In this document: positions 1 to 64,000 of the stretch, piece after piece
How the letters are laid out: each line of letters starts with the position of its first letter
Numbering within the stretch: the first letter of the stretch is position 1
DNA from: Kordiimonas sp.
Lineage (GTDB): Bacteria > Pseudomonadota > Alphaproteobacteria > Sphingomonadales > Emcibacteraceae
Assembly: GCA_002700365.1 (NCBI GenBank)
Contig: PADB01000009.1
Coordinates: forward strand, 1-64,000
Direction: 5' to 3'
Length of the DNA stretch: 64,000 bases
The notes under the pieces: model-generated
What the model was told of the DNA's origin: nothing
The model's input: only the letters and a program-made list of their open reading frames with translations
Databases searched by the model: none
Position numbers and translations under genes: made by a program

Positions 1-186
1 CGGGATTTGACTTTCGTGGCCTAGCAACAACCAACACTTGCCAAAAATCTTTTCCATTTCCTGGTCAAAGATTTCCTGATCCTTATAGATACGTGCGCTA
101 TGCACGCCATTGTCCGGGTCAACGAGATTCTCAATTGTCTCCCCGGACCATTGCGGCAATTTATTTTTATTAATTACCTGGTCCAT
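1..186 (-). CDS. Aromatic ring-hydroxylating oxygenase alpha subunit, N-terminus only (runs off the left edge)
   Basis: Reading leftward from an ATG at 186 gives 62 residues without a stop up to the window edge. GGAG lies about 7 bases upstream of the ATG. The peptide shows the usual start of Rieske non-haem-iron oxygenase large subunits: a VDPDNG segment, then RIYKDQEIFDQEMEKIF, then CWLLLGHESQIP, which precedes the Rieske domain in this family. Such enzymes hydroxylate aromatic or related substrates using electrons from a reductase. The Rieske cysteines and the iron site lie outside the window, so substrate and integrity cannot be judged. The gene is divergent from the LysR regulator, the classic arrangement for a regulated catabolic gene. 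Confidence 0.72.
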   Translation of the reverse strand, partial: MDQVINKNKLPQWSGETIENLVDPDNGVHSARIYKDQEIFDQEMEKIFGKCWLLLGHESQIP

Positions 187-385
187 TATTTTCTCCAAAG
201 TTTAGGTGTCAGCAAAAACTTGTGGCTAGACGGTATCATTTCTATTTTTGCACACCATGCTTTGCAGTCCAGTTTCCTTGTCCTCTATCTTTGACGCGGC
301 GCAACAAAACAGCGAAAAACCTTATATTTCAGAATTATAATGATTAAAAACTTATAGAATGCGCGGTATTTATTCTCATAATCGC

Positions 386-425
386 CAGTCTGAACCTCTA
401 AAATCAGTCTGAACCTCTAAAAAAT
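386..425. repeat. Two-copy tandem duplication of about 19 bp
   Basis: The unit CAGTCTGAACCTCTAAAAT occurs at 386-404 and again from 405, where the A run is two bases longer. It lies in the 338-base gap between the oxygenase and lysR genes. It looks like a local slippage duplication. No function is apparent. Confidence 0.8.
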
Positions 426-459
426 CGGACACCAACGTGACGACCTCAGCGATTTATTT

Positions 460-499
460 GTATTAATATTCAATAAGCTTTATTATTTTTATTAATATC
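460..499. promoter_or_regulatory. Candidate LysR operator between the divergent oxygenase and lysR genes
   Basis: Two copies of TATTAATAT lie at 461-469 and 490-498 in a very AT-rich stretch just upstream of the lysR start at 525. The first is preceded by G, giving GTATTAATA, which recurs inside the palindrome upstream of the flavin monooxygenase (2799-2812). LysR-type proteins usually bind AT-rich, T-N11-A-like dyads in such divergent gaps. The assignment is inference from position and shared sequence. The rest of the gap (187-459) holds only the 19 bp duplication and no gene. Confidence 0.4.
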
Positions 500-524
500 T
501 ATTCGGTAAACGGTAGCGATAGAC

Positions 525-1430
525 ATGAAAAATCTGCGTCAGTTTGATTTGAATTTATTGGTCTTTTTCGATGCTTTATGGACGTATCAGAGTGTCTCCG
601 GGGCAGCAGAACACCTTAACGTCACCCAGCCAACGGTAAGCGCGGCCCTTAACCGCTTGCGTACACATTTTGACGATCAGCTTTTTGTCTGGGATGGTCA
701 TACCATGGCCCCCACCGCGAAGACCATGTCACTGGTGCCGCAGGTCGAAGCCATTATTCAACGCGCGCAACTTTTGGATAGTGCAGCCGACTTTGACGCC
801 TTAAAAGTGCATCGCAATTTTGTGATTGCATCCACAGACTATGTCTTCGCCCTGTTCATGCCGCCCTTGCTTGCAACACTTAAACAAAAGGCCCCCAACA
901 TCAAAATCACACTGGTGGAATTTAAACCCTTTATGGGACCCCGTATGGGAACACCAGATATTGATCTGACCATTCTCCCACAAAGCGCACTCCCCAGCTC
1001 AAACGTCAAAGAATATGTGCTGTATAGAGATGATTATGTGGTTATCACCGATGAAGAGGACAGTGCCCCCCCTCTCACGGCGGAGACATTCTTTACCCGA
1101 CCTCAAATCAAGTTTTCTGCCGATACAAAAGCGATCATCGATCATGAGACACAGCATTTACGACAAAACCAGCAGAGAATGAATATTGCCCTGACGGTGG
1201 ACCACTATCTTATGATCCCACGACTTATTCGCGGATCGGATAATTTTGCTATCTGTCCTCGAAAAATACAAAATATCCCCGGCACACTGGACGGCCTGCG
1301 CCTCCAGCCCCCGCCGGTTAGCATTCCCGATCTGGACTTAACCCTCGCCTGGGATAATTCCCGCCATAAGGATCCGGTTAATCGTTTTATTCGCGATACA
1401 TTAATCGCACGGGGGCAGGCCATCTCTTGA
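525..1430 (+). CDS. LysR-family transcriptional regulator (NodD/LinR-like)
   Basis: The 301-residue product has the standard LysR length. Residues 1-65 form the winged helix-turn-helix: RQFDLNLLVFFDAL, then AAEHLNVTQPTVSAALNRLR as the recognition region. The remainder is the type 2 periplasmic-binding-like effector domain. The DLNLLVFFDAL start is typical of the NodD/LinR/PcpR branch, whose members often respond to aromatic compounds. It is divergent from the ring-hydroxylating oxygenase and convergent with the flavin monooxygenase at 1460. Both neighbours have related AT-rich dyads upstream, so it probably controls both. The inducer cannot be predicted. Confidence 0.88.
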   Translation: MKNLRQFDLNLLVFFDALWTYQSVSGAAEHLNVTQPTVSAALNRLRTHFDDQLFVWDGHTMAPTAKTMSLVPQVEAIIQRAQLLDSAADFDALKVHRNFVIASTDYVFALFMPPLLATLKQKAPNIKITLVEFKPFMGPRMGTPDIDLTILPQSALPSSNVKEYVLYRDDYVVITDEEDSAPPLTAETFFTRPQIKFSADTKAIIDHETQHLRQNQQRMNIALTVDHYLMIPRLIRGSDNFAICPRKIQNIPGTLDGLRLQPPPVSIPDLDLTLAWDNSRHKDPVNRFIRDTLIARGQAIS

Positions 1431-1459
1431 AGCACGACAAGACAGCCTGCCCCACCCCG

Positions 1460-2683
1460 CTACACTGCCCCGTTGGGGTAGGCACCGGTTAACTGAAACT
1501 CACCAAAACTCGTCGCACCAGCATCCGCATTAATGAGATAGTGATTAGACGCTGAGTTAATATCACGGAAAAACCGCTGCATAGGATTATCCAAATAGGT
1601 CGCCCGCGCGCCTGCGGCCTTGAACAGGATCGTCACGGCCTCTGTACAGGCTTTGGCAATGTAAGCCTGATTCCAGCGATACATCGCCCGCTTTTCCAGT
1701 GGAATTTCCTCGCCTTTTTCAACATAGGACTGCATATCCGCCATATCACGTTCAAACTTCAACTCACAGCCATCTAAAATAGCCCATGCTTCTGCCAAAC
1801 GCTGCTGATTCAATGGGTCTTTTTTATATGACGATCCATCAAACGCGTTACGGCGGCTCTGATTCATTTCAACATAATATTCATACGCCCCACGCGCGAT
1901 ACCCAGCGGAATGCTGGTCAGGCAATAGCCAAAGGCGGCGTAGAACGGCACCTGATAGGCCGGACCGTCAAAATATGGTCTGTCACGCAATCCCTTTGCA
2001 TGCTCATCTGACAAAACATGCACGCAATGATCCGGCACAAAAGCCTCTTCGACAACAATATCTTTACTGCCCGTTCCCGCTAACCCCGATACATGCCACG
2101 TATCATCGATAACATAATCTTTACGTGGAACAAGGCTGGCAATCAAACGTGGTGGCTTGCCCTCCTCCTTCAAAAGGCTACCTAGAAAAGCCCAATCACA
2201 ATGATCACAGCCTGATGAATAATGCCAACGACCGCTGACTTTATAGCCACCTTCAACTGGCACAGCCTCACCAAACGGCGCATAAGAAGAAGAAATGCGC
2301 ACATGCTCATCCTCTGCCCATACGTCAACGCTTGCTTCACGTGGCAGTACACCCATTTCCCAGTTATGAATCACGATCACACTTAATACCCACGCGCTGG
2401 ACGGGCAGGCCTGTGCAACTATACTACAGACCCGGTACAAGGCTTGCGGCCACAATTCATAGCCGCCGAATTCTGCTGGCTGCAAGATTTTGAAAAAACC
2501 GGCATCCTGAAATTCCTGAATTGTTTCTTCGGGCACCCGGCGCAATTCCTCACATTGGCGTGCACGTTCGCGCAATGTCGGCAACATATCCCGGGCTGCG
2601 GCCATCAACTCTCCCATCGTTGGCTGGCCGTCTATCTGCCCCGTTTTATTCCGTTCGCCTGACGATAATACAGTCTCATCCAT
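1460..2683 (-). CDS. Class D flavin-dependent monooxygenase, HpaB/HsaA-like (acyl-CoA dehydrogenase fold)
   Basis: The 407-residue product has the acyl-CoA dehydrogenase fold with the wording of two-component flavin monooxygenases. It has an N-terminal helical part (ETIQEFQDAGFFKILQP), a central beta domain (GGYKVSGRWHYSSGCDHCDW, then WHVSGLAGTGSKDIVVEEAFVP) and a helical C-terminus (LFKAAGARATYLDNPMQRFF). It lacks the acyl-CoA dehydrogenase catalytic signature, as HsaA and related hydroxylases do. Such enzymes hydroxylate phenolic or similar substrates using reduced flavin from a separate reductase. No reductase gene is seen here. A perfect AGGAGG lies 8 bases before the ATG at 2683. With the adjacent Rieske oxygenase and LysR gene it suggests an aromatic or terpenoid catabolic locus. 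Confidence 0.78.
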   Translation of the reverse strand: MDETVLSSGERNKTGQIDGQPTMGELMAAARDMLPTLRERARQCEELRRVPEETIQEFQDAGFFKILQPAEFGGYELWPQALYRVCSIVAQACPSSAWVLSVIVIHNWEMGVLPREASVDVWAEDEHVRISSSYAPFGEAVPVEGGYKVSGRWHYSSGCDHCDWAFLGSLLKEEGKPPRLIASLVPRKDYVIDDTWHVSGLAGTGSKDIVVEEAFVPDHCVHVLSDEHAKGLRDRPYFDGPAYQVPFYAAFGYCLTSIPLGIARGAYEYYVEMNQSRRNAFDGSSYKKDPLNQQRLAEAWAILDGCELKFERDMADMQSYVEKGEEIPLEKRAMYRWNQAYIAKACTEAVTILFKAAGARATYLDNPMQRFFRDINSASNHYLINADAGATSFGEFQLTGAYPNGAV

Positions 2684-2798
2684 CTCTTTATCCTCCTTCT
2701 ATACCATCATCATCAGTGAGACGCGGCCACCAATGACAATGCCGTTGAAGGAAATAAAACAGAATGGTGAATATTTATAAATTCAATATTTTATATAT

Positions 2799-2812
2799 TG
2801 GTATTAATACCA
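2799..2812. promoter_or_regulatory. Palindromic operator candidate upstream of the flavin monooxygenase
   Basis: TGGTATTAATACCA is a perfect 14-base palindrome 116 bases upstream of the monooxygenase start, followed at once by ATTAATACT. Its core GTATTAATA matches the repeats in the oxygenase-lysR gap (460-468). It is a plausible binding site for the LysR protein encoded at 525-1430. Confidence 0.4.
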
Positions 2813-2818
2813 TTAATA

Positions 2819-3574
2819 CTAGTCCGCCGACATAGACTGCAGCATGCTCAAGGAACGATGATAGTGGTAACTCATCTGTGGCTGGCGATAACGATGCTCA
2901 CGCCCGACGGGGCATGCCATTCGCGCCAGACATTTATCCTGACAATGCGATCCGTCCGTTTGTCTGTATTGAAGACATGTTTCCATATCAAACCCATCGC
3001 GCGAAACCGCACCCACAGGACAGGCCACAACACAATCGTCCGTCCGGCACGCACTACAGGGGGAAGGAGATGCGGGCATAGAAGCAGGCTGATAATGAGA
3101 ATTCGTTAGCACCACCGCACGGTATGCATACCAACTTCCCCACACCGGATTGATCCCTACTAGGAAAGGGGACGTATGATGCCAGCCGGCCACGACACCT
3201 AAATCCTGCAATCCATAAAACGGATGACCTGTATGCCCTGCAGGATAAATGATTTCGAACCGCTGCCCTTTTAAATCTTCTTCTAAGATCTCTGTAATTA
3301 CCCGACATGCGTAGGCATCTATAGGATGATCTATGTCACCACTGACCGCGGCCTGGCCGCCCATTTTTGCCTGAACCATAACCGCTTCATGTTCCACATG
3401 GGGCCATAAGGCGCGTCCACCATGGCCCAACAGAATAACCTGCCGATAATCGTCATTATATCGGGAAGCGGTCTGAAGTCGCTCACGTAATCCTTCGGGT
3501 AAGGAGGCAACATCAAATATGGCCTGTAAATTCAGCCCCTTTTCCGTAAATGCCTTAGCTGGAAAATTTTGCAT
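2819..3574 (-). CDS. Ferredoxin-like 4Fe-4S protein, partner of the adjacent corrinoid/Fe-S gene
   Basis: The 251-residue product has a long N-terminal part (residues 1 to about 165), including an ILLGHGGRALWP segment and GHPFYGLQDLGVVAGW, which recalls QueG/RdhA-type proteins. A cysteine-rich C-terminus follows, with CSACRTDDCVVACPVGAV and a second cysteine group (CLQ, CQDKC, ACPVG). The first group could hold a 4Fe-4S cluster. The second is irregular. No signal peptide or membrane segment is visible, so it should be cytoplasmic. It lies downstream of, and in the same direction as, the gene at 3646-4683. A truncated remnant of a paralogue sits at the same place relative to the other copy (5180-6211), so gene and partner were duplicated as a unit. 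Its biochemical role is not known to me. Confidence 0.6.
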   Translation of the reverse strand: MQNFPAKAFTEKGLNLQAIFDVASLPEGLRERLQTASRYNDDYRQVILLGHGGRALWPHVEHEAVMVQAKMGGQAAVSGDIDHPIDAYACRVITEILEEDLKGQRFEIIYPAGHTGHPFYGLQDLGVVAGWHHTSPFLVGINPVWGSWYAYRAVVLTNSHYQPASMPASPSPCSACRTDDCVVACPVGAVSRDGFDMETCLQYRQTDGSHCQDKCLARMACPVGREHRYRQPQMSYHYHRSLSMLQSMSAD

Positions 3575-3645
3575 TGGTCTTCATCTTGTACGGGCCATAG
3601 AAACATTTGCCGTCCACAAGATATAATGCACAACAAAGATTGTCA

Positions 3646-4683
3646 TTATGATGTGGCAGCATCCGCTCTGCGGGCCATTTTCTTTAACATTTTCTGTGAC
3701 AAAGACGGGGCAATACCCGGGCGGCTCCATGGGCAGGTTGTCAGGCAAATACCGCAGGCCTTATGTTCCGCAAGGTATGGCATGCATTTTTCAAAATCCA
3801 CATACCATTTCCGGGTGCCACGCACCATGACCTTCTCATCATTCAGTGCACCAGGCGGGCAGTCTTCGGTACATTTCTTACAAGACACACAGAACTCCTC
3901 AACGCCGATTTCACGCGGCTTATCCGCCACAAATTCCATATCGGTCAGAATGGTTGCCAACCGAAAGGCACTACCCATTTTATCGCTGATCATGGAACCG
4001 TTTTTCCCTAACTGGCCAATACCAGCCGCAATCGCCGGCGGGATCGTCAGATGGAATTCTGTCGACCGCTTTGTCAGCCCGCCATACCCCCTGGCATAAA
4101 AACCACGCTCCCGGATCCAGTTGGACACATCAACCGCCGCCTTCTGAGAACGCTCATACCCACCGATCACCTGGGTCAAAACCCTGCTGAAATCCCCCTC
4201 TAGATTCTTGGCTATTTCATCATACTTCATGGCGCGGGCAACAACGATAATCCACGGGTATTGGTTCCCCTCTTCAATACCTTCATAACGGTATTCGTCG
4301 GTCATACGTGTCACACCTACCGCATCCACTTCCGGATGCGCCATGGCATATTCCTTCATCAAACGGGTATTTTCTTCCGGGCCAGCATCAACCTTTTCAG
4401 CCGCGATATCACGATGGCCATGTTTCTCACGGCGCATATGCTTTGTCACATAACGGAAACATTCCCGGCTGTCAAATAAGATGCGCAAGGCAAAGAAAAG
4501 CCCCAAAAAGATCCAGGGATTACGTTTTCCATGATAATGGGATCTGGCCCGATACCAATGATCGACGCCCACACCATTATATTCATTCACACTGGTTCCC
4601 GGACCCTTCGGAATCAAAAGTCCCGTCAGGAATGAATGTTGATATTTGTGATGCCCCAGAAGTTTTCCCGTTAAAAGTCCCAC
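3646..4683 (-). CDS. Reductive-dehalogenase/QueG-like double 4Fe-4S protein, copy A
   Basis: The 345-residue product carries two 4Fe-4S motifs near the C-terminus: C265/C268/C271/C275 (CVSCKKCTEDCP) and C300 with C310/C313/C317 (CGICLTTCPW). These are preceded by an IGQLGKNGSMISDKMGSAFRLAT segment (about 222-244), as in the catalytic half of reductive dehalogenases and epoxyqueuosine reductase. No Tat signal is present, so it differs from respiratory RdhA and is likely cytoplasmic. The family uses a corrinoid plus two Fe-S clusters for reductive chemistry. The substrate here is unknown. It is clearly paralogous to 5180-6211, with the same C-terminal SLSQKMLKKMAR and AATS end. An operator-like dyad lies 44 bases upstream. 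Confidence 0.68.
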   Translation of the reverse strand: MGLLTGKLLGHHKYQHSFLTGLLIPKGPGTSVNEYNGVGVDHWYRARSHYHGKRNPWIFLGLFFALRILFDSRECFRYVTKHMRREKHGHRDIAAEKVDAGPEENTRLMKEYAMAHPEVDAVGVTRMTDEYRYEGIEEGNQYPWIIVVARAMKYDEIAKNLEGDFSRVLTQVIGGYERSQKAAVDVSNWIRERGFYARGYGGLTKRSTEFHLTIPPAIAAGIGQLGKNGSMISDKMGSAFRLATILTDMEFVADKPREIGVEEFCVSCKKCTEDCPPGALNDEKVMVRGTRKWYVDFEKCMPYLAEHKACGICLTTCPWSRPGIAPSLSQKMLKKMARRADAATS

Positions 4684-4726
4684 CGCACTATCCTTTATTT
4701 CTGAGCTATATTCATATAGTTATATT

Positions 4727-4741
4727 TTTATCATTTGATCA
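4727..4741. promoter_or_regulatory. Operator-like dyad upstream of corrinoid/Fe-S gene copy A
   Basis: TTTATCATTTGATCA lies 44 bases upstream of the ATG at 4683. It is nearly identical to TTTATCATTTGATAAA at a similar place before copy B. Conservation at both copies, in otherwise diverged promoter DNA, suggests a binding site for an unidentified repressor or activator. The remaining gap to 4862 contains a short GC hairpin (4789-4804) without a U tract and no gene. Confidence 0.45.
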
Positions 4742-4861
4742 GTTATCTTTATACAAGACATCAGCGGTAAAGGCAAGGCAGCCCCCCTCCCCACTACTGT
4801 GGGGATGACCACATTGCACTACAATCAAGCTAACTGATTTTAAAAAAAAGAATAACGCAGC

Positions 4862-5108
4862 TTAACAGAACTCAATAAAGCCCATCACCGCATTCTGGGC
4901 CACGATATCCATATGGTCCATATCAGAGAACATATCATGTGTGGCATGGGGGGCGCCGTCAACACCATCGCGCGAAACCGCGCTTACGGGATAGGCCACC
5001 ACACAATCGTCCGTCCGGCACGCACTACAGGGGGAACGAAGCAACATCAAATATGGCCTGTAAATTCAGCCCCTTTTCCGTAAATGCCTTAGCTGGAAAA
5101 TTTTGCAT
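4862..5108 (-). pseudogene. Remnant of a second ferredoxin-like gene with an internal deletion
   Basis: Bases 5041-5108 match the first 23 codons of the intact gene (starting at 3574) almost perfectly, including the MQNFPAKAFTEKG start. The match then jumps directly to the cysteine-rich C-terminal part (CSACRTDDCVVA) at about 4955-5034. In the intact gene, AAGGAG occurs at both ends of the missing segment (3064-3069 and 3501-3506), 437 bases apart. The junction here reads AACGAA at 5035-5040. Because 437 is not a multiple of three, the frame is lost and the N-terminal frame stops within a few codons. Past AVSRDG the sequence diverges from the intact gene, so the parent was a paralogue rather than a recent identical copy. 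Confidence 0.8.
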
Positions 5109-5179
5109 TGGTCTTCATTTTATACGAGCCATAGAAACACTAACCATCCACAAGATATAATACACAACAAAGATTGTTA

Positions 5180-6211
5180 TTATGATGTGGCGGCATCTCC
5201 GCTGCGGGCCATTTTCTTTAACATCTTCTGTGACAAAGACGGGGCAATACCCGGTCGGCTCCATGGACATGTGGTCAGGCAAATACCGCAGGCATTATTA
5301 TCGCCCAAGAAGGGAACACATTTCTCAAAGTCCACGTACCATTTCATCGTCCCACGCACCATGACCTTTTCGTCACTGATGGCACCCGGGGGGCAATCCT
5401 CCGTGCATTTCTTACAAGATTTGCAAAATTCATCCACGCCTATTTCACGGGGCTCGTCCGCAATCAATGGCATACTGGTCAGGATTGTCGCCATGCGAAA
5501 GGCACTGCCCATCTCATCATTAATCATGGAGCCATTTTTTGCCAATTGCCCCAAACCTGCATCAATCGCCGGGGGAATGGTTAGGTGAAATTCAGTATCC
5601 GTTTTCGTCAACCCGCCAAAGGCCCGCGCATAATACCCCCGCTGCCGGATCCAATTGGCAACATCTACTGCCGCTGCCTGTGAACGTTCATACCCCCCCA
5701 TAACCTGAGTCACAGCGGTATCAAAATTGTGTTTAAGGTTTTCAGAGAAAATCTCATAATCCATGGCCCGAGCAACAACAATAATCCAGGGATACTGATT
5801 CCCTTCATTAATGCCCTGGTAGCGATATTCATCTTTCATACGGGTAATGCCAATCACATCCACTTCGGGATGTTGTAGTGCATATTTCTTAAGTCCGGAC
5901 ACGTTCTCTTCAGCCGAAGCTTCTAACTTCAAGTCCGCAATCGGCACATGGCCCTCTTTTTCCCGCCGCCGGTGGCTCTGGGCAATTTTAAATAACTTAG
6001 GTGTCCCGAATAACGCTTTTAAGGCAAAAAAGAGCGTAAACCTAAGCCAAGGGTGTTTTTCACCATGATAATGGGATTTAGCCTGAGACCATTCAGACAC
6101 ACCAACCCCATTATAATCATTCGGGTTCACCCCGCTTGGGATAAGTAACTGGGCTACCAGAGACCGCTTATATTGGTGATAACCAACAATCTTACCGCTA
6201 AAAATACCCAT
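5180..6211 (-). CDS. Reductive-dehalogenase/QueG-like double 4Fe-4S protein, copy B
   Basis: The 343-residue product is a paralogue of the protein at 3646-4683, aligned along its whole length. It has the same MGxxxGKxxGxHxYxxS start, the EGNQYPWIIVVARAM core, the LGQLAKNGSMINDEMGSAF segment and two 4Fe-4S motifs (CKSCKKCTEDCP, and CVPFLGDNNACGICLTTCPW). No signal sequence is present. All cluster cysteines are kept in both copies, so both look functional. Its ferredoxin-like partner downstream is broken (4862-5108), so copy B may rely on the partner encoded at 2819-3574. The substrate is unknown. Confidence 0.68.
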   Translation of the reverse strand: MGIFSGKIVGYHQYKRSLVAQLLIPSGVNPNDYNGVGVSEWSQAKSHYHGEKHPWLRFTLFFALKALFGTPKLFKIAQSHRRREKEGHVPIADLKLEASAEENVSGLKKYALQHPEVDVIGITRMKDEYRYQGINEGNQYPWIIVVARAMDYEIFSENLKHNFDTAVTQVMGGYERSQAAAVDVANWIRQRGYYARAFGGLTKTDTEFHLTIPPAIDAGLGQLAKNGSMINDEMGSAFRMATILTSMPLIADEPREIGVDEFCKSCKKCTEDCPPGAISDEKVMVRGTMKWYVDFEKCVPFLGDNNACGICLTTCPWSRPGIAPSLSQKMLKKMARSGDAATS

Positions 6212-6245
6212 GAGCCGTTCCTATTTTTTGAAAAGCCATTAAAAA

Positions 6246-6261
6246 TTTATCATTTGATAAA
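6246..6261. promoter_or_regulatory. Operator-like palindrome upstream of corrinoid/Fe-S gene copy B
   Basis: TTTATCA-TT-TGATAAA has perfect 7-base arms and lies 35 bases upstream of the ATG at 6211. The site before copy A differs only in the right arm. It is probably a dimeric regulator site. The regulator gene is not identified. Confidence 0.5.
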
Positions 6262-6381
6262 AGTAAGGCAGGCAGGCAGGTGTTGGCAAGTAATAAATTA
6301 TACAATTGTTTAAAATTGGTGCAAGCACAAAGATATCTTTGCCTGACCATCTCAGTATGTCCAAATATTGTAGGTGGATAT

Positions 6382-6458
6382 TGGTAGCGGGGGAGGGACT
6401 CGAACCCCCGACACGCGGATTATGATTCCGCTGCTCTAACCAGCTGAGCTACCCCGCC
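6382..6458 (-). tRNA. tRNA-Met (anticodon CAT), elongator type
   Basis: A full cloverleaf can be folded on the minus strand. The acceptor stem GGCGGGG pairs with CCCCGCT (G1-T72 wobble). There is a D-arm (AGCTCAG...GAGC), an anticodon stem GCGGA/TCCGC with loop ATCATAA, and a T-arm with TTCGAGT. CCA is encoded (bases 6384-6382). The anticodon is CAT. The closed 1-72 pair and the absence of the GGG/CCC anticodon-stem pairs of initiator tRNA indicate the elongator. A lysidine-modified tRNA-Ile2 is the alternative but is less likely on overall sequence. Confidence 0.93.
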
Positions 6459-6608
6459 TTACCAAAGGGGCAGAGACCCCTAGAAAAGGATGACAGGGGT
6501 ATATCGCTCCCCCCGCCCTGCGTCAATCACCTTTTTTGATTTTTTATACCATTTAGAGGCGACCACCGCCATCAGCGGTCCACGATGGTTATCGACTGAA
6601 ATGCAATG

Positions 6609-7808
6609 TCAAACAGCCTGCAATGACAATTGCTGGAAATCGTTTTCGGTGCTGACGATCCAGCCCCCCCCCAACACACGGTCGCCATCAAAAAAGACGC
6701 ATGCCTGCCCCGGTGACACGCCAGCCTCCGCTGTCTCCAGCACCACACGTGCCCTATCGCCCTCACCTGAATATAATATGGCTTTTTCTGCCGGGCGCGT
6801 TGAACGGACCTTCACCATAATCTTTTTTCCGGATTGCGGGATCGCTTCACGTCCCAGCCAATTCACTTCTTTGATATGAATTGTCTTCACGGCCAGAGCC
6901 TCTTTAGGCCCGACAATGACCTGTTGCTTTTGCGCATCCAGTTTCACGACATAAAGCGGGTCACCACCCCCTATACCCAGTCCCCGGCGCTGACCTATTG
7001 TATAGTGGATAATGCCATTATGCTGTCCCAGAACATTCCCTTCCATATCCACGATATCACCTGCCTCCCCCGCCCCGGGCCGCAGTCGTTCAATCACGCT
7101 GACATATTTGCCATCGGGTACAAAGCAGATATCCTGACTATCGGGCTTGTCTGCCACAATAAGGTTATATCTTGCCGCCAATGCGCGCACCGCATCTTTT
7201 TCCAGTCCCCCCAAAGGAAAACGCAAAAAATCTAACTGTTCCGCCGTTGTCGCAAATAAAAAATAGCTCTGATCCCGGCTAGCATCCACACCTTTATAGA
7301 GGCGCGCATGGCCACTTTCATCGACAAATTGCCGGACATAATGCCCGGTTGCCAAGACATCAGCCTCTAAATCCCGCGCTGTGTCCAACAAATCCTTAAA
7401 TTTGACTTCCTGATTGCACCGTACACACGGGATTGGCGTCTCTCCGCGAATATAGCTATCGGCAAACTCTTCCATCACGGAATCTTTAAAGCGGCTTTCG
7501 TAGTCCAGCACATAATGCGGAATGTTAATGGCATCGGCGACCTGACGGGCATCATAAATATCACGCCCCGCACAACAGGCTCCCTTTTTTTGGATGGCTA
7601 CACCATGATCGTAAAGCTGCAGGGTAATCCCGACCACGTCATAACCCTGATCTTTCAACAATGCCGCCACACAGGAGGAGTCCACCCCCCCTGACATCGC
7701 CACAACCACCCGTGTCTCTTCCGGGCGTTTATGGAATCCCAAAGAGTTCAATCCAGTTTTTTCATCATAAACCGGCCGTTCAGTATATGGCGTGTCTATA
7801 TCTAACAT
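6609..7808 (-). CDS. mnmA: tRNA 2-thiouridylase MnmA
   Basis: The 399-residue product catalyses ATP-dependent 2-thiolation of U34 in tRNAs for Lys, Glu and Gln in the cytoplasm. The PP-loop SGGVDSS is at residues 39-45. The active-site cysteines appear in IPCVRCN and in QDICFV. The GHYVR and DQSYFL motifs and the C-terminal beta-barrel (GGWIV) are present. It has a roughly 30-residue N-terminal extension before the PP-loop compared with E. coli MnmA. The gene stands alone between tRNA-Met and the HAD gene, both on the same strand. Confidence 0.95.
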
Positions 7809-7860
7809 GTCGGGGAATATAGGGATTATCCGCCTCTTTGCAAGTCTATCCCATCGTACC

Positions 7861-8622
7861 TTAATGTTTCAAAATCCAGTCAACCGCTTCAACGACATCG
7901 GCCACAACGGCTGTCGGTGGTGGCGTCACCCCAGCTTCTGCGCCGCGGCGATATTTCCCTGTCCGCACCAAAACACCATCCATACCCAACGCCATCGCCC
8001 CCGCCACATCGGCTTCCGCATCGTCCCCCACCATAACAATATCCGTTACTTCACAATGCACTGACCCTGCCGCACTCAGAAAAAAGTCCGGGCTGGGCTT
8101 CCCAAACACCAATGCGTCCAGACCACAGGCATGCTCCAATGCCGTAACAAAAGGCCCCGCATCCATACAAAGCTCACCGTCCTGATTACGATAATAACGA
8201 TTTCGTGCCAAAGCCAAAAGTGGCGCCCCCTCCATCAGCAGACGGAAGGCCTTATTCAGCGCGTTATACGAAAACTTTTCCGCGGCATCCGCCACCACCA
8301 CAGCCTGACCTTCACTACCGTCTAAATCGGCGAATTCCACCGCCAGGTCATCGCTGGTCAACAGATAAGGTTTCAAATTATGGTCCTGCAAATACTGACG
8401 TGCGGCATGGGAAGGCAGGAATAACTCCTCTCCCTTCACATTAAGACCCATGGTTGAAAGTTTGTCCTGCACTTGCTGCGTCGAAATCTGCGTCGTGTTG
8501 CTGACATAACGCACAGGCAACCCGGCAGCCTTAAGACGTCGAATAGCCTCAATTGCACCTGGCACCATCTCATCACCAAGATAGACAACGCCGGATAAAT
8601 CCAAAAAAACAGCCTTAGCCAT
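7861..8622 (-). CDS. HAD-superfamily phosphatase, subfamily IIA (NagD/LHPP-like)
   Basis: Starting at the internal ATG at 8622, residues [17 protein letters not shown], the product is 253 residues, typical of the family. An upstream ATG at 8652 would add ten residues not expected in the family. Motif I is [12 protein letters not shown], with the second aspartate replaced by S (DLS instead of DxD). Motif II is VSNTT, a lysine lies in FGKPSPDFF, and motif IV is [13 protein letters not shown]. The DLS in motif I resembles the LHPP branch, where DxS occurs. The substrate is likely a small phosphoester and cannot be specified. It lies upstream of mnmA on the same strand. Confidence 0.82.
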
Positions 8623-8701
8623 CGACCAATCCTTTCTGATTGCCCTCCCCACGGATGTTTTTTTCTAATGATTATAACTTATTTTTTCATTTTTGTTGAT
8701 T

Positions 8702-8718
8702 CTGCTGGATGCCAGCAG
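8702..8718. other. Perfect 7-bp hairpin downstream of flgL
   Basis: CTGCTGG-ATG-CCAGCAG forms a stable hairpin 20 bases past the flgL stop. No T run follows on the minus strand, so it is not a canonical intrinsic terminator. It could end or stabilise the flgKL transcript. Confidence 0.35.
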
Positions 8719-8738
8719 CACCCACCACCCTAAAAACT

Positions 8739-9662
8739 CTAGAGATAATTCAACAAACTCAGCTTTCCTAATTCGCCTACAATGCTGTAGGACACCTCTA
8801 GGGCCACCTGATCGTTCTGCAACCGGGTCACCGCTTCCGTCAAATCAACATCTTCAATGTCAGAAATGAAAATCTCTAAAAAGTTGGCATTTGACTGGTG
8901 TTGCGCCACCTTATCTTCAAGATTGGCGTTACGTGTGCCATTTTCCGCAATCACGTTACGCAATCCCTCAATCGCCGTATCAAGATTCAGCAACTCCGCC
9001 TGCAAAAAAGACTTTTGGGCTGATGTCAGTTCCCCCTCTATCGGACCATTAACCCCGTCATCATATTCAGCGATAGTTTTCATAACAGCAAAAATATCAC
9101 TGGCAATCTCATCCGCCAGCAATCCGTATTCAACAGTCGTCCCCTCATCTATGCGGGCCGCGGGACGTTTCTGGTCATTTTGAAACAGGCTGTTGGCTGT
9201 TGGTGCATTAATCAGGTCTGTGAGCCCTATAGCATCCACGGGTTTCACGTCGCTACGCGACCCGGAAAACATATAAACGCCCCCAATATTGGAATTCAGC
9301 GCACCGACCAAGTTCTGAAAGGTCACATCCAGTGCCTCACGAAATGTATAGGCCTCGCCTTGCCCTATGGTATCGATCATTGTCTGACGTAAATCATCAA
9401 CCACCGTTTCCATATTTGATAAATGCTGATCGTTCGTGTCCAACTGTCTTAAGACCTGACTGGTTGACGATTTATAACTCTCTGTCCTGCTCAAAAGCGA
9501 CTTGGCCCCCAGTAGCGTATTCGCTTCGCGGCTAAACCCGCTGTACTGGTTAGACTTCTTGCCGGTATTGATCTGTGTCTGGTCTTCAAAAACCTTGCTT
9601 TGGTTCGTCAGTAAGCTGTTGACCATCGCCTGATTATGACCAAAACTGGAAACACGTGTCAT
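8739..9662 (-). CDS. flgL: Flagellar hook-filament junction protein FlgL (HAP3)
   Basis: The 307-residue product is the second junction protein between hook and filament. The N-terminus (TRVSSFGHNQAMVNSLLTNQ) and C-terminus (LTEAVTRLQNDQVALEVSYSIVGEL) form the flagellin-like coiled-coil D0/D1 ends. The centre (GGVYMFSGSRSDVKPV) has the FlgL-type FSGS motif. There is no signal peptide, as expected for flagellar type III export. It lies 20 bases downstream of flgK, so the two are co-transcribed, probably from the sigma-54-type site at 12035-12050. Confidence 0.93.
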   Translation of the reverse strand: MTRVSSFGHNQAMVNSLLTNQSKVFEDQTQINTGKKSNQYSGFSREANTLLGAKSLLSRTESYKSSTSQVLRQLDTNDQHLSNMETVVDDLRQTMIDTIGQGEAYTFREALDVTFQNLVGALNSNIGGVYMFSGSRSDVKPVDAIGLTDLINAPTANSLFQNDQKRPAARIDEGTTVEYGLLADEIASDIFAVMKTIAEYDDGVNGPIEGELTSAQKSFLQAELLNLDTAIEGLRNVIAENGTRNANLEDKVAQHQSNANFLEIFISDIEDVDLTEAVTRLQNDQVALEVSYSIVGELGKLSLLNYL

Positions 9663-9682
9663 GTTAGTACCTCATCTTTCCC

Positions 9683-11794
9683 TTAGACGACCCGAAGCAG
9701 CGCATCATATAATTCCTGCGCTACCGTCAATAATCGCGCCGATGCATTATAGGCTTGCTGATAAATCACCATATCCGACAGTTCTTCATCAAGGTTCACG
9801 CCAGAAATATCAGCATTCCGTGTTGTCAATTCATCCAATAGAGCACTGGAATCACTTTCCAGGTCATGTGCGGCACTAGACCGCAATCCAAAATCTGCTA
9901 ATACGGATGACGCATACTGTCCCATCGTGGCATTCATACTCGTCAATCCGCCAGATGCCTCAAATGCAATTTGTCTTGTTTCCAATTGCTGCAGGGCTAC
10001 GGCCCCTGCCTGATCGCCCACACTTAAGGCAGATTGCCCCACAACAGCCGTCTGATCGAATTTACCCAGTGCCAGATACGCTGCGTCCTCCCGGATACGG
10101 CTTTCCACCCGCACATCACGGGCAGGGTCTGAGTCATAGCGGTGCCCGATCCCGAAAAAGCGCGATATACTGATCCCTGTCGCGCCCCGGCTGGTGGTAT
10201 CAGCGGTCACATTAAGACTGATATCGCCTGCACCAGCCTTTGGCGTCATGATAAATTCCCCATTTGCAGACAAAGAAAAGACCGCATAGGTTCCGAGCGG
10301 GCTGCTATTCAGGTCATTCAAAATGTCATTGTTTGATGTTCCTGCAATGGTCAGCGTATATTCCGCAACAGTATTTCCCCCAGGCCGCCCTAACACAAAG
10401 TTGGCCGTGCCACCCGGTGTGAAACCATGATTATCGCCTAACTGCACCCCGGTTTCAAAATGCGCCGGCACGCGTGACGTCAACAAATCGTTCATCCCGA
10501 AGAAATGGGAAAAACCGCGTCCTGAACGGCTGCTGGGATCCCCATCAGTCTGGGCGATAACCACCCCGTGTGTGGCATTGTTCGCCGTAAAGCTCATTAC
10601 CCCGTCCACAAAAGATAACGTGCCATTCCCCCCCAGACCTGCGTTCACAGTCGTCAGAACATCATTGATCGTCCCGCCGGGGAAGCTATCAAAATCCACA
10701 TCAACCCTGCTGACCACATTACCTTGACTATCGGTGATGGCAAACACCGCCTCTCCGGTAAAATGGTGTAAGTCATTTGCCAAAAGGCCGCTATTGTCCC
10801 CCACCAGACTATTTGGCCCCGGATAAGCCGCATTGGCATTGTGAATAGCGTTGACTTGGTCCACATAGGCTGATGCCAATGTGCCAATCTCTGCCGCCAT
10901 ATCCGGCAGGATCACATCGCGCATATCCAACAGGCCCTTCAGGCGGCCAGACAGGATATTCCCTCCAAGCTCTCCTCGTGACAGCCCGGTCTCGCCGGAA
11001 ATGGGATCAACTTCATGCAATGTAATAGGGGGAAAGTTTGTTTCCGCCGTAACCGTGCCCGGCGCATTATATTGCAACTCCATGCGGGTCGTTCCCAACA
11101 GCATCACCCCGGATGAAGTCGTCACCTGTATACCGCCGTTGCTGGTCTTGGATGTGCTGATATCAATAATCTCAGACAATTGACCCAAAGCCTGGGCACG
11201 CTGTTCTTCCAATGCACCGGCATCGTTGCCCATGACCTGTTGCTGAATAATCAATGGGTTTAATCGTTCAATCCGTTCCAATAGTGTATTGGCTTTGTCA
11301 ATTAATTCATCCAGTTGATTACTGGCTTCCCCACGTAAATTCTGTATTTCCCGCGTCAGGTAATCTAATTCTTTGCCATATTCATCGTAGGCGGAAATCG
11401 TTGTCGTCCGCAGCGTTGTGGATGAAGGGGTAATCGCAGCCTCTGCCAGCTCCCGATATACATTATCTAACTTACCCCCTAAGGAATCGTTTTCGGTCGG
11501 ATTACCTAACAATATTTCCAATCGGTTATGAAATTCACGCTCTACCGCATACCGATCCGCTTCTGAGGTTGCCGCTCTTTTCGCATCAACAAGAAACTCA
11601 TCAATGACCCTGTTAATGCCAGATACCTTTACGCCGCCGGCCTTCGTACCCGAAACAATTACTTCTTGTTGCATTTCCTGCCGTGCATAGCCCGGCGTAT
11701 TGACGTTTGCCACATTATTTGATGTGGTGCGCAACCCCGCCTGTGAAGTAAACAGTCCGGACAAGGAATGACTGATAATTGTATTAATGCTCAT
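9683..11794 (-). CDS. flgK: Flagellar hook-associated protein FlgK (HAP1)
   Basis: The 703-residue product caps the hook and joins it to FlgL. The N-terminus has the rod/hook-family signature (LFTSQAGLRTTSNNVANVNTPGYARQ). The C-terminus has the paired signature (LSDMVIYQQAYNASARLLTVAQELYDALLRVV). The central part is long and beta-rich and makes the protein longer than the enterobacterial form (about 550 residues), which is common in alphaproteobacteria. It is the first gene of flgKL. The transcript appears to carry a leader of more than 200 bases. Confidence 0.94.
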   Translation of the reverse strand: MSINTIISHSLSGLFTSQAGLRTTSNNVANVNTPGYARQEMQQEVIVSGTKAGGVKVSGINRVIDEFLVDAKRAATSEADRYAVEREFHNRLEILLGNPTENDSLGGKLDNVYRELAEAAITPSSTTLRTTTISAYDEYGKELDYLTREIQNLRGEASNQLDELIDKANTLLERIERLNPLIIQQQVMGNDAGALEEQRAQALGQLSEIIDISTSKTSNGGIQVTTSSGVMLLGTTRMELQYNAPGTVTAETNFPPITLHEVDPISGETGLSRGELGGNILSGRLKGLLDMRDVILPDMAAEIGTLASAYVDQVNAIHNANAAYPGPNSLVGDNSGLLANDLHHFTGEAVFAITDSQGNVVSRVDVDFDSFPGGTINDVLTTVNAGLGGNGTLSFVDGVMSFTANNATHGVVIAQTDGDPSSRSGRGFSHFFGMNDLLTSRVPAHFETGVQLGDNHGFTPGGTANFVLGRPGGNTVAEYTLTIAGTSNNDILNDLNSSPLGTYAVFSLSANGEFIMTPKAGAGDISLNVTADTTSRGATGISISRFFGIGHRYDSDPARDVRVESRIREDAAYLALGKFDQTAVVGQSALSVGDQAGAVALQQLETRQIAFEASGGLTSMNATMGQYASSVLADFGLRSSAAHDLESDSSALLDELTTRNADISGVNLDEELSDMVIYQQAYNASARLLTVAQELYDALLRVV

Positions 11795-12034
11795 ATGGAT
11801 ATCTCCGCGGATGGATATCGCTGTTTTCTATGGCCAGGCACTTCCTGCCGCACTCCGTGCTGAAGACCGGTAACTCTTACCGCCTTAACTGATATCCCCA
11901 ATGCCATAGATTTCATGGCAGGACACATCATAACGCTTTGTTTTTTATTATATATTTTCAAGGTCATATAAAAATTCTTCAACAAGTTCGCAGTGAAATT
12001 ATCTCCGGCCTTTAAGACACTACACTGCAACGAA

Positions 12035-12050
12035 TGCAAAGTTGGGGCCA
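12035..12050 (-). promoter_or_regulatory. Sigma-54-type promoter directed at flgK-flgL
   Basis: On the minus strand the site reads TGGCCCCAACTTTGCA. GG and GC are 10 bases apart, with the TGGC and TTTGCA elements of the -24/-12 consensus (TGGCAC-N5-TTGCA). It points toward flgK, whose start is about 240 bases away. Flagellar late genes in alphaproteobacteria are commonly sigma-54 dependent, and a matching activator (FlbD) is encoded at 22084. Confidence 0.65.
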
Positions 12051-12101
12051 AGAAGATCCAAACGGGCTTACACAAACAGACATTCCGCTGGGAAGCCGCT
12101 T

Positions 12102-12243
12102 TTTTACCTGGATAACAAACGGCGCTTTTTTACCTGGATAAGAAGACACATTTTTTACCTAGATAATTTTATCTGGATAAGAAGAGTTACCTGGATAAGA
12201 AGCCGCATTTTTTTTACCTGGATAAGAAGAGTTGTCTGGATAT
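12102..12243. repeat. Array of seven degenerate TACCTGGATAAGAAG repeats between divergent sigma-54-type promoters
   Basis: The 9-base core CCTGGATAA or a close variant occurs at 12107, 12133, 12158 (CCTAGATAA), 12172 (TCTGGATAA), 12190, 12217 and 12235 (TCTGGATAT), all in the same orientation. Spacings are 26, 25, 14, 18, 27 and 18 bases. Full units are preceded by T runs and followed by GAAG. The spacing is not a multiple of three and the surrounding frames lack a gene, so this is a DNA-level repeat. Its placement suits an enhancer region serving both promoters, but that is inference. The rest of the 11795-12486 gap holds no gene. Confidence 0.8.
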
Positions 12244-12424
12244 ACAGAGTTGTTTTCTTCTTCGTCACGACACCACCACCCCCTTAACCGTGCATCGCCT
12301 TTGCCGGACGTGATATTCTTGCCCGGCAGAAATCGCCTTATCCGCAAGAAACAATATCAACGTCTGCCGCCCATAATTCATGATAGCCTATTAATATCAA
12401 TAAGTTATAATAAACTCTCGTGTC

Positions 12425-12440
12425 TGGCCCGCATCTTGCT
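12425..12440 (+). promoter_or_regulatory. Sigma-54-type promoter for fliK-flgD-flgE
   Basis: TGGCCCGCATCTTGCT matches the -24/-12 consensus very well, with GG and GC 10 bases apart. It lies 47 bases before the fliK ATG at 12487. This leaves a short leader for the fliK-flgD-flgE transcript. Confidence 0.72.
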
Positions 12441-12486
12441 TATTTCGATGACGAGATAAATTTCTATCGGGATAACCGGAATACAC

Positions 12487-14361
12487 ATGACCATACCGAC
12501 ATCACATTTCAGCACCATGGAGCAATTGCTGCCGCCCCCTGCAACGGGGTCGCAGGCGCATGCCTCTGCTGCAAAAGAGATGTCACACACAGATGGAAGT
12601 CCCCAAAAACAAAGTTTCGAAGACCATCTTGCGGATCACACAAATAAGAATGATGCCGCAGCTGAAAAAAAGCAGGCTGGCCAATCCCCGATCGAAACGC
12701 CGCCGACTGATAAAGGCACCCATCACGCCCGGAATGAACCTGCGGACCAAAGACCGGGCCACACATCAGCCCCGACTGAAGACGTAAACTCTCAATCCTT
12801 TGGTATTCATATGACCCAAAGGACCACCCCGGAACATGGCACCGCGATAGCATCGCCCCTGCTGCAAGAGGTTCTGGGCCAGAACCAGTCTCCAGCTCGT
12901 GGTACAGAGCAGGGTACTGGGGCAGACGATCACCTTGGTCCTGTTTCCACTGTTGACACCCCGGATACGGCCGCAGCCCTAAGCTTATCTATAGCTGCGC
13001 AATCCCCTAACGGGCATACCCCCTTAACGGAAACACTCGCAAGCCCACAGGCTTCGGCATTGCCATTACCGCAGCCTCCCGCCCAAGGTGCCAACTCCCC
13101 CGTGTCCCCTGGACTATCTGCGGCGGTAATGACACCGACGCAACCAGCCGTGTCCGATACACCGCCTTTAGCTTCGCCTCACTTTAAGCCGGACGGTAAT
13201 CAGAACAATACTTCTCAGCCGCAATTCGTGACGATGACCGCCTCATCACCCTTTAAAACGCACGGGCAGCACACCCCTGATGCACCCAATGGGGCAAGCC
13301 TGCCTCATCAAGCGGCAACAGGATCCGCATCTACACCGCCGTCAGTAGTATCTGACGATAAAGCAGCTGTAATATCACACCCTGCTGCTGCCCCCGCAGA
13401 TCAACAACGCCTAAAGATAACAACGGCAACAGCCCCAACCGCCCCAAACATGGCCCAACAACCTGATTTGGCCGTTCCGCTGGCAATGGCAGCGGCCCCC
13501 AAAGGGCTGCAGCTTGCAGGTCTAAAACAGGGTAGTAACGCTGCCAAAGCAGAAAACCTCGCAACCCCTGCGCAATTAAATGATGCCCCGGCCGGTCTAA
13601 AGGATACATTTTCAACCAAAGCAGCCATCGCACAGTCAGTCGCCGCAGAACAAACAAATGCTGCCCGTCAGAATGTCGCAGCAGAGACTATTACAGCACA
13701 ACGGGTAACCACCCCGACACCCGGCTCATCCGCCCATCTTCCACATGCACAAGGGGGCATCAGTTCCTCGCAACCTCAGGCTTTACCAACATTACCCGCC
13801 GATTTTGCGGCTCACCTCCTGGCCAATAATTCCGATCCGGTAGCTGTATTGCCTTCGGGACACGGCACAGACACCGCACAAAGCCAGAATGTCGGCCTGA
13901 TGCGCATAGCTGCGGCATCCAAGTCCCCAATACATCTTCCTGTTGCGGATCAGATCGCGGTCAGCCTGACCCGGTCATTGCAGGACGGGCAAAATGAGTT
14001 CAGGTTGCGATTACATCCCGCAGAACTTGGACGTGTTGATGTCAAATTAGACATTACCGCCGATGGTCGGATCCAGGCGGTGCTGGCCACTGACAATGAA
14101 AAAACGCTGAACCTCCTGATGAGGGACCAATCTACTTTGGAACGCGCCTTGCAAAACGCTGGCCTGCAAACAGGTCAAGGCAGCCTCAACTTTAGCCTGC
14201 AACAGGGGGATGAAAAAGGACAGGATGGCCATTGGTCACAGCCAAATAATACCTTTTCCACGAACGCAAATAACGATGACCACGCTGCACTGTCTCCGGC
14301 CCTCATTCACGAACAGATTAATATGATGATCGCGGACGGTAATGTGGACATTCGGATTTAA
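12487..14361 (+). CDS. fliK: Flagellar hook-length control protein FliK
   Basis: The 624-residue product measures hook length and triggers the export switch in the flagellar type III apparatus. Residues 1 to about 480 are low-complexity, rich in Ala, Pro, Gln, Ser and Thr, as in FliK ruler regions. The C-terminal Flg_hook domain is clear at about 490-590 (FRLRLHPAELGRVDVKLDI, then LRALQNAGL-type helix and a Gln-rich tail). It opens the fliK-flgD-flgE operon, fitting its role with hook cap and hook protein. The sigma-54-type promoter lies just upstream. Confidence 0.92.
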   Translation: MTIPTSHFSTMEQLLPPPATGSQAHASAAKEMSHTDGSPQKQSFEDHLADHTNKNDAAAEKKQAGQSPIETPPTDKGTHHARNEPADQRPGHTSAPTEDVNSQSFGIHMTQRTTPEHGTAIASPLLQEVLGQNQSPARGTEQGTGADDHLGPVSTVDTPDTAAALSLSIAAQSPNGHTPLTETLASPQASALPLPQPPAQGANSPVSPGLSAAVMTPTQPAVSDTPPLASPHFKPDGNQNNTSQPQFVTMTASSPFKTHGQHTPDAPNGASLPHQAATGSASTPPSVVSDDKAAVISHPAAAPADQQRLKITTATAPTAPNMAQQPDLAVPLAMAAAPKGLQLAGLKQGSNAAKAENLATPAQLNDAPAGLKDTFSTKAAIAQSVAAEQTNAARQNVAAETITAQRVTTPTPGSSAHLPHAQGGISSSQPQALPTLPADFAAHLLANNSDPVAVLPSGHGTDTAQSQNVGLMRIAAASKSPIHLPVADQIAVSLTRSLQDGQNEFRLRLHPAELGRVDVKLDITADGRIQAVLATDNEKTLNLLMRDQSTLERALQNAGLQTGQGSLNFSLQQGDEKGQDGHWSQPNNTFSTNANNDDHAALSPALIHEQINMMIADGNVDIRI

Positions 14362-14388
14362 GATGCAAGGAATTGACGGGACAATAAC

Positions 14389-15060
14389 ATGGAAATAATC
14401 GCCGCCACACAATCACAAAAAAGCGCGTCAACCAGTGATAATGCTGCCGCAAGTCTTGCGGATGATTTTGATACTTTCCTGCAATTGCTGACAACACAGT
14501 TACAGTATCAAGACCCCCTTGACCCATTGGATTCGAATGAATTCACCGATCAGCTCGTGAGCTTCACTGGCGTCGAACAATCCATCGAGACCAATAAAAA
14601 CTTGGAACAGATTCTGGGGGAAATGCAACAAAATGATATGTCCGGTGCTTTAAATTACCTGGGGCGTGCCGTAACAATCGACAGCGCCACAACCGGCCTT
14701 AAAAACGGGGCCGCCGAATGGGAATATAGTTTGGCTGGTAACGCCAATACCACCTCCATCACAATTCGGGATGGTAAGAATAAAATCGTTCATGAAGATT
14801 ACGGTCAAACCGCCGCTGGCCTACATCAATACAGCTGGACCCCACCAGAAGGTGTAGCTGGCCCCTTTACAATGGATATCAGTGCCGAAACTTCAGCAGA
14901 AGTTGCAATCCAAACAACCATCAGTTCTAACGGCGTCATCGATAGCATCGAAACGCTCGAGGGGAACACATATTTAAGTACGAATGGACTGCTCGTTGAT
15001 CCCAGCCGGATCATCGCCGTCCGTGACATTACACCGTCTGCCGCAGAAAACGGCAGCTAA
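14389..15060 (+). CDS. flgD: Flagellar hook cap protein FlgD
   Basis: The 223-residue product is the scaffold needed for hook polymerisation. The N-terminal export and interaction region is typical (DFDTFLQLLTTQLQYQDPLDPLDSNEFTDQLVSFTGVEQ when read in parts). The C-terminal half holds the Ig-like/tudor domain (GLHQYSWTPPEGVAGPFTM). It sits 27 bases downstream of fliK and 87 bases before flgE. Confidence 0.95.
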   Translation: MEIIAATQSQKSASTSDNAAASLADDFDTFLQLLTTQLQYQDPLDPLDSNEFTDQLVSFTGVEQSIETNKNLEQILGEMQQNDMSGALNYLGRAVTIDSATTGLKNGAAEWEYSLAGNANTTSITIRDGKNKIVHEDYGQTAAGLHQYSWTPPEGVAGPFTMDISAETSAEVAIQTTISSNGVIDSIETLEGNTYLSTNGLLVDPSRIIAVRDITPSAAENGS

Positions 15061-15147
15061 AGGCAAGAGAACAGCCATGTTCAAAATCACAATCACGAAC
15101 AAAAGTAGAAATATCGCCTTTTATTTCGTGAAACAAGGAGTAACAAA

Positions 15148-16509
15148 ATGAGCCTTTATGCTTCGCTGTATTCCGGCGTGTCCGGACTGACCGCTTATTC
15201 CAGCTCACTGGGAACAATTTCTGACAACATCGCCAACGTAAACACTGTTGGCTATAAGGAAACACGGTCACAATTTTCTACTTTGGTCACAGAGTCAAAG
15301 TCCACCACCAGCTATTCTCCTGGCGGGGTGCAATCCCTGCCACAAAGCCTGATTAGTCGTCAGGGGCTTCTGCAGTCTTCTGCATCAGCCACAGATCTCA
15401 GTATTGACGGATCTGGCTTCTTTGTTGTGGGCGAGACACCGGACGAAGTATTCGCTAACTCTTCCATCAGCTTCACACGGGCGGGATCATTTACTCCCGA
15501 TGATGAAGGGTATTTGAAAAATACCGCCGGACTTTACCTGTTGGGCTTCCCTATTGACGAAAATGGGAATATTCCCGTTAACCGTGAAGTCGGCTCACTC
15601 GACCCTATTAATGTATCCGGCCTGACCGGGACCGCAGAAGCCACAACAGAAGTCACTGTTCGAGCTAACCTGCAATCCTCTCTGACGCCAAGCGTCCAGG
15701 CCGCCACTTATGACGCCACAGTCCCAGCGACATCTATTGCCAGTGGTAGTGTTTCCGCTGATTTCCAACGAAACGTACAGGTCTTTGACGAACAAGGCGG
15801 TACCCATACCGTCACGATTGCCGCTCTGAAACAGGACCCCACACAAGTCGGCCAGGCCGTTAACCAGTGGTTTGTGGAAATTTTTGTGGAACCCGCCACA
15901 GATATTACGCCCGGTGTCGGGCTTCACAATGGCCAAATTGCTACCGGAACTCTGGCATTTAATTCGGACGGGACTATTGACCACAGTAACACCTCTGCCG
16001 CCTTGTTGAACGCGGTACCAATTTCTTGGACCAATGGAGCCACACAAAGCGACATCGCCTTCGATCTGGGAACAGATGCCACTAATGATGGCTTTACACA
16101 ATTTGACAGCCTGTCCACATTGATCTCCTCATCTGTGAACGGGGCTGTCTTCGGGAACGTGACAGGTGTGAATATCAATGACGAAGGAATCGTTACCGCC
16201 TTGTTTGATAACGGCTTAACACGGGAAGTCTACCAACTCCCCATCGCGACCTTCCAAAACCCGGATGGTCTGAACAGACGGCAGGGTAACTCCTATACAC
16301 GTTCCGACCAATCCGGAACTTTCGCCTTACAATTGGCGGGGACGGGCGGCGCAGGCTTTGTGGCCCCCTCTACATTGGAAGCCTCAACCGTGGATTTGGG
16401 TAATGAATTCACGCAGCTCATTACCACGCAGCGGGCTTATGCCGCGAGCACCCGTATTATTACAACGGCAGATGAAATGCTGAACGAACTCAATAATATC
16501 AAACGATAA
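15148..16509 (+). CDS. flgE: Flagellar hook protein FlgE
   Basis: The 453-residue product polymerises into the hook. The N-terminus has the rod/hook signature (SGVSGLTAYSSSLGTISDNIANVNTVGYKE). The C-terminus has the matching helix (TLEASTVDLGNEFTQLITTQ, then RAYAASTRIITTADEMLNEL). Middle FlgE domains carry the SIDGSGFFVV stretch. GGAG in CAAGGAGTAACAAAATG supports the start. The gene closes the operon and is followed by an intrinsic terminator. Confidence 0.96.
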   Translation: MSLYASLYSGVSGLTAYSSSLGTISDNIANVNTVGYKETRSQFSTLVTESKSTTSYSPGGVQSLPQSLISRQGLLQSSASATDLSIDGSGFFVVGETPDEVFANSSISFTRAGSFTPDDEGYLKNTAGLYLLGFPIDENGNIPVNREVGSLDPINVSGLTGTAEATTEVTVRANLQSSLTPSVQAATYDATVPATSIASGSVSADFQRNVQVFDEQGGTHTVTIAALKQDPTQVGQAVNQWFVEIFVEPATDITPGVGLHNGQIATGTLAFNSDGTIDHSNTSAALLNAVPISWTNGATQSDIAFDLGTDATNDGFTQFDSLSTLISSSVNGAVFGNVTGVNINDEGIVTALFDNGLTREVYQLPIATFQNPDGLNRRQGNSYTRSDQSGTFALQLAGTGGAGFVAPSTLEASTVDLGNEFTQLITTQRAYAASTRIITTADEMLNELNNIKR

Positions 16510-16548
16510 TATAGCGAATATTTTCTCGCACTTCTCCATTTCCACATA

Positions 16549-16580
16549 AGCAGCTATGCCACGGCATAGCTGCTTTTTTT
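16549..16580 (+). terminator. Intrinsic terminator after flgE
   Basis: AGCAGCTATGCC and GGCATAGCTGCT form a 12-base inverted repeat with a very short loop, followed by a run of T. It ends the fliK-flgD-flgE transcript. Confidence 0.9.
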
Positions 16581-16714
16581 GTCCTCTGCCCCCAGGGGCA
16601 TCCACGCCATTTCATAATTTTAGTCAAATTAACGTCTCAATAACCACGTTCATTAGCGGTTTATTAAAAGAGTCTGCGTAGTCTGTATGTACGAAACTAA
16701 TGAACGGAGACAAG

Positions 16715-17005
16715 ATGATAATGAGCGACGCACAGGATAACCCCAAGCTGAAGGTTATCGGGCCAACAGGACGGCCATTGCGACTCGAAGACCTGCCACC
16801 GGCCAACACTAAACGTTGGGTGATCCGGCGTAAGGCGGAAGTCGTGGCAGCCGTGCGCGGTGGTTTACTATCGTTGGAAGACGCCTGTCGAAAATACACA
16901 TTATCAGTAGAAGAATTTCTATCCTGGCAGCGGGCCATAGACCAAAACGGCCTTCCTGGTTTGCGCATTACCCGCGTGCAAGAATACCGCGGCGATGAAA
17001 ATTAA
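16715..17005 (+). CDS. sciP: CtrA inhibitor SciP (DUF1153)
   Basis: The 96-residue product (from the ATG at 16715, 5 bases after GGAG; 16700 and 16721 are alternatives) matches the DUF1153 helix-turn-helix family along its length. Its core is KVIGPTGRPLRLEDLPP, then TKRWVIRRKAEVVAAVRGGL, then LEDACRKYTLSVEEFLSWQ. In Caulobacter, SciP binds CtrA and blocks transcription from CtrA-dependent promoters. It stands alone between flgE and fliF, about 15 kb from ctrA, and upstream of a CtrA-like site before fliF. Confidence 0.92.
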   Translation: MIMSDAQDNPKLKVIGPTGRPLRLEDLPPANTKRWVIRRKAEVVAAVRGGLLSLEDACRKYTLSVEEFLSWQRAIDQNGLPGLRITRVQEYRGDEN

Positions 17006-17192
17006 GATTTATCCATCCAGCATTTCGGATTCGCAAAGAATCAATATCAATTTTTACCGGACGAATCTTGCTTCAGGGCCCTCAGCACAAAAATATAACA
17101 AAATATAGTGTGTAGATAAAAAAAATACACAACAGGTAGTTTTTCGCAGTTTTCCTAATTATATTAGATTTTTCTAATTATAAAAATAAAAA

Positions 17193-17213
17193 ACTAGGCA
17201 ATTTTTGCCTAGT
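17193..17213. other. Perfect 9-bp inverted repeat upstream of fliF
   Basis: ACTAGGCAA-TTT-TTGCCTAGT lies in an AT-rich gap. On the minus strand a T-rich tract follows, so it resembles a leftward terminator, but no leftward gene precedes it. On the plus strand no T run follows. It abuts the CtrA-like site and could be an operator or a barrier to read-through. The rest of the 17006-17327 gap is AT-rich without a gene. Confidence 0.5.
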
Positions 17214-17214
17214 A

Positions 17215-17229
17215 TTAACTTCTGATTTA
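17215..17229 (+). promoter_or_regulatory. CtrA-box candidate upstream of fliF
   Basis: TTAA-N7-TTTA (17215-17229) differs by one base from the full CtrA consensus TTAA-N7-TTAA. It lies about 100 bases before the GTG start of fliF, a gene under CtrA control in Caulobacter. A single degenerate match in AT-rich DNA is weak evidence alone. Confidence 0.4.
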
Positions 17230-17327
17230 CTAAGAAGCTGATATGCTACGTCCCAATATAGGACAAAAGCATCGCATTCGCAGCACTGCCATACGCGTGT
17301 AGCGAGGTTAAACAGGGGTAGGAAGAC

Positions 17328-19055
17328 GTGAACGGTCTGTCAGACTTATTAAAGGCATTAGGGCCCGTAAGAGTAATGGTCATTGCCGCCGTAGCTGCCG
17401 GCATAATCGGCTTCTTCTTTTTCATCACCATGCGTTTGGCAACACCACAAATGGCTCTGCTCTATAGTGGTTTGGAGCTGGGTGATTCAGCGAAAATTGT
17501 CGAAAAGCTGGAAAGCATGTCCGTTCCTTATAAATTGGTCGGCGATGGCAGCAGCATTATGGTACCGGAAGATCAGGTACTGCGCCTGCGAATTACAGTT
17601 GCAGAAGGCGGCCTCGCCAGCAGTGGCTCCGTAGGCTATGAAATTTTCGACCGCACTGATTCATTGGGCACAACCAGCTTTGTGCAAAACATCAATCACG
17701 TCCGTGCATTGGAAGGTGAACTGACACGTACGATTCAATCTATAGAACAAGTCGCCTCTGCCCGCGTCCACCTTGTTTTGCCAAAACGAAAATTATTCAG
17801 CCGAGATGAACGCGAACCCAGTGCCTCTATCATTTTGCGCACCAAGGGGGGCCGTTTAAGCCCCTCGCAAGTCCGCGCTGTGCAAAACCTGGTTGCTTCC
17901 GCAGTCCCTAAGCTCGACCCTACACGCATTTCTATTATTGATCAGAATGGCACCTTACTCGCCCGTGGTGCTGCCCAGGGCGGTGCCGTGGCTCTCGCCA
18001 CATCATTAGAAGAAAAGAAAGTCGCTCTTGAAAATCGCCTGCGCGCACAAGTTGAAAATTTGCTGGAACAGACCGTGGGGCTGGGCAAAGTCCGCGCTGA
18101 AGTCACAGCGGAAATGGACCTGAATCGCATTACCACTAATTCTGAAATTTATGACCCGGATGGACAAGTTATTCGCTCTTCCCAAACGGTTGAGGAGCAA
18201 AATTCAAATCAGGAAAATGCCGAAGACCAGTCAATTTCCATTGCCACAAATCTCCCGGATAATGACTTGGGAGATGAAACCGCCATTAAAAACCAGTCTA
18301 GTGGTTCGCGGACCCAGGAAACGGTCAATTACGAAATCTCCAAAACCATCAAAACACAAATTCATGAGGCGGGTACCATAAAACGCCTGTCGGTGGCGGT
18401 TCTGGTTGATGGCCGTTATCAAGATGCCGGCGCCGATAGTCCGCAAGTCTATGAGCCGCGCAGTGCAGATGAACTCAGTCAATTAGAAGAATTGGTTCGT
18501 TCTGCCATCGGTTACGATGAAGAACGCGGTGATACGGTAAAGGTCGTCAATCTTCAATTTGCCGAAGTTCCCTTACAGGAAATGCCCGTGCAAGAGCTTA
18601 ACGTCATGGGCTTTAACAAAACGGACATCATGCGTATTGCAGAACTTCTTGTTCTCGCCATCGTCGCCATTCTGGTGATCTTATTAGTTCTAAGACCGCT
18701 CATCGCCCGCCTTATCACTGTGCCAGAAAGGCAACCCGCCCCTTCAGCAGCCAATGAACAAGCACAGCTCCCCCCTGGCGAAGAAGCAGAAACCAAAGCC
18801 TTATCACCGCCGCTGCCCGGTGGAATACAGACAATCACCCGGGATGATGGCACATTGGTCGCGGTTGATGAAAGCGGCAAGGAACTCACCGCCCGCGAGG
18901 TCGCCAATCAAACCGGCCATGTTGATGCGGCCATCGACATAGCCGCCATTGAAGGAAAAGTCAAAGCCAGTGCCATTAAGAAGGTCGGCGAGCTGATCGG
19001 CCGGCATCCTGATGAAGCCACGGCCGTTATCCGCAGCTGGATGTATGGATCATAA
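17328..19055 (+). CDS. fliF: Flagellar MS-ring protein FliF
   Basis: The 575-residue product forms the membrane-supramembrane ring. It has an N-terminal transmembrane helix (about residues 18-36) and then the ring-building motifs (LYSGLELGDSAKIVEKLES, then GTTSFVQNINHVRALEGEL, then ARVHLVLP). A second transmembrane helix follows (IMRIAELLVLAIVAILVILLVL in parts, about 430-450), with a cytoplasmic FliG-binding tail. The start is GTG at 17328. It opens the long rightward run and is followed after 15 bases by fliG. Confidence 0.95.
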   Translation: MNGLSDLLKALGPVRVMVIAAVAAGIIGFFFFITMRLATPQMALLYSGLELGDSAKIVEKLESMSVPYKLVGDGSSIMVPEDQVLRLRITVAEGGLASSGSVGYEIFDRTDSLGTTSFVQNINHVRALEGELTRTIQSIEQVASARVHLVLPKRKLFSRDEREPSASIILRTKGGRLSPSQVRAVQNLVASAVPKLDPTRISIIDQNGTLLARGAAQGGAVALATSLEEKKVALENRLRAQVENLLEQTVGLGKVRAEVTAEMDLNRITTNSEIYDPDGQVIRSSQTVEEQNSNQENAEDQSISIATNLPDNDLGDETAIKNQSSGSRTQETVNYEISKTIKTQIHEAGTIKRLSVAVLVDGRYQDAGADSPQVYEPRSADELSQLEELVRSAIGYDEERGDTVKVVNLQFAEVPLQEMPVQELNVMGFNKTDIMRIAELLVLAIVAILVILLVLRPLIARLITVPERQPAPSAANEQAQLPPGEEAETKALSPPLPGGIQTITRDDGTLVAVDESGKELTAREVANQTGHVDAAIDIAAIEGKVKASAIKKVGELIGRHPDEATAVIRSWMYGS

Positions 19056-19070
19056 GAAAGTAAGTCCCCG

Positions 19071-20075
19071 ATGAATATCAATGATCTCAATAGTGATGAA
19101 AAGGCCGCGGCCCTGATGCTGGCGCTAGGTGATGAGTACGGCAAGCCCATCTGGGAGTCATTAGCAGATGAAGAAGTGAAAGAACTATCAACGGCTATTT
19201 CTAATCTCGGCACTATTGATTCAAAAATCATCGAAGAACTCTTTTTGGACTTTGCCAGTAAAGTTTCTTCTGTGGGTACGCTGACGGGTAACTATGAAAA
19301 TACCGAACGACTACTAGCGAAAATGCTGCCAGGCGATAAAGTCAGCCAAATCATGGATGAAATTCGCGGCCCTGCCGGCCGCACCATGTGGGATAAACTT
19401 GGCAATGTGAACGAAATGGTCCTAGCGGCCTATCTTAAAAATGAATACCCGCAAACCGTTGCTGTTGTGCTTGCCAAAATCAAGCCCGAACATGCATCAA
19501 AAGTTTTAGCCGCGTTACCTGATGACTTTTCCATGGAAGTTGTCATGCGTATGTTACGCATGGAAGCAGTCCAAAAAGACATCCTCGACAAAGTTGAACA
19601 AACGCTGCGCATCGAATTTATGAACAACCTGGCCCGCACCAGTCGAAAAGACAGCCATGAAACACTGGCTGAAATTTTCAATTATATGGACCGCACATCC
19701 GAAAGTCGCTTCCTCACCTCACTGGAAGACCGCAATCGGGAGAGTGCTGAAAAAATCCGCGCATTGATGTTCACTTTTGAAGACCTACAGAAACTGGACG
19801 CCGGAGGCGTGCAAACATTACTGCGTAACGTTGACAAAGATCGTCTTGGCGTCGCTCTTAAGGGCGCATCCGACAAACTCCGTGATTTGTTTTTCAGCAA
19901 CATGTCTGAACGGGCCGCTAAAATTCTAAAAGAAGATATGGAAGCAATGGGGCCCGTACGTCTGCGTGACGTGGACGAGGCACAGATGGAAATTGTCAAT
20001 ATTTCCAAGGACCTTGCAGAATCCGGAGAAATCATTCTAACCGATAGTAAAGATGATGATGAACTGGTCTATTAA
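19071..20075 (+). CDS. fliG: Flagellar motor switch protein FliG
   Basis: The 334-residue product links the MS ring to FliM/FliN and engages MotA for torque. The N-terminal, middle (EHPQ-like: [26 protein letters not shown]) and C-terminal domains are present. The charged torque helix appears as [37 protein letters not shown] when read in parts. The length is normal. It lies between fliF and fliH. Confidence 0.95.
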
Positions 20076-20141
20076 CATAGCATCCTTCTATGACACATCA
20101 CCCTTATGGGCGTTTGCACAAAAACGGGAAAGTACTGTCTT

Positions 20142-20789
20142 ATGTCTGCGGTAAAATTCACATTTAATAATGATTTTAAAAATACCGAACCGGACGTTCC
20201 CGTCATTGACGAGACAGTTCTGAATCAGGCCCGCGAAGAAGCCTATGCTCAAGGCGTGGCAGCAGGCAAACAGCAGGTCCTCAACAGCATTGAAAAACAG
20301 CAGGAAATACTTTCTGCTCAGCTTATAGAATGTTTACAGCAGCTCGCCCGTCAGCATGAAGAATATCTGGCTATTATGCAACGCGATGCGGCGCGGCTTG
20401 CCCATGCCATTACATCAAGTCTGGCCCCTGCATTGGTAAAATCCACGCCGCTTCCCGAAATCGAAATGCTCGTCACCCAATGTCTAAAAAACAACCCACA
20501 CGAGGCACGCCTTGTCGTACGGGTGGCGGATCACCTGCTCTCCCCTCTTCAGACACAGATAGACAGCCTTAAGGACGCCGCTGGCTTTACTGGCCAAATT
20601 GTACTTTTAGGCGATGCTGCCTTACAGGACAGTAATTGTCGTGTGGAATGGGCCGATGGTGGGGCCGAACGTGATTTTGAACAGCTAAAAGCAACTGCAG
20701 ATAAAACCATACAATTATTTCTAGGGGCCGTTGGTAACCCCGATGACACCCCGTTGTCCGACAACCAATTTACGGAAAGCAGGGGCTAA
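20142..20789 (+). CDS. fliH: Flagellar assembly protein FliH
   Basis: The 215-residue product regulates the export ATPase FliI and tethers it to the export gate. An N-terminal acidic segment (NDFKNTEPDVPV) precedes a helical region with the GxxxG-type AYAQGVAAGKQQVL and a long coiled coil. The C-terminal FliH/HrpE fold contains RVADHLLSPL and CRVEWADGGAERDF. I chose the ATG at 20142 (MSAVKFTF) over 20106, because the added 12 residues do not resemble the family and the site has a GGAAAG upstream. The position after fliG is conserved. Confidence 0.88.
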   Translation: MSAVKFTFNNDFKNTEPDVPVIDETVLNQAREEAYAQGVAAGKQQVLNSIEKQQEILSAQLIECLQQLARQHEEYLAIMQRDAARLAHAITSSLAPALVKSTPLPEIEMLVTQCLKNNPHEARLVVRVADHLLSPLQTQIDSLKDAAGFTGQIVLLGDAALQDSNCRVEWADGGAERDFEQLKATADKTIQLFLGAVGNPDDTPLSDNQFTESRG

Positions 20790-20875
20790 AATGACTAAAG
20801 ACCCCCATCCCATCAGGGATTGGCTGATAATCGAAATATGCCACTTTTGCGGCTAAATTCAGGGAAAAGTAAGGA

Positions 20876-21220
20876 ATGTCTGATACTGAAAATGTAGATT
20901 GGCAGGAATTGGAAAGCAATGACGGTACTGAAGCGGGTCTTCCCGCCACAGAAAAGAACAATGGCGAAACAAAAACCGCCGGCGATCTAGAAGCCGTTTT
21001 TGATGTTCCCGTCAAGGTGTCCGCTGTTTTGGGTAAAGCTAATCTACAAATTAGCCAGCTCCTGAAATTGGGGCCGGGATCGGTTGTGGAACTGGACCGG
21101 AAAGTCGGTGAAGCCGTAGACATCTACGTTAATAACCGGCTGGTTGCCCGGGGCGAGGTTGTCTTGGTCGACAACCAACTCGGCGTCACCATGACAGAGA
21201 TCATCAAAGGGGAAAATTAA
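20876..21220 (+). CDS. fliN: Flagellar motor switch protein FliN
   Basis: The 114-residue product forms the bottom of the C-ring. A disordered acidic N-terminus precedes the SpoA domain (VPVKVSAVLGKANLQISQLLKLGPGSVVELDRKVGEAVDIYVNNRLVARGEVVLVDNQLGVTMTEI, read in parts). It lies between fliH and motA. fliM is not in the window. Confidence 0.95.
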   Translation: MSDTENVDWQELESNDGTEAGLPATEKNNGETKTAGDLEAVFDVPVKVSAVLGKANLQISQLLKLGPGSVVELDRKVGEAVDIYVNNRLVARGEVVLVDNQLGVTMTEIIKGEN

Positions 21221-21269
21221 TGCCCCCCGGCACTGCCAAGGAAGATAACGTAACACAAAAGGTGCAACC

Positions 21270-22031
21270 GTGATTACAATACTCGGCATGGTGATTGGCT
21301 TCACTCTTATTATCGCCGCTATGGTGCTGGGCGGCAGCCCATTGGCGTTCATTGATACCCCGTCTATTCTCATTGTCCTTGGGGGAACCGGTGCAATTAC
21401 TGCGGTGAGCTTCTCCCTGCGTGACCTCAGTCTGGCCCCAAGTGCCCTGCTACGGCTCATGCGGGAAGATGGTTCTGACCCTAACGCTGCCGGTGTCACA
21501 CTGTTACAAATTTCGGAACGCGCCCGGCGCGAAGGTCCTCTGTCCATAGAGCAGGCCTCTAAATCCCTGAACAGCGAACCTTTCCTGCAAAAAGCATTAA
21601 ACCTTGTTATCGATGGCAATAATGCCGATGACATCGAAAAGGTATTACGTCAGGAAATCAATGCCATGACATCGCTGGAATCAAAAACCGTAGACATATT
21701 GCGTCGTGCGGGCGAAGTTTCACCGGCTATGGGCCTGATCGGTACCCTCATCGGGCTGGTGCAGATGTTGGGAAGTCTGAGTGACCCCAGCACGATTGGC
21801 CCTGCGATGGCCGTTGCATTGCTAACGACTTTTTACGGAGCGGTTCTGGCAAACATGGTCTTTATTCCTCTGGCAGCCAAGGCAGAGCGTAATTCCCACC
21901 AGGTGGCCTTGTTGAACTCTCTTTATGCCATTGGTGCCAGCTCAATAAGCCGCGAAGAAAATCCGCGTCGTCTTGAAATGCTGCTCAACACAATTCTACC
22001 GCCAGAAAAGAGAATTAATTATTTCAAATAA
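21270..22031 (+). CDS. motA: Flagellar stator protein MotA (short PomA-like form)
   Basis: The 253-residue product has four transmembrane helices: 1-25, 28-48, about 147-170 and about 182-205. It is the MotA/PomA proton or sodium channel subunit. The conserved segment GEVSPAMGLIGTLIGLVQML carries the essential proline before helix 3. The cytoplasmic loop holds LSIEQASKSL and FLQKALNLVIDG, typical of the short PomA-like group. The start is GTG at 21270. No motB is adjacent, so the partner must be elsewhere or outside the window. Confidence 0.88.
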   Translation: MITILGMVIGFTLIIAAMVLGGSPLAFIDTPSILIVLGGTGAITAVSFSLRDLSLAPSALLRLMREDGSDPNAAGVTLLQISERARREGPLSIEQASKSLNSEPFLQKALNLVIDGNNADDIEKVLRQEINAMTSLESKTVDILRRAGEVSPAMGLIGTLIGLVQMLGSLSDPSTIGPAMAVALLTTFYGAVLANMVFIPLAAKAERNSHQVALLNSLYAIGASSISREENPRRLEMLLNTILPPEKRINYFK

Positions 22032-22083
22032 GTCGGTCGCGCCGCACCTGCGCCGGCTCACGTTATCGGAAAGAATATAGAGA

Positions 22084-23448
22084 ATGCGTCTTCTCATCGT
22101 TGGAAAATTAGATGGCCAGCTCGGCACGGCCTCTCAAATCGCTGTTAAAAACGGCGCACAAGTTACCCATGCCGACGACGAAACAACAGCCCTAAACCTG
22201 CTGCGGAGCAAAGGCGCAGACCTCGTCCTGATGGATATCGGTCTGAACATCAAATCTTTTATTGAACAATTCAGTTCCGAACATATATCCACGCCGGTCA
22301 TTGCTTGTGGCATTGGTACCGATGCTGATGCCGCCGTAGAGGCTATCAAGTCAGGTGCTAAAGAATATATGCCCCTGCCACCGGATGCGGAGCTGATTGC
22401 CGCCATACTGGCCGCCGTTGCAGATGACGACCACCCGTTTATTTACCGCGACAAGGTTATGAACCATGTGGTGGCCCTAGCGGACCAGGTTGCCGCCTCC
22501 GAAGCCAGCATTCTCATCTCAGGTGAATCCGGCACTGGAAAGGAAGTCATGGCCCGTTATGTTCACAATAAAAGCCGCCGGGCTAACAAGGCTTTTATCT
22601 CCGTGAACTGTGCCGCCATCCCCGAAAATCTTTTAGAATCTGAATTGTTTGGCCATGAAAAGGGTGCATTCACCGGGGCTGTCGCCCGCAGAATTGGTAA
22701 ATTCGAAGAAGCCAATGGCGGTACATTATTGCTGGATGAAATCAGTGAAATGGATATCCGCCTTCAGGCTAAATTATTGCGCGCCCTTCAGGAAAGAGAA
22801 ATTGATCGTGTTGGCGGCGGAAAACCGGTTAAAGTAGATATTCGTATCCTCGCCACTACAAACCGCAATCTTGAGGAAGAAGTCAAAAAAGGTAACTTCC
22901 GCGAAGATCTATTGTTCCGCCTGAATGTGGTCAATCTACAAGTCCCCGCCCTGCGTGAACGGCCAGAAGACATCAAGGCACTAGCGGCGCATTTCGCAGA
23001 AAAATATGCGGAAATGAACGGGTACCCTTTCCGTCCTTTATCCGTTGATGCGATGCGCGCCCTGCAAAATTACAAATGGCAAGGCAATGTGCGAGAATTA
23101 GAAAACACTATTCACCGCGCTGTTCTACTGGCCAGTGGTGATGAAATTTTGCCCGCCGCAATACTGCTTCCAGATGGTACGCCACACCAAATTACAGTAA
23201 GCGGCCTATCGCCACATACGGAAGGAACCGCAGAAGCTGGGGCTGGGGCCGATATGATCGGCCGCACTGTTGCCGATGTGGAACGGGAACTGATTATCGA
23301 TACCCTAAGCCACTGTCTTGGCAACAGAACCCATGCAGCAAATATTCTGGGGATTTCTATTCGAACGCTACGCAATAAGCTAAACCTCTACGCACAGGAG
23401 GGGCAACCGATTCCCCAACCCGGTGAGGGGCGCGGCGCAGACGTTTAG
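22084..23448 (+). CDS. flbD: Sigma-54-dependent flagellar transcription activator FlbD
   Basis: The 454-residue product has an N-terminal receiver-like domain, a central AAA+ domain and a C-terminal Fis-type helix-turn-helix. The AAA+ domain shows Walker A GESGTGKE, the sigma-54 contact motif GAFTGA and GGTLLLDEI. The DNA-binding end is THAANILGISIRTLRNKLN. The receiver is degenerate: the acidic pair near residue 10 is replaced (LIVGKLDG) and the usual KP lysine is missing (YMPLPPD), although a central aspartate remains (LVLMDIG). This matches FlbD, which is not controlled by classical phosphorylation. Likely targets are the sigma-54-type promoters at 12035 and 12425. Confidence 0.92.
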   Translation: MRLLIVGKLDGQLGTASQIAVKNGAQVTHADDETTALNLLRSKGADLVLMDIGLNIKSFIEQFSSEHISTPVIACGIGTDADAAVEAIKSGAKEYMPLPPDAELIAAILAAVADDDHPFIYRDKVMNHVVALADQVAASEASILISGESGTGKEVMARYVHNKSRRANKAFISVNCAAIPENLLESELFGHEKGAFTGAVARRIGKFEEANGGTLLLDEISEMDIRLQAKLLRALQEREIDRVGGGKPVKVDIRILATTNRNLEEEVKKGNFREDLLFRLNVVNLQVPALRERPEDIKALAAHFAEKYAEMNGYPFRPLSVDAMRALQNYKWQGNVRELENTIHRAVLLASGDEILPAAILLPDGTPHQITVSGLSPHTEGTAEAGAGADMIGRTVADVERELIIDTLSHCLGNRTHAANILGISIRTLRNKLNLYAQEGQPIPQPGEGRGADV

Positions 23449-23517
23449 TAATAGAAAACATACTGTAGTAAACCCTGAAGATCAGCGTCATTGACGTTAT
23501 AGCACATTGAATGGCAC

Positions 23518-25632
23518 ATGAACGATACAGCGAATAATGCCCCGACCGCAAATTCCGGCCTGAACCGGGCAAATATTCTCAGCCAGCTCGCACAACGCAG
23601 CGACTTGCTTATGGCCTTGGCTGTCGTCGCTATTCTGGTTGTCTTGTTCCTGCCCATGCCGCCGATGCTTATGGATTTCTGTCTGGCCATTTCCATCACC
23701 TTTGCGGTCATGATTCTGATGACCAGCCTGTTTATTGAACGCCCATTGGACTTCAGCTCCTTCCCGACAGTTCTTCTGGTTGCGACCATGTTACGCTTGG
23801 CCCTGAATGTGGCTTCAACCCGGCTCATTCTATCCAACGGTCACACGGGCCCCTCTGCCGCGGGCCACGTTATCGAAGCCTTTGGCTCCTTCGTCATGGG
23901 CGGAAATTACGTCATCGGTATTATCGTCTTTTCGGTGTTGCTGATTGTGAACTTTATGGTCATTACAAAAGGTTCTGGCCGAATTGCCGAAGTCGCAGCC
24001 CGTTTCAGTCTGGATGCGATGCCCGGCAAACAAATGGCTATTGATGCCGATCTATCGGCAGGGCTGATTGACGAAAATGAAGCCCGCACGCGCCGCAAAA
24101 CCTTGGAAGATGAAAGTACCTTTTTTGGGGCTATGGATGGTGCCGCCAAATATGTTCGCGGGGACGCGGTGGCCGGGCTCCTCATCACCTTTATCAATAT
24201 TATCGCGGGCATGATTGTCGGCGTGGCGCAAAATGACATGACTTTTTCTGCCGCGGCCAACACCTACACCCTTCTTACTGTGGGGGATGGCCTGGTAAGC
24301 CAAATCCCCGCTCTGATCGTATCTACAGCTGCGGGTCTGGTGGTAACGAAAGCCGGGGTCAGCGGCAAAACGGAAAAAGCCCTTTTTGGTCAATTGGGGG
24401 CGTCGCCCCGCGCCCTTGCGGTGAGCGCGGTGCTACTGGTCTGCCTGTCTTTACTCCCCGGCATCCCTATGGTTCCCTTTTTACTACTGGCCGCTATTAC
24501 TGGCGGATTTGCCTTTGCCCTGACCCGACAACGGGCCGAAGACGATGAAGCAGCCATTGCTGCAGAATTGGAAACTGAAGCGAATATTCCTCCCGCTGAA
24601 GAACCCATCACAACAGCACTGGCTATCGACCAAATCCGGCTGGAACTCGGCTATGGTCTGCTCCCGCTTATTAACAGCGATCAGGAATTCCGCCTGACTG
24701 ACCAGATCAAATCACTGCGCCGCCAAGTCGCCAGCGAGATGGGCTTTGTCATGCCGTCAGTGCGCATTCTGGACAATATGCAATTGCCATCCACCACATA
24801 TGTTGTCCGCATCAAAGAAAATGAAGCTGCCCGCGGGGATATCCGCCCGGGAATGCTGATGGTTATGGATCCCCGTGGTGAACAGGTCGCCCTTCCCGGT
24901 GAAGAAACGACCGAACCGGCCTTTGGACTTCCAGCCGTCTGGGTTGACCGTACACTGCGTGAAGAAGCATCGTTCCGGGGCTATACAGTTGTCGATGCCG
25001 CCACCGTTATTACCACGCATTTGACGGAAATCATCAAAGACAATATGGCCGACCTCCTCTCCTATGCCGAAGTCCAGAAGCTGTTGGATGACCTGCCCGC
25101 AGAACATCAAAAGCTTGTCGGTGATCTAATACCGGGGTTAATTACCCAAAGCGGCATACAACGTATTTTACAAGCACTGCTCAATGAACGTGTTTCAATA
25201 CGCGACCTGCCCACTATTTTAGAAGGCATCGCAGAAGGCTGCGGTTATACACAAAATGTTGTGAATCTGGCGGAACACGTACGCGGACGCCTGGCGCGCC
25301 AGATCAGTCAGGCCAATACAGACAGCCAGGGGGCCGTCCCTGTCATTGCCCTATCCCCGGAATGGGAACAGAATTTCCTCGAAGCATTGGTCGGCGGCGG
25401 TGAAGAAAAACAACTGGCCATGTCTCCCAGTTTGCTTCAGGAATTTATAGGCTTAGTCCGCATGACATTTGAACAGCAGGCAAATGCAGGCGAACTACCC
25501 GTCCTTCTGTGCAGTCCCATGACGCGCCCCTATGTTCGGTCCATTATCGAACGGTTTCGCCCGGCCACTGTGGTGATGTCGCAAAACGAAGTTCACCCCA
25601 AAGCCAAACTACGCACATTGGGACAAATATAA
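23518..25632 (+). CDS. flhA: Flagellar type III export gate protein FlhA
   Basis: The 704-residue product is the inner-membrane export gate. It has about eight N-terminal transmembrane helices with the FHIPEP-type region (PTVLLVATMLRLALNVASTRLIL and GSGRIAEVAARFSLDAMPGKQMAIDADL, read in parts). A large cytoplasmic C-terminal domain binds chaperone-substrate complexes (DQIRLELGYGLLPLI, then RPYVRSIIERFRP). The length is normal. It is followed by flhF. Confidence 0.96.
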   Translation: MNDTANNAPTANSGLNRANILSQLAQRSDLLMALAVVAILVVLFLPMPPMLMDFCLAISITFAVMILMTSLFIERPLDFSSFPTVLLVATMLRLALNVASTRLILSNGHTGPSAAGHVIEAFGSFVMGGNYVIGIIVFSVLLIVNFMVITKGSGRIAEVAARFSLDAMPGKQMAIDADLSAGLIDENEARTRRKTLEDESTFFGAMDGAAKYVRGDAVAGLLITFINIIAGMIVGVAQNDMTFSAAANTYTLLTVGDGLVSQIPALIVSTAAGLVVTKAGVSGKTEKALFGQLGASPRALAVSAVLLVCLSLLPGIPMVPFLLLAAITGGFAFALTRQRAEDDEAAIAAELETEANIPPAEEPITTALAIDQIRLELGYGLLPLINSDQEFRLTDQIKSLRRQVASEMGFVMPSVRILDNMQLPSTTYVVRIKENEAARGDIRPGMLMVMDPRGEQVALPGEETTEPAFGLPAVWVDRTLREEASFRGYTVVDAATVITTHLTEIIKDNMADLLSYAEVQKLLDDLPAEHQKLVGDLIPGLITQSGIQRILQALLNERVSIRDLPTILEGIAEGCGYTQNVVNLAEHVRGRLARQISQANTDSQGAVPVIALSPEWEQNFLEALVGGGEEKQLAMSPSLLQEFIGLVRMTFEQQANAGELPVLLCSPMTRPYVRSIIERFRPATVVMSQNEVHPKAKLRTLGQI

Positions 25633-25675
25633 ATGACGCATAAATTGCCAACCCATCTTCATCAGGGGCGATGCC

Positions 25676-26713
25676 ATGCGGCTTAAAACCTTTAGTGCCC
25701 CTTCTATGACCGAAGCAATGGCCCGGGTGCGTGACGCACTCGGCCCTGATGCCGTTATTGTAAACACATCAAAACACGGTAATTTCGTCAGCATTACCGC
25801 CGCTGTGGAATCTTCACCACCTAAGGTAGGGCGACACCCGGCCACAACGCCCAATGAAGAAACACCCCCAAACCGCACATTAGAAGAACTGGCACAATTA
25901 GATCAGGAAACGATCCCAGATTTTAGTGTTGAGCATTATTTATCCCATCACGGGGTTCCCAAAGTCCTTTCCCGTCGCCTGCAAAACACTGCTGCGGCGA
26001 TGGATGCAGAAAATGCGCAAATGGCACTGGCGGCGGCATTGGATACTTTATTTCGCTTTGCCCCTGTCACCGAATTAACACAACGCCGCCCGCTAATGAT
26101 TGTTGGCCCTCCGGGGGCTGGCAAAACCGTTACATTAGGCAAATTAGCCAGTCAGGCCGTTCTCGCGGAACGTACTGTCAAAATTATCAGTACAGATACA
26201 ATGCGCACAGGCGGGCTAAGCCAGCTCGAAGGCTATGCAGAATTGTTAAAACAGCATGTCTATGAAGCCGCCAGCCCCGATGAAATTGCTGCTGCAATCG
26301 GCGAAGACCATGACAGCTACACCCTTATTGATACCCCGGGTCTTAACCCTTTTAATGCAGACGAAGTCGCCATATTGGACAGCTACATTAAGGCCGCCGA
26401 TGTGGAACCTGTTTTAGTGCTTCCCGCCGGAACAGATCCGATGGAGGCCACTGAATACAGTGAAATTTATGCCGGGCTCGGTTGCCAACGGCTCATTTGC
26501 ACGCGGCTGGATGTCGCCCGGCGTTTCGCCTGCTTGCTAAGCGCGGCAGATGCCGGCCCCCTGGCCTTTGCCGGAGTGAGTATCACGCCTTATTTAGCCG
26601 AAGGTCTGCAACCAGCCAGTGCTCAATCGCTATCACAACTACTGACAACCTTACCACAGAAAAACATTTTCCATTCTCTCAACCAGAAGGCCGCGCAGGG
26701 TAAATTGATATGA
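25676..26713 (+). CDS. flhF: Flagellar placement GTPase FlhF
   Basis: The 345-residue product is an SRP-type GTPase that fixes the site and number of flagella. The N-terminal motif RLKTFSAPSMTEAMARVRDALGPDAVIVNT is typical. The NG domain has Walker A GPPGAGKT, DTMRTGGLSQLEGYAELL and DTPG. It overlaps flhG by four bases (26710-26713), indicating translational coupling with its antagonist. Confidence 0.92.
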   Translation: MRLKTFSAPSMTEAMARVRDALGPDAVIVNTSKHGNFVSITAAVESSPPKVGRHPATTPNEETPPNRTLEELAQLDQETIPDFSVEHYLSHHGVPKVLSRRLQNTAAAMDAENAQMALAAALDTLFRFAPVTELTQRRPLMIVGPPGAGKTVTLGKLASQAVLAERTVKIISTDTMRTGGLSQLEGYAELLKQHVYEAASPDEIAAAIGEDHDSYTLIDTPGLNPFNADEVAILDSYIKAADVEPVLVLPAGTDPMEATEYSEIYAGLGCQRLICTRLDVARRFACLLSAADAGPLAFAGVSITPYLAEGLQPASAQSLSQLLTTLPQKNIFHSLNQKAAQGKLI

Positions 26714-27486
26714 CCGACAGCCCCTCTTTCGCACCATCAAAGCTGATTAACATTGCCTCGGGGAAAGGTGGTGTCGGCAAAACCTGGCTGGCCATAACGT
26801 TAAGCCATGCACTGTCCCGTGCCGGACAAAATGTACTGTTGTTCGATGGTGACTTGGGACTGGCCAATATAGACATCCAATTGGGACTATTGCCCGAAAC
26901 GGATTTGGGCAGTGTCATCGCCGGCGCAGGTAATTTGTCAGACGCCGTCACGACCTATCAGGATGATAGCAATTCAACTGTGACATTTGATGTGATCGCC
27001 GGAAAATCTGGTTCAGGGGCCCTTGCCTCATTAAGGCGTCCACATTTACAACAATTACGCAGCGATCTTAAAACACTTAGCCGTTCCTATGATGTGACCT
27101 TTCTGGATCTCGGGGCCGGTATTGAAAACCATGTCACCACATTGGCTGGACATGATGGTCTGACAGTGGTGGTGGTGACCCCTGACCCAACGTCCCTCAC
27201 AGATGCCTATGCCTTTATTAAGGTGCATACCACGCGCAACCCCGACGCAAAAGTAGCGATCGCGATCAACATGGCCGAAGATCGTCATGAAGGAAAACGC
27301 ACCTATGAAACATTGCGCAAGGTCTGCGAAAACTTTCTGAAATTATCACCGCCGCTGGCGGGCATTATCCGGCGGGACCGCCATGTCACCGCCGCAATCC
27401 GGGAACAATATCCGCTGCTTGCTCGCTATCCGCAATGTCAGGCGGCAGAAGATGTGCTAAAACTGTCCCACAAACTACTCTCGTAA
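26710..27486 (+). CDS. flhG: Flagellar number regulator FlhG (FleN/YlxH), MinD-like ATPase
   Basis: The 258-residue product is a ParA/MinD-type ATPase. The deviant Walker A is GKGGVGKTW near residues 19-27, with FDGDLGLANIDIQLGL and FLDLGAGI following. FlhG restrains FlhF and limits flagellar number. It overlaps the end of flhF. The usual amphipathic membrane helix at the end may be the LKLSHKLLS segment. Confidence 0.92.
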   Translation: MTDSPSFAPSKLINIASGKGGVGKTWLAITLSHALSRAGQNVLLFDGDLGLANIDIQLGLLPETDLGSVIAGAGNLSDAVTTYQDDSNSTVTFDVIAGKSGSGALASLRRPHLQQLRSDLKTLSRSYDVTFLDLGAGIENHVTTLAGHDGLTVVVVTPDPTSLTDAYAFIKVHTTRNPDAKVAIAINMAEDRHEGKRTYETLRKVCENFLKLSPPLAGIIRRDRHVTAAIREQYPLLARYPQCQAAEDVLKLSHKLLS

Positions 27487-27547
27487 AATCCTAGGCCTGC
27501 GGGCAAAAACGTGTACAATTTTGTGATGATGACAGGATCGCAAAGTC

Positions 27548-29779
27548 ATGAGTGATATAGGGAGCCCCTCCCGTCCTGACCTGTCCCCACCGGAAGGTAC
27601 GGGACGTGTCGCCCCTTTGTCCACGCCATCCGATAAAAACCCATCACCGCAACAACAACCCGGCAAGCAACAGTCGCAAAAGGATAAGGACGCAACCCCC
27701 TTGCCAAAGGGGCATGACCCTGCGGTCAATCTATCAGCCAGTCTGGCATCGTTACAGCCCGGTCACCGCATTGCGGGGGAATTAAATGGCCATGATGAAG
27801 AAGGCCGCCCTTTGCTCGTGACGCAACAAGGCACCTATGTCCTTACACCTGTACCAAACAGCACCTCGGCAACTACGGCGACGACAGCCTTACCTTTACA
27901 AGATCAACTCCCGCAGCAAGGAACCGTCACCCTTGCAATCAAACAAGTCGATAAAAATGTTCGTGCTGATCTTATATTTACCGAACGTCCACAGACAGCA
28001 GTAGAGACTGCATCAACTGCCAGCCGCGCCCCTATCCCTGTTATGCTGACACTGACAGAACTGGGGCAAGGCACTATACCGTCACCACAGCTCCCAAACA
28101 CTACCGACCCGGCAGCCTTTAACCCCCAGACCGGGCAAAACCCGCAAAGTATTTATCAGGAAAATTTGCGCCATACCGCCGAAAGACTAGCCCATAATTT
28201 ACAACAGATAAAAAATTCGGATTTTTTACTGCCCGCTTCAACGGCCTCTTACCAAACCGCGAAAACAGTCGCCGCAGACCGCCCCGCCGCTGCCTTACCA
28301 CACACCCTGTTACAGCAGTTACAAACCGCCCCACTTTCCGGCCGTCTTGACGCGTTTAATGCCCTCCCCCCGCAATCTGCCAAAATTGCCGCACTCCCTG
28401 TTGTCGCCCCCCTCTCTACACTCGGCACGGCAACACCGCTCAACTTTCGGGCCATTACCTTATCCCTGCCCGGCACAGACACCGCACCAACCGCCCTTCA
28501 AACTATCCCTCCTAAGGGACCCCTGACCCATTTCCCTTTTCAGGTTCATGTGACAGCCAGTCACTTTCATCCCAGTGCACTAAATGGTGCACTAAATAAA
28601 GAGACGGCCCCTTTCACCATTACAGCAAACGTCCCGATCTCTACAACACAGATGGCAGAAATTACACTACAAAGCCCGGTGGCCTTACCCGTCGGCACTT
28701 TATTGACGCTGCAATTTCAGGCAGCCGCCACACAGGATAATACGACAGAAAAAACTTCTGTTAATACAACAACCACTGCCGTACCACCCGCAAACGCTCC
28801 AGACATTCAAACCAGACAAGAGCAAACAACACCCCTCATTGGAAAGGCAGACACAGAAAGCCATTCCGGGGCTATCCCCCCCTCTCTGCAGGATAAAGTA
28901 GTGGAAAGTCATACCCCACGCGCAGAGCAACAACCCCCATCAGGAGCAAACACTACGCCACCCGTCACTTCCTCTACGGGACAGCCTCCCGCATCAGGTA
29001 CCGCGCCGCCGCCGTCATCACCGCCAGCGTTGTTGGCCCAGCCGCCACAACCTTTACCGGAGCTATTACAAAATTGGCAGGTGCTTTCTCATTTACATCT
29101 GAACTTTGCCCCCATAGCAACGGCAGCAAGCAACAACATAATAAATAACTTTGACGGGCGACTACCCAGCCTGTCACAACCACAACAATTACCCGCTAGC
29201 ATTTTATTTTTCCTTGCCGCCATTGGACAAAACAATGCGGCGCGCCTTTGGCTCGGTCCGGATATTAGTCAACAATTAGAACAACAAGGCCACCGCGCCG
29301 CGCTGGCCCGGCTAGATAATGACCTGCAGCGCATTGGACAAATGTTTAATGATCCCGCCAATACGGAATGGCGTCCGGCTATTGTTCCCCTGCAAACACA
29401 AGACGGGCTTCAGGCATTGGCATTTTTATTTCGCCCGCCTACGCCTGATACAGATCATAACCAAGGTGATCCGGATGACATCGATCCTCACAAAAAGGAC
29501 ACAACACGGTTTATCGTGGAAATGAATCTCACACGCCTTGGGGCCCTACAACTGGATGGCTTATTGAAACCGCAACAACTCGATATAATCCTGCGTTCAC
29601 ACACACCGCTATCATCAACAATAAAGTCTGATATCCAGAATATATTCCAGACAGCACTGAGCAAAGCCGATTACCAAGGGCGTTTAGACTTTCAGGTATT
29701 AACGCCTTTTCCAGTCTCTGCCAAAGACTATATCCGCCCGCTAGACACACCGCCCGGACATGATAAAGTCATTATTTAA
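27548..29779 (+). CDS. Second FliK-like protein with a Flg_hook-type C-terminus
   Basis: The 743-residue product is dominated by Pro/Gln/Thr/Ala-rich low-complexity sequence, like a ruler. A small beta-rich segment lies at about 70-140 (GHRIAGELNGHDEEGRPLLVTQQGTY when read in parts). The C-terminal third is folded: LPASILFFLAAIGQNNAARLWLG, then FIVEMNLTRLGALQLDGLL, then LDFQVLTPFP. The MNLTRLGALQLDG stretch resembles the ELGRVDVKL core of Flg_hook domains. It follows flhG by 61 bases and precedes a small unknown gene. A role in hook or rod length, or in substrate switching, is plausible but unproven. Classical FliK is present separately at 12487. Confidence 0.6.
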   Translation: MSDIGSPSRPDLSPPEGTGRVAPLSTPSDKNPSPQQQPGKQQSQKDKDATPLPKGHDPAVNLSASLASLQPGHRIAGELNGHDEEGRPLLVTQQGTYVLTPVPNSTSATTATTALPLQDQLPQQGTVTLAIKQVDKNVRADLIFTERPQTAVETASTASRAPIPVMLTLTELGQGTIPSPQLPNTTDPAAFNPQTGQNPQSIYQENLRHTAERLAHNLQQIKNSDFLLPASTASYQTAKTVAADRPAAALPHTLLQQLQTAPLSGRLDAFNALPPQSAKIAALPVVAPLSTLGTATPLNFRAITLSLPGTDTAPTALQTIPPKGPLTHFPFQVHVTASHFHPSALNGALNKETAPFTITANVPISTTQMAEITLQSPVALPVGTLLTLQFQAAATQDNTTEKTSVNTTTTAVPPANAPDIQTRQEQTTPLIGKADTESHSGAIPPSLQDKVVESHTPRAEQQPPSGANTTPPVTSSTGQPPASGTAPPPSSPPALLAQPPQPLPELLQNWQVLSHLHLNFAPIATAASNNIINNFDGRLPSLSQPQQLPASILFFLAAIGQNNAARLWLGPDISQQLEQQGHRAALARLDNDLQRIGQMFNDPANTEWRPAIVPLQTQDGLQALAFLFRPPTPDTDHNQGDPDDIDPHKKDTTRFIVEMNLTRLGALQLDGLLKPQQLDIILRSHTPLSSTIKSDIQNIFQTALSKADYQGRLDFQVLTPFPVSAKDYIRPLDTPPGHDKVII

Positions 29780-29837
29780 CACAAAGAGACTGCCCCGTAC
29801 CCGTATGGGCATCAATACGCGAACATGAAAGCAGACA

Positions 29838-30200
29838 ATGCCGCCCAGCCCTTATGCCCCGCTTCTAAAAACCCGTAAAAATCTAGCGGAGAAGCACGAC
29901 CTCCTCACACAACACCATATAACTCTTAAAAATGGTGACAGGCTTGAACTTCTTTATATTGCGGACAAACTCATGCTCAACCCCGATGGCCTGCAAGACT
30001 ACTGCCATAACCACCCCTCCCCGTGGCAGGAACAGGTGCTGGCCCAACTGCTCATCGATCTGAATAATGAACTTATCCCCCGCTGGGTCCGTCTGCGCTA
30101 TCAACTGTCCGACCCGACACAGACAACTTTTCTGCTTGAAGACCGCCAACCTGGCTGGAACCGTCCAGACGTTTTGGCACGCCTGCCTTTGTTGTCATAA
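29838..30200 (+). CDS. Small conserved-looking hypothetical protein
   Basis: The 120-residue product is not recognised. It has a basic N-terminus (LLKTRKNLAEKH), a central region (ITLKNGDRLELLYIADKLMLNPDG) and a helical part (QEQVLAQLLIDLNNELIPRWVRLRYQL). No signal, membrane segment or metal motif is visible. It ends the rightward run that starts with fliF, directly after the FliK-like gene, and is followed by a terminator. A flagellar accessory role is inferred from position only. Confidence 0.6.
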   Translation: MPPSPYAPLLKTRKNLAEKHDLLTQHHITLKNGDRLELLYIADKLMLNPDGLQDYCHNHPSPWQEQVLAQLLIDLNNELIPRWVRLRYQLSDPTQTTFLLEDRQPGWNRPDVLARLPLLS

Positions 30201-30250
30201 TATCTTACTGGCCATAAATGGCCGCACCGATAGCCGCACATCAATAAAAA

Positions 30251-30275
30251 AAGCGGGGCTGAACCCCGCTTTTCA
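30251..30275 (+). terminator. Intrinsic terminator at the end of the fliF-to-flhG run
   Basis: AAGCGGGG, a loop of CTGAA and CCCCGCTT with further T form a strong hairpin. An A run before the stem makes it able to work in both directions, serving also the convergent fliJ side. Confidence 0.88.
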
Positions 30276-30342
30276 TATCCTGGTATCAATGCGTCATTTT
30301 AGTCTATACACCTATCCAACCATCAAATTGATGTTCTCTGGC

Positions 30343-30762
30343 CTATGCCTGACGACGCCGATGAATATTCAATGACACTTCATCCAATTCCGCTTGCTGG
30401 CGGCGTTCACGTTTGTGCCGTTCCCGCTCTTGTTCGCGTTGTTCTAAAATTTCATATTGCTTTAGCTCCTGAAACGCTTCGGCAACCTGATCTTTCATTT
30501 CTTCAATAGACACAGAAATATCGGCAATGGACTTTTCCAGTGTTTCGCGACGACGAATAGTTTCTTGCGCGAAGTTAGCATATGAAAAATCGACAATATG
30601 CGACTGTGAAATCACTTTCTTCTCATGTGCAATTTCATTTTCTAAGCCCCGGATTTTCCCCTGAAGCTCGTCCCGCATTATTTCCAAATCTGCCAACTGA
30701 CGTCTTTTTTCGTCTAATTGCCACTTTGTCAAACGAATCATACCTTGCGCTGCTTTACTCAT
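30343..30762 (-). CDS. fliJ: Flagellar export chaperone/coupler FliJ
   Basis: The 139-residue product is almost entirely helical and charged, with the antiparallel coiled-coil composition of FliJ (KWQLDEKRRQLADLE, then RETLEKSIADISVSIEEMKDQ, then QEREQERERHKRERRQQAEL). FliJ sits in the FliI hexamer and couples it to FlhA. It lies directly downstream of fliI on the same strand. Confidence 0.88.
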   Translation of the reverse strand: MSKAAQGMIRLTKWQLDEKRRQLADLEIMRDELQGKIRGLENEIAHEKKVISQSHIVDFSYANFAQETIRRRETLEKSIADISVSIEEMKDQVAEAFQELKQYEILEQREQERERHKRERRQQAELDEVSLNIHRRRQA

Positions 30763-30853
30763 TTACGTTCCGTTTCTTTTTTAACAACGTCATCTGATCT
30801 TACTGATCGCCTGCTGCCCACATCCCTGCGACAACAAAGTCTGGATACCGTCC

Positions 30854-32209
30854 CTATTCTGGCGATACCGGCTCATGATTCACCGGGGCACGTAAAATCT
30901 CTGAAAGTCGCTCATATCCTTGCTCTAAGGACACAGCTTCTTCTTTTTTTTGTCTCAAGAACCCCTCCAAAGCATCATGAAAGCCTATGGCTTCATCCAC
31001 TTCGGGGTTGGCTCCAGGACGATACGCACCCAGTCGGATCATCTCTTCCATGTCATTATATACCGCCATATGTTTACGAGCGGTAACCACGAGCGTATTT
31101 TCTTCATCAGAATTACAATTTGGCATTGTCCTGCTGACCGAACGCAGAATATTAATCGCCGGATAGCGTCCGCGCTCGGCAATTTGCCGGTCTAAAACTA
31201 TATGACCATCCAAAATACCACGTACCGCATCAGATACCGGTTCATTGTGGTCGTCCCCTTCAACCAAAACTGTAAATAGTCCTGTAATTGATCCTTTTTC
31301 CACGCCTGGCCCTGCCCGTTCCAACAGGCGCGGCAATTCTGTAAACACTGTTGGCGTATACCCCTTGCTTGCCGGTGGCTCACCGCCGGCCAGACCGATT
31401 TCGCGTTGTGACATAGCAAAACGCGTCACACTATCCATAAGACATAGGACATCTTTATTCTGATCACGGAAATATTCGCTCACCGTCATCGTTAAATAAG
31501 CGGCCTGACGGCGCATCAATGCTGATTCGTCCGATGTTGCGACAATAACCACACTACGTGCCAATCCCTCTGGCCCCAGATCATCTTCTATAAATTCCTG
31601 AACCTCGCGCCCACGTTCACCGATCAGACCAATCACACTGACATCTGCAGCCGCATTACGTGCCAGCATAGACAGCAATACGGACTTTCCAACGCCCGAT
31701 CCTGCAAAAATGCCCATCCGCTGGCCCCGGCAGCAACTGAGGAATGTATTAATGGCTTTGACACCTAAATCTATTTTTGCGCCTACACGTTGGCGGGTAT
31801 GGGCTGATGGAGGCTGGGCCTTTAGCGGATACCCTTTCACCCCGGCCCGTAACGGCCCCTTGCCATCTACAGGTTCGCCCATGGCATTAATCACCCGCCC
31901 TAACCAGGCATCCGATGGATGCATTAAAGGGGCTGTTTCCGTAATAAATGCCCGGCAACCAACCCCGATACCTTCCAGCGCCCCGAAAGGAAGTAATAAC
32001 GCCTTATCATGAGAGAAGCCGACAACCTCACACGCCACCTTATCTTCATTGCGCCCCTCAACATGCACCAAAGATCCGATGCTCAACATCCGTTGCACAC
32101 CGGCCACTTCCACCAGCAATCCCTGCACGCCAACGACACGGCCATAATATTGCCATGGGCTGATTTGTTGTATCTCTGAAATAAGGCTCCGCACGAAGGC
32201 CCCGCTCAT
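30854..32209 (-). CDS. fliI: Flagellum-specific ATPase FliI
   Basis: The 451-residue product powers and orders flagellar export. It shows Walker [10 protein letters not shown], the [19 protein letters not shown] stretch and Walker [22 protein letters not shown] (in parts), as in F1-beta-like export ATPases. It is divergent from ctrA, with TTAA-rich regulatory DNA between them, and is followed by fliJ. The length is normal. Confidence 0.95.
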
Positions 32210-32329
32210 TGAATAAGGCTTTTTTCACCGATAATTGTAAAGCATCACTACCCAAAGGGGCAGTAAAATTAACTATTCCTGCTGATTTATTAAAAAATAT
32301 CTCGTTTCTGGGGCTTTGGTTACAAATTG

Positions 32330-32376
32330 TTAACCAAATATGTTAAGAATTGGAAATGGTTAACGGAAGTGATTAA
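32330..32376. promoter_or_regulatory. Cluster of TTAA half-sites between fliI and ctrA (CtrA-type autoregulation candidate)
   Basis: TTAA occurs at 32330, 32343, 32360 and 32373, three of them followed or preceded by GTTAAC-like context. The two pairs each have a 9-base gap, rather than the 7 of the CtrA consensus. Position in the gap upstream of ctrA and fliI fits autoregulation and flagellar control, but the spacing makes the call uncertain. Confidence 0.4.
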
Positions 32377-32417
32377 CACTTTTATCCGCGCAAACGAGGA
32401 AAAAAGGGGTTTCAAAC

Positions 32418-33125
32418 ATGCGGGTTTTGCTCATAGAAGATGACGCAACAACGTCAAAAAGCATTGAACTGATGCTTAATTCAGAAGGTTTTAATATCTA
32501 CGCAACCGATCTGGGTGAAGAAGGTCTCGACCTGGGTAAGCTATACGATTACGACATTATCCTTCTGGATTTGAATTTACCAGACATGCACGGCTATGAC
32601 GTCTTGAAAAAATTACGTCTGGCGAAAATCAATACACCGATCCTTATTCTTTCCGGCATGAACGAACTGGAAAACAAAGTCAAAGGACTGGGCTTTGGGG
32701 CTGATGACTATCTGACAAAGCCTTTCCATAAAGAAGAACTGGTCGCGCGTATTCAGGCCATTATTCGTCGTTCAAAAGGACATGCTGAATCAATCATTCG
32801 TACCGGGAAACTGGCGGTTAACCTGGATGCCAAAACAGTTGAAGTTGATAGTCAGCGCGTCCACCTAACCGGCAAAGAATATGCCATGCTGGAACTATTA
32901 TCTTTGCGCAAAGGGACGACCCTGACAAAAGAAATGTTCCTGAACCATCTGTATGGTGGCATGGACGAACCGGAATTAAAAATTATTGATGTGTTTATTT
33001 GTAAGTTGCGCAAAAAACTGGCTAATGTCAGCGATGGTGCCAATTACATTGAAACTGTTTGGGGCCGTGGCTATGTGCTGCGTGACCCGGAAGAGATGGA
33101 AACAAGTATGGCGGCCACTGGCTAA
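32418..33125 (+). CDS. ctrA: Cell-cycle and motility master response regulator CtrA
   Basis: The 235-residue product is an OmpR-type regulator closely resembling Caulobacter CtrA. The receiver has E7/D8/D9 and phospho-acceptor D51 ([14 protein letters not shown]) with K in [13 protein letters not shown]. The winged helix has [51 protein letters not shown] in parts. The C-terminus ends in AATG, not the Ala-Ala that serves as a ClpXP signal in Caulobacter. It is alone on its strand, flanked by fliI and cheR. The phosphotransferase gene chpT lies 7 kb away. Confidence 0.95.
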
Positions 33126-33152
33126 CGGCTCTCCAACTGTTCGTTGTGATAT

Positions 33153-33185
33153 AAAAAGGGACGGCATTGCCGTCCCTTTTTATAT
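33153..33185. terminator. Bidirectional intrinsic terminator between ctrA and cheR
   Basis: AAAAAGGGACGGC, loop ATT and GCCGTCCCTTTTT form a symmetrical hairpin with A and T runs on both sides. It can end both the rightward ctrA transcript and the leftward chemotaxis operon. Confidence 0.9.
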
Positions 33186-33245
33186 ATGCAATCCACGCTA
33201 CCGCCTCACATCGAACTTTTCGATGGCCAGTAAACATTTCTCACA

Positions 33246-34085
33246 TCAGCCCACTTTTAAGGCAGGCTGCGCCGCATCAGAGGTAATATACATGCCCCGA
33301 CGCCCCGGCACCGGTTTGAATTGATCGGTAATACCCAATACGGTTTCCGCCGCACCTAAGAATAACGTACCATCATCCGGCATCGCTTTACGCATCCGGT
33401 TCAAAACATCCGCTTTCGTTTCCTGATCGAAATAGATCAACACATTACGGCAGAAAATAACATCAAAACTACCTAATCCGCGAAAACTGTCTAACAGATT
33501 AAATGGGCGGTACGTTACCATGGAACGCAATTCATCATTGATCTGCCACATTTCACCAACTTGTGTGAAATATTTCACCAAAAGTTGAATCGGAAGGCCA
33601 CGTTGCACTTCAAATTGTGAATAGAGACCCGCTTTCGCTTTTTCCAAAACCTGTGTGGATAGGTCAGTGCCTATGATTTCAATCTTCCAGCCTTTCCACA
33701 TGGCCGCGGCTTCTTTTAACAAAATAGCCAATGAATAAGGTTCCTGCCCTGTGGACGCAGCCGCACACCATATCCGCAATCGTTTCGTTGCCGCCCGATC
33801 ACGTTGCATCGCTGGCATGATATGTTCTTTGAAAAGATCGAAAGGCGTATTATCACGGAAAAAGAACGACACATTCGTGGTCATGGCTTCCGTAACTTCG
33901 GCCAGCATGTCTTCACGGCGGCGCAAGCGCACCTCGTTCATCAGGTCATCCAATGTTTCCATGCCTTTTTGCCGCGCCAATGGTGTCAGGCGGCTTTCCA
34001 GCAGGTAAACCTTATCCGGCGTTAAGACCAATCCAGAACGTTCTTTCAGGACGCCGCTGATGAAATCAAAATCTTCTTGTCTCAT
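33246..34085 (-). CDS. cheR: Chemotaxis protein methyltransferase CheR
   Basis: The 279-residue product methylates receptor glutamates using SAM. It has an N-terminal helical domain (DFDFISGVLKERSGLVLTPDKVYLLESRL) and a methyltransferase domain (RIWCAAASTGQEPYSLAILLKE, then FDVIFCRNVLIYFD, in parts). The gene overlaps the end of cheB by four bases and is the last gene of the che operon. Confidence 0.94.
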   Translation of the reverse strand: MRQEDFDFISGVLKERSGLVLTPDKVYLLESRLTPLARQKGMETLDDLMNEVRLRRREDMLAEVTEAMTTNVSFFFRDNTPFDLFKEHIMPAMQRDRAATKRLRIWCAAASTGQEPYSLAILLKEAAAMWKGWKIEIIGTDLSTQVLEKAKAGLYSQFEVQRGLPIQLLVKYFTQVGEMWQINDELRSMVTYRPFNLLDSFRGLGSFDVIFCRNVLIYFDQETKADVLNRMRKAMPDDGTLFLGAAETVLGITDQFKPVPGRRGMYITSDAAQPALKVG

Positions 34086-35242
34086 TTGCCGCCTCCAATC
34101 AATATGCTACTCACGCGTTTTCCGATTTGGTCCAGCGGCAACAGCTCATTACACAGCCCAGCTTCACTGACGGCACCCGGCATTCCCCAAACAACACTGC
34201 TTTTTTCGTCCTGCGCCAATACGGCCCCTCCTGCTTTAACAACAGTATGGCATCCGTTCATGCCGTCCTGCCCCATGCCTGTCAAAATTACGCCCAATAC
34301 ATCGGCCCCGTAACACGATACGATGCTGTCAAACATAGGATCAACGGCCGGACGGCAGAAATTCACCGGGGCATCCTGATCCAGTTTAATGACTTTATGA
34401 CCATCTTTAGAGATGATCCGCATATGAAAATCGCCCGGTGCGATATACACTTTTCCGGCTTCCAATACATCGCCATCGGCAGCCTCTTTGCAGGGCAATT
34501 TTGTTGATTGCGTCAAATGCTGTGCCAATATCGTTGTAAATGTCGGCGGCATATGCTGCGTAATCACCACAGGTACTTTAATGGGCTTCTTTATATCCGA
34601 CAGGAATGTCTGCAACGCCTGCGGTCCCCCTGTGGAACTACCAATCGCCAGAATTTTTGCATTTAACGTCGCCAATGAACGCAATTTTGGTGCATCCGAA
34701 ATCTTACGGCGTCCCGCGACGACGCTTTTACGTTGCGCGGAGAATTTTTCTGCCTCGGCAAAAGGTGTGCCGCCTGATTGACGCCGTGCCGCTGCTCCCA
34801 AGGCTTTGACTTTATTAATTAATTCATCGCGAAACTTGGAAGACGCACTGACCTCACGGCTGCTTTCCGGTTTGGGAATATAATCCGCGGCACCACGGGC
34901 CAACGCCTTCATGCTGACTTCGGCATTACGTTTCGTCAATGTAGACGCCATAATGACCTGAACACCCGGGATTTCTTCGATTATTTTTGGTAATGCCGTT
35001 AACCCGTCCATTTCCGGCATTTCAATATCCAGAACCACAATTTCCGGACGCTGGCTTTTTAATGATTTTAATGCCATTGCCCCGTTACTGGCCGTCCCTA
35101 CTATCGTTACCGCATCCTCTGCTTCAAGCCAGCGTGCAATCAACCCGCGTATCACGGCGGAATCATCCACGACCATGACACGGTAAGGGCCGGATTTTGT
35201 TGCCATTGTTTGTGGCACTGTTTTCGTTACGTTAGACTGCAC
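34082..35242 (-). CDS. cheB: Chemotaxis response regulator and receptor methylesterase CheB
   Basis: From the GTG at 35242 the product is 386 residues. AAGGA lies 7 bases upstream of this GTG. A longer frame from 35311 would overlap cheY and add non-family residues. The receiver has VMVVDDSAVIRG and VVLDIEMPEMDGL. The esterase has the catalytic serine in AIGSSTGGPQAL, histidine in ITQHMPPTF and aspartate in MGQDGMNG. It lies between cheY and cheR. Confidence 0.93.
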   Translation of the reverse strand: MQSNVTKTVPQTMATKSGPYRVMVVDDSAVIRGLIARWLEAEDAVTIVGTASNGAMALKSLKSQRPEIVVLDIEMPEMDGLTALPKIIEEIPGVQVIMASTLTKRNAEVSMKALARGAADYIPKPESSREVSASSKFRDELINKVKALGAAARRQSGGTPFAEAEKFSAQRKSVVAGRRKISDAPKLRSLATLNAKILAIGSSTGGPQALQTFLSDIKKPIKVPVVITQHMPPTFTTILAQHLTQSTKLPCKEAADGDVLEAGKVYIAPGDFHMRIISKDGHKVIKLDQDAPVNFCRPAVDPMFDSIVSCYGADVLGVILTGMGQDGMNGCHTVVKAGGAVLAQDEKSSVVWGMPGAVSEAGLCNELLPLDQIGKRVSSILIGGGK

Positions 35243-35261
35243 GAATAATTCCTTGTGTTGC

Positions 35262-35627
35262 TTACAGCAATCCCACCTGAGAAAATTTGGACTCAATAAT
35301 CTCACGATCAAAAGGTTTCATAATATATTCATCCGCACCGGCAGCGATGGCGGCACTGATATGCGCCATATCATTCTCGGTCGTACAGAACACAACCACG
35401 GGGCTGTCGCCGCCGCTTGATTTACGCAAGTTTTTCAGAAAATCCAGCCCGTTCATTACAGGCATATTCCAATCTAACAAAACCACGTCTGGCATCGCCC
35501 GCGTACATGAATCCAGGGCATCCTGCCCGTCTACCGCTTCTTCGATGTCAAAGTTCAATTCTTCTAAAATCCGGCGGGCCACTTTACGAATGACCTTTGA
35601 ATCATCAACTACAAGACAGGACTTCAT
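35262..35627 (-). CDS. cheY: Chemotaxis response regulator CheY
   Basis: The 121-residue single receiver domain starts at the ATG preceded by GGAG (MKSCLVVDDSKVIRK). The phospho-acceptor is in VVLLDWNMPVMNGLDF, with T in VFCTTEND and K in EYIMKPFD. Once phosphorylated by CheA it acts on the motor switch. It sits between cheW and cheB. Confidence 0.92.
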   Translation of the reverse strand: MKSCLVVDDSKVIRKVARRILEELNFDIEEAVDGQDALDSCTRAMPDVVLLDWNMPVMNGLDFLKNLRKSSGGDSPVVVFCTTENDMAHISAAIAAGADEYIMKPFDREIIESKFSQVGLL

Positions 35628-35672
35628 CATATTCTCCAACAATGCCCGTTACGTTCTCATTTCTAAGCTGCC

Positions 35673-36125
35673 TTACGCAGCCGTTGCCTGTTCCAGACCG
35701 AAGTCCAAAAGCCGCTCGACATCCAAAATAACCAATAACTGATCTTCTAGGCGGTAAATACCGCTTGATACTTCTTGCCACCGTGCATCCAGCGTCACCG
35801 GATTTCGCTCAAACCGGTCCTCCGGCAAAGCCAACACTTCACCCACGGAATCAATTAACAAGCTATAGGGCTCCCCCTGATGTTCAACGACAACGCTCAT
35901 ACAGCGGTCAACATCTTCGAAAGCCGTCAGGCTTAACCGTTCTCGCAAGTCTATTGCCGTGACGATTTTTCCCCGCAAATTCAACACGCCGGCTACAGCC
36001 TTTGGCGAACGCGGAATGGCCGTAATATTATGAGGAGATAAAACATCATGCACCTCCAGCACAGGTATACCTAAAAGCTGCCCGGCCAGACGTATGGTCA
36101 CAAATTGACGATTAACAGTAGTCAT
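35673..36125 (-). CDS. cheW: Chemotaxis coupling protein CheW
   Basis: The 150-residue product is a single CheW SH3-like domain that bridges receptors and CheA. Typical segments are FVTIRLAGQLLGIPVLEVHDVL, then GVLNLRGKIVTAIDLRERL, and LLIDSVGEVLALPEDRF (in parts). It lies 23 bases downstream of cheA. Confidence 0.94.
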   Translation of the reverse strand: MTTVNRQFVTIRLAGQLLGIPVLEVHDVLSPHNITAIPRSPKAVAGVLNLRGKIVTAIDLRERLSLTAFEDVDRCMSVVVEHQGEPYSLLIDSVGEVLALPEDRFERNPVTLDARWQEVSSGIYRLEDQLLVILDVERLLDFGLEQATAA

Positions 36126-36148
36126 AATGTCTTCCTAATCCTTTACAC

Positions 36149-39100
36149 TTATGCCGCATCTTCGCTTTCAGCCAACATTTCATCCAATGCGCTGAGCAAC
36201 ATATCTTTATCAAGTTTAGCCACATAATCGTTAAAACCAACTTGACCGCCACGATCAAAGTCCTGTGTATTTGTACGTGATGATAAGGCGACCAGCGGGA
36301 CGTCTGCCCATCGGTTATCTTGCTGTTTGACCGCCTCGGCAAAGGCAAAGCCATCCATTTCCGGCATTTCGATGTCACTGACAATCACGTCAAAGTCATA
36401 ACCCTGATCCCGTAGACTTAAGGCTTCCTGCGCATTATCAACCGCTGTGACGCGATAGCCTGCCGCAGACAACAGTGGCTTTAACATATTGAGGAAAAAG
36501 GCACTGTCATCAATCAACAACACATTTGATTTTTTCTTGGCGAGGGCTGCTTCATTCTCTGCAGATTGGAAACCGCCTAACCCGCCAAAGACTTCAGCCA
36601 TGTAATGGGCCACATCAATAATTTCAGTCGCTTTACCACCAATAATCGCAGTCCCAACGATACCCTGAATTTCTGAAGCCAATTCAATATTCATTTGATC
36701 TTCCAGAATATCGACGATTTCGTTAACGACCAGTCCCATACTGCTATCACCGTCAGAGAAGACCAGAACTGGCTGACGCCCAGATTCTTTCATGTCATAG
36801 CCATCATTCAGTTTAACCAAAGGCATCAGTTTGCCACGGTATTGAACCACAGGGCGGCCATCAGAAGTTTCAATGCTTTCCACATCGATCTCTTCCAGAC
36901 GCGCCACCAATGATAGCGGCACTGCATGCTGCCCCCCGTCATCCGCGACACGGAAGACCAGCAGGGTTTCACGGTTTGAGGACAAGGTATCTGCCATTAA
37001 TTCAGTCTCAGAGACATGTTCATTTTCGGACATAACATCGCTTGTTTCCGCGGCAATACCATTCGGATCAAGGATCATAATCACGCTGCCATCACCCAGA
37101 ATTGTATTTCCGGAATAAATAGACAGATCACGCAGTAGCGGCGCCACCGGTTTGACAACGATTTCTTCGGTATCAAAGACCTGATCGACCACAATCCCGT
37201 AAGTAAAGCCGCCGACCTGCGTCACCACAATGAATTCTTCACGGTTTGCATCTTCTTCCTCATCGCTTTCTGCTCCCAGTACATCGCGCAGATACACCAG
37301 AGGCAACAAACGATCACGTAACCGCAAGACAGGTGTCGCATTAATATGTTCGATTTTATATTCTGAGTCTTTAGAGGCGCGGACTAATTCCAGCACACTA
37401 ATCTGCGGGATTGCAAAACGTTCATCGCTGGACTTCACAATCAATGCAGACACGATTGCCAATGTCAGCGGAATTTTAATAATAAAGCTGGAACCGCGAC
37501 CTTCTGTGGACTTCAAATCGACTGTCCCGCCGATTTTTTCAATATTACTTCTGACCACATCCATGCCAACGCCGCGCCCTGATACGCTCGTTACTTTTTC
37601 AGCCGTTGAAAAACCAGGATGGAAAATAAAGCGTTGGATTTGCTGGTCTGTGAGGTCCGCCAATTCTGCTTCGGTCACAACTTCATTGGCCAAGGCTTTC
37701 TGCTTAATTTTTTCTATATTCAAACCACGGCCGTCATCCGTAATTTCAATAATAATATGCCCACCTTCATGATAGGCATTCAGGCGCACGACACCCACTT
37801 CCGGTTTACCTGCCGCGATACGCTCTTCCGGCATTTCCAGACCATGGTCTGCTGAGTTCCGCACCATATGGGTCAACGGATCCTTAATCAACTCCAATAC
37901 CTGCCGGTCTAGTTCTGTATCCGCACCCAACATTTGCAGATCTATTTTCTTGCCCAGATCCACTTGCAAGTCACGAATAATCCGTGGCAGTTTCGCCCAG
38001 GCATTACCAATCGGCTGCATCCGGGTTTTCATGACACCCTCTTGCAGCTCCGTAGTGCATTGACTTAAGCGCTGCAGCGGAACAGTAAATTCGCTATCAC
38101 CGCTCCGCCGTGAAATTTGCATTAACTGGTTACGTGTCAGCACTAGCTCGCTGACCATGTTCATCAAGTCTTCCAGCAAATGCACGCTCACGCGAATACT
38201 TTGATTAGCAACAGATGTCTCAGAGGCTTTCTTCGCCGCCGCATCAGGCTTGCTTTGTGTATCTTTTTTCTTTTGGGCGGTTACCTGTGACTGGGCATAT
38301 TTTTCGGAATGTGAGACGATAAGCAGTCCCAACTCATGAAAGCGTGTCACAGCTTCTTCGACTAACAGTGGCGCGGCATTGATTTCTTCCATGACAGAAC
38401 GGAAATAGCCAATGACTAATGCTGCTCTCTCACCATCTACACCTGCCTGAATCAAAGGACCGAAGGCATCTTCCAATCCATTATCATGTGCACTATCTTC
38501 TGTCTCGAACAACGCCTTCAAATAAGACACAACGCGCGTTTTCTGGTCGCGTAGGTTCACCCCGTCATACGCAGATTTGAAGGACATATCACCCAGCAGG
38601 CGATTATGGAATAGATGCACGATCACATTTAGCGCATCCTCGCCACCAACACGATCAAACAATGACCCGGTGCTGCTGTCTGCTGCTGTTGGTGCGGCCG
38701 TCTCTTCTTCCGGCTCATCATCTGGCCCCGGTGCAGCCGCCCATGCTGCTTCCAGTTCTTCCAGTGTCACATCGCCAGGCAGGCTTGGTTCCGCGACGAT
38801 TGCAGATGATATATCATCTTCTTCCACGGGGGTCGGGTCCGGTACAGCGACAGGGCCTTCAGCCACGACCTTTTCGTCTATATCTGCAACAGCAGGAGCA
38901 ATATCTTCTCCGTTCGCCATCGCGTTCAGGCGATTTATAACATCGCTATCATCACCATTGGGCTCTTCTTCGGTGGCCTCTAAACCTGCAAGAATTTCTT
39001 TAATCCGGTCCAATGATTCCAAAATTAAAGTAACAGCGTCCGGTGTTACTTCCATTTCACCATCGCGGAATTTCCCCAACACATTTTCAGAAGCATGGGC

Positions 39101-39283
39101 AACGGATTCCAGTCTCGGCAATCCCAAAAACCCACACGTCCCTTTGATTGTATGGACCAAACGGAAGATATTATCTAAAACGCTTTTATTGTTGGGATCT
39201 TTCTCTAGCTCCACCAATTCAACATCAACAACATCAATGCTCTCGGCCGTTTCGGTGAGGAACTCGTTTAATAGATCATCCAT
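36149..39283 (-). CDS. cheA: Chemotaxis histidine kinase CheA with a truncated-globin-like insert and C-terminal receiver
   Basis: The 1044-residue product is a hybrid CheA. Residues 1-105 are the HPt domain with phospho-acceptor H44 (RLVHTIKGTCGFLG). After an acidic linker, residues about 206-325 resemble a group 1 truncated haemoglobin (SLFDRVGGEDALNVIV, then a DGVNLRDQKTRVVSYLKALF helix). Then come the dimerisation and ATPase domains (MVRNSADHGLEMPEER, DDGRGLN, GRGVGMDVV), two CheW-like domains and a receiver (VLLIDDSAFFLNML, VIVSDIEMPEMDGFAF). The kinase motifs are intact. The insert lacks the usual haem-ligand histidine (see findings). The gene heads cheA-cheW-cheY-cheB-cheR, with chpT upstream. 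Confidence 0.95.
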   Translation of the reverse strand: MDDLLNEFLTETAESIDVVDVELVELEKDPNNKSVLDNIFRLVHTIKGTCGFLGLPRLESVAHASENVLGKFRDGEMEVTPDAVTLILESLDRIKEILAGLEATEEEPNGDDSDVINRLNAMANGEDIAPAVADIDEKVVAEGPVAVPDPTPVEEDDISSAIVAEPSLPGDVTLEELEAAWAAAPGPDDEPEEETAAPTAADSSTGSLFDRVGGEDALNVIVHLFHNRLLGDMSFKSAYDGVNLRDQKTRVVSYLKALFETEDSAHDNGLEDAFGPLIQAGVDGERAALVIGYFRSVMEEINAAPLLVEEAVTRFHELGLLIVSHSEKYAQSQVTAQKKKDTQSKPDAAAKKASETSVANQSIRVSVHLLEDLMNMVSELVLTRNQLMQISRRSGDSEFTVPLQRLSQCTTELQEGVMKTRMQPIGNAWAKLPRIIRDLQVDLGKKIDLQMLGADTELDRQVLELIKDPLTHMVRNSADHGLEMPEERIAAGKPEVGVVRLNAYHEGGHIIIEITDDGRGLNIEKIKQKALANEVVTEAELADLTDQQIQRFIFHPGFSTAEKVTSVSGRGVGMDVVRSNIEKIGGTVDLKSTEGRGSSFIIKIPLTLAIVSALIVKSSDERFAIPQISVLELVRASKDSEYKIEHINATPVLRLRDRLLPLVYLRDVLGAESDEEEDANREEFIVVTQVGGFTYGIVVDQVFDTEEIVVKPVAPLLRDLSIYSGNTILGDGSVIMILDPNGIAAETSDVMSENEHVSETELMADTLSSNRETLLVFRVADDGGQHAVPLSLVARLEEIDVESIETSDGRPVVQYRGKLMPLVKLNDGYDMKESGRQPVLVFSDGDSSMGLVVNEIVDILEDQMNIELASEIQGIVGTAIIGGKATEIIDVAHYMAEVFGGLGGFQSAENEAALAKKKSNVLLIDDSAFFLNMLKPLLSAAGYRVTAVDNAQEALSLRDQGYDFDVIVSDIEMPEMDGFAFAEAVKQQDNRWADVPLVALSSRTNTQDFDRGGQVGFNDYVAKLDKDMLLSALDEMLAESEDAA

Positions 39284-39361
39284 GGGGTACAGCCCTTATT
39301 TCCTTGCTATTGTCAGAGAGACAAATACTTATGAAGTCTGCTCTAACATCAACGAAATTGG

Positions 39362-39376
39362 TTAAAAAGCTGTAAA
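39362..39376 (-). promoter_or_regulatory. CtrA-box candidate upstream of cheA
   Basis: On the minus strand the site reads TTTA-N7-TTAA, the mirror of the site before fliF and one base from the CtrA consensus. It lies about 80 bases upstream of the cheA ATG, in the 217-base gap after chpT. Weak on its own; supported by the regulator genes nearby. Confidence 0.35.
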
Positions 39377-39500
39377 GTAAGCGAGAAATTATGCCTTCTT
39401 TTTTGAAGGTTTCACTATCAACGTAAGAAAAAGCTTATCTACGGCCTCACCACAAGGGCATGAATTGAAAAAAGATCAATACGAAAATGGCCACAAATCT

Positions 39501-40133
39501 CTAGGCTGACAGTACGGCACGCAAGCGCAGAGAGGTACCCCCTTCTGCCTGATATTCAATCCGGCCGCCTTTTTCCGCAGCCACCTGACGTGCTAAAAAG
39601 GCCGGTACGGTTTTCGGGTCAATGGCATCTTCTGGAAGTTCTCCTGTCAACGCCTGCACCATTTTATCCTGAATGATAATGCGTTCACCATTGGCCACAA
39701 CGTCCATTGTTACTTGCCCGTCCGCATTGACCGCCGTCACAGTAAGGTCGCCACCACGAATAAGCGTCTCCCCCGCAAGTAACGTCATATTCAACAGGAT
39801 CTTTAAGGCGCCCTTTTCCAATTCACGCACATCCGGTTGCCAATTCAGCGTGACCTTTCCCTCACTAAAGAAACTGCGTACGGCTTTTTCCGCCTCATCC
39901 AGGGGAATGACACTATCAAAGCCACCCGCTGCCCCGAAAGCCAGACGGAAGAATTGCAAACGGTTTGATGTCTGGCGGGCACTTTGCTCTAACAACTTAA
40001 TCACTTCGCCGCGCATAAATTCATCATCTTCAACGCCCAGAATTTCAATACCGTTGGCGATCGCCCCGACAGGGCTGACCAGATCATGACAAAGCCGCGA
40101 ACACAACAAAGCTGCAAAATCAATATTACCCAT
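39501..40133 (-). CDS. chpT: Histidine phosphotransferase ChpT
   Basis: From the ATG at 40133 (GAGGGAG 8 bases upstream) the product is 210 residues. It opens with DFAALLCSRLCHDLVSPVGAIANGIEIL, holding the phosphorylated histidine (H16). A degenerate HATPase-like C-terminal domain follows (LNWQPDVRELEKGALKILLNMTLLAGE and GGTSLRLRAVLSA, in parts). ChpT passes phosphate from CckA to CtrA. A longer frame from 40226 is less likely. Its place directly upstream of cheA in the same direction links the CtrA pathway to the chemotaxis operon. Confidence 0.88.
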   Translation of the reverse strand: MGNIDFAALLCSRLCHDLVSPVGAIANGIEILGVEDDEFMRGEVIKLLEQSARQTSNRLQFFRLAFGAAGGFDSVIPLDEAEKAVRSFFSEGKVTLNWQPDVRELEKGALKILLNMTLLAGETLIRGGDLTVTAVNADGQVTMDVVANGERIIIQDKMVQALTGELPEDAIDPKTVPAFLARQVAAEKGGRIEYQAEGGTSLRLRAVLSA

Positions 40134-40273
40134 CAAAGATACTCCCTCGACCTTCAGCGTTATGGATGATAGGTTACGCACCGTTTCATTGTTCCTAAAG
40201 CTATACAGGCTGAAAAGCAATGGCAACTACAACCATTTCCACAAATATCGTTAGACAAAGATTACAAAAAAAT

Positions 40274-41074
40274 ATGTCAGACCTGAATACTGCCGATTAT
40301 GCCCAGCTTGCCCAACAAATTCGCCATATCGCCCTGAAGGCCGGGGCGAAAATTATGGAAATTTACCGACAGGATATAACTGTGGCGCACAAAGCGGATA
40401 ACAGCCCCGTCACCATCGCAGATGAAGCGGGTGAAAAAATCATAATCGACGGTCTGGAAAAGCTATCGGTACAATATCCGATCATCGCTGAAGAAAGCGT
40501 GAATGCCGGTCACATCCCGGAGGTCGGCACCAAGTTCTGGTTAGTTGATCCTCTGGACGGAACCAAAGAATTTATCAATAAGAACGGGGAATTCACGGTC
40601 AATATTGCGCTGATCGAAAATGGCAGCCCCAGCATCGGGGTTGTCTATGCCCCGGCTATGGGAAACATATATCTGGCGACCAGCCCTGCCACCGCCACAG
40701 TGGAAACCCTCACCCCTGCGGGCGACTGGACGGACCCCGCTCCGCTGATCGTGCGCCCGGCCCCAACAGATGGACTGACCGCAGTCGCCAGCCGCTCTCA
40801 TCGGGATGCCCAAACGGATGCCTATCTGGAAAAATTTAATATCAAAGAATTACGTTCCGCAGGAAGTTCATTGAAATTTTGTCTTGTCGCAGCGGGTGAA
40901 GCTGATCTTTATCCGCGCTTTGGACCGACAATGGAATGGGATACCGGTGCAGGCCATGCAGTTCTCAAGGCCGCCGGTGGCACAGTCATGACACCGGAAG
41001 GCCAAGTCTTCACATACGGAAAAGCTGATTATCGTAACGGCTTTTTCATTGCAGCGGGACGCGACATTCTTTAG
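40274..41074 (+). CDS. cysQ: 3'(2'),5'-bisphosphate nucleotidase CysQ
   Basis: The product (266 residues from the ATG at 40274; 40220 would add 18 residues) is an inositol-monophosphatase-family enzyme that removes the 3'-phosphate from PAP. The metal-binding motifs are visible: PIIAEE, then WLVDPLDGTKEF, then FGPTMEWDTGAGHAVL. AHKADNSPVTIADEA near the N-terminus is typical. It is divergent from chpT and their leaders overlap if the upstream start is used. Confidence 0.9.
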   Translation: MSDLNTADYAQLAQQIRHIALKAGAKIMEIYRQDITVAHKADNSPVTIADEAGEKIIIDGLEKLSVQYPIIAEESVNAGHIPEVGTKFWLVDPLDGTKEFINKNGEFTVNIALIENGSPSIGVVYAPAMGNIYLATSPATATVETLTPAGDWTDPAPLIVRPAPTDGLTAVASRSHRDAQTDAYLEKFNIKELRSAGSSLKFCLVAAGEADLYPRFGPTMEWDTGAGHAVLKAAGGTVMTPEGQVFTYGKADYRNGFFIAAGRDIL

Positions 41075-41127
41075 CGCAGCATTTTCAAATGGGCTCTAAC
41101 GCAAAATTCTCATATGGCTTCCGGACT

Positions 41128-41772
41128 TTAGGCGGTTATACCTACATCTAAAAGACCAAATCCCCATTTGCCAATCGCGACCATCCCGAAAAGAATAACG
41201 ATCACGGCGCAGATACGATTGATAATCAGCAAGTGGTCATCGGACAACTTACGCTTTAACAACACGGCGCAACGCGTCAATATAAACCACCATAAGGCCG
41301 ACCCTAATAAAACGCCGGTAATAAGACTTGCTGCATTGATATAATCGTCCCCCATATCCCCAAGGCCCATACCGGCAAACAGGGCCAAAAAGCCCAAAAT
41401 GGTCAGCGGATTGGATATAGTCAGGAGAAAAGTCGTAAAAGCCGCTTGATATAGGCCGCGCGGCGTTTCCTTTGCATCGGACATATGCGGGTGCGTCCGC
41501 CAGACATCAAAACCAATTACCAGCATTATCAATCCACCGATTAATTCAAACCAGCCATTTGTTTTTACGAGCAAGGCTGTAACAGATGACAAGCCAAAGG
41601 CGGCCACACCCCCGAATATTGTATCGGCAACAGCCGCCCCTAAACCGACAATAAAACCACTACTTGGGCCAAAGGCAATGGTGCGGCGAATACAAATTAC
41701 ATTCACCGGCCCCACCGGTGCTGCAACCAATAATCCTATCGCCGCTCCCCAGAAAATATATATGAGGGCCAT
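41128..41772 (-). CDS. LysE-family amino acid/metabolite exporter
   Basis: The 214-residue product has about six transmembrane helices and the LysE/RhtB signature near the N-terminus (AAPVGPVNVICIRRTIAFGPSSGFIVGLGAAVAD in parts). Helix 4 starts TISNPLTILGFLALFAGMG, matching the NP motif of the family. It stands alone. The exported substrate is unknown. Confidence 0.85.
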   Translation of the reverse strand: MALIYIFWGAAIGLLVAAPVGPVNVICIRRTIAFGPSSGFIVGLGAAVADTIFGGVAAFGLSSVTALLVKTNGWFELIGGLIMLVIGFDVWRTHPHMSDAKETPRGLYQAAFTTFLLTISNPLTILGFLALFAGMGLGDMGDDYINAASLITGVLLGSALWWFILTRCAVLLKRKLSDDHLLIINRICAVIVILFGMVAIGKWGFGLLDVGITA

Positions 41773-41890
41773 TCATTCCTCGCCTTATTCTTTTTATTGT
41801 CATATATAACCCGGCAACACGGAAAAAAAATGACAATGGTCAAAATACGCCATAACAACGCGATATATGCGACAGGATTAACATCATCAG

Positions 41891-42244
41891 ATGACAAACG
41901 AAACTGAAAATCCACAAGAAGACACCCCCAAGGCTGACCCTATCGCCGCTTACATATTAGAGATGACGGCTGATTGCGGGAAAGTTTCACCCCGTGATGT
42001 GGCGATAAAAATTGCGAAAGACCGCGCGAAAGACACTGACAAACCCAATCAATGGCGGAAATATATGTTGGCTGTCAAACAGCAAGCCGTCTTTTTAGCG
42101 CGACAAGGGCAAATACACATTCTTCGCAAAGGCATCCCCGTGAACCCTAATAATTTCCGGGGTCTTGTGAAACTATCCCGGCCGTTACCGGGCTATAACC
42201 TTGAAGATCTGCTCAATAATTCTGATGATAAAGACGCTCTTTAA
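41891..42244 (+). CDS. DUF3253 small winged-helix-like protein
   Basis: The 117-residue product matches the DUF3253 pattern: IAAYILEMTADCGKVSPRDVAIKIA, then WRKYMLAVKQQAVFLARQGQIHILRKGIPVNPNNFRGLVKL (in parts). The family is small and of unknown function, with a likely winged-helix fold. An acidic N-terminus precedes the domain. It is a lone gene. Confidence 0.75.
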   Translation: MTNETENPQEDTPKADPIAAYILEMTADCGKVSPRDVAIKIAKDRAKDTDKPNQWRKYMLAVKQQAVFLARQGQIHILRKGIPVNPNNFRGLVKLSRPLPGYNLEDLLNNSDDKDAL

Positions 42245-42337
42245 GGCTCCACAGTCATAAACCAGGCTGTTTTATAGCAACATCTAAAGGATATAAGCAT
42301 CCCCACGATAGGGCAGCGTCTTTTACTTCCTAAACTT

Positions 42338-42778
42338 CTAATCTGCTATCTTCAAATCAACGGGGTCAAAAGGACCATAGGCCTTTTGTGGCCGAAAGGC
42401 CGCCATATCAATGGCTCCGTTGTCATCTACAGCAATGATTAACCAATATAGGTCAGCTTCATGGGCATTTTTCTGGTCTGTCAGTGAGGGGGTGGCCTGT
42501 CCGTTCGGATGCGAATGATAATGGCCGATAATTTGACTTTTTTGGCCGCGCAGCACCTTTTGCCAATGTAATCGGACCAACGGGTCAATTTCAAACAGAT
42601 CGCGCCCCGCATCGCCCCCCTTATCGCGCATTAGATTACGGCTTGGAACAACCTTTGTGATTTCGACGTTGCCGCGCCCGTCATGCTCCCCGATCAAGAG
42701 GCCACAGGCCTCATAAGGAGCAGCCGCCCGGACAGTATGCACAATTTCTGCTTTATCCGCCTTCGCCAATATCAACAT
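42338..42778 (-). CDS. JAMM/MPN+ metalloprotease-family protein (M67)
   Basis: The 146-residue product has the JAMM zinc motif: a glutamate in PYEACGLLIG, then GHYHSHPNGQATPSLTD with the two histidines and the aspartate. Family members cleave isopeptide bonds or process sulphur-carrier proteins. No ThiS/MoaD-like or E1-like partner is next to it. It starts one base after the end of the membrane protein gene at 42779, so the two are likely co-transcribed. Confidence 0.82.
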   Translation of the reverse strand: MLILAKADKAEIVHTVRAAAPYEACGLLIGEHDGRGNVEITKVVPSRNLMRDKGGDAGRDLFEIDPLVRLHWQKVLRGQKSQIIGHYHSHPNGQATPSLTDQKNAHEADLYWLIIAVDDNGAIDMAAFRPQKAYGPFDPVDLKIAD

Positions 42779-43222
42779 TTACGGGATGACACCATCCACT
42801 GACTGGTTATGCATAGAGCCTTTTGTGTCCGTCTTGATGACCACTTCACTGATAACCGCAGCCGTGCGGGCTTTGAGAATCATCAATCTTTTTACACGAT
42901 CCCCCTCCAGCACAGGCAGAAGAATCAGTCCTTCTTGTAATTGTGCTGCTCCGACGCGCTCTCCTGGTTGCAAATACAATTGCGCCATTTTACCTGACGG
43001 TGCCTGGACAACGCTCACTGCAGTTCCCTGTCCAACAACCCCCTTGTCTTGCGGCATAATGACTGTTGAACCCACGTTATCATTATTCTTTTTAGCCCCA
43101 CCCGCCATGCGCGCCATCAATGTAATAACGATGATCGCGACACAAATCACAATTAACACACCTAATATTATAACAACCCACTTGAGAAATCTGTGATTCT
43201 CTGGCAGTTCTTCTTTGGTCAT
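42779..43222 (-). CDS. Single-pass membrane protein of unknown function
   Basis: The 147-residue product has a charged N-terminus (TKEELPENHRFLKW), one transmembrane helix (about 15-38, VVIILGVLIVICVAIIVITLM in part) and an extracytoplasmic domain that looks beta-rich (QLYLQPGERVGAAQLQEGLILLPVLEG in part). No family is recognised with confidence. Its ATG overlaps the ATG of rluD on the opposite strand (CATG at 43220-43223). Confidence 0.68.
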   Translation of the reverse strand: MTKEELPENHRFLKWVVIILGVLIVICVAIIVITLMARMAGGAKKNNDNVGSTVIMPQDKGVVGQGTAVSVVQAPSGKMAQLYLQPGERVGAAQLQEGLILLPVLEGDRVKRLMILKARTAAVISEVVIKTDTKGSMHNQSVDGVIP

Positions 43223-44288
43223 GACATCACCGCAACAAAATAAAATTGTTCTTACCGTTCCGTCTCCCTCTGCTGAAGAAGAAGACGCGGCCCCACAACG
43301 CCTGGATAAATTTCTGGCGCTTCATTGCGACGGTATCAGCCGCTCGCGGCTTAAGTCCCTGATCACCGAAGGGCAGGTCAGCCTTACCGCAGATGCTCAC
43401 AACACCGTCACTTCGCCCCGGACCATAACGGACCCCTCTGCCAAGGTCAAACCCGGTGACCAGCTTCTTGTAACGTTACCGGAAAATGTGGACCCGACAC
43501 CAAAGGGGCAGGATATCCCGCTCACTGTCGTCTATGAAGACGATCAGGTTATTGTTATCGACAAACCTGCAGGTATGGTTGTCCACCCTGCCCCGGGGAA
43601 CGAAGATGGGACACTTGTGAATGCGCTGATCGCCCATTGTGGCGATAGCCTGTCTGGTATCAACGGGGTGCGACGCCCCGGTATTGTCCACCGCATTGAT
43701 AAGGACACCAGCGGTCTCATCATTGCCGCAAAAACAGACCAGGCCCATGCCTCCCTCGCGAAACAATTTGCAGAACATAGCCTGGAACGCGCCTATCAGG
43801 CCCTCGTCTGGGGCTGTCCAATTCCAGCAGAGGGCACCATCGACAAAAATATCGGCCGTAGTCGTCACAACAGATTAAAAATGACTGTAGTCTCTAGTGG
43901 CGGGAAACACGCCATTACCCATTATCGGCTGTTACGGCGTCTTGATACCGCCCGTCAGGTTTCACAATCACGACAAAAACTCGACAAACTTGCACCTGTC
44001 ATATCACTTGTTGAATGCCGACTTGAAACGGGACGCACCCATCAGGTCCGTGTTCACATGGACCATATCGGCTATCCATTGATAGGTGATCCGTTTTATG
44101 GACGTAAACGTATTAGTGTAAAAGGTTTCAAACCAAAGCTGCAGGAACAGCTCAAAGCCTTTAATCGGCAGGCACTTCACGCTTATGTGATTGGCTTTGA
44201 TCATCCTGTAACCCAGGAACGCTTGATTTTCAGGTCCCCCTTACCATCTGACATGAAAGCAATCCTGAGGTCTTTTGAAGAATTATAA
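43221..44288 (+). CDS. rluD: 23S rRNA pseudouridine synthase RluD-type
   Basis: The 355-residue product starts with an S4 RNA-binding domain (APQRLDKFLALHCDGISRSRLKSLI in part) and continues with the RluA/RluD catalytic domain (GIVHRIDKDTSGLIIAAKT with the catalytic aspartate). The C-terminal LETGRTHQVRVHMDHIGYPLIGDPFYG motif is intact. It modifies 23S rRNA uridines near helix 69. The ATG at 43221 is chosen; a TTG at 43215 is also in frame. No clear ribosome-binding site precedes it. Confidence 0.9.
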   Translation: MTSPQQNKIVLTVPSPSAEEEDAAPQRLDKFLALHCDGISRSRLKSLITEGQVSLTADAHNTVTSPRTITDPSAKVKPGDQLLVTLPENVDPTPKGQDIPLTVVYEDDQVIVIDKPAGMVVHPAPGNEDGTLVNALIAHCGDSLSGINGVRRPGIVHRIDKDTSGLIIAAKTDQAHASLAKQFAEHSLERAYQALVWGCPIPAEGTIDKNIGRSRHNRLKMTVVSSGGKHAITHYRLLRRLDTARQVSQSRQKLDKLAPVISLVECRLETGRTHQVRVHMDHIGYPLIGDPFYGRKRISVKGFKPKLQEQLKAFNRQALHAYVIGFDHPVTQERLIFRSPLPSDMKAILRSFEEL

Positions 44289-44323
44289 AAAACTAAGTAG
44301 TGAATTGTATACAAAAGCGGGAT

Positions 44324-44352
44324 TTGACTATTTTATAATAAAAGAGTAAAAT
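44324..44352 (+). promoter_or_regulatory. Sigma-70-type promoter upstream of rpoH
   Basis: TTGACT (44324-44329) and TAAAAT (44347-44352) are separated by exactly 17 bases, close to the consensus. The rpoH ATG is 99 bases downstream of the -10. Confidence 0.65.
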
Positions 44353-44451
44353 GGTCTTATATTAAATAGGCGATCAGGGCTGGCATAAGATCACCATTAA
44401 AGTTTACCGACTTAAATGGCATCGCCCCGGTCTCCTCACGGAGATAAAAAC

Positions 44452-45348
44452 ATGGCAACCGAACAACTTCCTGTCTTAACCCCCGATGGTAGTTTGACGC
44501 GATATCTTCAGGAAATTCGCAAGTTTCCCATGCTGGAAGCCAAAGAAGAATACATGTTGGCGAAGGCCTGGCGGGATCATGATGATAAAGAGTCAGCACA
44601 TAAGCTCGTGACCAGTCATCTGCGTCTGGTGGCGAAGATTGCCATGGGCTACCGTGGCTATGGCCTGCCGCTAGGAGAACTTATTTCCGAAGGCAATGTC
44701 GGCATGATGCAGGCGGTGAAACGATTTGAACCCGAAAAGGGTTTCCGTCTTGCGACCTATGCCATGTGGTGGATACGCGCTTCTATTCAGGAATATATCC
44801 TCCGTTCATGGTCACTGGTCAAAATCGGGACCACGGCCGCACAGAAAAAACTGTTTTTTAACCTGCGCCGTATCAAAGGGCAAATTCAGGCGATTGAAGA
44901 GGGTGACCTGCATCCTGATAATGTAAAATACATTGCCGAAGAACTGAATGTCTCTGAAAATGATGTGGTGCAAATGAATCGCCGCATGACCGCAGGTGAC
45001 CATTCCTTGAATGCCCCCATGCGGGCCGACAGCGAAGGCGAATGGCAGGACTGGCTTGTTGATGAAGACAGTGTTGATCAAGAAACCGCCTATGCTGAAC
45101 AGGAAGAAATGGATCAAAGACGCCAGATGATGGCTATCGCAATGAATGACCTGAACGACAGGGAAAAAGATATTCTGACCAAACGCCGTTTGGCAGAACC
45201 ACCCTCAACGCTGGAAGATCTTAGCAAGGTCTATAATATCAGCCGGGAAAGAGTTCGTCAGATTGAGGTCCGTGCCTTCGAAAAATTACAGCAGGCAATG
45301 CAAAAAGCTGCGACGGAACAGTTGGCCGCAATTGAACAGCATTCTTAA
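44452..45348 (+). CDS. rpoH: Heat-shock sigma factor RpoH (sigma-32)
   Basis: The 298-residue product is a group 3 sigma factor for heat-shock promoters. The start at 44452 follows ACGGAG. It shows region 1/2 (LTRYLQEIRKFPMLEAKEEYMLAKAW; AMGYRGYGLPLGELISEGNVGMMQAVKRFEPEKGFRLATYAMWWIRASIQEYIL in parts) and the RpoH box region near KKLFFNLRRIK. Region 4.2 ends in NISRERVRQIEVRAFEKLQ. It is a single-gene unit with its own promoter and terminator. Confidence 0.95.
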   Translation: MATEQLPVLTPDGSLTRYLQEIRKFPMLEAKEEYMLAKAWRDHDDKESAHKLVTSHLRLVAKIAMGYRGYGLPLGELISEGNVGMMQAVKRFEPEKGFRLATYAMWWIRASIQEYILRSWSLVKIGTTAAQKKLFFNLRRIKGQIQAIEEGDLHPDNVKYIAEELNVSENDVVQMNRRMTAGDHSLNAPMRADSEGEWQDWLVDEDSVDQETAYAEQEEMDQRRQMMAIAMNDLNDREKDILTKRRLAEPPSTLEDLSKVYNISRERVRQIEVRAFEKLQQAMQKAATEQLAAIEQHS

Positions 45349-45384
45349 TGACATATAAGACCTAAAAACGGGTAAGATAAAAAA

Positions 45385-45408
45385 GCGGGATTAAATCCCG
45401 CTTTTTTT
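45385..45408 (+). terminator. Intrinsic terminator after rpoH
   Basis: GCGGGA-TTAAA-TCCCGC followed by a long T run, with an A run before the stem. The stem resembles the terminator at 30251. Confidence 0.9.
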
Positions 45409-45462
45409 GTGTCTCAACCTCATGGCATCCATTAGGCGCAATATAATATTTGCATTGGTTCT

Positions 45463-46044
45463 TTACGATGGTCCCGCAACTTCACGACCCCATTCATCAA
45501 TCAATTCGATTTGTTTTGCCCGCAAAACACCTTTTCGTCGCTCTGCCCTAAATTCAATAAAGGATACCGCCAGCTGCGGCCCCATCCATAGAATCAACAG
45601 GCTTAAGGCGGCAGCACTATAAATCACAAACCACGCATAAATATCCGTCAGCACTAACATTGCTGCATGTATGGTGTGGCCATCCTGCCAAATACTGTAA
45701 ATATACGGGGCCACCCCTGATAAATTCATGGAAGCCATGGTCATTACCTTATTCAAGTCACCATCTTCCTCTAACAATGCCAAAACCAGTGTCGGGAGCA
45801 TCGCCGGGGCCAAAACCACAAAAGTTGGAAAGGCGACTATCATCAAAATACCGACCAGCACAATCATCATCAGAAACGGTGACCGCCGCCCTTTAATCTT
45901 AATCGGTTGCGAAGCCATCGCACCTTTACCACCAAGAACCGTGGTATTACCCCCTTTTAGGTTGCGGGCAATTGCTTCCTCACGACGCCTTTTACGCTGC
46001 GCTGCATTGCTTTTGCCTGTATTGATATTACTGTGCATCGTCAT
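45463..46044 (-). CDS. Membrane protein partner of the adjacent pseudokinase
   Basis: The 193-residue product is not recognised. It has a basic cytoplasmic N-terminus (NAAQRKRRREEAIARNLKGG) and about three hydrophobic segments: about 55-88 (FLMMIVLVGILMIVAF and on), about 127-140 and about 143-158 (FVIYSAAALSLLILWMG). The C-terminus is charged. It begins 8 bases after the stop of the pseudokinase gene, so both are translated from one message. The pair may form a membrane complex. Confidence 0.68.
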   Translation of the reverse strand: MTMHSNINTGKSNAAQRKRRREEAIARNLKGGNTTVLGGKGAMASQPIKIKGRRSPFLMMIVLVGILMIVAFPTFVVLAPAMLPTLVLALLEEDGDLNKVMTMASMNLSGVAPYIYSIWQDGHTIHAAMLVLTDIYAWFVIYSAAALSLLILWMGPQLAVSFIEFRAERRKGVLRAKQIELIDEWGREVAGPS

Positions 46045-46052
46045 ATGCTTTC

Positions 46053-48026
46053 CTACAACACTTCACCCATCAGGATAGAGCCCACCGTCATACACAGGAT
46101 CAACATACCCAGCATGAATGCCCCCTTATAACCCATTGCCCGGGCCTCTGGGCCTGCTGCCCCACCTTGACGTCCTACCTTGCCAAGCTCCGCAGTTATG
46201 AATTTATACTGGCTTTTAGCCTGGCGATAACCTGCATCATCAGCGGCCTTTTCTGCTCCCAAATTCAATGCTGTCGCCATGCTGGACAATTCACCACTGG
46301 TCGCCAGCTTATCTAATTTTGTCATCAGATAATTGCGACGGCTTTTACTATGAAAAGATTGACATAACCGTCGTAATGAACCGCCCATAGCCTTGCCCAG
46401 TCCCGGCAAGGGGTGGGAAGAATATCGGCGTTGCAAATAACCAAAAACATCCAGCAATCTGATCGCCCGTTGTTCGGCAGAACAATTGTTTAATTTCTGC
46501 AACAATGGTTCACATTCAGGGTCCTGTTCCACGCAAAAAGCGGAAATATGCTGATCCATAGGGCTATCGCCACTCTTTATTGTACTTTCCATCGCGTTTA
46601 ACAGCTGCGTTAACGTCACTACATAACGACCACCCAGACGGGTGCTTTGGCAGGCCAGGAGTGGATTCAACGCATATAACACCCGCTCCAGTCCCCCGCC
46701 TAAAGCTTGCTGCTCCGTCACAGGGCCAAGGTTTGTTGCCACCGTCGTCAAGGCCCCGGGAACCTCCACCTGACGTGACATAATCGCCAATATATCCTTC
46801 AATCGACGCTGGCTAAAAAGACTGACAAGATCCGCCTTCGCCATCTCATCATTCTCGGCAAAGGCATCCGCTACGGCCCAGCCCAGCCCATCTGCCATAA
46901 CTTTGACTGATTTATAACGAATGGGTCCCGCAGGATCGACCAGCGCACAAAAACGCGCCAAGGCATATTGTTCATCTTCTGTTGATCTAAAGACTTTTGC
47001 CGGCAATAGCTTTTCTATTTCCTCCGGGTCTTCGTTCTGTTCCATAACGTTTATCAGGTTATGACGAAATTCATCTGCCTTAAGCGCGCTTAAGGCCTTC
47101 TCGGGCGCATTGGCAAACTCCGTCGCCAGCAGGCCACCGTCCTTATAGGCCTTATCCTGAAAACGCAATGCCCGCGACAACCCTACCCGGCTATCCTGAC
47201 CGTGACTTTTCATCTGCATTCCGTCTTGCCATCGGCGCACATCATCCAATGTCCAACGATGCTGCGGATCATCCTTTAAAAGTCCCCGCAATAAATTACC
47301 CACCGCGCCGGGAATATCAGTCCCGCCTGTATAGGCCCAAAAACTGCCGAAATTCACACGGGCGGTATAAAGGCTCTCATCCGGTTGATGATGTGCTGTA
47401 AATTCATGACCTTTGTACAAAGCCAAAAGCACAACACCTAAAGCAAACATATCGCATGATGGCCCCCCCTCGCCGCGTCCGATGGCAGCTGCAGCCGCCC
47501 TGTGTAATGGTTCATAGCAGGCCGCGTGTTGCGCCCCCGGTGGCGATGTATAGCATTCTACCAGCCCCAAATCCTGACCAGACCGGTCCAGATAAACGAG
47601 CGCGTCCAGACTAATCCCCCTGTGGGCCAGACCATTGTGATGCAGATTATGAAGTGACGCGACAAGATTGGGTAATACATATTCGCGCAATTGCTGTTCA
47701 GTCAGGCTTTCCTGACAGCGTCCACCGGGGTATGCCCGCCCCCCGACAGGAAAGTCCGCTATGGTAATCAATCGTTCCAGCCCATTCGGACCTTTCACCA
47801 CACCCTTTGCACGCGGGGCGCATAAATTGGGATTTTTCTGTTTTTGTAATTTTTCATAAACCCGCTGACGCAGAGGATAGCCACTTTTTTGCAATAACGC
47901 ATAAACCGGACGTTGACCATTTTTCAGGTCTGTTACCGCAAAAGCTTCGGCTCCAAAACTGTCAAAATCCGGGAACGGCATTCCCAGATTTACTTCGTAC
48001 CGATCCGCTATAATTAACTTATCCAA
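46053..48026 (-). CDS. Tail-anchored protein-kinase-fold pseudokinase
   Basis: The 657-residue product has an N-terminal Ser/Thr-kinase-like fold (residues about 1-280). Recognisable parts are the HNLHHNGLAHRGISLDALVYLD catalytic-loop equivalent and SCDMFALGVVLLALYKG (subdomain IX). Key residues are missing. The catalytic loop has HRG (135-137) in place of HRD. No DFG is seen (LGLVECY occupies the site). The strand-3 lysine is replaced (VYALLQ). The middle is helical without a known domain, and the C-terminus has one membrane helix (GAFMLGMLILCMTVGSILMG). It is therefore probably a membrane-bound pseudokinase or scaffold. It is paired with the membrane protein downstream. Confidence 0.72.
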   Translation of the reverse strand: MDKLIIADRYEVNLGMPFPDFDSFGAEAFAVTDLKNGQRPVYALLQKSGYPLRQRVYEKLQKQKNPNLCAPRAKGVVKGPNGLERLITIADFPVGGRAYPGGRCQESLTEQQLREYVLPNLVASLHNLHHNGLAHRGISLDALVYLDRSGQDLGLVECYTSPPGAQHAACYEPLHRAAAAAIGRGEGGPSCDMFALGVVLLALYKGHEFTAHHQPDESLYTARVNFGSFWAYTGGTDIPGAVGNLLRGLLKDDPQHRWTLDDVRRWQDGMQMKSHGQDSRVGLSRALRFQDKAYKDGGLLATEFANAPEKALSALKADEFRHNLINVMEQNEDPEEIEKLLPAKVFRSTEDEQYALARFCALVDPAGPIRYKSVKVMADGLGWAVADAFAENDEMAKADLVSLFSQRRLKDILAIMSRQVEVPGALTTVATNLGPVTEQQALGGGLERVLYALNPLLACQSTRLGGRYVVTLTQLLNAMESTIKSGDSPMDQHISAFCVEQDPECEPLLQKLNNCSAEQRAIRLLDVFGYLQRRYSSHPLPGLGKAMGGSLRRLCQSFHSKSRRNYLMTKLDKLATSGELSSMATALNLGAEKAADDAGYRQAKSQYKFITAELGKVGRQGGAAGPEARAMGYKGAFMLGMLILCMTVGSILMGEVL

Positions 48027-48121
48027 CGTAACCTCTATGCTTACGCGCCGTTATTCCCATTCCCCCGCATCACATCCGAATATGACACGAAGGTGTAAAG
48101 GCTTCCTTAAGCATGTCCTCA

Positions 48122-48151
48122 TAAAAAAACGGCCTGATAATCAGGCCGTTT
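48122..48151 (-). terminator. Intrinsic terminator downstream of purA
   Basis: AACGGCCTGA-TTA-TCAGGCCGTT on the minus strand is followed by a T run (complement of 48122-48129). It lies about 40 bases past the purA stop. Confidence 0.88.
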
Positions 48152-48186
48152 CATGTCAATGAAAAATCAGTATCTCAGAACGTGTC

Positions 48187-49494
48187 TTAAGACGAAAATG
48201 GGTCCCGCACCAAAATCGTATCATCTCGTTCTGGGCTGGTGGAAAGCAGCGCAACCGGGGTTTCAATCAACTCTTCAATCCGGCGAATATATTTAATCGC
48301 CGTTGCCGGCAGATCCGCCCAGCTGCGCGCACCAAACGTACTTTGGTCCCAGCCTTCCAGCGTTTCATAAGTCGGCTCCACACGTGCTTGCGCTTCGGGG
48401 GATGACGGGAAATAATCCAGCACTTCATCGCCTAATTTATAGCCCGTGCAAACTTTCAGTTCTTTCATTCCGTCAAGCACATCCAGCTTCGTCAGTGCGA
48501 TACCCGTAATGCCCCCTATTTTCATCGCCTGGCGCACCATAACCGCATCGAACCAGCCGCAACGGCGGCTTCGCCCGGTCACAGTTCCAAACTCATGGCC
48601 CTTTTCACCTAAATGCTGGCCAATATCATTGTCCTGTTCTGTAGGAAACGGACCACTCCCAACACGGGTGGTATAGGCTTTGGTAATTCCCAACACATAG
48701 TCCAACGCCCCCGGTCCCATCCCGGAACCACCTGCGGCCTGTGACGAAATCGTATTGGAGGATGTCACGAACGGATACGTCCCGTGGTCAATATCCAACA
48801 TGATCCCCTGGGCACCTTCAAATAATATACGTTTAGCTTCACGCCGGGCTTTATCCAGCACCCGCCAGCTAATGCCCATATAAGGCAATATCTGTGGGGC
48901 AATATCTTTAATTTTCGCAATCAATTCATCGCGATTAATCGGCTCATGTCCCAGTCCTTGGCGTAATGGGTTATGGTGAGCCAACAGACCATCCACACGC
49001 GTCTCTATCGCGTTATCATCCGCTAAGTCACTTAGGCGAAGGGCACGACGTGCAACTTTATCTTCATAGGCTGGGCCGATACCACGTCGCGTTGTGCCAA
49101 TCACCGGGCCTGTAGACTTCACCTTTGCCGCTGCATCCTCGCGGATCGCATCCAGCTCACCATGTAATGGTAAAATCAGCGTACAGTTTTCTGCAATGGT
49201 CAAACAGTCCGGTGAAATATCCACACCCTGTTCTTTTAATCGTGAAATTTCCGTGATTAAAGCCCAGGGATCCACAACCACCCCATTCCCAATAACGGAC
49301 TTTTTACCCGGACGGACAATCCCCGACGGCAAAAGGCTCAATTTATATACGGCACCATCGATGACCAATGTATGACCGGCATTATGTCCCCCCTGAAAAC
49401 GGACAACGACATCTGCACGTTCCGAGAGCCAATCAACAATCTTACCTTTACCTTCGTCACCCCACTGGGATCCTATAACAACAACATTTGCCAC
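48187..49494 (-). CDS. purA: Adenylosuccinate synthetase
   Basis: The 435-residue product converts IMP, aspartate and GTP to adenylosuccinate in AMP synthesis. It shows the N-terminal GTPase-like motif [28 protein letters not shown] and the VGSGPFPTE and [10 protein letters not shown] segments. The length is normal. It follows hisZ on the same strand by 35 bases. Confidence 0.97.
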
Positions 49495-49529
49495 GGAAAA
49501 TCCTTCCTCGATCGTCTATCGACGTTGAC

Positions 49530-50687
49530 TTATACTTCTTCCACCTCGTCACCACACAGGACATGGCTGCAGCCAAGACGCTGTGCTTCTTCACGCACAT
49601 TCACCCCGGCTTCCAATCCCTGCACAGTGCGCCAGTTTTGCGCCCGCAATTCTTCGGCCAAAACCTTATCCGTGCCATAAGGCACAAAAACCTTTCGCGC
49701 CATTGGCATTTTTTTAACGGCTCGGCTTACGCTGTCCAGATAAACAGAAAAACCGGTTGCAACTTCGCCTTTATCTTCCTCATCATCGCTCGCCGATACA
49801 ACATAACGCCCCCCCCGGCCTAACTCCCCGCGAACGCCGCGCGCAAAAAGCGTAAAACCGATTCCCGTCTGGAACTCGAAACCCTGATATTCCACCGGGT
49901 CTAACGTAAGGGTCAGATGCGGCATCACATCCGCCAACCGCGTCACCAGTCGGGATATTTCTTCAACCATATCCCGCGCCGCCATGGGTAATGAGATAGC
50001 CATCAATTGTTCCAACGCCGCCGATGCAGGGCCGCCGATATCGACCAAAGCCTGCCCCAATGCATTCAAACCATTTTCAAATTGCTGTAAAGCTGCACTG
50101 TCTTTTGCATTTAAGGCGTTGCGATATTCAGCGGCTACTTCTGGTTCTAATCCCAACCCCTCGCATATTGTTGGCACTAACCGGGGCATGGTCAAATCAA
50201 TCGAAAGCCCTTCAACCCCAAGGTTCTGCAACGCATCTGCGGCTAATAACAACACATCAACATAGGCTTCGACATTGTCGGCCCCGATCAATTCCACGCC
50301 CGCCTGTTTAAACTGGCGTTCAGGCCGCAACTGGCTGCCTTTTACACGTAGAACATCCCCGCCATAACATAACCTTAACGGCCGTGCCGCAGCAGCAAGA
50401 CGTGTACGACCAATACGCGCGACCTGTCCAGTCATATCGGCCCGCACCGCCATCATGCGTTGTGAAGCCGGGTCCATCACCCTAAACATATGCCGTGATA
50501 ATCGGGTTCCCGGTCCTGTCAACAGTCCTTCTTCAAACTCTACCAGGGGTGGTTCCACCCGGTCATAACCGTACGACGCAAAACTCGCTTGTAATTGCGC
50601 CATCAAATGGGCTTCAAATGCCGCTTTTGGGGCTAAACGGTCATGCAATCCTTCAGGAAGAAGGGCGGTATTTATTTCATCAGCCAT
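49530..50687 (-). CDS. hisZ: ATP phosphoribosyltransferase regulatory subunit HisZ
   Basis: The 385-residue product is a class II tRNA-synthetase-like (HisRS paralogue) subunit that supports short-form HisG in histidine synthesis. It opens with LPEGLHDRLAPKAAFEAHLMAQL, then VMDPASQRMMAVRADMTGQVARI and LRLCYGGDVLRV (in parts). The family's C-terminal LGRGGRYV is present. It lacks the anticodon-binding domain, which separates it from HisS. It probably shares a transcript with purA. hisG is not in the window. Confidence 0.92.
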   Translation of the reverse strand: MADEINTALLPEGLHDRLAPKAAFEAHLMAQLQASFASYGYDRVEPPLVEFEEGLLTGPGTRLSRHMFRVMDPASQRMMAVRADMTGQVARIGRTRLAAAARPLRLCYGGDVLRVKGSQLRPERQFKQAGVELIGADNVEAYVDVLLLAADALQNLGVEGLSIDLTMPRLVPTICEGLGLEPEVAAEYRNALNAKDSAALQQFENGLNALGQALVDIGGPASAALEQLMAISLPMAARDMVEEISRLVTRLADVMPHLTLTLDPVEYQGFEFQTGIGFTLFARGVRGELGRGGRYVVSASDDEEDKGEVATGFSVYLDSVSRAVKKMPMARKVFVPYGTDKVLAEELRAQNWRTVQGLEAGVNVREEAQRLGCSHVLCGDEVEEV

Positions 50688-50849
50688 GACAATTACATTT
50701 CTGCTGCGAGATTTTCTTTAATTTCAGCGCCGCTTATATCACCCCTTTTCCCTGAATCCCAAGGGAAAAGTCAGCCATGGCACCGCATCACACGTCATAA
50801 AGGCCCCGCACCTTTTACAAACACAAAAAGGGACGGGTTACAAACACAA

Positions 50850-50873
50850 AAAAAGGGGGGCATGCCCCCCTTC
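50850..50873 (-). terminator. Intrinsic terminator after serA
   Basis: On the minus strand AAGGGGGG-CATG-CCCCCCTT is followed by a T run. It lies about 20 bases past the serA stop. Two TTACAAACACAAAAA repeats follow at 50815 and 50838. Confidence 0.85.
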
Positions 50874-50891
50874 TTCGCATATCATATCGCC

Positions 50892-52469
50892 CTAAAACTT
50901 AAGAGCCTTTGCCTGCCCCACATATGGCAGTGCCGTAATCTTCGCCACAACATCTTCAGAAGGCTCCTGATCAACCGCAACCAGGGCAATCGCCTCTCCC
51001 CCAGCAGCCGCACGGCCCAGATGGAATGTCGCAATGTTCAAACCGGACTCGCCAAGTACTGTGCCCAGGGCACCGATAAAGCCGGGCTGATCTTCATTGG
51101 TGACATAAAGCATATGTTCCGCAACTTCAGCTTCCAGGCTGATACCCTTCACCTCAACAAGCCGTGGCTTACCGTTTCCAGCCAGTGTCCCGACAACGCT
51201 GCGAACCTGCTTATCTGTTGTCACAGTCACACGAATCATTGTGTGATATTCACCTTCGCTATCGTGCGTGCTTTCAACAATATCAATATTACGTTCTTTG
51301 GCGACCGAAATGGCGTTCACCATGTTCACGCTGCTCATCAGAGGGCTTAATAAACCTTCCACCACAATCGCAGTCAGGGGGCGTGTATTCAATTTGGCGA
51401 CATCACCCTGATATTCGATTTCGATTTTCTGCAGCGCATTCTCTGTGACCTGACCTGCAAAACTACCAAGCTGCTCGGATAATGTCATATAGGGGCGCAG
51501 TTTTGGTGCGTCCTCGGCACTAACAGACGGCATATTCAGTGAATTCGTCACCGCACCATCCAGCAGATAATCCGCCATTTGCTCAGCCACCTGAACAGCT
51601 ACATTAACCTGTGCTTCTGTCGTAGACGCACCAAGATGCGGGGTCGCAATAAAGTTTTCTGTGCCGAACAGTGCATTTTCTTTTGCAGGTTCAACCTCAA
51701 AAACGTCCAAAGCCGCGCCGGCCACTTTACCACTTTCCAGGGCCGCCTTAAGAGCCGCCTCATCAATCAGACCACCCCGTGCGCAGTTAATAATCCGCAC
51801 GCCATCTTTCATTTTTTCAAACGCGGCCGCATTTAAAATACCGCGCGTGCCGTCTGTCAAAGGCGTGTGTAAGGAAATAAAGTCTGCGCGGCTCAGCAAC
51901 GTCTCCAGCTCAACCTTCTCAATATTCTGCTCCTGGGCACGCTCTTCAGACAAAAACGGGTCAAAAGCAATCACTTTCATTTTCAGGCCCTGTGCGCGGT
52001 CCGCAACAATGGAACCGATATTACCGCAGCCGATAATCCCTAACGTTTTTGATGTGACTTCCACGCCCATGAAACGTGATTTTTCCCATTTTCCAGCCTG
52101 GGTCGATTCATTTGCTTGCGGAATTTGTCGCGCCAAAGACAGCATCATGGAAATCGCATGTTCTGCTGTCGTGATAGAATTACCGAACGGTGTGTTCATG
52201 ACCACAACACCCTTCGCAGTGGACGCGGGGATATCTACATTGTCAACACCGATCCCGGCCCGGCCAACAACCTTCAAGTTAGTTGCCGCATCAAGAATAT
52301 CTTGTGTTACTTTTGTCGCTGAACGTATGGCCAGGCCATCATACTCACCGATGCAAGCCGCCAATTCGTCCGGGCTCATACCTACAATTTGGTCAGCCTC
52401 AATACCGCGAGCCTCAAAAATCTGTTTCGCCAATGGGCTCAACTTGTCAGAAATAAGAACTTTAACCAT
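50892..52469 (-). CDS. serA: D-3-phosphoglycerate dehydrogenase
   Basis: The 525-residue product (ATG at 52469, AGAGGAC 6 bases upstream) catalyses the first step of serine synthesis. It is the long form: an NAD-binding 2-hydroxyacid dehydrogenase core (LGIIGCGNIGSIVADRA, RADFISLHTPLT, NCARGGLIDEAAL, ATPHLGASTTEAQVNV), then an allosteric substrate-binding domain and a C-terminal ACT domain (MLYVTNEDQPGFIGALGTVLG in part). It lies 84 bases downstream of serC in the same direction. Confidence 0.96.
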   Translation of the reverse strand: MVKVLISDKLSPLAKQIFEARGIEADQIVGMSPDELAACIGEYDGLAIRSATKVTQDILDAATNLKVVGRAGIGVDNVDIPASTAKGVVVMNTPFGNSITTAEHAISMMLSLARQIPQANESTQAGKWEKSRFMGVEVTSKTLGIIGCGNIGSIVADRAQGLKMKVIAFDPFLSEERAQEQNIEKVELETLLSRADFISLHTPLTDGTRGILNAAAFEKMKDGVRIINCARGGLIDEAALKAALESGKVAGAALDVFEVEPAKENALFGTENFIATPHLGASTTEAQVNVAVQVAEQMADYLLDGAVTNSLNMPSVSAEDAPKLRPYMTLSEQLGSFAGQVTENALQKIEIEYQGDVAKLNTRPLTAIVVEGLLSPLMSSVNMVNAISVAKERNIDIVESTHDSEGEYHTMIRVTVTTDKQVRSVVGTLAGNGKPRLVEVKGISLEAEVAEHMLYVTNEDQPGFIGALGTVLGESGLNIATFHLGRAAAGGEAIALVAVDQEPSEDVVAKITALPYVGQAKALKF

Positions 52470-52553
52470 TTTGGTGTCCTCTGTATTTCGAAAAAAATCT
52501 ATTTGAAAGCGCAAACGCGGCAGGCAAAGCCCACCGCGGTTATGCTCATATGC

Positions 52554-53711
52554 TTACGCTGTGAAGCTGGCTTTTAATTCCGCAAAAGCCCAATCCAGCC
52601 ACGGCATCAAAAGCTCCAGATCGGATGCTTCAATTGTAGATCCGGCCCAAATACGCAAACCGGCTGGCGCGTCACGATAAGCCCCGATGTCATACGCCAC
52701 GTCTTCGCTATCTAATAACGCAACCATTTGTTTAGCTGCCTTGCCTTGATTGTCTGCATCTAATGCCTCGAACCAGGGATCAACAATTTTTAGGCAAACG
52801 GATGTATTAGATCGCGTTTCCGGCTCTTCTGCCAAGAAATCAACCCAATCTGTTTTCGCAACCCAATCTGCAATCACCGCCAGATTGTTATTAGCCCGTT
52901 CTTTCAGACCCTTCTGGCCGCCAACAGTTTCCGCCCATGCCAATGCATCCAGATAGTCTTCAACACATAACATAGACGGTGTATTAATCGTTGCGCCTTC
53001 AAAGATACCCTCAATCAATTTTCCGCCTTTCGTCATGCGGAAAATTTTAGGTAATGGCCATGCTGGCGAATAATTTTCTAAACGCTCTACCGCCCGCGGG
53101 CTTAAAATCAGCATCCCATGTGCGGCTTCACCACCCATGACCTTCTGCCAAGAGAACGTCACAACATCTAATTTTTCAAACGGCAGGTCCATGGCAAAGG
53201 CGGCTGACGTTGCATCGCAAATCGTCAATCCCGCGCGATCATCTTTAATCCAGTCCGCATTAGGCACACGAACACCGGATGTCGTCCCATTCCATGTAAA
53301 GACGACATCACGATCCGAATCGATCTGTGTCATATCCGGCAACAGGCCGTAATCGGCTTTAATCGTCCGAACATCATCCAGCTTTAGCTGTTTCGTGACA
53401 TCTGTCACCCATCCGCTACCAAAGCTTTCCCATGCTACCATATCAACGCCACGCGCCCCCAAAAGGGACCATAACGCCATTTCCACAGCCCCCGTATCGG
53501 ATGCGGGAACAATACCAATACGATAATCGCCCGGAATGCCTAAAACATTCCGCGTTTTTTCGATAGCTTCTTTGAGTTTAGCTTTGCCAACTTTGGCACG
53601 ATGAGAACGGCCTAATGGCGCGTCTTTTAAATTTTCAAGTGTCCAACCCGGGCGCTTCGCGCACGGACCAGAAGAGAACAGCGGATTCGCTGGTTTTACG
53701 GTCGGTTTCAT
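52554..53711 (-). CDS. serC: Phosphoserine aminotransferase
   Basis: The 385-residue PLP enzyme makes phosphoserine from phosphohydroxypyruvate. The start [18 protein letters not shown] matches the alphaproteobacterial type. The PLP lysine lies in [17 protein letters not shown], with [15 protein letters not shown] before it. It is followed by serA as the serine-synthesis operon. A sigma-70-type promoter and a structured leader precede it. Confidence 0.95.
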
Positions 53712-53719
53712 TCTGTTTT

Positions 53720-53765
53720 TCTCCTATTCCTTACAGAATAGGCGCACCTCGTTGGGGAGGAGTGG
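53720..53765 (-). ncRNA. Candidate serC leader RNA (two hairpins before serC)
   Basis: Two hairpins stand between the promoter and the serC start. The first is CCTC-CCCAAC-GAGG (53760-53747). The second is CCTATTC-TGTAAG-GAATAGG (53742-53723), with perfect 7-base arms. Its 3' arm runs into the AGGAG ribosome-binding site. A conserved serC leader motif is known upstream of this gene in Alphaproteobacteria. I am matching it from memory and position only, so the assignment to that motif is provisional. Confidence 0.55.
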
Positions 53766-53775
53766 CCCGCTGCAC

Positions 53776-53803
53776 ACTATAGAGGTGAAAAATATCGTGT
53801 CAA
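53776..53803 (-). promoter_or_regulatory. Sigma-70-type promoter for serC-serA
   Basis: On the minus strand TTGACA (53803-53798) and TATAGT (53781-53776) are separated by 16 bases. Transcription would begin just before the leader hairpins. Confidence 0.72.
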
Positions 53804-53850
53804 TGACTGTTACGTGACAAAGGCAAAAAAAACCAACAAGAAAAAACCCT

Positions 53851-54642
53851 TTAATTTTTAAGGGGTTGGTGCCCCATTGGGCCATGACCACGCCCATATC
53901 CCGGTGCGTTTTCAATGGCGCGCCGGACAAAATGACGTGCACGCTCTACCGCCTCTTTCAATGTCATCTGCTGCGCCAGTCTCGTTGCTACCGCCGCCGC
54001 CAGAGCACATCCGGTTCCGTGCGTATGAACGCTCTCAATACGCTCGCTTTCAAATAAATCTATGGTTTCCTCAACGGCCAGGACATCTGTTAATTTCCCG
54101 CCGGGTAAGTGCCCACCCGTCAACAAGACGGCACCCGCCCCTAGATGAAGCAACTTAGTGGCTACGGATATCATGTCTTCCAAAGATGCGATATTCTGAT
54201 TTGATAGGATTTCTGCTTCGGGGATATTAGGGGTAATCACGGCCGCTTTGGATAATATGCGACTTTTCAAAATATCCCCCGCATCACCTGCTAATAAGCT
54301 CTGGCCTGCTGTCGATGCTAATACAGGATCCACGACCATCGGCACATCTGCAGCGTATTGATCGCGAATATCTGCAACAGCATTAATAATTTCTGCATTC
54401 GCAAGCATGCCGCATTTAATGACATCCGCCCCGATATCACGTAAGACGACACGCATCTGATCGGCAACTAAGTCTGCAGATAACGGCTGGATATCATGCA
54501 CACCAGTGCTGTCCTGCACTGTAATTGCCGTAACGGCCGTGGCCGCATAACCGCCAAGACACGTCACGGTCTTTATATCACCCTGAAGGCCCGCACCGCC
54601 ACCACTGTCTGAGCCAGCAATGATAAGAACCCGCCCCTGCAT
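53851..54642 (-). CDS. thiD: Hydroxymethylpyrimidine/phosphomethylpyrimidine kinase ThiD
   Basis: The 263-residue ribokinase-fold enzyme phosphorylates HMP and HMP-P for thiamine synthesis. It opens RVLIIAGSDSGGGAGLQGDIKT, typical of ThiD. Later come VVDPVLASTAGQSLL, TPNIPEAEIL and HTHGTGCALAAAVAT. The start lies inside a 15-base tandem duplication. An imperfect hairpin with a T run overlaps the stop and probably terminates transcription. Confidence 0.94.
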   Translation of the reverse strand: MQGRVLIIAGSDSGGGAGLQGDIKTVTCLGGYAATAVTAITVQDSTGVHDIQPLSADLVADQMRVVLRDIGADVIKCGMLANAEIINAVADIRDQYAADVPMVVDPVLASTAGQSLLAGDAGDILKSRILSKAAVITPNIPEAEILSNQNIASLEDMISVATKLLHLGAGAVLLTGGHLPGGKLTDVLAVEETIDLFESERIESVHTHGTGCALAAAVATRLAQQMTLKEAVERARHFVRRAIENAPGYGRGHGPMGHQPLKN

Positions 54643-54666
54643 GATTTAATACTGCATGATCTAATA
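54637..54666. repeat. 15-bp tandem duplication covering the thiD start
   Basis: CTGCATGATTTAATA (54637-54651) and CTGCATGATCTAATA (54652-54666) differ by one base. On the minus strand each holds ATGCAG. Only the inner one (54642) opens thiD; the outer one is followed by a stop after two codons. Confidence 0.8.
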
Positions 54667-54671
54667 CTGGC

Positions 54672-56027
54672 CTAAGCCGCTACAGATACATTGCTGACCG
54701 TCGCAACAATATCATCCACAACATTTTCCACGAGCACTTCATCTTCACCTTCAGCCATTACCCGAATGACAGGTTCTGTGCCGGATTTACGTATGACAAC
54801 ACGGCCCGTTCCGTTAAAGCGTTCCTCACCCGCGGCAATGGCGGCCTTCACGGCGTCTTCATCAAGAGGGTTCGTACCCTGATTGTATCGTACATTCTTC
54901 AGGATTTGCGGATATGTCTCGAACAGGCGGCAGGCCTCACTGGCCGGCTTACCATTTTTCACTAACACAGCCAGAATCTGCAGGGCGGCTATAACGCCAT
55001 CGCCCGTTGTCGCAAAATCACTCAAGACCATATGGCCAGACTGTTCTCCGCCCAAATTATAACCGCCACGTCGCATTTCCTCGACAACGTAACGATCACC
55101 AACCTGTGTCCGAATGAGATCCAAACCAATCCCGTTCAAATATTTTTCAAACCCCAGGTTGGACATAATTGTTGCAACGACACCATTGCGTTTCAATTTA
55201 TCCGACAAATGCCAATATTGCGCGATGGCCGCCATAAGCTGGTCACCGTCAATAACATTGCCTTTTTCATCAGAAATAATCAGCCGGTCTGCATCACCAT
55301 CCAGCGCAATACCAAGATGCGCACCTTCCGCCACCACGGTTTCACACATCAGTTGTGGGGCCGTAGATCCACAGCTGTCATTGATGTTTTTGCCGTTCGG
55401 AGATACGCCCAAGGCCACAACTTCCGCCCCTAGTTCCCATAATACCTGCGGGGCAACGCGGTACGCCGCACCATGGGCACAGTCCACAACGATCTTCAAA
55501 CCATCAAGACGTAAGTTTTTGGGGAATGTGTTTTTCGCAAATTCGATATAACGGCCCACGGCATTATTTAATCGCTGGGCACGGCCGGTTTCTTCCGCCG
55601 GGGCCAAATGGTCCGCATATCCATTATCCATGCGCCGTTCAATCGCCAGTTCGATCTCATCCGATAGCTTATATCCATCAGGACCAAACAGCTTAATACC
55701 ATTATCATAATACGGATTATGGGACGCCGATAACATCACCCCTAAATCCGCACGCAATGACCGCGTTAACATCGCAACAGCCGGTGTGGGCATAGGCCCC
55801 ACCATAATCACATCCATTCCCATAGATGTAAAACCAGCCGCCAGGGCTGGCTCTAACATGTAGCCCGACAACCGCGTATCTTTACCGATCACAACCCGGT
55901 GTTGATGATCGCCCCGGATAAAATGCTTACCTGCTGCCATCCCTACGCGCATGGCTACTTCTGCTGTCATTTTATCTTCATTTGCACGGCCGCGAATGCC
56001 ATCGGTCCCAAAATATTTGCGTGTCAT
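54672..56027 (-). CDS. glmM: Phosphoglucosamine mutase
   Basis: The 451-residue product interconverts glucosamine-6-P and glucosamine-1-P for UDP-GlcNAc. It starts [14 protein letters not shown], has the phosphoserine loop [18 protein letters not shown], the metal loop [10 protein letters not shown] and the sugar-binding [12 protein letters not shown]. The C-terminal phosphate loop is [15 protein letters not shown]. It is a normal-length bacterial GlmM. Confidence 0.97.
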
Positions 56028-56254
56028 GGTCTTAAATTCTCTAATAGCTTCTACTGGAAATACATCACTCTTCTGCCGTTATACGAAATAGACGTTAATG
56101 TACCGTGAATAAGCCAACACTATCACCCCAACAATTGATCGTGTCATCCAGTCCATCTTGCCTGCCCCCATAGCTGCAAAAAAAAGATTGTAGCACAATT
56201 AATGCGACAATATCGCGGCACATTAACCATATTATGCTTCAAACCGCAAATATA

Positions 56255-57355
56255 TTAATTCGGCGCTTCTTCAACCCCGTGTAAGACAGACCATATCCGC
56301 AGGGCCTGCTTTGTCTCTCTCACATCGTGGACGCGTACAATTTGCACCCCCTGCGCCCAGGCCTCTTGCGCGACCGCCACTGAACCCGTTACACGGTCCT
56401 GCGGTGCAGGCGCACCTGTAAGATAACCAATGATTGTTTTGCGTGAGACGCCTAACAATACAGGCACGCCTAGCGCATGAAACAAACTAACGCCTTTTAG
56501 TAATTCGATATTATCAGACGCTGTTTTTCCAAATCCTATACCCGGATCTACAATAATGCGGGACTTCTCAACCCCTGCCTCTACGCAGCACCGGATACGG
56601 TCCTGTAAATAGTCGAACACATCGAATAACACGTCCGTATATTCAGGACGGTCCTGCATATTTTGTGGAGTCCCTTGCGCATGCATTAAGACAACTGGCA
56701 ACCTGGTTTGCGCAGCCACAGATAAGCTTTTTTCGTCATGAGTTAAGGCACTCACGTCATTTAACATATCCACGCCTGCCGCCGCAGAAGCCCGCATAAC
56801 TTCACTATGGCGTGTATCCACGGACAGAACGGCACCGCATCCTCTCAATCCTTCGATCACGGGTAGAATACGTTGCATTTCTGTCGAAACAGGCACTGGC
56901 CTTGCGCCGGGGCGCGTAGATTCGCCCCCGATATCCAGAATATCCACACCTGCACTCTTTAAGCCCTGTCCATGGGCTATAGCGACCTCAGGGTCTAGAA
57001 ACTGCCCACCATCAGAAAAACTGTCGGGGGTAACATTGACAATCCCCTGAATGACCGGACGGTCCAGGTCTATTGTTTTACCGCCCCCGTTCAAAGGGGC
57101 GCGTGCTGTCATCAAATGCACCATAGATTCTTCAGCTGGCGCCATTAAAGACGCGGGAAGGCCCGCACAATATTTATTTAAATCTCCGGCCGTCACCACG
57201 TCACGTTGCCGCACAACGCCCTCTTTGCGTAATGTAACCTCTGCCAATTGAAAGGCCCCATGACGGCCCAAAAAAGGAAGGGCTGCTCCCGCCTCAACGG
57301 CGGCAACAGCCATCTTACCAAAGATAATATTTACAGGCCGGATATATACTTTCAT
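56255..57355 (-). CDS. folP: Dihydropteroate synthase with N-terminal extension
   Basis: The 366-residue product joins pABA to the pterin for folate synthesis. The TIM-barrel starts near residue 102 with IQGIVNVTPDSFSDGG. Then come DIGGESTRPGARPV, LSVDTRHSEVMRA, and DPGIGFGKTASDNIELL. The catalytic region is complete. The first 95 or so residues are an extra domain not found in the 280-residue E. coli form. Extended FolP proteins occur in alphaproteobacteria. It lies downstream of ftsH on the same strand. Confidence 0.92.
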   Translation of the reverse strand: MKVYIRPVNIIFGKMAVAAVEAGAALPFLGRHGAFQLAEVTLRKEGVVRQRDVVTAGDLNKYCAGLPASLMAPAEESMVHLMTARAPLNGGGKTIDLDRPVIQGIVNVTPDSFSDGGQFLDPEVAIAHGQGLKSAGVDILDIGGESTRPGARPVPVSTEMQRILPVIEGLRGCGAVLSVDTRHSEVMRASAAAGVDMLNDVSALTHDEKSLSVAAQTRLPVVLMHAQGTPQNMQDRPEYTDVLFDVFDYLQDRIRCCVEAGVEKSRIIVDPGIGFGKTASDNIELLKGVSLFHALGVPVLLGVSRKTIIGYLTGAPAPQDRVTGSVAVAQEAWAQGVQIVRVHDVRETKQALRIWSVLHGVEEAPN

Positions 57356-57414
57356 ACCGCCCCTCCACGAATATTCAGAACCGTTATGCCACCAAAGACT
57401 GTGGCACTTACGCC

Positions 57415-59343
57415 TTAACCTTCCGGCTGCGGGGCCGCACCATTGCTATCTGTGCCCACTTTACCGCTACTGGGGACAGACCCCGAAGGTTTAGACGGGG
57501 ATGCCGGCTTACTTGGTGGTTTTGTATCCTCCATATCACGATGGATTTCTTCACCTTTCAGCAATGCGGTAATTTCCGCCCCTGATAATGTTTCATACTC
57601 CAGCAGGGCTTGTGCGATTTTATGCAGCGCATCCATGTTTTCTGACAGAATTTCGTTGGCGCGGACATGCGCCGTATCAACAATACGGCGAACTTCATCA
57701 TCAATAATCTGTGATGTTTTTTCTGATATATTCTGCGTTCTCGCGACGGAATGACCTAAGAACACCTCTTCCTCATTGTCACCATATTCCAGTGGACCCA
57801 ATTCATCGCTAAAGCCATATTTAGTCACCATCGCACGCGCCATCTTTGTCGCGTAAGAGATATCCGAAGAGGCCCCGGATGTAACCTTGTCGTAACCAAA
57901 AATCAGTTCTTCTGCGACGCGTCCCCCCATGGCCACCGCCAAATCAGCATGCATTTTCTCACGAGAAATAGAAAGCTGGTCACGTTCCGGCAATCGCATC
58001 ACCATCCCCAATGCGCGTCCACGTGGAATAATCGTTGCCTTATGCACAGGATCAGAGGCAGGGCTATGCATAGCCACCAATGCATGACCACCTTCATGAT
58101 AGGCCGTGAGTTTCTTTTCATCTTCGGTCATCACCATGGAACGGCGTTCCGCCCCCATCATGACTTTATCTTTCGCCGCTTCGAAATCCTCCATCGAAAC
58201 AACCTGCTTGCCCCGTCTGGCCGCCAGTAATGCGGCTTCGTTGACAAGATTAGCCAGATCCGCCCCGGAAAAACCAGGTGTGCCCCGCGCAATCACACGA
58301 ATTTCAACATCCGTAGAGGCGGGCACTTTGCGCATATGTACTTTTAATATCTTTTCGCGACCCAGAATATCAGGGCGTGGCACCACAATTTGACGGTCGA
58401 AACGCCCAGGGCGCAGCAAGGCCGGGTCCAGAACATCCGGACGGTTCGTCGCCGCCACCAGAATAATTCCTTCATTCGGTTCAAAACCATCCATTTCCAC
58501 CAACAACTGGTTCAATGTCTGTTCACGTTCGTCATTACCACCACCCAGGCCCGCGCCACGATGGCGGCCCACGGCATCAATCTCGTCTATGAAGATAATA
58601 CAGGGGGCATTCTTCTTCGCCTGCTCGAACATGTCACGCACGCGGCTCGCGCCAACCCCGACAAACATTTCCACAAAATCAGACCCCGAAATAGTAAAGA
58701 ATGGCACATTGGCTTCCCCGGCAATCGCCCGGGCCAACAATGTTTTACCCGTCCCGGGGGACCCGACCAGTAAGGCCCCTTTCGGGATTGTTCCGCCTAA
58801 ACGTTGAAACTTTTGCGGATCTTTCAGAAATTCAACAATTTCTTCCAGCTCTTCTTTCGCTTCATCAATACCCGCCACATCTTCAAAGGTGACCCGGCCC
58901 TGCTTTTCCGTCAGCATACGCGCCCGGGATTTACCAAACCCCATTGCTTTCCCGCTGTTGCCTTGCATCTGGCGCATGAAAAAGATCCATACCCCGATCA
59001 AAATAATCATCGGCAACCACGACAATATCATGCCTAAAAAGGCACTATCCTCGACGGGTTCCACGCTGATCTTCACACCTTTATCGCGCAGACGGTCAAC
59101 CATATTGGGATCATATGGGGCGACAGTGGCAAAACGGGAGTTATCGGTACGACTACCGCGAATGGAGTCTCCCTGAATAACAACCTCAACGACTTGCCCA
59201 CTTTCAACGCTATCCAGAAAATCGGAAAAGGCAACTTCCTGATAATTGCCTTGGGTCGATGGCCCCTGAAAAGCATTAAACAATGCCAATAACAACAGCA
59301 AAATAACGGCCCACAAAGCCAGATTGCGTCCCATGTTACCCAC
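57415..59343 (-). CDS. ftsH: ATP-dependent zinc metalloprotease FtsH
   Basis: The 642-residue inner-membrane protease has two transmembrane helices (about 7-24 and 104-123). The AAA domain has Walker A GSPGTGKT (194-201, with S where P is usual), [15 protein letters not shown] and the SRH arginines. The zinc site is [10 protein letters not shown]. It degrades misfolded membrane proteins and short-lived regulators. It belongs to the tilS-ftsH-folP-glmM order. The upstream gap 59344-59535 holds a small hairpin and no gene. Confidence 0.97.
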
Positions 59344-59535
59344 GAGTTACCCTTTTCTTACACCTTACACAGAAGCAGCAACCGTATTTTCGGCTTTTGA
59401 CCACTGTTATCATTAATCCTAATCTCGGGTGTCTACCCGATGCCCGTATTTCCTCACAGGCTACCTGTTATAAATAAGGCCTCCACAGCCATATACAAGC
59501 ACACAGTTGATTATTGACTATTTTTCGCTCACTGC

Positions 59536-60978
59536 CTAGTCATCATGCTGTGCCCCGATGATATCAGCATGTCTAGAGGCCACAGAACATGACATCGCAT
59601 ACCCTGCCACATTGTATCCTAAATGCGGTGCCGCCACCAATACCCCGTCATCAAACAAGGCCGGCAATGTCTGCAATATAACCGAATGCGGCCGCACTTC
59701 ACAGCCCCTCCCCTCGTCACCTTCAAAAAACAGGACAGGCCGTTCTGCTGCCTTATCTCCCACCACATCCTGCCATTGTCTCAAGCCCGATACACCTAAG
59801 GCACTGACCTGTCCTTGTTCCTCTATGCATCCGACCCAAAAACGGCCATCCCATAGCCCTTTCTGCCCCACCATTAGTGACACGGTCTGGCTGATATTAT
59901 CCGGCTCCCGACAGCAGATCACCCCACCGGTCCGTTCCTCATTAATTAATAAGCAACCGCCTAAGCTTGCCCCTGAAAAATGGCCGGCAATAACATGGTC
60001 GTAAAGTCGCGCGACCTTTGCCCGTTTGGGGGGGTAATCTGCCCCAGCCACATCGCGCAATAATCTTCGCAATAACCGCTGGCCTATTTCAGGAGGACAT
60101 TGCCGAAGACGACTGATATCTATATGAACAGCCCCCATAGGCAGGGAATCACATAAAACATCACGAATGATGTCGTGACGGGCCTTTGCCATTTCATGTT
60201 GCAGATACGCCTTTACCGAGGACATCTGTACAGATAACTGCAACAGTGCTGCGCTATCCATCAGGGTTTCGCCACTGGCCAACGCACGACGCAATTTCAC
60301 CCGATCATATTCTGTATTTGCATTACTGGGATCAGAAATCCACGCCTGCCCCATGGCCGTTAACATAGACACAAGCCTGTCTTTAGGAACAGAAAGCAAC
60401 GGGCGGATCATGAGCGGCATTTCCTGCCCGTGCCCTATTGTCGGCGGCATCTCTGTCGACAGAGGCAAGGACGCTATAACCGACATCCCCGCAAGCCCGT
60501 CCACACCACTTCCACGGATCAGACGATGCAGGACGGTTTCCGCCTGATCGTCCTGATGATGGGCCACCGCCAGATATTTGATATGTTGCGCCGCGCAGTA
60601 TTCCCCCATCAGTTGATAGCGCATTTGACGTGCTGTTGCCTGCACGGCTTTTTCCGGCCGGGGGCCCTGCCATGTTAAAATGTGATGGGGGATATTTTTT
60701 TCCGCACACCAGTCTGCGACTTGTCGTGCTTCCCCCGCTGCTTCAGGGCGCAAGCCATGGTCTACGGTCAGGGCCACAATATTGCGCCCCCATTCTGCCA
60801 GCAAAAAACATAAAGCCAGACTGTCGGCACCGCCAGATACCGCGACCGCAATAGGATCATCACGCACGACATTGGGTAATAACTGCATCAAGGAACGAAA
60901 GTCTGATTGATCCAGTGGTTCTATATGCTTCTGCTTACCCACATCCGTATCTATTGTATCTGTGTTAGTCACAGCCAA
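59536..60978 (-). CDS. tilS: tRNA(Ile)-lysidine synthetase
   Basis: The 480-residue product modifies C34 of tRNA-Ile2 to lysidine. The N-type ATP pyrophosphatase loop is AVAVSGGADSLALCFLLAEW (in part). VDHGLRPEAAGEA and AVAHHQDDQAETVLHRLIRGSG follow, diagnostic for TilS. The C-terminal substrate domain is present but weakly conserved. Its start overlaps the end of cpoB by 14 bases. Confidence 0.94.
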   Translation of the reverse strand: MAVTNTDTIDTDVGKQKHIEPLDQSDFRSLMQLLPNVVRDDPIAVAVSGGADSLALCFLLAEWGRNIVALTVDHGLRPEAAGEARQVADWCAEKNIPHHILTWQGPRPEKAVQATARQMRYQLMGEYCAAQHIKYLAVAHHQDDQAETVLHRLIRGSGVDGLAGMSVIASLPLSTEMPPTIGHGQEMPLMIRPLLSVPKDRLVSMLTAMGQAWISDPSNANTEYDRVKLRRALASGETLMDSAALLQLSVQMSSVKAYLQHEMAKARHDIIRDVLCDSLPMGAVHIDISRLRQCPPEIGQRLLRRLLRDVAGADYPPKRAKVARLYDHVIAGHFSGASLGGCLLINEERTGGVICCREPDNISQTVSLMVGQKGLWDGRFWVGCIEEQGQVSALGVSGLRQWQDVVGDKAAERPVLFFEGDEGRGCEVRPHSVILQTLPALFDDGVLVAAPHLGYNVAGYAMSCSVASRHADIIGAQHDD

Positions 60979-61888
60979 ATTTTGTCAACTGACCAGGGAG
61001 ACGTTTCTGGCTTTCATCACTTTTAGGAAAACGCTGCTGCAATTCCTTAAACGCTTCGCAGGCTTCAAACTTTTCCCCCATCACTCCAAGGGTCATCCCT
61101 ATTTTTAACAAGAAAGACGGGGCTTTAGTATGGTCAGGATGGGCCTTATAGCCTTCCAGAAAGGTCATAGCGGCCTGCTCATAATGCTTTTGTACAAAAT
61201 GCACCTGCCCTAACCAATATTTGGCATTACCTGTTAATTCATCATCAGGGTAACGCGTCAAAAAATCGCTTAACGCAGCCTCGGCACGGCTATACTGCCC
61301 CATACGCACATAACCATAGGCCTGCTCGTAAGCGACCTTGGCCGTCTTTGGCAGGGCATCATCCGCAGGGGCGCGTGATGAATTATCCGCCACAGTTATA
61401 TCAACGGGAGGGGACACATGAACCTCAGCCGTCACATTCTCCGTCCCCCCGGATGGGGGCTGTGTGTGATCACTCCCCGCAGCGGCCGTCCCCTTATTTT
61501 TCTCCAGAGCTGTAAAACGAAATTCCACATCCTGCGTAAATTTTTCATACTGCTGCTGTAGTCTGTTAAAGCGATAATTACTTTCTTCGACCTGTCCGGT
61601 TAAAATACGTAGCTGGGTTTCAATTTCTGCAATACGGGCCTGCATGTCTGCTAACGATACGCCTGTTGCCGTTACATCCGGACGTGGCGACATCTGTGTC
61701 CCAGCCCCTGTCTCCCCACGGAAGACCCGACGTTGCACTGCGTTCAATTGTTTTTCCACCGCCGTGATCCGTTTATCAAGGCTTTCGGCCGATTGTGCCT
61801 GTACAATTGACGGCACCACAGTCCCCATCACTAAACAGGCAATAACAAAAGAATTTTTCATAAAACGTAACTGTGTATACATGGACAT
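60965..61888 (-). CDS. cpoB: Tol-Pal associated periplasmic TPR protein CpoB (YbgF)
   Basis: The product of about 307 residues couples cell-wall synthesis to outer-membrane constriction. A signal peptide is seen (MKNSFVIACLVMGTVVPS, then IVQAQS). A coiled coil follows (LDKRITAVEKQLNAVQRRVF; LADMQARIAEIETQLRILTGQ), then a linker and TPR repeats (ALPKTAKVAYEQAYGYVRMGQYSRAEAAL and on). Possible starts are 61888, 61882 and 61861; none has a strong ribosome-binding site, so the exact start is uncertain. It sits between pal and tilS. Confidence 0.88.
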   Translation of the reverse strand: MSMYTQLRFMKNSFVIACLVMGTVVPSIVQAQSAESLDKRITAVEKQLNAVQRRVFRGETGAGTQMSPRPDVTATGVSLADMQARIAEIETQLRILTGQVEESNYRFNRLQQQYEKFTQDVEFRFTALEKNKGTAAAGSDHTQPPSGGTENVTAEVHVSPPVDITVADNSSRAPADDALPKTAKVAYEQAYGYVRMGQYSRAEAALSDFLTRYPDDELTGNAKYWLGQVHFVQKHYEQAAMTFLEGYKAHPDHTKAPSFLLKIGMTLGVMGEKFEACEAFKELQQRFPKSDESQKRLPGQLTKFGCD

Positions 61889-61953
61889 AGGGTCTAATTT
61901 GTTTTTGACAATTTTGCGGCAAAGCTCGCTATCATTCATTGATACCACACAAT

Positions 61954-61988
61954 AAAAAGGCCCACATCCATAAGAGATGCAGGCCTTT
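61954..61988 (-). terminator. Intrinsic terminator between pal and cpoB
   Basis: On the minus strand AAAGGCCTGCATC pairs imperfectly with GGATGTGGGCCTTT, followed by T's. It follows the pal stop, so cpoB may be partly attenuated or have its own promoter. Confidence 0.75.
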
Positions 61989-62014
61989 ATTACTCTTATA
62001 AAGCAAACAAGGAC

Positions 62015-62563
62015 TTAGTCGACCCGTGTATAACCACGGCGGTTCTGTGCCCATGCACTTTCGCCCTGCCCCAGTACAGCCGGACGTTCTTTGCCATAAC
62101 TAATGGTTTTGACCCGTGACGGGCTTACACCCAAGGCCACCAGATAGTTCTTCACCGCTGTTGCACGGCGATCACCCAATGCCAAGTTATATTCACGGGT
62201 GCCCCGTTCATCACAATGGCCTTCTACAGTTACGTTAACATTATCATTTGACTGCAACCATTGCGCCTGTGCCTGCAACGCCGCGCGTGCTTCGGCAGAC
62301 AGGTCGTAACGATCAAACCCAAAATAGACCAATGATCCGGCCGTACCGTCCAGGTCTTCCTGCGAACCGGCAACCGGACCTGTATCCACCATTTCTGAGG
62401 ATTCGACGTCACCTGTCGGTGCAGCCTCAGTTGGGGGCGTTTCCTGCTCTGCTACAGGCTCTGCAGATTCCAATGCAGAATCTTGTGTGTTGGCACAGGC
62501 TGTCAGCAGAAATGCTGTCGCAATAACAACCCATAATTTTTTGCCCATAAGTGTATCCAGCAT
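62015..62563 (-). CDS. pal: Peptidoglycan-associated lipoprotein Pal
   Basis: The 182-residue product has a lipoprotein signal with lipobox LTAC (KKLWVVIATAFLLTACANTQD). An acidic linker and the OmpA-like peptidoglycan-binding domain follow (VYFGFDRYDLSAEARAAL, then VEGHCDERGTREYNLALGDRRATAVKNYL in parts). It works with TolB in the Tol-Pal envelope system and lies 117 bases downstream of tolB. Confidence 0.95.
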   Translation of the reverse strand: MLDTLMGKKLWVVIATAFLLTACANTQDSALESAEPVAEQETPPTEAAPTGDVESSEMVDTGPVAGSQEDLDGTAGSLVYFGFDRYDLSAEARAALQAQAQWLQSNDNVNVTVEGHCDERGTREYNLALGDRRATAVKNYLVALGVSPSRVKTISYGKERPAVLGQGESAWAQNRRGYTRVD

Positions 62564-62679
62564 CCAGTTCGTTCCTTTAATTTGGATTCAATTTCCGCCC
62601 TTAACACCGCCCCCCGCTAATGAGATGGTGTGGGATGATCTTCACAACGTGATACATTACAAACTATAAACGTACAACT

Positions 62680-64000
62680 CTACCTAATCAAGGGGGACCA
62701 TGCAGGATCTGACGCTTCTATCGGTGTTATAATTTGACGTTCATTATAACCGGTTAAATCCACGGACCAAAGCTGCGTATCACCACCTCTGCCCATACTG
62801 TCATATGGTTGCTGTCGGAAGAACATCAACACCCGTCCGTTCGGTGCCCAGGTAGGACCTTCATCCAGGTAGCTTTCCGTCAACAATCGTTCACCGCTGC
62901 CGTCCGGCTTCATCACGCCGATATAAAAACGGCCTTTGTGCATCTTTGTAAAGGCGATTAAATCTCCCCGTGGTGACCAGACAGGCGTGCCATAACGGCC
63001 CTTACCGAAACTGATACGTTTGATATTTTTGCCATTACTATTCATGACGTATAATTGTTGACTGCCACCACGATCAGAATTGAAGACGACACGTTTCATA
63101 TCCGGTGCGTAACTGGGGGAAGTATCAATAGACGGGTGGCGTGTCAGGCGTTGAATCTTTCGCGTACGCAATTCCATGACGTAAATATCGGAATTGCCTT
63201 TTTCCGCCATGGACATAATGACTTTGTTCCCATCCGGTGAAAACCGCGGGGCAAATGTCATGCCGGGAAAATCCCCCAATACTTCTTGCTTGCCGCTATC
63301 AATATTAAACAAATAGACCCGGGGTTTATCATTATAATAGGCCAGATACGTTATTTCCTGCGTCGTCGGGGAAAAACGCGGCGTCAGAACCAGATAACTT
63401 CCATCCGTCAGGAATTTATGATTATGGCCATCCTGATCCATAATCGACAACCGTTTAATCCGCTGCGTATGCGGGCCATTTTCCGAAATATAGACGATAC
63501 GTGTATCAAAATACCCGCTTTCCCCGGTTAATCGTTTATAGATCGCATCGGAAATCAAATGCGCTACACGCCGCCAGTTTTTAGGTGTCGCAAAGTAACG
63601 TAAACCCGTCATTTGATTTTCCGACAAAACATCCCATAAGCGGAATTCGACTTTAATGCGTCCATCTTCCTGCAGTTCAACCAGGCCACTGGTCATGGCC
63701 TGCGCCCCTATCGCCCGCCAGTTCCCAAAAGCCGGACGGCCACGGATCATTTTTTCCTGAAAATAGGCCCTTTCATCCACCACGCGAAACAGGCCTGAAC
63801 GTTCCAGATTAGCACGGATCACCTGTGCGATATTCGCCCCTATTGAATCCACGGGTCCTTCCGGCGTCAAAGCAGGCAGCGCTGCTTTTAGACCGGGAAT
63901 GGCAATCGGCAACGGGTCCACATTACCCTGTGTGATATCCACCCGCAGCAACGCATGGGCAGGATTGGTCATCATGCCCCCTATTGCCAGAAATATCGCA
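62680..64000 (-). CDS. tolB: Tol-Pal translocation protein TolB (start lies beyond the right edge)
   Basis: The periplasmic beta-propeller protein binds Pal. The N-terminal domain ([20 protein letters not shown]) and propeller repeats ([73 protein letters not shown] in parts) are present. The ATG at 63975 is internal: the frame continues to the window edge as [16 protein letters not shown], the rest of a signal peptide. The true start is therefore outside the window. Confidence 0.95.

Follow-up and report, generated by a model that had tools for sequence, protein, structure and literature searches.

A truncated-haemoglobin domain without haem ligands at the P2 position of an alphaproteobacterial F5-type CheA, and its possible role as a docking module

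The window analysed, a 64,000-nucleotide stretch of Kordiimonas sp. DNA (positions 1 to 64,000 of contig PADB01000009.1), carries on its reverse strand a chemotaxis locus that includes the gene for a CheA kinase of 1044 residues. The genes of this locus and the domains of the kinase, identified by Pfam except where stated, are as follows.

33246..34085, reverse strand: cheR
34082..35311, reverse strand: cheB
35262..35642, reverse strand: cheY-like receiver gene
35673..36125, reverse strand: cheW
36149..39283, reverse strand: cheA, F5-type chemotaxis histidine kinase of 1044 aa (open reading frame, Pfam and full-length AF2 model)
36188..36523, reverse strand: C-terminal receiver (REC) domain of CheA, residues 921-1032
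36584..37447, reverse strand: two CheW-like domains of CheA, residues 613-745 (Pfam) and approximately 771-900 (two Pfam stretches, together with the strand pattern of the model)
37463..37882, reverse strand: P4 ATPase domain of CheA, residues 468-607
38024..38206, reverse strand: P3 dimerisation domain of CheA, residues 360-420
38264..38668, reverse strand: globin domain of CheA derived from a group 1 truncated haemoglobin and without haem ligands, residues ~206-340 (Pfam PF01152, AF2, Foldseek and VIA)
38996..39277, reverse strand: P1/HPt domain of CheA, residues 3-96
39501..40226, reverse strand: chpT-like histidine phosphotransferase gene, upstream of cheA (Pfam HPTransfase and synteny)

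The resultant domain order of CheA is thus HPt, linker, haem-less globin, linker, P3, P4, CheW, CheW and REC, and direct reading of the sequence located the phosphorylatable HPt histidine, the N and G boxes and the REC aspartate motif. Assignment to the F5 class was made on domain architecture using published criteria (PMC10782961): the HPt, H-kinase_dim, HATPase_c and CheW core was present by Pfam, as were the two CheW domains and the C-terminal receiver, and both the core architecture and the operon are shared with the class as described there.

The globin occupies the linker between P1 and P3, i.e. the place of P2, in agreement with the position between the HPt domain and the kinase core given for it in the initial annotation. 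The group 1 truncated-haemoglobin (trHb1) pattern first noticed in this region was borne out by profile, sequence and fold comparisons alike. The isolated domain scored 28.7 bits against the Pfam Bac_globin model PF01152 (curated cut-off 21), phmmer ranked truncated haemoglobins first among PDB sequences (4xdi, E 1.2e-5; 1dlw, E 2e-5), and HHalign comparison of 28 homologous CheA domains with six free trHb1s gave a match of 98.9% (E 2.3e-17) extending over 118 columns. An AF2 model of the isolated domain, computed from retrieved sequences alone (mean pLDDT 92.8, pTM 0.85), exhibited the 2-over-2 globin fold, with truncated haemoglobins as the top matches: Foldseek returned 1dlw as the best (E 3.7e-5), VIA-align gave Z values of 14.4 to 1dlw (rmsd 3.1, 116 residues aligned) and 14.3 to 6cii (rmsd 3.2, 119 aligned), and the sole useful match in a viral fold library was a viral globin (E 4.6e-3). 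Within CheA the landmarks SLFDRVGG, HLFHNR and AFGPL correspond to residues 207-214, 223-228 and 273-277, respectively. The limits initially proposed (38309-38668, residues 206-325) are correct for that stretch, but the last helix of the globin extends to approximately residue 340 (38264) in both the isolated and the full-length AF2 models.

That a P2 or other helical domain might resemble a truncated haemoglobin by chance is suggested by the Pfam family scan, which aligned only the N-terminal 56 of the 121 model positions. Against this explanation, the HHalign match covers 118 columns, the best fold matches were all truncated haemoglobins with Z values of about 14, and intermediate CheA sequences gave full-length Pfam globin matches (e.g. 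L081, 68.6 bits); P2/CheY-binding Pfam models were not listed for CheA at E ≤ 1 in a scan whose HMMER filters limit weak matches, and Bac_globin was the model favoured. With a chance resemblance or a different fold ruled out by phmmer, Pfam, Foldseek, VIA and HHalign, the probability of this explanation is negligible, and residues ~206-340 of CheA are confirmed as a complete trHb1 fold by ancestry. Homology, the 2-over-2 helices, the SLFxRVGGxxA start and the length are all shared with group 1 proteins such as Chlamydomonas THB1 (4xdi, 6cii) and Paramecium haemoglobin (1dlw), from which the CheA domain differs in its replaced F8, B10 and other pocket residues, its long last helix and its location within a kinase.

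The haem-ligand positions were assigned by aligning the CheA domain with 13 free alphaproteobacterial trHb1s, each of which has tyrosine at B10 and histidine at F8, and three features of the CheA domain were thereby identified.

38462..38464, reverse strand: Phe274, in place of the proximal histidine (F8)
38606..38608, reverse strand: His226, in place of the distal tyrosine (B10)
38600..38617, reverse strand: HLFHNR, residues 223-228, with His223 and Arg228 new by column comparison with truncated haemoglobins (Asp and Lys there)

Both replacements recorded in the initial annotation, that of the proximal histidine (within AFGPL) and that of the B10 tyrosine by histidine, were therefore upheld by the alignment. 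They are not peculiar to this protein, however. The His/Phe pair at B10/F8 was present in all 20 aligned globin-bearing CheAs of the window's own family (f1), and in 25 CheAs from four further families of the same order (f2, f5, f7 and f8) B10 was Ala, Ser, Gly, Cys or Glu and F8 was Leu, Met, Ile, Gly or Cys, such that Tyr-B10 and His-F8 were both absent from 45/45 aligned globin-bearing CheAs of the order. Other trHb1 invariants, namely the helix E glutamine, the GGP motif, the tyrosine that follows and the FG histidine, have gone too. By way of contrast, several positions have become or remained near-invariant across the same 45 proteins: His223 (45/45), Lys248 (44/45), Val220 (44/45), Glu300 (42/45) and Arg228 (41/45), and likewise Val297. 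As the commonest residues of free trHb1s at these six positions are Asp, Arg, Ala, Glu, Lys and Thr, respectively, Glu300 has been retained and the other five are new.

We infer from this comparison that the globin domain of the window's CheA is haem-free. Were haem still bound, His226 at B10 could serve as the ligand instead of F8, an arrangement with which the invariance of the B10 histidine among the 20 globin-bearing CheAs of the family would be consistent; given that F8 is phenylalanine, that GGP, the helix E glutamine and the FG histidine have been lost, and that the sister families have histidine at neither B10 nor F8, so that any such ligation would be confined to f1, this arrangement is considered very improbable.

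The survey of CheA homologues for the insert and its histidine covered 149 relatives plus 385 genomes sampled across the class. A globin was found inside CheA frames of five families of the window's order, ruling out a one-species oddity, and restriction to the order was ruled out in turn by globin-bearing CheAs in the class sample, where approximately 17 genomes of some ten families outside the order carried one, 140 genomes of that sample having a strong CheA-core match. The proximal histidine, absent throughout the order, was intact elsewhere: seven CheAs from six other alphaproteobacterial families (f66, f98, f102, f109, f120 and f130) possessed both Tyr-B10 and His-F8 (L071, L072, L075, L077, L081, L086 and L087), with full-length globins by Pfam where scanned. 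Also outside the order, ligand loss was seen in three families, f94 and f111 having Phe/Phe and f44 having Phe and a shortened F8 region, and f88 had Phe/His. The haem-competent globins occupy the same P1-P3 linker as the haem-less ones, all globin-bearing CheAs have the two-CheW-plus-receiver (F5-type) architecture, and a chpT-cheA-cheW-cheY-cheB-cheR arrangement is mostly kept around both (partially in L073, L077, L081 and L086), so that haem-competent and haem-less loci look orthologous.

In a phylum-wide sample of 398 genomes, no CheA-globin fusion was seen outside Alphaproteobacteria, three long frames put forward as such (G743, G710 and G744) proving on inspection to be spurious open frames. 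No globin-bearing CheA was seen on a named plasmid, the CheAs of Azospirillum plasmids matching in the kinase part only.

Several other associations of truncated haemoglobins were recorded during the survey. Two CheAs (L071:4392-7952, forward strand; L076:2-2620, reverse strand) contain a second trHb1, with Tyr and His intact, inside the first CheW (P5) domain; a CheW protein (L089:2479-3684, forward strand) ends in a truncated-haemoglobin domain (Pfam, 41.4 bits); and in a chemoreceptor (L082:4464-7328, forward strand) an N-terminal trHb1 that retains Tyr and His is followed by a series of repeated PAS-like units and then by an MCP signalling domain. Elsewhere in the phylum, many genomes of family f193 (L240, L242, L251 and others) have paired adjacent trHb1 genes. 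The window's own genome (G000) has three more Bac_globin matches above the cut-off, outside CheA and in frames of 125-148 aa (L001, L002 and L004), among them L002, a trHb1 in which both Tyr-B10 and His-F8 are present.

Trees of the kinase core required 10 changes of globin presence among 162 rows and 14 among 70 rows that included more globin-less members of the order, counts which do not distinguish gain from loss. In the globin tree the linker domains required 3 changes, against a mean of 22 for shuffled data, and a single clade of linker domains was not rejected (AU p 0.31). Given the 141 columns and long branches of the globin tree, these data are only tentatively read as ancient insertion on one or a few occasions, after which the domain was lost repeatedly. 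Similarly, the ligand distribution is read as a haem-competent globin having entered CheA, with its ligands apparently lost at least twice, in the window's order and in the f94/f44/f111 group.

The globin was cleanly absent from the CheAs of six members of the order, two from the window's own family (G001 and G011), one from f7 (G049) and three from f4 (G040, G046 and G034), and absence from such close relatives indicates that the domain is dispensable. In one further genome (G033, family f3 of the order) the CheA (L226:1585-4701, reverse strand) has an insert of ~110-120 residues at the globin place with no match to any globin model, perhaps the same globin decayed past recognition.

The domain is nevertheless under purifying selection, if weakly. 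For close haem-less pairs of the order with unsaturated dS, dN/dS was 0.06-0.17 in the globin, 0-0.04 in the kinase core and ~0.07-0.3 in the preceding linker. Pairs from f1 with core identities of 76-82% had globins 34% identical, and at the same core identity two haem-competent pairs had globins 55% identical. The reading frame is intact in the window's CheA and all aligned relatives, and with dN/dS below 1 both a pseudogene and a sequencing error were rejected.

Rapid divergence of this kind, a globin dN/dS resembling that of the flanking linker, several clean losses among close relatives and the nearly unrecognisable insert of G033 would all suit a drifting spacer, i.e. a globin that has persisted mainly since it is folded and harmless after haem loss, and is now on its way out with no specific partner. 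The dN/dS values are, however, well below 1, all 45 aligned copies are in frame with the fold kept, and new near-invariant charged residues recur across five families; a drifting spacer is consequently regarded as unlikely. The plain relic that had been offered as one option at the outset is likewise unlikely as an order-wide reading, in view of the purifying selection and the new near-invariant residues.

The full-length AF2 model (pTM 0.36) retained the globin with a pLDDT of ~95 and placed values below 50 at residues 133-169, 185-202 and 340-365, with no fixed inter-domain contact predicted for the globin. In this model the globin is held by a disordered linker at either end, a P2-like anatomy. 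The known P2/CheY-binding domain likewise lies between P1 and P3 on flexible linkers, is weakly conserved and is often missing (PMC10782961); the module in the window, by contrast, has a different fold, that of an all-helical globin. A haem-free globin fold in a signalling protein has a precedent in RsbR of the stressosome, whose non-haem globin directly binds the protein Prli42 (PMC6614362), the host there being a STAS-domain protein with the globin N-terminal, as against internal in CheA.

Taken together, the loss of the pocket, the order-wide replacement residues, the P2-like tethering and the RsbR precedent make a docking or spacing role the best explanation for the domain. The ancestral globin in CheA would have been haem-competent, as it apparently still is in alphaproteobacterial families outside the window's order. 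Within that order B10, F8 and the other truncated-haemoglobin invariants of the pocket would then have been lost together, with the fold retained and other residues fixed instead. On its flexible linkers, the resultant haem-free helical module could provide docking or spacing close to the phosphorylated HPt domain, where it may hold a partner protein, putatively CheY, CheB, a ChpT-like protein or an array partner, and thereby tune phosphotransfer. The docking role raised in the initial annotation remains plausible, and the fuller proposal, a haem-free docking or spacer module in a P2-like role after haem-competent ancestry, is given an even chance. Against docking stand a full-length model that predicts no inter-domain contact, an evolutionary rate about equal to that of the flanking linker, and the absence of the domain from close relatives.

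The RsbR precedent bears equally on the suggestion that the domain is a haem-free sensor, its old pocket binding some other small ligand or answering a physical cue so as to modulate the kinase, since haem-free globin folds act in stress signalling (PMC6614362) and the haem-competent relatives point to an ancestor that was a sensor. The flexible tethers on both sides, which do not couple it rigidly to the kinase core, and the differences in pocket residues between families (His/Phe in f1, Ala or Ser/Leu in f5), which are unlike a shared ligand site, render such a sensor distinctly improbable.

A second candidate for docking lies in the linker that precedes the globin.

38711..38779, reverse strand: linker motif PGDVTLEELEAAWAAAPGPDDEP, CheA residues 169-191, with a short predicted helix at 174-183, the rest of the linker being disordered (sequence comparison and AF2 model)

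In the form PGEVSLEELEAAFxxAPGPDD this motif occurs in the CheA linker of many families, with or without a globin, and is sometimes doubled (L105 and L114). Within the order, a looser version, for which the shuffled expectation was near zero, was detected in all 7 globin-less CheAs and in 35 of the 49 that bear a globin. It was also present in 27 of 85 other CheAs without a globin, and in 0 of 17 CheAs outside the order with haem-competent or otherwise degenerate globins. Because it is kept even in globin-less CheAs, the motif would appear to be a docking candidate at least as good as the globin.

Chemotaxis receptors are already known to carry globins (PMC6194562; PMC13401364): HemAT and the PAS plus Bac_globin MCP of Corallococcus also place a globin in a chemotaxis pathway, but theirs is on the receptor and with haem, whereas that of CheA is in the kinase and without ligands. 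Nor does the CheA domain correspond to a globin-coupled sensor, being of the trHb1 type, internal and devoid of haem ligands. The text of the CheA architecture survey by Berry, Andrianova and Zhulin (PMC10782961) uses neither 'globin' nor 'heme', and the only auxiliary domains that it lists are P2, REC and CheC/CheX. Within the collection of papers searched, nothing was found on CheA in combination with globin; such fusions might figure in Hade et al. 2017, from the title of which, as cited in PMC7082302, multidomain truncated haemoglobins are a known class.

The haem-competent relatives are perhaps the most interesting consequence of these findings, because CheA is said in PMC10782961 to have no sensor (input) domain of its own, sensing being the task of dedicated chemoreceptors. 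Judged from their residues, the F5-type CheAs with intact ligands, two of them with a further haem-competent globin in the first CheW domain, might sense O2 or NO themselves with no receptor, and the window's order might have converted this sensor into a haem-free docking module, a possibility that we advance tentatively. The haem-competent and haem-less orthologues constitute a natural series with which to ask whether gas can be perceived by a kinase directly, in what way a sensor is dismantled, and to what use a globin fold can be put without haem; and the domain itself is a previously unrecognised occupant of the P2 place in CheAs otherwise filed as P2-less.
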